Shown here piece after piece: positions 1 to 32,107 of a DNA stretch of 32,107 nucleotides. The DNA is from Thermoplasmata archaeon (lineage in GTDB: Archaea; Thermoplasmatota; Thermoplasmata; Lutacidiplasmatales; UBA184): contig JASHPZ010000032.1 of NCBI GenBank assembly GCA_030037815.1, positions 1-32,107 of the forward strand, in the 5' to 3' direction. Under the pieces are notes generated by a model. The model ran no database searches, was not told where the DNA came from, and saw only the letters and a program-made list of their open reading frames with translations. The first letter of the stretch is position 1. Each line of letters begins with the position of its first letter. The position numbers were made by a program, and so were the translations under genes.

Positions 1-741
1 GGCGGCCCCCGCGCGCAGGGCCCGCAGCGCCCCCGCCGGCAGTCGGCCGGCGAGCGAGTACGTCCGCACCACCGCCCGCGCGTCGCGGAACGTGGTCCGG
101 TCGGGAGTGGTGGGCCCCGACGCGATGTCCTCCGGGGGGTCGCCGACGACGTCCGAGATGGCAAGGGTCCCGAACCGTCGCGCGCGCAGGCGCTCGACCA
201 GGCGCCCGCCCTTGACCTGCGAGAGATGGCGCCGGATCGTGTTCATCGCGCCGATCGGGGCGCCGGAGTCGAGGAGGACCGCGGTCGCGCGGGCCAGGTC
301 CTCGGGGGTGACGGAGGGGATCGGCGCCTCGACCGAGGCGGACCCGCCGCCCGACACCAAGAACAGGACGACGTCCCGTGCGTCGGTGGCGCCCACGTAC
401 TCGAGCAACCGTGCGCCGGCGCGGAAGCTCCCGGGCCCGGGGACGGGGTGGTTCCCCTCGCACCGCTCGACGGGTCCCGCGGGGGGAGGGTACCCCGCGG
501 GGTAGAGCGCCAGCCCTTTCGTCCGGGGGCCCAGGAGCCCGAGCGCCGCGTCGGCGAGGGCGCCGGCGGCCTTGCCGAGCGCGACGACATGGGCCGAGCC
601 TCGGGGTCCGGGACGGAGCAGGCTCCCGCCGAGCCGGAACCCGCGGCCGACCGCCGTGACGTGGGTGCGCACGACGGTGCGCGGGTTCACGGCCCGGATC
701 GCCGCGAGCGCGATCGCCCGCGCGTCAGAATCGGGGTGCAT
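1..741 (-). CDS. Glycerate 2-kinase (DUF4147/MOFRL family), N-terminal part; runs off the left edge
   Basis: Manual minus-strand translation from ATG at 741: MHPDSDARAIALAAIRAVNPRTVVRTHV...VVALGKAAGALADAAL...EGNHPVPGPGS...VLFLVSGGGSA...IGAMNTIRRHLSQVKGGRL...ISDVVGDPPEDIASGPT. GKAA, NHP, SGGGSA and HLSxxKGG are typical of this family. Absent from the ORF track because it has no stop inside the window. Confidence 0.9.
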   Translation of the reverse strand, partial: MHPDSDARAIALAAIRAVNPRTVVRTHVTAVGRGFRLGGSLLRPGPRGSAHVVALGKAAGALADAALGLLGPRTKGLALYPAGYPPPAGPVERCEGNHPVPGPGSFRAGARLLEYVGATDARDVVLFLVSGGGSASVEAPIPSVTPEDLARATAVLLDSGAPIGAMNTIRRHLSQVKGGRLVERLRARRFGTLAISDVVGDPPEDIASGPTTPDRTTFRDARAVVRTYSLAGRLPAGALRALRAGAA

Positions 742-1921
742 CTCCGCCCTCGAGCGTGAAGCCGGGTCGGGGAGCGAAGGTCGGGGGCGGGCCCCGGAAC
801 CGACGGGGGTCGACCGGCCGGAGCCGCTCCATTTCGGCCGTTCCCTGGTTTGAGGCGATCGCCGCCGCCAGTCGTTCGGCGGCGCCGCCGGCGCGCATCA
901 CCCCGAAGCCGTTGAACCCGGTGATCGTGTAGAGTCCCGTCGCCTCCGGTACCGGCCCGACCAAGGGATGACGGTCCGGCGTCGACCCGCAGACCCCGGC
1001 CCACGCCCGGACGAGCTCGGCGTCCGCCCAGCCGGGGAACCGGTCGGCGAACGTCGCCGCGAGGTGCTCCACGAACGCGTCGTCCCCTCCGGTGGGGAAC
1101 CGGGTCGGGTCGACCTCGACGAGCTGGGTCCCGTCGCCCGCCAGGATGCGACCGGCCTCCTCGGGGCGGACGTAGACGTCCACGTCGAGGTCGTGGACCG
1201 ACGGGAAATCTCCGCCGGACGGGCTCGAGGGGCGGAGGATCGCGGCCTGGGTCCGGTACGGCGCGAGCGGCACGGGGTGCCCGACCGACGCGAGGAGACG
1301 CTTCGACCAGGCGCCGGCCGCGACGACCGCCGTCGGCGCGATGACCCTCCGTGCGCCGCTCTCGAGCGCCCATCCCGTCTCCGTGCGCGCGAAGGAGCCG
1401 AGCGGTCGTCCGAGGAGGAACTCGGCGCCGGCGACGCGGGCGCTCTCCGCGTAGATCTCGCCGATCGCGCTCGGGGCCACGACCCCGTCGTTCGGGCACC
1501 AGTTGGCGCCGAGGAGGCCGTCGTATCGCCCCCACGGGACCTTGTGGGCGAGTTCTTCCGCGTCGAGCGGCGCGACCGGCACCCCCCACGCGCGCAACCG
1601 GTCCGCGGTGTCCGTCAGGACCCGGGCCGCCGCCGGGTCGCGCGTCCACCGCGCGAAGCCGTTGGCGCGGTAGGCGGCCGGATTCCACCGCGCGGCGAGC
1701 CGGGCGTACTCGGTCTTCGAGTATCGGGTGACCTCGACGTCCCACGGGTCCCACAGCTGCTCGGTGACGATGCCCGCCGCGCGGCCCGTCGCCCCGGCGC
1801 CCGGGGTCTCCGGGTCGAACACCGCGACCGGGCCGACGCCGCGCTCGCAGAGGTGGTGGGCGAGCGCGCACCCGGCGATGCCGGCCCCCAGGACGAGGAC
1901 CTCGACGTGCTCCGCGGCCAC
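725..1921 (-). CDS. FAD-dependent oxidoreductase, DAO family (glycine/sarcosine oxidase-like)
   Basis: N-terminal dinucleotide motif VLVLGAGIAGCALAHHL; C-terminal GLYTITGFNGFGVMRAGGAAERLA. Stop overlaps the glycerate kinase start by 17 bp. Confidence 0.85.
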   Translation of the reverse strand: MAAEHVEVLVLGAGIAGCALAHHLCERGVGPVAVFDPETPGAGATGRAAGIVTEQLWDPWDVEVTRYSKTEYARLAARWNPAAYRANGFARWTRDPAAARVLTDTADRLRAWGVPVAPLDAEELAHKVPWGRYDGLLGANWCPNDGVVAPSAIGEIYAESARVAGAEFLLGRPLGSFARTETGWALESGARRVIAPTAVVAAGAWSKRLLASVGHPVPLAPYRTQAAILRPSSPSGGDFPSVHDLDVDVYVRPEEAGRILAGDGTQLVEVDPTRFPTGGDDAFVEHLAATFADRFPGWADAELVRAWAGVCGSTPDRHPLVGPVPEATGLYTITGFNGFGVMRAGGAAERLAAAIASNQGTAEMERLRPVDPRRFRGPPPTFAPRPGFTLEGGDAPRF

Positions 1922-1945
1922 CGCGCGGCCCGAGCGGCCGCCGGG

Positions 1946-2860
1946 TTAATACTGCGGCTTCGCGCGCGTGTACGCGTCCCGCAACGCCTGCGTGTCGACG
2001 TGCGTGTAGATCTGGGTCGTCGCCACCGAGGCGTGCCCGAGGAGCTTCTGGATGTACCGGATGTCGCAGCCGCGCGAAAGGAGGGCGGTCGCGAGCGTGT
2101 GCCGCAGCATGTGCGGGGTCACCCGTCGGGAGATCCCGGCCTCCTGGGCGGCTCGTCGCACGACCCGCTCGACCGTCACCGGTCCCACCGGGAACAACCG
2201 GGTCGAGCCCGTGTTCGCGAGCGAGCGGTCCGTCAGGTACCGGTCCAGCGCGGCGCGCGTCCGGTCCTCGAGCACGACCTCGCGGTCCTTGTCACCCTTG
2301 CCGCTGCGGACGTGGAGGACGTTCCGCTCGAACTCGAGGTCCTCGAGCATCAGGTGGCACAGTTCGCCGACGCGGAGCCCGCAGAACGCGAGGACGTGGA
2401 CGATCGCGCTGTCGCGCGGGGAGTCGTGGACGACCTCGAGCAGGCGGTGCATCTCCTCCTCGTTGAGGTAGCGGGGGAGCCGCTCGGGCCGGCGCGGCGG
2501 CTCCAGTTGGTCGGCGGTCGAGAGGCCGAAGCTCCGGAACAGGCACGTCAGGCCGCGGACCGTGGTGTAGAGGGAGTTCTTCGAGTAGTGTCGCTGGAGG
2601 ACGAGGTACTCCCGGAACGCCTCGAGGTCCCGCATGGTCGCCTCCTCGAGCGGCTTCTGCGAGAACGAGAGGTACGTCCGCGCGATGTGGCCGTACTGCT
2701 TCACCGTGCAGGGGCTGCGCTCCTGCGCCTGGAGCATCCGCTGGAACCGGTCGACCATGTCGGTCACGCTGAACGCCGATTCGACCGGAACTGGGCTCCC
2801 GAGCCCCCGCGTCTTTCGGCTCCCGGTCGGCGGGTGCGCGTACGGTGGGGTGGAGGCCAT
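1946..2860 (-). CDS. xerA: Tyrosine recombinase, XerA/XerC/D-like
   Basis: SAM-like N-terminal domain; catalytic residues in FCGLRVGEL, SGKGDKDR, HMLRHTLAT, LGHASVATTQIYTHV. Confidence 0.85.
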   Translation of the reverse strand: MASTPPYAHPPTGSRKTRGLGSPVPVESAFSVTDMVDRFQRMLQAQERSPCTVKQYGHIARTYLSFSQKPLEEATMRDLEAFREYLVLQRHYSKNSLYTTVRGLTCLFRSFGLSTADQLEPPRRPERLPRYLNEEEMHRLLEVVHDSPRDSAIVHVLAFCGLRVGELCHLMLEDLEFERNVLHVRSGKGDKDREVVLEDRTRAALDRYLTDRSLANTGSTRLFPVGPVTVERVVRRAAQEAGISRRVTPHMLRHTLATALLSRGCDIRYIQKLLGHASVATTQIYTHVDTQALRDAYTRAKPQY

Positions 2861-2958
2861 CGGGCGGTCGTTTTTCGGGGAACGCCTCTTAATCGTATGC
2901 GCGCAGTGGAACGGCGGCCGGCCCTTCGCTAAATAGCGACGGCCCGTTCGCCCGACCC

Positions 2959-3891
2959 GTGCGCTGTTCGGCCTGCGACGCCCCCGCGATCGTCGACCAA
3001 CCGTACCGGGGACGGCACAGCTGCGCCGCCCACCTGACCGCCTCCGTCGACGAACGGTTCCGGCGGGCGATGCACCGCCAGCTCCCGCGGTTCTCGGGCG
3101 GGACGGTCGCCGTGGCGCTCTCGGGCGGGAAGGACTCCGCGGTCGCGCTCCGGCTCACCCACCGCTACTTTCAGCGGCGGCCGACCGTGCGGGTCGTCGC
3201 GATCAGCGTGGACGAAGGGATCGCCGGCTACCGGTCGGCCACGCTCGACGCCGCCCGGGCGTTGACCGCGTCGCTCGGCGTGCCGCACCGGGTCGTGCGG
3301 GCGGCCGAGGAGCTGGGCACGACCACCGACGCGCACGCGGTCTCGGACGCGGCCCCGCCGTGCTCGTACTGCGGCGTCTGGCGACGCCAGCTCCTCAACC
3401 GCGCGGCGCGCACCGAGGGCGCGGACGCGCTCGTGCTCGGTTTCAACCTGGATGACCTCGCCCAGACCGTGCTGATGAACCTCGTCCGCGGCGACCTCGA
3501 CCGCGTGGCCCGGATGGCGCCGCACCGGGTGCGGCAGGCCGGCCTCGTGCCGCGGGTCGCGCCCCTCGCGGACGTACCCGAGCGGGAGGTGTACCTCTAC
3601 GCCCGCGCGTCCGGGATCCCGTTCGACCACTCGGAGTGCCCGCACGCGGGACGGGCGCTCCGGAACCGGTTCCGGGAGATCGTCTGGGACCTCGAGGAGG
3701 CCCAACCGGGAACCCGGCAGTCGCTCCTGCGCACCCACGACCGTCTCGTCGACCTGATGCAGCAGGAAGGGGACGCGGGCGCCCCGCAACGCTGCCGCGC
3801 CTGCGGGGAGCCTGCGTCGAGCGACCTCTGCCGCGCGTGCGAGTACCTCCAGGTCGCTCCCAACCCGTCCCTCGCCCCGGAGGCGCCGTGA
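2959..3891 (+). CDS. tRNA 2-thiolation protein, TtuA/Ncs6 (CTU1) family
   Basis: CxxC zinc motifs at both ends (CSACDAPA, CRACGEPASSDLCRAC), PP-loop ALSGGKDSAVAL, internal CSYCGVWRR, GFNLDDLAQTVLMNL. GTG start. Confidence 0.88.
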   Translation: MRCSACDAPAIVDQPYRGRHSCAAHLTASVDERFRRAMHRQLPRFSGGTVAVALSGGKDSAVALRLTHRYFQRRPTVRVVAISVDEGIAGYRSATLDAARALTASLGVPHRVVRAAEELGTTTDAHAVSDAAPPCSYCGVWRRQLLNRAARTEGADALVLGFNLDDLAQTVLMNLVRGDLDRVARMAPHRVRQAGLVPRVAPLADVPEREVYLYARASGIPFDHSECPHAGRALRNRFREIVWDLEEAQPGTRQSLLRTHDRLVDLMQQEGDAGAPQRCRACGEPASSDLCRACEYLQVAPNPSLAPEAP

Positions 3892-4784
3892 GCGACCCGA
3901 CACCGCCGGGCGACCCGCGAGCCTCGGTACGCCGTCGCGTGTTCGTGGTCGGCGCCGGCATCATGGGGAGCGGGATCGCCGCGCAGTGCGCGCTCGCCGG
4001 GTATCCGGTCACCCTCGAGGACGTGTCGGAGGAGCTCGCCCGCAAGGGGCTCGCGAACGTCGGGCGCGCGTTCGACCACGCGGTCTCGCGCCAGAAGCTC
4101 GGGGCCGGAGACCGGGAGGCGGCGCTCGCCCGCATCGACGTCGCGATCGGGCTACGTCGGGCGGACTCCGCCGAGATCGTGGTCGAGGCCGCCCCGGAGA
4201 ACCTCGACCTGAAACGCCGGCTGTTCCACGACCTCGAGGAGGCGGCCGCACCCGGCGCCATCCTGGCGTCCAACACGTCGTCGCTCCCGATCACGGCGAT
4301 CGGACAGGAGTTGAAGGACCCCGGTCGGCTGGTCGGGTTGCATTTCTTCAACCCGGTGCTCCAGATGCCGCTCATCGAACTGATCCCGGGACACCGCACC
4401 CGACCCGACGTCGTCGCCTCCACGCGCGCGTTCGCGGAGAGCTTGGGGAAGACGGTCGTGACGAGCGCGGACACGCCCGGGTTCGTTACGACGCGCGCGC
4501 TCGCCGTCCTGCTGAACGAAGCCGCCTGGATGCTCTACGAGGGCGTCGCGACGCGGGACGACATCGACGCGGCGTACAAGCTCGGCTTCCACCATCCGAT
4601 GGGGCCGTTCGAGCTCGCGGACCTGGTCGGCCTCGACACCGCGCTCGCGATCCTGGACGTGCTCTGGGACGGGTTCCGCGACAGCAAGTACCGCGCCTGT
4701 CCGCTCCTCCGCACGATGGTCTCCGCGAAGAAGCTCGGCCGGAAGACCGGTGAGGGGTTCTACCCCTACCCGGCGCGCCCATGA
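3888..4784 (+). CDS. 3-hydroxyacyl-CoA (3-hydroxybutyryl-CoA) dehydrogenase
   Basis: VFVVGAGIMGSGIAAQCALAGYPVTLEDVS; ILASNTSSLPITAIG; GLHFFNPVLQMPLIELIPG; DTPGFVTTRAL; HHPMGPFELADLVGLD. GTG start at 3888 overlapping the previous stop (GTGA). Confidence 0.93.
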   Translation: MSDPTPPGDPRASVRRRVFVVGAGIMGSGIAAQCALAGYPVTLEDVSEELARKGLANVGRAFDHAVSRQKLGAGDREAALARIDVAIGLRRADSAEIVVEAAPENLDLKRRLFHDLEEAAAPGAILASNTSSLPITAIGQELKDPGRLVGLHFFNPVLQMPLIELIPGHRTRPDVVASTRAFAESLGKTVVTSADTPGFVTTRALAVLLNEAAWMLYEGVATRDDIDAAYKLGFHHPMGPFELADLVGLDTALAILDVLWDGFRDSKYRACPLLRTMVSAKKLGRKTGEGFYPYPARP

Positions 4785-5620
4785 GCTTCGTCAACGACCT
4801 CGCGGACTTCGTCCTCCTGATCCTGGTCGCGCTCATCCCCGCGCTGCTCTACCTGAGCTGGATCCGTCGGGCCGAGCGGGTCGGCACCGAGTCTTGGGGG
4901 AGCCTCCTCGGCGCGTTCGCCTACGGCGCCCTGTTCGCGACGTTCGTCGCCGCGATTCTCGAGACGGTGATCGTCTCGGTCGGGACGTCCGTCAGCCAGA
5001 GCTACCCCGGGCCCGAGTTCGTCTTCCTGAACGGCAACTCCCCGGCGGGGGCGTTCTTCCTCGTCCTCGTGGTCGCCCCGTTCGTCGAGGAGGCGCTGAA
5101 GGGCGCCGGCGTCGCGACGCGCTCGAAACTCATCCGCCGGCTCGCCGACGGGCCGGTGCTCGGTTCCTCGGTCGGGCTCGGGTTCGGGTTCTTCGAGACG
5201 TTCCTCTACGGGCTCGGCGCGTGGGTCGTCGGCGGCCTCGCCGCGGGCATCGCGCTGATCGCGATCCGGTCGGTGTCGAGCGTCCTCCTCCACGGCAGCT
5301 CGACCGGGATGTTCGGCTACGGGTTCGCGCGCTCGAAGTTGAACGCGGGAGGTCCCGGGTCCGGGAGCTACTACCTCCTCGCGGTCGGCATGCACGCGAG
5401 CTTCAACTCCCTCGCGTCGCTCGCGGCGATCCTGCCGTTCCTCGGGATCGGCGGGGTCGCGGTCGACGCGGCCAGCCTGATCGCCCTCGCGGCCGCGATC
5501 GCGTTCGCGATCCTCGCGATCGAGCACGTCCGCGCGATCATCGAGTCGGCGGACTACCCCGCGTTGATCGGGTCGACGCGCTACCGGCCGGCCGCCGGGC
5601 GCCCCCCGTCGGGCCGCTAA
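4781..5620 (+). CDS. PrsW-family (M82) intramembrane protease-like membrane protein
   Basis: Multi-TM; APFVEEALKG, GFGFFETFLYG, LLHGSSTGMFGYG, GMHASFNSLAS match the Glu-Glu/His signature motifs of PrsW-type proteases. Confidence 0.75.
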   Translation: MSFVNDLADFVLLILVALIPALLYLSWIRRAERVGTESWGSLLGAFAYGALFATFVAAILETVIVSVGTSVSQSYPGPEFVFLNGNSPAGAFFLVLVVAPFVEEALKGAGVATRSKLIRRLADGPVLGSSVGLGFGFFETFLYGLGAWVVGGLAAGIALIAIRSVSSVLLHGSSTGMFGYGFARSKLNAGGPGSGSYYLLAVGMHASFNSLASLAAILPFLGIGGVAVDAASLIALAAAIAFAILAIEHVRAIIESADYPALIGSTRYRPAAGRPPSGR

Positions 5621-6024
5621 GGCGGGGACGGCGGCGGCGGGTTCGATTCGGAGCGCCGGCGCCACGCCGACTCGCCGATGGAGCGGTAGACCGACTCCGC
5701 CTCGTCCGGCGGCGCGGCCTCGCCCGACTGCCCGACGTCGCGGATGCGGGCCTTCTTGAGGAGCCAGTAGTGGATCCGCCACGTCTTGCCGCGCGAGACG
5801 GTCGCGTCCTCCTCCTCGCTCGTGAGGAGGCCCTCCTCCTCGAGCTGGTAGAACCGGTCGCGGTCCTCGCTCGAGAGCTTGTTGTCGAGCACGGAGTCGT
5901 CGGCGCCGAAGTAGCCGAGCACCATCCGGGCCGTCGGCCGCGCGTCCTGCGCCGGCATCTTGCCGTGCGCGACCAGGGTGCGCTCGATCGCGCGGGTCAG
6001 CTCGGGCTCGGTGATCGACCCCAT
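5617..6024 (-). CDS. Conserved-looking small helix-rich protein, possible HTH (DUF6015-like)
   Basis: 135 aa, convergent with the PrsW-like gene; LTRAIERTLVAHGKM...LEEEGLLTSEEEDATVSRGKTWRIHYWLLKKARI looks winged-helix-like. Family name is from memory and uncertain. Confidence 0.55.
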   Translation of the reverse strand: MGSITEPELTRAIERTLVAHGKMPAQDARPTARMVLGYFGADDSVLDNKLSSEDRDRFYQLEEEGLLTSEEEDATVSRGKTWRIHYWLLKKARIRDVGQSGEAAPPDEAESVYRSIGESAWRRRSESNPPPPSPP

Positions 6025-6096
6025 CGTCCTGACCTCGGCGGGGAGGGCCGCGGCGAGTAATTAGGGTGTCCGGCCCGAGATATCCGTCACGGTCAA

Positions 6097-7347
6097 GTGG
6101 GCGGCCCGGGTCGGCCGGCCGTGGCGACGCCGGTGACGTTCGACCCGTCGCCGGAGGCCCTCGCGGTCGCCCGGCGGGCGCTCGCGCGCGGGCTATGCGC
6201 CGAGTGCTTCGGCCGGCTGTTCGGCCGGATGGGCCACGGCCTGACGAACCCGGAGCGCGCGCAGCGGCTCGCCGCGGCGCTCTCCGAGCCGCTCCCCCCC
6301 GCCGCGTCCCCCTGTCCGGTGTGCGGCGGCGCGTTCGAACGGATCCCGGTCTGGGTCGACCGCGCGCGGCGCGCGACCGAGGGGTACGAGTGGCATCGGT
6401 TCACGTGCGGGTCCCGTTGGGACCCGGAGCGGCTCGCGGGCGAGGAGGCCGTGTGGAGCGAGGTCGGCACGGAGTGGGCCGAGAGCCTCCGTTCGGCGTT
6501 CAACCGGGAGTGGGGGAAGGCGGTCGAGGCGGCCACGGGGGCTTCCGGAGGCCCGGACCGGCCCGACGTCGTCCTCCTGGCCGACCTGCCGGTCGGGCGG
6601 GTCGAACTCACCGTGCAACCGCTCTACCTCCGAGGCCGGTACCGCAAGCTCGACCGCACCCTTCCCCAGACGCGATGGCCGTGCCGACGGTGCGGCGGTC
6701 GCGGGTGCACGACGTGCGGCGGCACCGGCAAGACGTACCCCACCAGCGTCGAGGAGCTCGTCGCGGCCCCGTTCGTGCGCGCGGCCCAGGCGGAAGGGAC
6801 CCGGTTCCACGGGATGGGCCGCGAGGACATCGACGCGCGGATGCTCGGGCGGGGCCGCCCGTTCGTCCTCGAACTCCTCCGGCCGAAGGTGCGGACGATC
6901 GACCTCGCGCCCCCGCTCGACCCGGAGGCCCGCGACCGGGTGGAGGTGGACGGGCTCCGGTTCGCCGTCGCGGAGGAGGTGGTCGCCGTGAAGGAGGCGG
7001 CGCCCGAGAAGAGCTACCGCGTCGGCGTCCTCGGCGACGTCCCGGTGGGAAAGGTTAATGAGGCCCTCGACCTCGCGCTCGCCCGAGCGATCGCCCAGCG
7101 CACACCGACGCGGGTCGCCCACCGTCGGTCCGACCGCGTTCGTACGCGTCGGATCGTCGCGGCGCGACTGGTGGAGGCCGTGGACGGGCGGTTCACGCTC
7201 GACCTGAGGACCGAGGCGGGAACCTACGTCAAGGAGTGGGTGGAAGGAGATGGAGGACGCACCGACCCGAGTCTCGCCGCGATGGTCGGCGTCCCCTTGA
7301 AGATCGAGTTCCTCGACGTCCTCGAGATCCACGATTCGGAGGAGTAG
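6097..7347 (+). CDS. pus10: tRNA pseudouridine(54/55) synthase Pus10
   Basis: N-terminal CAECFGRLFGRMGHGLTNPERA; WPCRRCGGRGCTTCGGTGKTYPTSVEELV; GREDIDARMLGRGRPFVLEL; C-terminal TYVKEWVEGDGGRTDPSLAAMVG. Confidence 0.92.
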   Translation: MGGPGRPAVATPVTFDPSPEALAVARRALARGLCAECFGRLFGRMGHGLTNPERAQRLAAALSEPLPPAASPCPVCGGAFERIPVWVDRARRATEGYEWHRFTCGSRWDPERLAGEEAVWSEVGTEWAESLRSAFNREWGKAVEAATGASGGPDRPDVVLLADLPVGRVELTVQPLYLRGRYRKLDRTLPQTRWPCRRCGGRGCTTCGGTGKTYPTSVEELVAAPFVRAAQAEGTRFHGMGREDIDARMLGRGRPFVLELLRPKVRTIDLAPPLDPEARDRVEVDGLRFAVAEEVVAVKEAAPEKSYRVGVLGDVPVGKVNEALDLALARAIAQRTPTRVAHRRSDRVRTRRIVAARLVEAVDGRFTLDLRTEAGTYVKEWVEGDGGRTDPSLAAMVGVPLKIEFLDVLEIHDSEE

Positions 7348-7659
7348 ATGGTCAAGAGCTCGAAGGGGTTCCGCTCGCGCTCCCGCGGGACGTTCACGAA
7401 GGAGGTCCGCGAGCGCGGGCTCCCACCGGTGACCCGGTTCCTGCGCGAGTTCGAGATCGGCGAGAAGGTGATCGTCCGCCTCGAGCCGTCCGACCCGCAC
7501 GGCCAGCCGCACCCGCGCTATCAGGGGCGGACGTGCACGGTCATCGCCCGCAGCGGGCGGGCGTACCGCATCGAGTTCCTGGACGGCGGCAAGCGCAAGG
7601 AGCTGGTCGCGACCCCGATCCACCTCGTCCCCGCGGGCGGAGGTCGGCGCGATGCCTGA
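7348..7659 (+). CDS. rpl21e: 50S ribosomal protein L21e (eL21)
   Basis: MVKSSKGFRSRSRGTFTKEVRERGLPPVTRFLREFEIGEKVIVRLEPS...GMPHPRYQGRTCTV-type sequence; syntenic with rpoF. Confidence 0.92.
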   Translation: MVKSSKGFRSRSRGTFTKEVRERGLPPVTRFLREFEIGEKVIVRLEPSDPHGQPHPRYQGRTCTVIARSGRAYRIEFLDGGKRKELVATPIHLVPAGGGRRDA

Positions 7660-7966
7660 CCCGGTACCGCTCTCCCGCGTGAAGGACCTCCTCGCCGAGG
7701 AGGCGACCCGCCGGACGCTGCCGCGCGAGGCGGCGCTGGCGCTCCAGCACGCCGAGCTGTTCGCCCGGTTGCCGTCCGACGCGACCGAGAAGCTGATCGC
7801 CGAGCTCCGGACGGTGCCGTCCGTGGACGCCGGCCTCGCCGTGAAGATCGCCGACACGCTGCCCCAGTATCCCGAGGAGATCCGGCTCCTGTTCTCGAAG
7901 GAGCGGATCGCATTGGACGAGGCGCAGGTCACCCGCCTGCTCGAGATCCTCGCGCAACACCGATGA
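7652..7966 (+). CDS. rpoF: DNA-directed RNA polymerase subunit F (Rpb4-like)
   Basis: Small helical protein between eL21 and DUF655; ...VDAGLAVKIADTLPQYPEEIRLLFSKERIALDEAQVTRLLEIL matches the RpoF C-terminus. Confidence 0.88.
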   Translation: MPDPVPLSRVKDLLAEEATRRTLPREAALALQHAELFARLPSDATEKLIAELRTVPSVDAGLAVKIADTLPQYPEEIRLLFSKERIALDEAQVTRLLEILAQHR

Positions 7967-7981
7967 GCCGGGGGCCGACCC

Positions 7982-8527
7982 GTGGAGAACTTCGCGTACA
8001 TCTTGGATTACCTGCCGAACGGCCGGCAGACGGAGCGCGGGTTCCACCGCGAGCCGCTCGCCCTCGCGATCGGTGAGACCGAACTGAAACTGTTCGAGAT
8101 CGTCCCGAAGCCGGGCGTCGCCTTCACGGTCGGACAACGCATCCCGCTCCTCCCCGCGGGGACGACCGCGCCGCCGATCGACCACGTGCGCCGCCGCCTC
8201 ACGTTCGACGAGCTCACCGTCACCGCCCGCACGGAGCTCCCGACGGCGCTCGAAGCGATCGTGCGCGAGAACCCGGCCCGCTTCCTCCGCTTCTTCAACG
8301 AGGCGCCGGCCGTCTCCCGCCGGTTCCACCTCCTCGAGCTCCTGCCCGGGATCGGGAAGAAGACGATGCAGCAGATCGTGGACGAGCGCCGGCGCGCTCC
8401 GTTCACCTCGTTCGAGGAGATGGAGCGCCGCCTCCACCTGAAGAGCCCCGAGAAGCTCCTGGTCGGCCGGATCGAGCAGGAACTGAGCGGTGTCGAGGAC
8501 AAGTACCGCCTCTTCGTCGCCCCCTAG
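7982..8527 (+). CDS. DUF655 family protein (OB/HhH nucleic-acid-binding)
   Basis: ENFAYILDYLPNG...; HLLELLPGIGKKTMQQIVDERRRAPFTSFEEMERR (helix-hairpin-helix); standard archaeal position between rpoF and ksgA. Confidence 0.88.
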   Translation: MENFAYILDYLPNGRQTERGFHREPLALAIGETELKLFEIVPKPGVAFTVGQRIPLLPAGTTAPPIDHVRRRLTFDELTVTARTELPTALEAIVRENPARFLRFFNEAPAVSRRFHLLELLPGIGKKTMQQIVDERRRAPFTSFEEMERRLHLKSPEKLLVGRIEQELSGVEDKYRLFVAP

Positions 8528-9383
8528 CCCCTCGGGCGTCCCCGCGCGCGCGGAGGACGTCCGCGCGACGCTCGAGCGGCTCGGCGTCCGCCCGACGCGG
8601 GCGATGGGGCAATCGTTCCTGACCGACCCGTTCGTCGCGGACGCCGAGGCCGCGCTCGCCGAGTGGTCGCCGGGCCAGCGCGTAGTCGAGGTCGGGGGCG
8701 GCCTCGGGATCCTGACGGAGGCGCTCCTCCGCCGCGGGGTCTCCCCCCTGACGGTCGTCGAGCGCGACCCGCGGCTCGCCCGGTTCCTCCGGACGACGTT
8801 CGGCGACCGCGTCACGGTCGAGACCGCCGACGCCCTCGAAATGCCCGCGCCTCGGGCGGAGTGCGTCATCGGCAACCTGCCGTACTCGGTCGCCACGCCG
8901 ATCCTGATCCGGCTGTTCCGACTCCGGATCCCGCGGGTCGTCTTCCTCGTCCAGCGCGAGGTCGCCGAACGCCTCGCGGCCGGCCCGGGGACCAAGGCGT
9001 ACGGGCGGCTCTCGATCCTCGCCCGGTGCTTCGGTTCGGTCGAGCTGTTCCGGGTCGTGCCCCCGGAGGCGTTCTCCCCCGCGCCCGAGGTGGAGAGCCG
9101 CTTGGGCGTCCACGTGGCGGCGCCGGGGGCGCTCCCGGTGGGTTCGGTCGAGGCCCTGGAGCAGGTCGTGCGCGTCCTGTTCTCGTCCCGCCGCAAGCAG
9201 CTCGGGAACCTCTTGCCCCGCGCGTTCCCGAACCGCGACGCGGCCGCGCGCGCGGCGGAGGCGGCCGACTGGCCGTCCGGCTGGGAACAGCTGCGGCCCG
9301 AGAACCTCCCGCCGGAGGCGTATTTCCGGCTCGTACGGGTCCTCGAGTCCGCCCCGCATCGGGCGCGAACCGCGAACGGTTGA
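8490..9383 (+). CDS. ksgA: 16S rRNA dimethyladenosine transferase KsgA/RsmA
   Basis: MGQSFLTDPFVADAE, VVEVGGGLGILTEALL, VIGNLPYSVATPILIRL. Start codon uncertain (GTG at 8490 or further in). Confidence 0.93.
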   Translation: MSRTSTASSSPPSPSGVPARAEDVRATLERLGVRPTRAMGQSFLTDPFVADAEAALAEWSPGQRVVEVGGGLGILTEALLRRGVSPLTVVERDPRLARFLRTTFGDRVTVETADALEMPAPRAECVIGNLPYSVATPILIRLFRLRIPRVVFLVQREVAERLAAGPGTKAYGRLSILARCFGSVELFRVVPPEAFSPAPEVESRLGVHVAAPGALPVGSVEALEQVVRVLFSSRRKQLGNLLPRAFPNRDAAARAAEAADWPSGWEQLRPENLPPEAYFRLVRVLESAPHRARTANG

Positions 9384-9462
9384 CCAGCGTCCGCGCCGCA
9401 AACTGGCCGAGCGACCGACCCTCGTCCCGCCGCGCTCATGAGCGCGGACGGCCCTGTCGGCC

Positions 9463-10056
9463 ATGCGCGACCCGCCCGCGTCCGATGCGATGCCGGAGCG
9501 ATCCGTTCGCGCGCCGACGCGGGGGACGGTCTCCGTTCGGCCGGGGGCCGCAAGCGACCTCCCGGCCGTGACGGAGATCTACAACCACTACGTCGTCCAC
9601 TCCCCCTGCACGTTCGACCTTACGCCGCTGCAGCCCGCCGAGCGCGTCGCGTGGTGGTCCGAGTTCCGACCGACCGGTCGGCATCGCGCGTTCGTCGCCG
9701 TGCAAGACGACCGGGTCGTGGGCTACGCGCTCTCGCACGCCTTCCGCCCACGGCCCGCGTACGACACGACGATCGAGACATCGGTCTACTGTGCGCCCGA
9801 CGCGTGCGGCCAGGGGATCGGCGCGGCCCTGTACGCGCGGCTGTTCGACGCCCTGCGCGACGAAGACGTCGAGCTCGCGCTCGCGGGCTTCACGCTCCCG
9901 AACCCGGGGTCGGAGGCGCTCCACCGCCGGTTTGGCTTCCGGCCGGTCGGAGTGTTCCACCGTTGCGGACGCAAGTTCGGACGGTACTGGGACGTCCAAT
10001 GGAACGAGCGGCCGATGCGCGCGCCCGCCGGAACCGGGGCCGAGAAACGCGGTTAA
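9463..10056 (+). CDS. GNAT N-acetyltransferase (phosphinothricin acetyltransferase-like)
   Basis: VRPGAASDLPAVTEIYNHYVVHSPCTFD; TSVYCAPDACGQGIGAALYARLFDAL; LHRRFGFRPVGVFHRCGRKFGRYWDVQW. Confidence 0.87.
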   Translation: MRDPPASDAMPERSVRAPTRGTVSVRPGAASDLPAVTEIYNHYVVHSPCTFDLTPLQPAERVAWWSEFRPTGRHRAFVAVQDDRVVGYALSHAFRPRPAYDTTIETSVYCAPDACGQGIGAALYARLFDALRDEDVELALAGFTLPNPGSEALHRRFGFRPVGVFHRCGRKFGRYWDVQWNERPMRAPAGTGAEKRG

Positions 10057-10082
10057 CCCCGCCCGGAAATCCCGAAACAGAG

Positions 10083-10090
10083 TTTATATC
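10083..10090 (+). promoter_or_regulatory. Archaeal TATA box for the GvpD-like gene
   Basis: tttatatc in an AT-rich patch; about 50 bp upstream of the ATG at 10141. Confidence 0.6.
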
Positions 10091-10140
10091 TCGGCAACGC
10101 GAAGAATATTGGCGCCGCCCTACCACCGGGATCTCCGAAC

Positions 10141-11661
10141 ATGAGTTCGGCCGTACGGTTGCCGCAGGAACTGTCGAGCTTTCTCGCGCTCGACGGCCCC
10201 CAGACGCTCCTCGTCCGCGGGCCGCCGGGGTCGGGCAAGACCACCCTCAGCCTCGCCCTGCTCGAGGCGTTCCGCGGGGACAAGTTCCTCGTGACGAGCC
10301 GGGTCCCGAACTCGGAGCTCGGGCGGGAGTTCCCGTGGCTGGGGAACAACGGCGGCCGGTCGATCCAGATCGTGGACACCTCGCGGATGGAGGACACGGT
10401 CCACCATTCGGGCCGCCTGATCCGACAGAGCCGCCAGGCGCTCCTCGTCCCCGAGGTCGACCCGGATCGCAAGTTCGCGAACTTCCTCTGGCTCCCGCCG
10501 CCGCTCCAGGAGACGTGGTCGCGGATGGACTTGACGCACCAGACGCTCGTCGTCATCGACTCGTGGGACGCGCTCATCGAGGCATACCTCGCGCCGGGGG
10601 GCGACCCGGAACCGGGCGCGCCCGACCGCAGCCAGATCGAGCGCCTCCTGATCCGCCGCATGAGCGACTCGCCGGCCCACCTGGTGTTCATCCTCGAGCG
10701 GGAGGACCAGACCGCGCTCGACTACCTGGTGAACGGGGTCGTCGTCACCCACCGCGAGGCGATCAACGAGCGGCTCCAGCGCTGGCTGACGATCCTCAAG
10801 ATGCGGGGCGTCCGCATCGACAACGCGGTCTACCCGTACACGCTCGAGGACGCGCGCTTCGAGAGCATCCTGCCGCTCCCGCCGTACTCGACCTTGCGGG
10901 CGGGACGTCCGGATCCCGAACCGGACGCGATGACCGGGCACCTGTGGCCCGGCTCGCAGGGGTTCGCGTCGGCGTTCGGACGCCTGCCGTACGGAAAGTC
11001 CACGCTCATCGAGCTCGAGTCGTCGACCCCGGCCCGGGTCGCCGACCTCCTAGTGATGCCGATCGCCGCGCAGGTGATCCGGGCCGGCGGCCGCGTCCTG
11101 ATCGTCCCGCACCCCGGGCAGACCCCGCGGGAGGTCTACCGGGCGCTCGGCGGCGCGGTGACGCGCGAGAAGTTCGTCGCCAACACCCGCTGCGTGGTTC
11201 CCCCGGGGCCGGAACCGAAGGAGGACCAGGACCTGTGGAAGACGGTCGTCACGCTGACGGGCCCGACCCCGTCGCCGGGCGGGACCGACCCGACCGACCA
11301 CGCCGCGCTCCGGTTCATCCGGGAAGGGGCTTCCGAGAAGACCCCCGGACTGATCGCGGTCTCCCTCCAGGGCCTGATGAGCGTCGCCGCGGCCGCGGGG
11401 ACTCCGATCACCGCGAGCCAGGCCGCGCTCCTACCGCAGGCGCTCCAGACGGCCGTGCGCGACGCGGCGATCCACACGATCATCGTCGCGCGCGAGGAGT
11501 CGGAGATCGTGCAGCCGCTCCAGGTCGTCTCGGACATCCGTCTCCGCGGGAACATCCGCATGGGGCGGGCGTTCCTCTACGGCATCGTGCCGTGGACGCC
11601 CTCGTTCCTCCTGGTCGAGGGTTCCGAGACGAGCCCGTACGAACTGCGCCGGGTCGTGTAG
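10141..11661 (+). CDS. P-loop ATPase, GvpD-like / RecA-KaiC superfamily
   Basis: Walker A VRGPPGSGKTTLSLALL; Walker B-like LVVIDSWDAL; length and repeated ATPase-like half (VLIVPHPGQTPREVYRALGG...) resemble GvpD-like proteins. Confidence 0.7.
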   Translation: MSSAVRLPQELSSFLALDGPQTLLVRGPPGSGKTTLSLALLEAFRGDKFLVTSRVPNSELGREFPWLGNNGGRSIQIVDTSRMEDTVHHSGRLIRQSRQALLVPEVDPDRKFANFLWLPPPLQETWSRMDLTHQTLVVIDSWDALIEAYLAPGGDPEPGAPDRSQIERLLIRRMSDSPAHLVFILEREDQTALDYLVNGVVVTHREAINERLQRWLTILKMRGVRIDNAVYPYTLEDARFESILPLPPYSTLRAGRPDPEPDAMTGHLWPGSQGFASAFGRLPYGKSTLIELESSTPARVADLLVMPIAAQVIRAGGRVLIVPHPGQTPREVYRALGGAVTREKFVANTRCVVPPGPEPKEDQDLWKTVVTLTGPTPSPGGTDPTDHAALRFIREGASEKTPGLIAVSLQGLMSVAAAAGTPITASQAALLPQALQTAVRDAAIHTIIVAREESEIVQPLQVVSDIRLRGNIRMGRAFLYGIVPWTPSFLLVEGSETSPYELRRVV

Positions 11662-11820
11662 CTCGGTGCGCCGGACGGTTCGGGCGTCCGGTGACGTTCC
11701 GTGAGTCCGTCCCACCTTTCGGAGCCGTCCCTTCAGAGTACGCGAGCGGTCCCGGCGTGCGAGGGTGTCACGCTCGTTGCGGGTTGAAGAGCGTTCGCCC
11801 TCGCTCGCCCGAGCGTCGGC

Positions 11821-11937
11821 CTTATACTAGCGGGCGGTGACGCGGGGCGGGCTGTGGGGTCAGCCCCCGAGTCGCCCGCTCCAACGGGCGGCCGGGAACC
11901 GCAGCGCGCTGCCAATGACCCCTGCGAGGGCAGTGCG
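11821..11937 (+). promoter_or_regulatory. Structured leader copy 1 (candidate cis-regulatory RNA) with TATA-like ttatacta
   Basis: TATA-like 11822-11829. Hairpin GGGCTG-TGGGGT-CAGCCC (11849-11866); hairpin CGCCCG-CTCCAA-CGGGCG (11873-11890); GAACCGC (11896-11902); CTGCCAATGACCCCTGCGAGGGCAG (11909-11933); ATG at 11938. Loop GGGGT (11856-11860) is complementary to ACCCC (11918-11922). Confidence 0.65.
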
Positions 11938-12405
11938 ATGCTGGGGTACGTGGTCTCGAGGCCGCGCAAGAAGAGCGACGAACGATGGGAGGTCCGCGGC
12001 ATGCCCGCGGACCTTCGGCGTCGGCTGAAGTCGTGGGTCGACGTTGACGAAGTAGGAGCGGAGGGGCTCTGGCTCTGGTTGCGGGCGGTCGTGCCGCTGC
12101 TCCCGCAGCCGAACGGAGGCCCGCCACGGCGGGGCGTACTCCGCGGGAGAGCGGGACCGGACTCCCGCGAGCTCGAGCAACGGCTGATGGTATTCGCTCG
12201 GGAGAATTCGCGGTTGACCGTCCTCTGCAACCAGATCGCCCGCGACAACGAAGTGTTGGCCCGGCGGCTCCGGGCGATGGAGGCCGCGATCCGAACGCTC
12301 GAAATGGCCGGGGGCCGGATCGAGATCCCTCCGGACGCCGACATCCCGGAGGTCACCGGGCGCTACCTCGATCCGGATCGGGCGGGCCGCGACGGCCGGG
12401 CGTGA
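11938..12405 (+). CDS. Small coiled-coil protein, paralog A1 (unknown function)
   Basis: MLGYVVSRPRKK...PADLRRRLKSWVDVDEVGAEGLWLWLRAVVPLLPQP...NSRLTVLCNQIARDNEVLARRLRAMEAAIRT; clear homology to 20908-21345 (-). The start is placed at 11938 because the nucleotide-conserved leader ends there. Confidence 0.75.
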   Translation: MLGYVVSRPRKKSDERWEVRGMPADLRRRLKSWVDVDEVGAEGLWLWLRAVVPLLPQPNGGPPRRGVLRGRAGPDSRELEQRLMVFARENSRLTVLCNQIARDNEVLARRLRAMEAAIRTLEMAGGRIEIPPDADIPEVTGRYLDPDRAGRDGRA

Positions 12406-12444
12406 GCTCGAGCGGCCGACGCCTCGACGTCGTCCGGGGGATGG

Positions 12445-13041
12445 ATGCGGGTCGAGTTCGACCTACGCCCGCTCGCGCGGATCGACCGCATGTCGAAGTG
12501 GCCCCGCCTCGGGGTCGCGCTCGCGATCCTCGGCGCTATCGCCGTCGAGACCGTCTATCTCGCGGGAGAGACCGTCCGGGCGGTCGCGTCGGACGGCCCG
12601 GGCCGGTCCCTCGACTGGGTCAACGTGGCGTTCCTCGGAGCCACGCTGGCGTTCGTCCTGACGGGGGGTGCGTTGCTCCCGCGGCTCCTCCCGGGGGCGC
12701 AGGCCCTGTCGATCGACGAGGCGGGGCTCGAGCTCCGGTTTCCTCGGGGGGCGCCGGTGCGCGTCGGCTGGGACGATCCGCGCGGGTTCCGGCTCACGGA
12801 CCTCCGAACGGAGCCCGACGCCTCGGGGGATCTCCTCGCGGGCCGATTCAGCCGGGATCGCTGGAGGGACCGCCCGACGTTGCTGACGACCTCGGCGTTC
12901 GACGCCGTGGTCGAACACGCGACCCGACACGGCCTCTCCGGAGCTTCGGGTACCGGCCGGTGGTCCGCTGCGCCGACCACGCTGTGGTCGAAGAGTGCCG
13001 ACGCCCCGGCAACGACCGGAAGCGGCGGAGCCGACCGTTGA
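12445..13041 (+). CDS. Hypothetical protein with two TM helices and a soluble C-terminal domain (B1)
   Basis: Two hydrophobic segments (LGVALAILGAIAVETVYLAG, VNVAFLGATLAFVLTGGALLP) then LSIDEAGLELRFPRGAPVRVGWDD; similar architecture to 22201-22902. Confidence 0.6.
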   Translation: MRVEFDLRPLARIDRMSKWPRLGVALAILGAIAVETVYLAGETVRAVASDGPGRSLDWVNVAFLGATLAFVLTGGALLPRLLPGAQALSIDEAGLELRFPRGAPVRVGWDDPRGFRLTDLRTEPDASGDLLAGRFSRDRWRDRPTLLTTSAFDAVVEHATRHGLSGASGTGRWSAAPTTLWSKSADAPATTGSGGADR

Positions 13042-13144
13042 ACCCGGTGGAGCCCCCGCGGTGGCACGCTCGACGCGGAAAGCCCGGGTCGGTCGCCCGC
13101 GGTTGCGACGCGAGGGGGTTCCCGGACGACGCTACTCGTAAGTA

Positions 13145-13251
13145 GGGGCGGTTCATAGTTCGGGTCGGCGGAGGCGTCCGCCGGCTGGCCCCGCCAGCGA
13201 ACCGCCCCACCGGGCCAATGACGCCTGCTCCCCAAGAACGGAGTAGGCAAC
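13145..13251 (+). promoter_or_regulatory. Structured leader copy 3 (candidate cis-regulatory RNA) before the hydrogenase-like operon
   Basis: GGGGCGGTTC (13145-13154)/GAACCGCCCC (13199-13208); hairpin GGCGGA-GGCG-TCCGCC (13167-13182); hairpin GCTGG-CCCCG-CCAGC (13184-13198); GCCAATGACGCCTG (13214-13227); hairpin GCCTGCTCC/GGAGTAGGC (13223-13248); GTG start at 13252. Loop GGCG(T) is complementary to (A)CGCC. Confidence 0.65.
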
Positions 13252-14208
13252 GTGGACCCGACCGAACAGATCGTCAACGTCGTTCAGGCGGCGACCGTAC
13301 TCCTGCTCTCGCCGCTCCTCGCCGGGATCCTCGCCCGGGCCAAGGCGTGGACCGAGTCGCGGACCGGCCCATCCATCTTCCAGCCGTACTTCGACCTCGC
13401 GAAGTACCTCCGCAAGGAGACCCTGGTCCCGTCCGTATCGGGCGTGGTGTTCCGGGTCGCGCCGTTCGTCGCGTTCGGTTCGTATCTTCTCATCTCGGTG
13501 GTCGTCCCGATCATCACGCCGTACCCGATCCCGTTCGCGTCCACCGTCGATTTTCTCGGCGGCGGCCTGCTCTTCGGCCTCGCCGGCACGGTCACGCTCC
13601 TCGCCGCGATCGACTCGGGGAGCAACTACAGCGCCCTGGGCGCGAGCCGGACGGTCTCGTTCGCCGCGTTCGCCGAACCGACCCTGATCGTCGTCTTCTT
13701 CGCGGTCGCCGTGATCACAGGGACGAACAACCCGTACGTCACGAACAACCTCCTCGCGTCGTCGCTCTCCGCCTACCTCTCGCCGACCCACCTCCTCGTC
13801 ACGGCGGCCTTCTTCCTCCTGCTCCTCGCCGAGACCGGCAAGCTTCCGGTCGAGAGCGCCGGTCTGATGGAATTCGGCATGCTCGAGGACGGCCGGATTT
13901 TCGAGCACTCAGGGCGGCTCCTGGGGCTGTTCCGCTGGAACGGCTGGATGAAGCAGTTCCTCCTCTGCTCGGTGTTCCTCAACGTCTTCCTGATCCCGTG
14001 GGGCATGTTCTCCGCCCCGACCCTCGGCGGGGCCCTCGGCAACATCGCGATCCTCCTCGCGAAGCTCCTCCTCGTCGTCGTCGTGCTGGTGGTGGTCGAG
14101 GCGACGGTCGCGAAGGTGCGTTTGTTCAAGATCCGCGACTTCCTCGCGCTCTCGTTCTCGCTCGCCCTCCTCTCCGTGTTCGCGTTCGCCGTCCTGGGGG
14201 TGCCGTAG
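13252..14208 (+). CDS. HyfC/NuoH-like membrane subunit of the hydrogenase-like complex
   Basis: LLLSPLLAGILARAKAWTESRTGPSIFQPYFDLAKYLRKE; AETGKLPVESAGLMEFGMLEDGRIFEHSGRLLGLFRW, typical HyfC/HycD-type NuoH homolog. Confidence 0.92.
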   Translation: MDPTEQIVNVVQAATVLLLSPLLAGILARAKAWTESRTGPSIFQPYFDLAKYLRKETLVPSVSGVVFRVAPFVAFGSYLLISVVVPIITPYPIPFASTVDFLGGGLLFGLAGTVTLLAAIDSGSNYSALGASRTVSFAAFAEPTLIVVFFAVAVITGTNNPYVTNNLLASSLSAYLSPTHLLVTAAFFLLLLAETGKLPVESAGLMEFGMLEDGRIFEHSGRLLGLFRWNGWMKQFLLCSVFLNVFLIPWGMFSAPTLGGALGNIAILLAKLLLVVVVLVVVEATVAKVRLFKIRDFLALSFSLALLSVFAFAVLGVP

Positions 14209-14856
14209 GTGATCGCCTCGGACGAGGTGATCGCCCTTGTCGGCGTCGGGATCCTGCTCACCGCGCTCTACCTCCAGTCGGAATCGTTCGTCGACCCCCT
14301 GATCCTCGGCATCGCGGTCCAGTCGCTCCTCCTCGGCGTCCTGCTCGGCTGGCTGGCGTGGACCGAGCACAGCCTCGACCTGGCCGTGCTGGCCGGCCTC
14401 GCGGTCGCGGTCCGGGCGGTGTTCATCCCGTACGTGCTCCGGCGGCAGATCCGCGCGTTCCGCTGGCGGATCCGCGAGCGCCACGCCGCCCACCGCGTCA
14501 CCGGGCACGCCCTCGCCGCCGTGGCGGTCGCGATCATCGCCTGGTTCGTCTTCCAGCAGACGCTCGCCTCCGCGTTCCCCGAGGTCGGCGGCGCGCTGCC
14601 GTTCGTCCTCCTGCTGCAGGGGCTGCTGATGCTCGCCACCCGGGCGAACACGCTCGTCCAGGTGATGGGGTATCTCGAGGAAGAGAACGCGGTCGTCTAC
14701 GCGGGGGCCCTGTTCGCGCAGGGGTTCCCCCTCTTCGTTGAGGTGGTCGTCTTCCTCGACGTCTTGGGCGTCGTGCTGGTCGGCGTGATCCTGTCGATCC
14801 AGCGGGACGTCACCGGTACGCCGGAAGAGTCGCCCCTGGAGGAGTTGACCGGATGA
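14209..14856 (+). CDS. HyfE-like membrane subunit
   Basis: Multi-TM 215 aa, position between HyfC- and HyfF-like genes; RAVFIPYVLRRQIR; VQVMGYLEEENAVVYAG. Confidence 0.85.
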   Translation: MIASDEVIALVGVGILLTALYLQSESFVDPLILGIAVQSLLLGVLLGWLAWTEHSLDLAVLAGLAVAVRAVFIPYVLRRQIRAFRWRIRERHAAHRVTGHALAAVAVAIIAWFVFQQTLASAFPEVGGALPFVLLLQGLLMLATRANTLVQVMGYLEEENAVVYAGALFAQGFPLFVEVVVFLDVLGVVLVGVILSIQRDVTGTPEESPLEELTG

Positions 14857-16286
14857 CGATCGCGCTCGCGACCCTCGCACTCTACGGCGTGCTGGTCGCG
14901 CCGTCCGCCGCGGCGGTCCTGTCGGTCGCCCCGCGCGACCGCCTGAGCGAGCTCGCGGCCCGGGTCGGTTCGCTCCTCGCGTTCGCCGCCGCCGTCACCC
15001 TGCTCGCCCTCGGGGCGAACGGGACGTGGGGCCCGTACCTCGGGCTGGACGCGCTGAGCGAGGTCTTCCTCGTGATGATCACGGGGATCTACGCGACGTC
15101 GGCGTGGTACTCGAAGCGGTACCTCCGCTCGGTGCACCGCCCGTTCCTCACCCCGCAGGTGTACTACGCGCTCCTCAGCGCGTTCGCGTTCGCGATGGTG
15201 TTCACGCTCGTCGTGAGCGACCTCGGCCTGATGTGGATCGGCGTCGAGGCGACCACCGTCGCGAGCGCGCTCCTGATCGTGCTCGAGCGGAAGCCGACCA
15301 GCGTCGAGGCGGCGTGGCGGTACACGCTGATCGCGTCCGCGGGCCTCACGATCGCGCTGTTCGCGCTGATCCTCCTCTACAGCACGACGGGCACGTTGAA
15401 CGCGTTCGCGCTCGCCGCGCACGCGCCGCCCGCGACCCTGCCGATCGAGATGGCGGTCGCGCTCGCGCTGGTCGGCTACGGCACGAAGGTCGGGCTGTTC
15501 CCGATGCACACCTGGCTCCCCGACGCGCACTCGGAGGCGCCGTCGCCGGTCTCCGCGATGTTCTCGGGCGTGCTCCTCCCGACCGCGCTCTACGCCTTCC
15601 TGCGCGTCTACCGCGTGCTCGGAACGCCCGTCCCGTCCTCGATCCAGTACCTGGTCCTCGCCTTCGGGATCGCGACCGCGCTGGTCGCCGCGTTCCTCCT
15701 CCAGCGCCAGCGGTCGTTCAAGCGGCTGCTCGCGTACTCGAGCATGGAGGTGATGGGGCTCGCCCTGATCGGCATCGCCGTCGGCGGCGTCGCGATCTAC
15801 GGCGCGCTCGTCCTCGTCTTCGCGCACGCGTTCGCGAAGTCAGCCGCGTTCTATTCGGCGGGGAACGTCCTCCAGGCGCAGGGGACGACCCGGATCGACG
15901 AGCTCGGCGGGCTCGGCCGAACGATGCCGTGGACGGGCGCGGGCTGGCTGGTCGCCGGGGCGGCCGTCACGGGCGCCCCGCCGTTCGGGACGTTCCTCGG
16001 CGAGCTGCTGATCGTGGTCGGGGCGGTCCAAGCCGGCCTCCCGTGGGTCGGCGGGCTCGTCGTGGTCGCCATCCTGATCGCGTTCCTCGGCGTCAACTCG
16101 CAGATCGGCCGCATGGTCCTCGGCGACGCCCGCGGCCCGCCGGCGAGCGCGCCCCGTCGGGACGACGGGGCCGGGCTCATCTACCTCAACCTCGCCGTCG
16201 CGCTCGCGGTCGGCGTCGCGAGCTTGGCGTACCTTTCGCCCGCGATCGCCCATGCGGCCTCCGCGCTCGGAGGGGCGGGTCCGTGA
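14853..16286 (+). CDS. HyfF/NuoN-like proton-antiporter-type subunit
   Basis: Mrp/NuoLMN family: DLGLMWIGVEATTVASALLI (TM5 Glu), GYGTKVGLFPMHTWLPDAHSEAPSPVSAM (Lys), SFKRLLAYSSMEVMG, GAPPFGTFLGELLI. Confidence 0.92.
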   Translation: MTIALATLALYGVLVAPSAAAVLSVAPRDRLSELAARVGSLLAFAAAVTLLALGANGTWGPYLGLDALSEVFLVMITGIYATSAWYSKRYLRSVHRPFLTPQVYYALLSAFAFAMVFTLVVSDLGLMWIGVEATTVASALLIVLERKPTSVEAAWRYTLIASAGLTIALFALILLYSTTGTLNAFALAAHAPPATLPIEMAVALALVGYGTKVGLFPMHTWLPDAHSEAPSPVSAMFSGVLLPTALYAFLRVYRVLGTPVPSSIQYLVLAFGIATALVAAFLLQRQRSFKRLLAYSSMEVMGLALIGIAVGGVAIYGALVLVFAHAFAKSAAFYSAGNVLQAQGTTRIDELGGLGRTMPWTGAGWLVAGAAVTGAPPFGTFLGELLIVVGAVQAGLPWVGGLVVVAILIAFLGVNSQIGRMVLGDARGPPASAPRRDDGAGLIYLNLAVALAVGVASLAYLSPAIAHAASALGGAGP

Positions 16287-17605
16287 CCGCCGCCCCGTGG
16301 ACGGTCGCCGACCGCGACCCGTCGCCCTGGGAGACCGGGCCCGTCGCCGCGTACGGGGCGCGCGACGGGACGCTCACGCTCTACAACGACTACGCGAGCG
16401 GGCGCGCGATCCTCTGGCCCGGTCCCGCGGCCGGTCGGGCGTCCGAATTGGTCGCGCTGTGGAACCGGCGGGGGAACGCCGGCCGGCTCCGACCGGTCGG
16501 CCCCTCCGAGCCCGTGGAAGGGTACGGGGTGTTCACGTTCCCGTACGGCCCGATCTCGATGGGGGTGCCCGAGAGCGGCCGGTTCGACGTGCGCACGTAC
16601 GGCGAGCGGATCCTCGAGATCACGCCGACGGCGGGCTTCAAGGACCGCGGCATCCTGGCCGCGCTCGTCGGCCGCTCCGTCCCGGACGCGACCCTCGCGA
16701 TCGAACGGGTCGCGGGCCACCTCTCCGCCGCCCACGTCAGCGCCTTCCTCGCCGCGTGCGAGAGCGCCGAGGGCCGCGACGTCCCCACGACCGAGCTGTG
16801 GGTCCGCGCCCTCGCCCAGGAGCTCCAGCGGATCTACAACCATGTGCACGTGATCGCCCGCATCGCCGAAGCGGCGAGCCAGAACGTCGGGCTCGCCCAG
16901 ACCCACGCGCTCGCGGAGGAGGTGCTCCGCCTCCAGGCCGCCCTGTTCGGCCACCGGTGGATGTTCGGGGGTCTGGTCGACGGGGCCGCGCTGCGGAAGC
17001 TCGGTCCGCGGGAGCGCGACGCGGCGGCCGCCACGCTCCGGCGGCTGGCCGACCAGTTCGAGGAGCTGTGGACCCTCTTCCTCGATTCGAGGACGTTCGT
17101 CGACCGGATCCAGGCGACGTGCGTCGTCGACCGCGAAACGGCGCTCCGCTGGGGCGCCGTCGGCCCGACCTTGCGCGCGTCGGGCGTCCCGTGGGACGAC
17201 CGGCTTCGGCAGGCGGTCCCGCCGTACACCGACCTCTACCTCGAGCTCCCGAAGGAGTCCGACGGGGACGCGCTCTCGCGAGTCGTCGTCCGCGCCGAGG
17301 AGGTGCGGGCGAGCTTCCTCCTCCTCGAGCAGCTCCTGAGCCGGTGGAAGGGCGAGATCGGCGGCCGGGAACCGGCCGCACCGCCCGCCGCGCCGGGCCG
17401 TGGGCTGGCGCGCGTCGAGGCCCCGAGCGGGGACCTCGTCTACGACGTGACCGTGCGCGACGGGACGATCCGGCACGTCGGGATGCGCACCCCGAGCCAC
17501 GCGAATTGGCCCGCGTTCGCCGTCGGGCTCAAGGGCGGGGTGTTCACGGACTTCCACTTCGCCTACGAGAGCTTCGGGTTCTCCTTCGCCGAGACGGACG
17601 GGTGA
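16283..17605 (+). CDS. HyfG/NuoCD-like large subunit lacking NiFe-ligand cysteines
   Basis: ITPTAGFKDRGI...IERVAGHLSAAHVSAF...QRIYNHVHVIARIAEAASQNVG...RLQAALFGHRWMFGG...FTDFHFAYESFGFSFAE aligns with group 4 hydrogenase large subunits. GTG start at 16283 inside the longer ORF 15026..17605. Confidence 0.88.
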   Translation: MTAAPWTVADRDPSPWETGPVAAYGARDGTLTLYNDYASGRAILWPGPAAGRASELVALWNRRGNAGRLRPVGPSEPVEGYGVFTFPYGPISMGVPESGRFDVRTYGERILEITPTAGFKDRGILAALVGRSVPDATLAIERVAGHLSAAHVSAFLAACESAEGRDVPTTELWVRALAQELQRIYNHVHVIARIAEAASQNVGLAQTHALAEEVLRLQAALFGHRWMFGGLVDGAALRKLGPRERDAAAATLRRLADQFEELWTLFLDSRTFVDRIQATCVVDRETALRWGAVGPTLRASGVPWDDRLRQAVPPYTDLYLELPKESDGDALSRVVVRAEEVRASFLLLEQLLSRWKGEIGGREPAAPPAAPGRGLARVEAPSGDLVYDVTVRDGTIRHVGMRTPSHANWPAFAVGLKGGVFTDFHFAYESFGFSFAETDG

Positions 17606-17610
17606 TCTCG

Positions 17611-18357
17611 ATGCCGTCGTGGTTGGGACAGGCCGCGCGGCGCGGGCTGCTGACGAGCCGGTACCCCGTCGCGCCCGCGACACCCGCGGAGACGCCGGAA
17701 TCGGCCCGGCCCCCGCGGCCCTCCGGGAACTCCGGAGTGCCCGTCGCGGCGGTCGACGCCTGCCCGGTCCGGGCGCTCGAACCGTCGGGCGTGGACGACG
17801 GAAAGTGCATCCGCTGCTCCCGGTGCCTCGCGCACGGCCTCGGGTACTCGGGTCCGGTCGAAGCATCGGCCGCCACCCGCGACGCCCTTGTCTCGCGGGG
17901 CTCGGCCCCGCCGCTTCCGGCGGCGAAGCGTGCGCCGCTGGCCGACTTCGGGCGGTCGGTGCACGTGTTCCTGGTCGACGTCGGGAGCTGCAACGCGTGC
18001 AACCTCGAGGTGCTCGCGCTCGCGAACCCGTTCTACGACACGACCCGGCTCGGGATCTTCTTCACCAACTCGCCCCGGCACGCCGACGTACTGCTTGTCG
18101 TCGGCGTGCCCACGGAGGAGATGCGCGCGCCGCTCCTGCGCGCGTTCGAAGCGATCCCGAGCCCGAAGGCGGTCGTGGCGGCCGGCGTCTGTCCGATCAG
18201 CGGAGGGGTGTTCGCCGGCAATGCCGGCGTTCTCGGTCCGCTGAGCGACGTCCTCCCGGTTGACGTCTTCATCCCCGGTTGCCCGCCGACCCCGGTCAAC
18301 TTGATCGACGGTCTCCTCCGGGCCGCCGGCCGCTCCCGCCCGAGGGGGGGTGCGTAG
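17611..18357 (+). CDS. HyfI/NuoB-like small subunit with N-terminal half-ferredoxin domain
   Basis: DACPVRALEPSGVDDGKCIRCSRCLAHG then VDVGSCNACNLEVLAL...VVAAGVCPISGG...VFIPGCPPTPVNLIDGLL. Start ATG 17611 (or GTG 17602). Confidence 0.9.
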   Translation: MPSWLGQAARRGLLTSRYPVAPATPAETPESARPPRPSGNSGVPVAAVDACPVRALEPSGVDDGKCIRCSRCLAHGLGYSGPVEASAATRDALVSRGSAPPLPAAKRAPLADFGRSVHVFLVDVGSCNACNLEVLALANPFYDTTRLGIFFTNSPRHADVLLVVGVPTEEMRAPLLRAFEAIPSPKAVVAAGVCPISGGVFAGNAGVLGPLSDVLPVDVFIPGCPPTPVNLIDGLLRAAGRSRPRGGA

Positions 18358-18358
18358 G

Positions 18359-20359
18359 ATGGACCTCCTCGGAGGCGTCCTGACGGCCGCGACCGTCGGG
18401 TTCTTCGCGGCCGCGGGGACCGGCGCCGCGCACCGGACGGCCGGATACGCCGTCGCGCTCGCGGCCTCCGTCCTCCTGTTCGTGGCGTCCGTCGGAGCGC
18501 TCGCGTTCGGAGGCGCCCACGGGATCGCGTGGGTCGGACCGCTGGGGGAGACCGAGTCGCTCGCGCTCGACGGGCTCTCGGCGTTCTTCACGCTCGCCGC
18601 GTCGATCGTCTGGATCGCGACCTCCGCCTACTCGATCTACTACGACGACCAATCCTCCTCGCTCCTTTCGGTCTTCTACGGCCTGACCCTCGGCGCGATC
18701 GCGCTCCTCATCGCGTGCACCTCGTGGGTCTACTTCCTCGTCGGCTGGGAGACGATGACGCTCGCCTCCTACGGGATGATCCTGCAGGCGCGCGGTCCCT
18801 CCGGGCGCGTGTTCGATGCGGCGTTCGTCTTCCTGGCGTTCGGCGAAGCGAGCACGCTGTTCGTGCTCGTCGCGGTCGCCGGTCTTCGCTTCGCGTCGGG
18901 GTCGTTCCTCGAAGCGGCGGTGAGCTCGGGAGGTATCCTCCCGTCGGTGGTGTTCGCGTGCGCCCTCGTCGGCTTCGGGCTCAAGATGGGCGTCGCGCCG
19001 TTCCACATGAGCGAGTGGCTGCCGATCGCGCACTCGTCGGCCCCGTCGAACGCGTCGGCGGTGCTGAGCTCGACCTTGACGCTGGCGGGCGTCTACGGGC
19101 TGTTCCGGGTCTTGAGCGTCCTCTCGGGCCCCCCGATCTGGTGGGGCGCGGTGACGCTCGGGATCGGCGCCGTGTCGGTCCTCCTCGGCGCGCTGTTCGC
19201 CTCCGTGAGCGAGCACACGAAGGGACTCCCCGCGTACAGCACGATCGAGAACAACGGCCTCGTCCTGGTCGCGCTCGGAATCGCGCTCATCGCCCGCGCG
19301 GACGGACTGACCGACCTGATGGTGTTCGCGCTGTTCGCGGCGTTCTACCAGGCGCTCGCGCACGCGCTCGCCAAGACGGCCGTCTTCCTCGCCGCGGGCT
19401 ACGTCGAGCACTCCGCCCACACGTTCGACCTGAACTCGATCCGCGGACGCGTCAAGGGCTCGGACCCGGCCGGCTTCGCCGGGACCGTCGCGGCGGTCCT
19501 CAGCCTCGCCGCCGCGCCGCCGCTCGCCGGGTTCGTCAGCGAATGGATGATCCTCGAGGCGCTGTTCCAGTCGTACCGGTTCACCCCGCAGGCGACGCAG
19601 TTCATCGGCCTGGTCGCGGGGGCCGCGGTCGCGCTCGCGGCGGGCCTCATCCTGGTCGCGATGGTCAAGTTCCTCGGGTTCACGCTACTCTGGAAGCCGG
19701 CGCCGGGCGACACGGCCCGGCCGACCCGCGGGCTGGGGGTCCCGATCGCGTTCGTCGGCGCGGTGGTGCTCGGGATCGGCGTCGGCGCCCCGTGGGTGCT
19801 CCGGTTCGTCGCCCCGTCGGTCGGCGCGTTCCTCGGAACCCCCGTGGCCGCCCCGGTCGGAGGGCTCCTCTCCGTCCCGAACGGATGGTCCATCCTCTCG
19901 GGATCGCCGTTCGGCATCCTCTCGCCGCCCGTGATCCCGCTGGCGCTCGCGGCGGGCGGGGCCGTCGCGTTCGGCTACTACGCGCTCGGTCGACGGGCCG
20001 GATCTCGGCGGGTCCCGACGTGGATGGCCGGGAGCCCGGAAGGTCGGCCGGGCGAGACGTACAGCTCGTTCGGGTACAGCACGGGCATCCGCATTATGAT
20101 GGACTCCGTCTTGTGGACGCGAGAGATCCGGACGCGGTCGGGTGACGTCACGACCGCGGGAATCGCGAGCCCGGCGGTCTACAACGTTGAGCTCGAGGTC
20201 TTGGATGTGTTCAAACTGTTCTACGACCGACTGGTACGGTTCGGGGACGCGGTCGCGTTCGGACTCAAGCGCGCCGTGATGCCCGGACGGCTCGGTCAGT
20301 ACCTCGTCTACGTGCTGTTCGCCACGCTGTTCGTCGTGATCTACGTCGCAGCTGCATGA
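18359..20359 (+). CDS. HyfB/NuoL-like antiporter-type subunit
   Basis: VYFLVGWETMTLASYGMIL (Glu), GFGLKMGVAPFHMSEWLPIAHSSAPSNASAVLS (Lys), AAPPLAGFVSEWMILEALFQ; about 666 aa with a long C-terminal part as in HyfB. Confidence 0.92.
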   Translation: MDLLGGVLTAATVGFFAAAGTGAAHRTAGYAVALAASVLLFVASVGALAFGGAHGIAWVGPLGETESLALDGLSAFFTLAASIVWIATSAYSIYYDDQSSSLLSVFYGLTLGAIALLIACTSWVYFLVGWETMTLASYGMILQARGPSGRVFDAAFVFLAFGEASTLFVLVAVAGLRFASGSFLEAAVSSGGILPSVVFACALVGFGLKMGVAPFHMSEWLPIAHSSAPSNASAVLSSTLTLAGVYGLFRVLSVLSGPPIWWGAVTLGIGAVSVLLGALFASVSEHTKGLPAYSTIENNGLVLVALGIALIARADGLTDLMVFALFAAFYQALAHALAKTAVFLAAGYVEHSAHTFDLNSIRGRVKGSDPAGFAGTVAAVLSLAAAPPLAGFVSEWMILEALFQSYRFTPQATQFIGLVAGAAVALAAGLILVAMVKFLGFTLLWKPAPGDTARPTRGLGVPIAFVGAVVLGIGVGAPWVLRFVAPSVGAFLGTPVAAPVGGLLSVPNGWSILSGSPFGILSPPVIPLALAAGGAVAFGYYALGRRAGSRRVPTWMAGSPEGRPGETYSSFGYSTGIRIMMDSVLWTREIRTRSGDVTTAGIASPAVYNVELEVLDVFKLFYDRLVRFGDAVAFGLKRAVMPGRLGQYLVYVLFATLFVVIYVAAA

Positions 20360-20458
20360 GACGGACGGACCTCCGGTCCTCCCCCGCTCGGATGGAGTTC
20401 CGGGGCCCGCCGAGCCCTGCGTCGCCTCGGGTCGGCGTGCCGGGGATTCACCCAGTGC

Positions 20459-20911
20459 TCACGGTATGACTAGTACGGGGCGGGGGGACCGCCCGACGAC
20501 CGCTTCGGACACCGAACCCAAGGTCATTTTTCGCGCCCCGCGGAGTCCGCGAGTACCGATCACGATCAGGTCGGCGTCAACCTCCTCGGCCGCCGCGAGC
20601 ACGACTTCGACCGGGGGACCCTCGCGGATCCACACCTCGACCTTGCACGTGCGACGGTTCGCGGACTGGCGAAGCGCCTCGAGGCCCCGCGAGATCGCAG
20701 TCGTCTCGGTCGCTCGCTCCTCGTCGGGCCGTGGCTCGGCCACGGTGAGGGGGGCGGAGGTCGCGTAGACGAGCCACACCTCCATCGGTGGGTCGGTGAC
20801 CAGACGGAGCGCGAACCGCGCCGCTCGATTGGCGGACTCCGAGCCATCGTACGCTACGACCAGTCGGCGAGGGGTCCGCTCCAGCCAGGCCGCGGGGGCC
20901 GACGTGCTCAT
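20459..20911 (-). CDS. Universal stress protein (UspA family)
   Basis: RRLVVAYDGSESANRAARFALRLV...ADLIVIGTRGLRGARKMTLGSVSEAVVGRSPRPVLVIP, a canonical Usp nucleotide-binding motif. Confidence 0.95.
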   Translation of the reverse strand: MSTSAPAAWLERTPRRLVVAYDGSESANRAARFALRLVTDPPMEVWLVYATSAPLTVAEPRPDEERATETTAISRGLEALRQSANRRTCKVEVWIREGPPVEVVLAAAEEVDADLIVIGTRGLRGARKMTLGSVSEAVVGRSPRPVLVIP

Positions 20912-21345
20912 ACCCCGCCCCGAGGCAAGTAGCGGTCCAGAGCGGCGGGCTCGCCGGACTCCTCGTTAACTTCGGCTCCCTCTGCCGCAAGCCTGCGGGT
21001 CCGGATAATCGACTCGAGCGCCTTCACCCGGCGGGCCAGATCCTGATTGTCTCGGAAGTACTCGTCGCACGTCACGGTCAACCGCGCTCGGTCACTCTCG
21101 CAGGCCACCAAGGCAGATGCGAGCTCGTGCACACGCTGTTCGCCGGTCGAGACTGCCAACGGAAATGGGAGATCGCCGCTGGCCGGCAGGGGAAGGAGCG
21201 GAACCATCCGCTCGAGCCACAACCAGAGTCCGGCCAGTCCCACGGCGTCGACGTCAATCCATGGAGCCAGTCGGTGCCGCAACTCAACTGGTACGATGTT
21301 CGCTCCCGAACCGCCCCCTGGCCCGATCGATATGGCTTCCGGCAT
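20908..21345 (-). CDS. Small coiled-coil protein, paralog A2 (unknown function)
   Basis: MPEAISIGPGG...VELRHRLAPWIDVDAVGLAGLWLWLERMVPLLPLP...RARLTVTCDEYFRDNQDLARRVKALESIIRT; paralog of 11938-12405. Stop overlaps the Usp start (ATGA). Start at 21345 set by the end of the conserved leader. Confidence 0.75.
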   Translation of the reverse strand: MPEAISIGPGGGSGANIVPVELRHRLAPWIDVDAVGLAGLWLWLERMVPLLPLPASGDLPFPLAVSTGEQRVHELASALVACESDRARLTVTCDEYFRDNQDLARRVKALESIIRTRRLAAEGAEVNEESGEPAALDRYLPRGGV

Positions 21346-21450
21346 CGTGACTGCCCCAGGGGTCATTGGCAGCACGCTGCAGTTCGAGCCGCGAAGGCCC
21401 CGGCTGACCCCTCAGCCGCAGTGAACAGGAGGTCCCGTTGGTATTTGTCG
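21346..21450 (-). promoter_or_regulatory. Structured leader copy 2 (candidate cis-regulatory RNA), minus strand
   Basis: Minus strand: TATA-like CAAATACC (about 21440-21447), hairpin CGGCTGA-GGGG-TCAGCCG (21418-21401), GGGCC-TTCGC-GGCTC, GAACTGC, GCTGCCAATGACCCCTGGGGCAG (21373-21351), ATG at 21345. Loop GGGG is complementary to CCCC. Confidence 0.65.
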
Positions 21451-22200
21451 CTGGCCCGGTACACTCGTCTCGTTCTCAGCGTGTCCGCACTCGGTCCCCC
21501 CAGGGCCTCGAGTCACCCTAAAGCTCGGCTGACCGCCGCTCGGTCCGGGCCCTCGGGCGCTCGGTCGCGAGGTGCACCGCACCCTCAGATGAGTGACCAT
21601 GCGGGTCGACCGGCGGGCTTCTCATGGGGAAGGACGACCCGCCCCGGTCGTGGACGCTGCGACCTGCCGGCTACAAACTTGGGTCATAGGTTTCCTCTCT
21701 CCTCGTTCACGTCTCACCGGTCGGAGACCCCTATCCAGTCCTCGCCTCGCCGGCTTGGGGGCCCCTGGTCGAATCCCCCGGTTTCCGGGGTTACCTAGAG
21801 GCCAGCTCGGCTTCCCTCCCGCCTGTGGCCGCAAATCTCGCCTTGATCTGCCTGCCATCACTCCTCGCCGCAGATCGCAACGCCAAGCCGAGATGTCCGG
21901 GGGCCTCTTAGATAATCCCCTCCAAATCGAGGAGAGCACAGGTCAAGTCTGCGGTTGCCCGGAGATTACTTTCTGAGGCCCCGAACCGAGGTGCAGGTTC
22001 GCTAGGCGCAACGTGGACTGCAATGAGGTCTCTCTCCGGTTTGGGGCAGACCCGTGCAACGTCTCCTTAACCAGGCAGGCTCAAGGGCTTCTTGGCACCG
22101 AAACCCGAGCTCAACGAATTCTAGCCCGACGCAAGCTTCCCGAACTACGTCAGCGGGGTGACGTGTATCGGAGGCTCAACTCAGTTCCCGCCTCCGTGCG

Positions 22201-22902
22201 GTGGCTCCGGTTGCAACTGTTGCGGCCACATATGTTAGACTTCTTGAGCCGACGCCCTTGTATTGGAGCGAGCCCCTGTACGACCCGTCATCGGCCAAAG
22301 GAGCAGCGCAGCGATTCGACCTCGTGGAGTACGCTGAGTCGAGCCTACCACGACGTCGGCGCATACGGACCGTAACGTCGATCCTCACCGCAGGGTCGGT
22401 AGTCGGGATTTGGTCGGTATTCTTCGGCGGTCTTAACACGGGGCCGTCTGGAGAGCTCGGCCTCTACCAAATCTTCTTCGCCGGCTTTGTCGTTGAGTCC
22501 GCAATCGCCGTCCTTTTTGGCGGAATAATTTTCCAAGCGTGGGCGCCACAAGCGACGTCCCTGTCGGTTGACTCGGACGGTATGACCCTCGAGACTTCTA
22601 ATCACGCTGTGTCTCGTATAAATTGGAAATCCAGGTTTGACTCAATACGGATTTCAATCGGCGATGTCGATGCGGGGGGGCCCGCTGCCTTTCGCTGCGC
22701 TATGCTGGTTCACCAGGGAGGGTTGGAGGGCCTCACGCCATGGCACAAACTTGTCCCGCTCACCTACCTTAGCGAGGCCGCGGCGAATTGCATACTAAGA
22801 CGCGCCAAGGAGGCCGGATTGTACATCCTCAAGGTTCCAATGGGCCGGCCGCTTGCTGGCAATCGATTCACTGAGGGCGTCCAATACACATTGACAGGCT
22901 AG
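22201..22902 (+). CDS. Hypothetical protein with two TM helices and a soluble domain (B2)
   Basis: TM segments VTSILTAGSVVGIWSVFFGGL and YQIFFAGFVVESAIAVLFGGIIF, then LSVDSDGMTLETSNHAVSRINWKSRF. Start codon uncertain (GTG at 22201). Lower GC than its neighbours. Confidence 0.55.
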   Translation: MAPVATVAATYVRLLEPTPLYWSEPLYDPSSAKGAAQRFDLVEYAESSLPRRRRIRTVTSILTAGSVVGIWSVFFGGLNTGPSGELGLYQIFFAGFVVESAIAVLFGGIIFQAWAPQATSLSVDSDGMTLETSNHAVSRINWKSRFDSIRISIGDVDAGGPAAFRCAMLVHQGGLEGLTPWHKLVPLTYLSEAAANCILRRAKEAGLYILKVPMGRPLAGNRFTEGVQYTLTG

Positions 22903-22910
22903 AAGCCTGT
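22894..22910 (+). terminator. Hairpin across the stop codon of 22201-22902
   Basis: ACAGGCT-AGA-AGCCTGT, perfect 7-bp stem with 3-nt loop; the TAG stop lies inside it. No following T-tract, so the terminator role is tentative. Confidence 0.35.
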
Positions 22911-23190
22911 GAGTAACCGTGTGCCGCGAGATCCTATCCGCTCAAGACATCGAACTCCCCACCGCGTAACCTAAGGGTTCTCGGCCGGTGTTAAGGAGGC
23001 GATACTTGGGCAACGATGATTTCACGTTACCCCGGCCCAGTGTCGCGGGAGTCCATCCGGCACGATCCGGGCTACCACGTCCTCTCCGAACTTGCGGGCC
23101 CTGAGCCGGGCAAATTCACAGGTACCCGAGTTTATTCACAGAACGTTCCGCGACGACAGAAAAACCCCAAAGTCGTGGTGCGAGTCAGGA

Positions 23191-23198
23191 TTATATAG
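23191..23198 (+). promoter_or_regulatory. Archaeal TATA box of the thermosome gene
   Basis: ttatatag about 31-38 bp upstream of ATG 23229 in an AT-rich patch. Confidence 0.75.
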
Positions 23199-23228
23199 AA
23201 GACCATTTTTGCCGATGATGGTGAGACA

Positions 23229-24854
23229 ATGCTTCAGGGTACCCCAATCCTCGTCCTGAAGGAAGGAACGGAGCGCGAGCGCGGCAAGGGTGCGACGGCC
23301 AACAACATCGCGGCAGCGCGGGCCGTCGCGGACGTCGTCCGGACGACCCTCGGTCCCCGCGGAATGGACAAGATGCTCGTCGACGGCATGGGCGACATCA
23401 CGATCACGAACGACGGCGTCACGATCCTGAAGGACATCGACGTCGAGCATCCGGCGGCGAAGATGCTGGTCGAGGTCGCGAAGACGCAGGACCAGCAGTG
23501 CGGCGATGGCACGACCACGGCGGTCGTCCTGGCCGGCGAGCTGCTCAAGCGCTCGGAGACCCTGATCGAGCAGAACGTTCACCCGACGGTCATCACCCGC
23601 GGGTTCCAGATGGCGGTCCAGGAGGCGCGCCGCCTCCTCGAGAGCGACATCGGCACGACCGTGAAGGCGACCGACGAGTCCGTCCTCACCGACTGCGCCG
23701 TGACCGCGATGGGCTCGAAGGGCGTCGGCGGCTCGCGGGAGGAACTCGCGAAGATCGTCGTGAAGGCCGTTCGAAAGATCGCCGAAGTCCGCGGCGACAA
23801 GACGGTCGCGGACGTCGACCAGATCAAGATCGAGAAGCGGCACGGCGGGACGATCTCCGACACCGAGCTCATCGAGGGGATCGTGCTCGACAAGGAGCGC
23901 GGCCACCCCCGGATGCCGAGCGAGGTGAAGGACGCGAAGATCGCGCTCCTCAACTCGGCGCTCGAGATCAAGAAGACCGAGATCGAGAGCAAGATCAACA
24001 TCAAGAACCCGAGCCAGATCCAGAGCTTCCTCGACGAGGAAGACAAGACGTTCCGCCGCATGGTGGACGCGATCAAGGCGTCCGGCGCGAACGTGGTCGT
24101 CTGCCAGAAGGGGATCGACGACGTCGTGCTCCACTACCTCGCGAAGGAGGGGATCTACGCCGTGAAGCAGGTCAAGGAGTCCGACCTGCAGAAGCTCGCC
24201 CGGGCGACCGGCGGCAAGATCGTCACCGGCATCAAGGAGCTCTCGGCCTCCGATCTCGGAAAGGCCGCGAACGTGGACGAGCGCAAGGTCGGCGAGGACG
24301 ACATGACGTTCGTCACCGGCTGCTCGAACCCTCGCTCGGTCTCGATCCTGATCCGCGGCGGCACGGAACACGTGACGCAGGAAGTCGAGCGCTCGCTCCA
24401 GGACGCGCTCAAGGTGGTCGCGAGCGTCATCGAGGACGGCGTTGTCTGCCCCGGCGGCGGCGCGACCGAGATGGAGCTCGCCGTCAAGCTGCGCCGCTGG
24501 GCCGGCACGGTCGGCGGCCGCGAGCAGCTCGCGGTCGAGGCATACGCCCAGTCGCTCGAAGCGATCCCGTGGGCGCTCGCCGAGAACGGCGGCTACGACT
24601 CGATCAACGTCCTGATCGAGCTGCGGAGCTCGCACGACGGCCCGCACGCGAACAAGAACGTCGGGGTCAACCTGGTGGACGGCAAGGCGACCGACATGTG
24701 GAAACTCCACGTGATCGAGCCGCTGCGCGTGAAGCGCCAGGCACTCAACTCGGCGGCCGAGGTCGCGAACATGGTGCTGCGGATCGACGACATCATCGCG
24801 TCGAAGAAGTCCGCGCCGGCGCCCCCCGGGGGCGGCGGCGGCCACGACCACTAG
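23229..24854 (+). CDS. thsA: Thermosome subunit (group II chaperonin)
   Basis: [84 protein letters not shown]. Confidence 0.98.
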
Positions 24855-24912
24855 ACGCGTCGTCGTGGCGGACGCGAACCCATTCCCCGGTCGAGGGGCA
24901 CACCCCTCGACC
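24841..24912 (+). terminator. Tandem hairpins downstream of the thermosome gene
   Basis: GCCACGAC (24841-24848)/GTCGTGGC (24862-24869), and perfect GGTCGAGGGG-CACA-CCCCTCGACC (24889-24912). Confidence 0.45.
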
Positions 24913-24950
24913 CGAAGTCTTCATAACGCGAGCCGGGTAGGCGCGTCGCC

Positions 24951-25352
24951 ATGCGCACGAAGCCGGTCGAGGGGGTCCTCCGCCTCGACGTCGTGGCGCT
25001 CGACCCGCGTCCGGCGATCTACCTCGCCTACGACGGGCTCGCCGGCGTGAGCCAGCGGCCGATCCTCCGCGACCTGATCGACGAGCTCGACCGCAAGGGC
25101 GCGGACCACCTCAAGAAGTTCCTCGAGGCGGTGCGCCGCCGGCGCTCCGCGCAGGTCCACGTCTACTTCTCCGACTACGTCAGCTACGGGATCGGCGGCG
25201 GGGACGCCGCGGCCGAGTTCTTCCTGGGGACGTTCCTCCTCCTCCACGAGCCCGCCCGAGCGGCGGGGAAGGAGGCGGCGGTGCCCGAGCACCTCGCCCT
25301 GTTCCGCCCCGGCGGCGTCGAGCGCCTGTCGCTCGAAGCGCCGGCCTCGTAG
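24951..25352 (+). CDS. Hypothetical protein
   Basis: 133 aa ORF, TATA-like sequence upstream (cttcataac), amino-acid composition plausible; no recognised family. Confidence 0.55.
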   Translation: MRTKPVEGVLRLDVVALDPRPAIYLAYDGLAGVSQRPILRDLIDELDRKGADHLKKFLEAVRRRRSAQVHVYFSDYVSYGIGGGDAAAEFFLGTFLLLHEPARAAGKEAAVPEHLALFRPGGVERLSLEAPAS

Positions 25353-25397
25353 GCGCGAGGGATTTTCTACTCGCGCTCGCCTCCGAGCGGGCGGACG

Positions 25398-26873
25398 ATG
25401 GCCGAGGAGTCGGCGCTCGAGCGCGAGCGGCGGGAGAAGGTCGCGCGCTGGCGGTCGGCCGGACGGGACCCGTATCCCTACGAGTTTCCGGGTCGGGTCG
25501 GCACCGACGTGGTCCGCTCCGCCTGCGCCCAGCTCTCGAGCGGCAGCGAGGACCTCGCGACCACGATGCGGGTCGCGGGCCGCCTCAAGATCGTGCGGCA
25601 GCACGGAAAAACGGCGTTCGCCGACCTCGACGACCTCGCGGGCTCGCTCCAGTTGATGCTCCGGGTGAACGAGCTGGGCGAGGAACCGTACCGCGTGTGG
25701 CTCTCGGACCTCGACCCCGGCGACATCGTCGGCGCGGAGGGCCATCCGAGCGTCTCCCGCCGGGGCGAGCCGTCGCTGTTGGTCCGCTCCCTGACGCTCC
25801 TCACGAAGGCGATCGCCCCGCCGCCCGAGAAGTACCACGGGATCCAGGACGTCGAGGAGCGGATCCGCCGCCGGTACGTCGACCTCCTGGCGTCACCGGA
25901 GGTGCGCGCCCGGTTCCGCGCCCGCACGCTTCTCGTGCGCGAAGTGCGGGCGTACTTCGACGAGCTCGGGTTCCTCGAGGTGGAGACACCCGCGCTCCTC
26001 CGGGTCGCGGGCGGGGCCGCCGCGGCGCCGTTCGTGACGCACTGCAACTACCTCGACGCGGACGTCCAGCTCCGGATCGCCGAGGAGCTCGCGCTCAAGC
26101 GCCTGCTCGTGGGCGGCCTCGAGCGCGTCTACGAGATCGGCAAGGTGTTCCGGAACGAGGACCTCGACTCGACCCACTCGCCCGAGTTCACCGAGCTCGA
26201 GGCGTACTGGGCCTACGCCGACTACCACGACATGCGCCGCCTGATGGAGGGGCTCCTCGACCGCGTCGCGTCGCGGGCGCTCTCCCTCTTCCCGGACGAT
26301 CCGACGGTCCAGGCCGCCGCAGCGCGCTTCCGGCCGCCGTTCGCGACCCTCGACTTCGTGGACGGGCTCGAGCACGCGAGCGGGCTCTCGGACCTGCTCG
26401 GGAAGAGCCGCGAAGAGCTCCGCTCCCTCGCTCGGGCGGTCGGGTCCACCGTACCGGACAACTCCTCGACAGGGACGTTCCTCGACAAGCTGTTCGAGCA
26501 TTACGTCGAGCCGACGATCGACCGGGTCACGTTCGTGGTCGACCACCCGGCGGCGACCACGCCGCTCGCGAAGCGCCACCGGTCGAAGCCCAGTCGGGTC
26601 GAGCGGTTCGAGCTGTTCACGTCGGACTTCGAGCTCGCGAACGCGTACTCCGAGCTCACCGACCCCGACGAACAGGTTGCGCGCTTCCGGGAGCAGCTGG
26701 GGGAACGGGGCGACGACCGCTACGCGCTCGACCAGGACTTCGTCGACGCCCTCAAGTTCGGGATGCCGCCCGCGACGGGGGTCGGGTTCGGGGTCGACCG
26801 GCTGATCATGGGCGTGCTCGGGATCCCCTCGATCAAGGAGACGATCCTGTTCCCGCTCGTGCGCGACCGATAG
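25398..26873 (+). CDS. lysS: Lysyl-tRNA synthetase, class II
   Basis: RRRYVDLLASPEVRARFRARTLLVREVRAYFDELGFLEVETPAL; YEIGKVFRNEDLDSTHSPEFTELEAYWAY; GVGFGVDRLIMGVLGIPSIKETILFPLVR. Confidence 0.93.
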   Translation: MAEESALERERREKVARWRSAGRDPYPYEFPGRVGTDVVRSACAQLSSGSEDLATTMRVAGRLKIVRQHGKTAFADLDDLAGSLQLMLRVNELGEEPYRVWLSDLDPGDIVGAEGHPSVSRRGEPSLLVRSLTLLTKAIAPPPEKYHGIQDVEERIRRRYVDLLASPEVRARFRARTLLVREVRAYFDELGFLEVETPALLRVAGGAAAAPFVTHCNYLDADVQLRIAEELALKRLLVGGLERVYEIGKVFRNEDLDSTHSPEFTELEAYWAYADYHDMRRLMEGLLDRVASRALSLFPDDPTVQAAAARFRPPFATLDFVDGLEHASGLSDLLGKSREELRSLARAVGSTVPDNSSTGTFLDKLFEHYVEPTIDRVTFVVDHPAATTPLAKRHRSKPSRVERFELFTSDFELANAYSELTDPDEQVARFREQLGERGDDRYALDQDFVDALKFGMPPATGVGFGVDRLIMGVLGIPSIKETILFPLVRDR

Positions 26874-26918
26874 CCCGTCCCCGCGTGGTTTATCCTCTCC
26901 GCCGCCCGGTGACCCGTG

Positions 26919-27719
26919 ATGGACCCGTCGGGCGAGCGGAACGACGCGCTCCCGCTCGCGATCGACGGTCTCCGGGTCGTCTACGGCGAGCGGCTCGCGG
27001 TCGACGGCCTGAACCTGACGGTACGCCCGGGCGAGATCTACGGGCTCCTCGGATCGAACGGCGCCGGAAAATCGAGCACGATCAAGGCGGTCGTCGGCCT
27101 CGTCGTGCCGGCGGCCGGGCGGATCCGCGTGTTCGGCCACGACACGGCCTCCGCCTCGCTCGCCGCGAAGGAGCGGATCGGCTACGTGCCCGAGACGTCG
27201 ATGCTCTACGAGGCGCTGACGCCCCGGGAGTTCCTCGAGTTCGTGGCCGGGGTGCGCCGCTTGGACGCCAAGACCGCGAGCGAGCGGGCGGCGGCGTACG
27301 CGAGCGCGTTCCGCCTCGACGACGAGTTCGAGGAGCCGATCACCGCGCTCTCGAACGGGACCCGCCAGAAGGTCCTCCTGATCGCGGCGTTGCTCCACCA
27401 GCCGCCGCTCCTCGTGCTGGACGAGCCCCTGAACAGCCTCGACCCGCGCTCGGTGCGGCTCACTCGGGACCTCCTGACCCGGTACGTCGGCGCCGGCCGA
27501 CGGGCGATCCTCTTCTCGACGCACACGATGGAGGTGGCCGAGCGGCTCTGCCACCGCATCGGCATCCTCGAGCACGGCGTCCTGCGCGGCGAAGGGACGC
27601 TCGGCGAGCTGCGCGGGCAGATCGCGCACGGGGATGCGTCCCTCGAGGAGATCTTCCTCCGACTGACGCGCGAAGGCGAGGGTCTTTCGGAGGTCGTCGC
27701 CGGTCTCGAGGGCCCGTAG
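26919..27719 (+). CDS. ABC transporter ATP-binding protein
   Basis: GLLGSNGAGKSSTIKAVVGL (Walker A), ALSNGTRQKVLLIAALLHQPPLLVLDEPLNSLDP. TATA-like tttatcc at about 26889 suggests a leaderless transcript. Confidence 0.93.
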   Translation: MDPSGERNDALPLAIDGLRVVYGERLAVDGLNLTVRPGEIYGLLGSNGAGKSSTIKAVVGLVVPAAGRIRVFGHDTASASLAAKERIGYVPETSMLYEALTPREFLEFVAGVRRLDAKTASERAAAYASAFRLDDEFEEPITALSNGTRQKVLLIAALLHQPPLLVLDEPLNSLDPRSVRLTRDLLTRYVGAGRRAILFSTHTMEVAERLCHRIGILEHGVLRGEGTLGELRGQIAHGDASLEEIFLRLTREGEGLSEVVAGLEGP

Positions 27720-27720
27720 G

Positions 27721-29367
27721 ATGAGCTGGCGCGAAGCCGCCCGACTGAGCGACGTCGCGTACACCGAACTCTGCCTCCAAGCGGTCTACGCGTTCCGCCA
27801 GGGGAACCTGGCGCCCCCCGGCGAAGCGTCCGAACTGGTCGCGCGGGCCCGGCGGCGCGTCATCCAGAGCAAGGCGCTCGTCTCCGTCTTCCTCGGGCTG
27901 ATCGCCGTCGGGGCGGCCTACATCGGCCACATCTACGCGTCGTTCGGCGGGCGGATCGTCTCCGTTCCGCTGAGCCCGCCCGAGTTCCAGGTCGGCCTGA
28001 TCGTCGGGCTGCTCGGGATCGACGTCGCGTTCCTCTGGTGGACCGGGATCCAGGTGCTGCCGACCTTGCTCGCGTCGGGCGTCCTCCCCGTGCTCGAACC
28101 GCTCCCGATCGACGAGCGGACGATGCGCCAGACCGCCGCGCTGCTGTTCGCCCGCCTGTTCGACCTGCCCGCCGCGACGGTGCTGATCACGACGCCGCTG
28201 TTCGTCGGGGCCGCGCTGGGTCTCTCGGTCGGTCTCGCGGTGATCCCCGGGGTCTTCGTCGCGGTCACGTTCGCGCTCGCGCTGTCGCTCGTGACGGGCC
28301 GGTTCTTCGTGCGTCGCGTCCAGGGGTCGCGCGGGGGAGGCGGGAACGCGGCGATCCGATGGGCGTACCTCGTCCTCTGGCTCCTGCCCGCGTTCGCCAC
28401 GTTCGGGTTCCTCACCTCCGCGACCGGCCTGTTCGTCACGATCGCCCACGTCGCCGCCGCCGGCGAGGCGCTGCCCGGGGTGCTCCTCTGGACCGTGTTC
28501 CCATTCCCGTTCGCGGCGCTGACGGCGGTCGCGACCCACGGGCCCTCGGTGATCGGACTCGGGGGGTGGGGCGTGGTGCTGCTCGCGTCGGCCGTGGCGG
28601 CGTACGTCGGGGTCGCGTTCGCGGCGGCAGGCTGGCTCTACGGCTCGGTCGCCCACTTGGGGCGGGTCCCTCCGACCGCCGCGCCGCCCGTCCTCTCCGG
28701 GCGTCGGGAGCTCCGTCCGGTCGGCGCGGTCCGGTCCGTCCTCACGAAGGACCTTCGGATCGCGAGCCGGACCCCCGGCTACGCGTTCCTGATCCTGCTC
28801 CCGATCCTGGACGCGCTCACCCTGGGATTCTTCACGTACGTCGACTCGCCGACGAAGGACCTCTCGTTCAGCCTGGGCCTCGCGTCCGTCACGACCGCCG
28901 CGCTCCTCGCAACCTTCTTTGGCCCGGCGTTCTTCGCAATCGAGGTGCTCGCCTTCTCCTACGGCCAGACGTTGCCGCTCGCCCCGCGCGTCAACATCCT
29001 GGCGAAGTCGACCCTCGTCGCGCTGATCTACCTCCTCTCCGGCTCGATCGTCCTGGTCTTCGTCGGGGCGCGGGTGTTCGACCCGTTCCTGTTCGCCGCG
29101 TTCGTCCTCGCCGAACTGCCCGCGGTCGTCGCGGCCGCGTTCTTCGAGTTCGACCTCCTGTTCTGGCGGGCCCGGAGCCGCGCGATGCCGATCACGAACC
29201 TCTACACGGGCGCCTGGACCGCCATCCTCGTGGCGATCCCGGGCCTCCTCATCGCCGGCGCCCCGCTCGTGACGTACGCGTTCGGCGGCGTGCCGGCGAT
29301 GGCGCTCACCGCGCTCGCGCTGCTCGCCGTCATCGGACCCGAGTCGTTGCGGAGGGTGCGCTCCTGA
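27721..29367 (+). CDS. ABC-2 type permease-like membrane protein
   Basis: About 12 hydrophobic segments; immediately downstream of the ATPase gene. Confidence 0.8.
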   Translation: MSWREAARLSDVAYTELCLQAVYAFRQGNLAPPGEASELVARARRRVIQSKALVSVFLGLIAVGAAYIGHIYASFGGRIVSVPLSPPEFQVGLIVGLLGIDVAFLWWTGIQVLPTLLASGVLPVLEPLPIDERTMRQTAALLFARLFDLPAATVLITTPLFVGAALGLSVGLAVIPGVFVAVTFALALSLVTGRFFVRRVQGSRGGGGNAAIRWAYLVLWLLPAFATFGFLTSATGLFVTIAHVAAAGEALPGVLLWTVFPFPFAALTAVATHGPSVIGLGGWGVVLLASAVAAYVGVAFAAAGWLYGSVAHLGRVPPTAAPPVLSGRRELRPVGAVRSVLTKDLRIASRTPGYAFLILLPILDALTLGFFTYVDSPTKDLSFSLGLASVTTAALLATFFGPAFFAIEVLAFSYGQTLPLAPRVNILAKSTLVALIYLLSGSIVLVFVGARVFDPFLFAAFVLAELPAVVAAAFFEFDLLFWRARSRAMPITNLYTGAWTAILVAIPGLLIAGAPLVTYAFGGVPAMALTALALLAVIGPESLRRVRS

Positions 29368-32042
29368 GCGCGGCGGAGCTCCCGCCGCGCTTCGAGCCGA
29401 AGGCGATCGAAGCCCGGTGGCAGGCGGCGTGGGAGCGCGCGGGCATCGCGCGCGCCCCCGACCGGCCGGAACGGCCGGCGTTCACGATCGTCCTCCCGCC
29501 CCCGAATGTGACGGGCGTCCTCACGCTCGGCCACATCCTCGGGGACACGGTGATGGACGTGCTCGTGCGGTACCACCGGATGCGCGGCACGCCCTCGCTC
29601 TGGCTCCCGGGGGTCGACCACGCCGGCCTCTCGACCCAGGTGGAGGTGCGCCGGCGCCTCGCGAAACAGGGCGTGCGGTTCGAGGAGCTCCCGCGGGAGG
29701 AGGCGCTCCGCGCGATCGAGGCGTGGAAGCAGGAGCACGAGGCGCGCATCCTCGAGCAGCTGCGGGCGGGCGGCTTCTCGCTCGATTGGAGCCGGTACCG
29801 GTACACGATGGACCCGGGGAGCGCCCGCGCCACCCGGGACGTGTTCGTCCACCTGTTCCGCGCCGGTCTCATCTACCGCGGCGAGCGGATGGTGAACTGG
29901 GACCCGCTCCTCCGGACCGCGATCTCCGACCTCGAGGTCGTCCACCGCGAGGAGGAGACGGAGCTCCTCTTCGTGCGCTACCCGTGGGCCGACGGCTCGG
30001 ACGGCGGGGTCGAGGTCGCCACGGTGCGCCCCGAGACGATCTTCGGGGACGTCGCGGTCGCGGTCCACCCGGACGACGGCCGCCACCGGGCGGAGGTGGG
30101 CCGCGAAGTGGTCGTCCCGATGACGGGGCGTCGCGTCCCGGTGGTCACCGACTCGGCGGTCGACCCCGAGTTCGGGGCGGGCGCGCTCAAGATCACGCCC
30201 CGTCACGACCCGGTCGACCGGGAGATCGCCCAGCGCCACCCGGAGCTCGCGGCGGCCGTCGAGATCTTCGACGAGCGCGCGCGCCTCGACGGAGCGTGGG
30301 TGCCGGAGATCTACCGCGGGCTCGACCGGGTGCGGGCGCGGACGGCCACGATCGCGGCCCTCGAAGAGGAGGGGCTCCTCCTCCGACGGGCGAAGTACCG
30401 CCACTCGGTCGCCCGCTCCGAGCGGTCCGACGAGCCGATCGAGCCGCGTCTCTCCACGCAGTGGTTCGTCCGGATGGCGCCGCTCGCCGCCCCGGTGGTC
30501 GCGGCGGTCCGACGCGGCGAGGTCCGGATCCACCCGGCGCGGTGGGAGACGACCTTCTACCGGTGGATGGAGTCGATCCAGGATTGGTGCATCTCGCGCC
30601 AGGTGATCTGGGGCCACCCGATCCCCGTGACGCACTGCCGGGCGTGCGGCCACGCGGACGCCTCCGTCGAACCGATCGTCGCCTGCTCGAAGTGCGGCTC
30701 GACCAACCTTAGCGCCGACCCGGACGTGCTCGACACGTGGTTCACCTCCTGGCTGTGGCCGTTCGTCACGCTCGGCTGGCCGGACCGGACGGCCGACTTG
30801 GACCACTACTACCCGACCAGCGTCCTCGTCACCGGCCGCGACATCATGTTCTTCTGGGTCGCCCGGATGCTGATGGCCGGGCTCGAGTTCACGGGCCGGC
30901 CGCCGTTCTCGGACGTCTACCTCACCGGCATGCTGCGGGACGAGCAGGGCCGCCGGATGTCGAAGCACCTCGGCAACTCCCCGGACCCGCTCCAGGTGAT
31001 CGGCGAGCGGGGGGCGGACGCGCTCCGGTTCGCCGTCGTCTTCCCGAATCCGACCGACGAGGACGGGCCGTTCGGGACCGGCGCCCTCGACGGGGGCCGG
31101 AACTTCCTGACGAAGGTCTGGAACCTGGTCCGGTTCGCCCGACCGTTCCTCGCCGAGTCCGACGCGACGCCGGCCCCGCCCGCGCCGGGAGCGGGGAGCG
31201 TGGAGGTCCGATGGGTCCTCTCGCGCTACGAACGGACCCGCGCCGAGGTCGACGCCGCCCTCCGCGCCTTCGAGCCGACCCGCGCGGCGACGGCGCTCCA
31301 TACGTTCCTCTGGCACGACCTCGCGGACCGGTTCGTCGAGATGGCCAAGGAGTCGCTCGCGGGCCGGGCGGGCGCCGACGCCCGTCGCGACACGGCCGGC
31401 GCGCTCGGGTTCGTCCTGGAGCGGTCGGTCCGTCTCCTGCACCCGTTCGTCCCGCACGTGACCGAGGAGCTCTGGCACGCCCTGCCGCACTCGGGGGAGC
31501 TGCTCGCGGTCGCTCCCTGGCCCCCCGAGGGAGAAGTGCCGGTTGACCCGGAAGCGGAGCTCGAGATGGAGCCCGTGCTCGAGACGATCCGGTGGCTCCG
31601 CAACCTCCGTTCGGAGGAGAAGGTCCCCGCCGAGTCGACCCCGGCGGCGTGGGTCCGCCCGCAGAGCCCCGAGGTTGCCGAGATCCTGGCGCGGGCCCTC
31701 CCGACCATCGTGCGGCTCGCCCGGGTCGAACGGGTGACGTTCCTGGGCCCGGCGGAGCCCGCGCCGCCCGACGCGGGCAGCCGGGTCGCGCCGTTCGGCG
31801 AGTGTTACCTCGCCCGCCCCGTCGGCACCGCCGCGGAGAGCGAGGCCCTCGGGCGCGAGCGGGAGAAGCTCCACGGGCTCCTCGAAAAGACCCGGGCCCG
31901 TCTCGCCGACCCGGGATTCCGTGCGCGCGCGCCCCCGGACGTCGTGCGCGAGGCCGAGGAGAAGGCCCGCGAACTCGAGGCGCGCGTCCGCCGCATCGAC
32001 GACCACTTGAAGGCGGCCGGCTCGGGGGAGAAGGCCGCATGA
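29364..32042 (+). CDS. valS: Valyl-tRNA synthetase
   Basis: PPPNVTGVLTLGHILGDTVMDVLVRYHRMRG (HIGH-like), WLPGVDHAGLSTQ, DVLDTWFTSWLWPF, KHLGNSPDP (KMSKS region: GRRMSKHLGNS). Start uncertain; probable CTG at 29364. Confidence 0.93.
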   Translation: MSAAELPPRFEPKAIEARWQAAWERAGIARAPDRPERPAFTIVLPPPNVTGVLTLGHILGDTVMDVLVRYHRMRGTPSLWLPGVDHAGLSTQVEVRRRLAKQGVRFEELPREEALRAIEAWKQEHEARILEQLRAGGFSLDWSRYRYTMDPGSARATRDVFVHLFRAGLIYRGERMVNWDPLLRTAISDLEVVHREEETELLFVRYPWADGSDGGVEVATVRPETIFGDVAVAVHPDDGRHRAEVGREVVVPMTGRRVPVVTDSAVDPEFGAGALKITPRHDPVDREIAQRHPELAAAVEIFDERARLDGAWVPEIYRGLDRVRARTATIAALEEEGLLLRRAKYRHSVARSERSDEPIEPRLSTQWFVRMAPLAAPVVAAVRRGEVRIHPARWETTFYRWMESIQDWCISRQVIWGHPIPVTHCRACGHADASVEPIVACSKCGSTNLSADPDVLDTWFTSWLWPFVTLGWPDRTADLDHYYPTSVLVTGRDIMFFWVARMLMAGLEFTGRPPFSDVYLTGMLRDEQGRRMSKHLGNSPDPLQVIGERGADALRFAVVFPNPTDEDGPFGTGALDGGRNFLTKVWNLVRFARPFLAESDATPAPPAPGAGSVEVRWVLSRYERTRAEVDAALRAFEPTRAATALHTFLWHDLADRFVEMAKESLAGRAGADARRDTAGALGFVLERSVRLLHPFVPHVTEELWHALPHSGELLAVAPWPPEGEVPVDPEAELEMEPVLETIRWLRNLRSEEKVPAESTPAAWVRPQSPEVAEILARALPTIVRLARVERVTFLGPAEPAPPDAGSRVAPFGECYLARPVGTAAESEALGREREKLHGLLEKTRARLADPGFRARAPPDVVREAEEKARELEARVRRIDDHLKAAGSGEKAA

Positions 32043-32107
32043 CGCCGAAGAAGACGGCCGCCGCCCGCCCGGCCCCGACGCCGCGCAAGCCGGCGCGCGC
32101 GAAGGCC
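32039..32107 (+). CDS. Unknown protein, N-terminus only (basic, Ala/Pro/Lys-rich); runs off the right edge
   Basis: ATG overlapping the valS stop (ATGA): MTPKKTAAARPAPTPRKPARAKA. Confidence 0.45.
   Translation, partial: MTPKKTAAARPAPTPRKPARAKA

Follow-up and report, generated by a model that had tools for sequence, protein, structure and literature searches.

The operon and its neighbours

The window analysed here, the whole stretch of 32,107 nucleotides taken from a Thermoplasmata archaeon (contig JASHPZ010000032.1), contains a six-gene operon on the forward strand with a small gene on either side, and the same ordered set of elements recurs in three leaders, at 11849-11923 (+), 13166-13226 (+) and 21418-21358 (-). 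They precede, in this order, a small gene that starts at 11938 (+), the operon, which begins at 13252 (+), and a second small gene with its start at 21345 (-). The operon opens with a NuoH/HyfC-like membrane subunit (13252-14208 (+); PF00146, E 6.6e-34), followed on the same strand by a HyfE-like membrane subunit (14209-14856; Hydrogenase 4 membrane subunit model, E 1e-11, below the cut-off), an antiporter-type subunit similar to HyfF and MrpD (14853-16286; PF00361, E 2.6e-55), a NuoD-like large subunit (16283-17605; PF00346, E 2.1e-29), a NuoB-like small subunit (17602-18357; PF01058, E 4.5e-26) and a second antiporter-type subunit, similar to HyfB and NuoL (18350-20359; PF00361, E 8.8e-34). 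The cluster cysteines are kept in the NuoB-like subunit, where CIRC and CNAC are both present, and this protein also has an N-terminal cysteine cluster.

The large subunit has no CxxC nickel ligands. The motif is absent from 16283-17605 and was not seen in 24 orthologues, drawn from several families, over the part that could be aligned, and the operon therefore encodes an Ehr-like, nickel-free complex rather than a hydrogenase or a formate hydrogenlyase. Ehr complexes are defined as group-4-related, with the Ni/Fe ligands absent and Mrp-like antiporter subunits present (PMC6349859), and this is what the operon encodes; the two Ni/Fe-binding CxxC motifs by which the large subunit of a group 4 [NiFe] hydrogenase is recognised are absent. 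The label hydrogenase-like, given to the operon in the preliminary description, is appropriate at the level of the fold only, as an operon whose large subunit lacks CxxC does not encode a true hydrogenase.

The two small genes encode paralogs A (155 aa; 11938-12405 (+)) and B (145 aa; 20908-21345 (-)), which are 41% identical to each other. Neither of them was assigned to a Pfam or NCBIfam family above cut-off, and of the relatives sampled only members of this genus had such paralogs. A gene for a universal stress protein (20459-20911 (-); PF00582, E 1.6e-29) overlaps paralog B at its end, and in several relatives a cassette of leader, paralog and universal stress protein gene converges on the end of the operon. 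A gene without assigned function at 12445-13041 (+), located between leaders 1 and 2, is weakly similar to an ORF at 22201-22902 (+), on the far side of leader 3 (29% over 66 aa, E 4e-5 in a single comparison).

Three leaders with a common order of elements

A pattern scan of the whole 1.57 Mb genome found exactly three exact copies of the core CCAATGACNCCTG, all of them within the window, and no occurrence of the reversed CCAATGACNCCTG pattern. The common order of elements noticed earlier in the three leaders is thus real and, judged by its core, confined to them in this genome. An A/T-rich TATA-like box lies about 22-27 nt 5' of the first stem (P1); in leader 1 it reads TTATACTA (11822-11829 (+)), identified from its sequence and from A/T-rich columns kept in relatives. 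The box is kept in relatives for each class of leader, with columns that reach 100% A/T among 44 paralog and 23 operon leaders, which means that the mRNA starts at the aptamer or very close to it. That the motif is conserved as coding sequence was considered and rejected, in agreement with the preliminary description, because the start codon of copy 1 is in a different frame from the ATG inside CCAATGAC.

Aptamer 1 (11849-11923 (+)) begins with P1 (11849-11853/11862-11866), which closes the loop L1 (11854-11861) with G6 at 11854, and continues through an inserted hairpin to AACCGC (11897-11902), the second stem P2 (11901-11904/11909-11912), C38 (11913), the pseudoknot strand (11918-11922) and U48 (11923). 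The corresponding elements of aptamer 2 (13166-13226 (+)) are P1 at 13166-13170/13179-13183, L1 at 13171-13178 with G6 at 13171, the inserted hairpin at 13184-13198, AACCGC at 13200-13205, P2 at 13204-13207/13212-13215, C38 at 13216, the pseudoknot strand at 13221-13225 and U48 at 13226. On the reverse strand, aptamer 3 (21358-21418 (-)) has P1 at 21418-21414/21405-21401 and L1 at 21413-21406, with G6 at 21413, C38 at 21368 and U48 at 21358.

The leaders as a divergent fluoride riboswitch

Judged from sequence, the three leaders are a divergent form of the known fluoride (crcB) riboswitch, RF01734, and not a new class of RNA. The order hairpin - AACYGC - hairpin - YRAUGACNCCU, with a 3' strand that pairs with the first loop, is that of the fluoride riboswitch. 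P1 and P2, with AACYGC between them, are present in all three copies and both stems covary, and A40, U41, G42 and U48, which comprise the linchpin pair and metal-site nucleotides (the A40-U48 pair is described in PMC8752731), are kept in all three as well.

At gathering scores, Rfam gave no match to any of the three leaders. A permissive search aligned copy 2 with all 64 positions of RF01734 (25.5 bits, genome-wide E 4.4e-5) and placed copy 1, with 16.5 bits, in a shifted register, because the RF01734 model reads the inserted hairpin as P1; copy 3 had no RF01734 match even in this search. The low scores are explained by the inserted hairpin together with the G6/C38 change. Since all copies stay below 34 bits, the curated gathering score of RF01734, a default Rfam scan misses the three, and we file them as a divergent variant rather than as standard members of the family. 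A model (R1) for which 34 aptamers were used, all from other genomes and none from the window, finds all three, with 64.7 bits (E 2e-15) for copy 1, 58.2 bits (E 1e-13) for copy 2 and 55.8 bits (E 4e-13) for copy 3, and its next-best match reaches only 12.8 bits. Among relatives, RF01734 matches above the cut-off are common (26 of 101 genomes, and 106 of 400 members of the class).

The preliminary description had proposed a previously unrecognised cis-regulatory RNA, with a pseudoknot between loop and 3' strand, that joins the operon to the two paralogs. The RNA, its pseudoknot and the connection between the three units stand, whereas its novelty falls with the crcB fold, the conserved nucleotides and the gene association; the comparison with Rfam, which had been put forward as a test of that novelty, led to RF01734, though only below the gathering score. 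The crcB motif was described by Weinberg in 2010 (PMC2864571) with mutS and formate hydrogen lyase genes already listed behind it, so that the gene association itself is not new; formate hydrogen lyase genes behind the motif are also documented in PMC11139923.

The pair 6-38 and the inserted hairpin

All three copies in the window carry G6 and C38. The solved Thermotoga aptamer (PDB 4ENC) has a long-range reversed Watson-Crick pair between A6 and U38 (PMC11586693), and a 6-38 pair is also documented for the Bacillus cereus RNA (PMC10687018). Over 163 clean aptamers, i.e. the fetched loci that remained after removal of obvious false positives, the letters at positions 6 and 38 are AU in 87 cases, GC in 75, AC in one and GU in none, from which it follows that the pair covaries at the level of its letters; both positions were unconstrained in the search. 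Most of the G/C cases descend from one change in a single family (f1). A second, independent double change is found in another family, where one aptamer (L125) has G/C and that of a congener (L120) has A/U, with the same operon behind both. The sole aptamer with a mixed A6/C38 combination (L068, in genome G057) has no clear gene start behind it. The same alternation between G-C and A-U is shown by the reversed pair 15-48 of tRNA.

In effect, nature provides here a double mutant of a riboswitch whose structure is solved, with A-U changed to G-C at the long-range pair beside the fluoride pocket. There are at least two independent cases of the swap, and the leader illustrates why such copies escape a default Rfam scan. 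Affinity or specificity could differ where this pair is altered.

The variant also differs by an inserted hairpin, variable in sequence, that separates P1 from AACYGC. When GTDB species representatives were scanned with the paralog-type leader pattern, 46 stretches were obtained, 43 of them in Thermoplasmata MAGs; the other three, which are bacterial, lack the P1 hairpin and were rejected as chance matches.

Genes behind canonical and variant aptamers

The first gene of the operon, encoding the NuoH-like subunit, is also found behind canonical A6/U38 riboswitches in other families (34 leaders; the families include f11, f15 and f19), with the same gene order downstream. Orthologous operons behind canonical copies make fluoride the likely ligand of the variant as well. 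Other canonical copies precede genes for CrcB (16), Kef-type antiporters (6), a dynamin-like GTPase (7) and MutS-like proteins (6). The GTPase, of about 500 aa or more, has a canonical riboswitch 15-20 nt 5' of its start in six cases from the same genus (L044, L050, L058, L063, L064 and L065).

In family f15, a protein of 109-121 aa with a coiled-coil-like character is encoded directly behind a canonical riboswitch (L045, L204, L209, L212, L244 and L247). The L045 protein was not assigned to any NCBIfam family, and a kinship of this small protein with the paralogs of the window, considered as a candidate, was unsupported (profile comparison probability 1%). In another case (L104), an aptamer with G6/C38 lies directly 5' of a universal stress protein gene, with no small paralog between them. 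In one genome (G058), CrcB follows a canonical copy and a small paralog follows a G/C variant (L056 and L152), and the operon is absent, which indicates that the association of the paralogs with the operon is not exclusive.

The variant might be a riboswitch class of its own, in which the same scaffold, with G6/C38 and the inserted hairpin, senses a ligand other than fluoride or responds to another range of fluoride. Such a specialisation would fit the close match between form and gene class within the genus, where leaders of CrcB, Kef and GTPase genes are all A/U and those of the paralogs are G/C in 44 cases versus A/U in one, and it would fit the coexistence of canonical and variant copies in some genomes (e.g. 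G012 and G014), before different genes. We nevertheless consider it unlikely, given that the orthologous operon lies behind canonical A/U copies in other families, that the operon is preceded by an A/U copy in the genome that is sister to the independent G/C one, and that the change at 6-38 keeps the pairing and leaves positions 40, 41, 42 and 48 as they are. Fluoride thus stays the likely ligand of all three leaders.

Comparative evidence for the structure

The proof of the structure is comparative and does not come from the folding of single sequences, which beats chance only in copy 2 (z -3.3, against -1.1 for copy 1 and 0.0 for copy 3). All five pairs of the pseudoknot are formed in 30 of 30 variant sequences, and its pair 10-45 covaries, appearing as GC, CG or AU. 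In these sequences, 96.8% of the cells are paired, a percentage biased upwards by the descriptor with which the aligned sequences were picked, as it required P1, P2 and most of the pseudoknot, and there are 43 double-change cells compared to 14.9 in shuffles. When canonical and variant sequences were taken together (36 sequences), 97.2% of the cells were paired, with the same upward bias, versus at most 57% in slid controls, and double-change cells numbered 102 versus 32.5 in shuffles; compensatory changes then also appear at pseudoknot pairs 9-46 and 12-43. The pair 6-38 was outside the descriptor.

The pseudoknot between loop and 3' strand is accordingly confirmed. A correction concerns the GGCG/CGCC contact, which had been assigned to copy 3: it is carried by copy 2, before the gene at 13252, and copies 1 and 3 have GGGG/CCCC.

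A wholly new class of cis-regulatory RNA, similar to the fluoride riboswitch by convergence, is the reading implied by the preliminary description, and both the silence of Rfam at gathering scores and the failure of the permissive search on copy 3 would suit it. It is however most improbable, as copy 2 matches RF01734 over its full length, relatives provide continuous intermediates, many of them above the cut-off, and the same gene stands behind canonical copies. If the repeated element were instead an operator in the DNA, bound by a regulator of the cluster, its position just 3' of TATA-like boxes, a place where archaeal repressors often bind, would be in keeping; but this is hardly credible when stems and pseudoknot covary to the extent given above and an inserted hairpin, itself changing in sequence, sets the two halves at varying distances.

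A predicted translational switch

In the operon leader, the minimum free energy structure has an alternative 9-bp stem (13223-13231/13240-13248 (+)) with the strands GCCTGCTCC and GGAGTAGGC. It uses positions 45-48, which also belong to the pseudoknot, and covers the GGAG ribosome-binding site (13240-13243), eight nucleotides 5' of the GTG. Of the 23 G-type operon leaders, 21 keep such a stem with a length of at least 7 bp; in other families, the stem of most canonical operon leaders is shorter or missing. The fluoride-stabilised pseudoknot is thus incompatible with the hidden binding site, and translation is therefore predicted to be ON with fluoride.

According to this model, fluoride, which three Mg2+ ions hold in the known class, would fix the pseudoknot that L1 forms with the 3' strand, and the long-range pairs 40-48 and 6-38 would cap it. 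Without fluoride, the 3' strand of the operon leader could instead form the 9-bp stem that hides GGAG; with fluoride, the ribosome-binding site would be freed and the operon translated. The product of this switch would be a membrane complex that is nickel-free and of the complex-I/Mrp-like (Ehr-like) kind. The other two copies would control the two small paralogs, one of them together with the universal stress protein. A common long platform stem was looked for in the paralog leaders and not found; in some of them the 3' strand of P2 pairs with GGCAG ahead of the start, and in the remaining ones the binding site merely sits directly behind the pseudoknot strand. The last hairpin of the leaders, previously described as one conserved element, does not hold up as such: in copy 2 it is the 9-bp stem over GGAG, and in copies 1 and 3 it would be built with the 3' strand that also belongs to P2.

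CrcB exclusion and a possible role of the complex

Among 400 genomes of the class, many of them incomplete, CrcB (PF02537) is present in 77 and the NuoH of the operon in 104, and both occur together in none (20 expected). The same holds within the five genera that have both states in different species, where no overlap was found versus 5.5 expected (genus-stratified P 2.8e-4), and the pattern is thus not only one of inheritance between families. A match to RF01734 at E 1e-4 is found somewhere in 93 of the 104 operon genomes, and three further operon genomes (G013, G019 and G039) have an R1 match just 5' of NuoH. Proteins of the CLC family are present in many operon genomes; their motifs did not place them in the fluoride type.

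It is probable that the complex serves fluoride stress where CrcB/Fluc is absent, by ion pumping, by balancing pH and charge and perhaps by extruding fluoride. Fluc is passive and needs a membrane potential that is positive outside (PMC11139923, PMC3755343). One explanation is that the complex may replace Fluc where a passive channel would not help. More specifically, a nickel-free Ehr-like complex could be an energy-driven fluoride resistance system that replaces CrcB/Fluc in Thermoplasmata, with the two riboswitch-controlled paralogs as an addition in this genus, a proposal that we put forward tentatively and that may well prove wrong. In a 2024 review, the link of the riboswitch to formate hydrogen lyase was read as a metabolic shift (PMC11139923). 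The missing nickel site and the exclusion of CrcB make a role of the complex against fluoride directly testable, and the gene context may be a more interesting lead than the leader itself.

Taken as a whole, we are fairly sure of a joint reading in which divergent fluoride riboswitches lie at the 5' ends of the mRNAs, the operon leader is predicted to act in the ON direction and the complex probably serves fluoride stress.

Comparison with known systems

The leaders share with RF01734 a P1 with an 8-nt loop, AACYGC, P2, a 5-bp pseudoknot and the nucleotides A40, U41, G42 and U48, as well as the site at the mRNA 5' end and genes of the formate hydrogen lyase type behind it. They differ in L1, which is G[UA]GGNGUC instead of the canonical AUGGNGUU, in having G6-C38 for A6-U38, in the extra hairpin between P1 and AACYGC and in their scores below the gathering cut-off. 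As far as we have checked, the new features are the variant itself, the missing nickel site, the two riboswitch-controlled small paralogs and the exclusion of CrcB; neither fluoride control nor CrcB exclusion was found described for Ehr complexes.

The operon has the subunits NuoH, HyfE, HyfF, NuoD, NuoB and HyfB, two of them Mrp-like antiporter subunits, in common with Ehr complexes, group 4 [NiFe] hydrogenases and formate hydrogenlyase, and is set apart from the latter two by a large subunit without the CxxC nickel ligands. CrcB/Fluc, a classic gene behind fluoride riboswitches, is found in this genus behind canonical copies. In contrast to this passive channel, which was found in none of the 104 operon genomes, the complex encoded in the window would be energy-driven.
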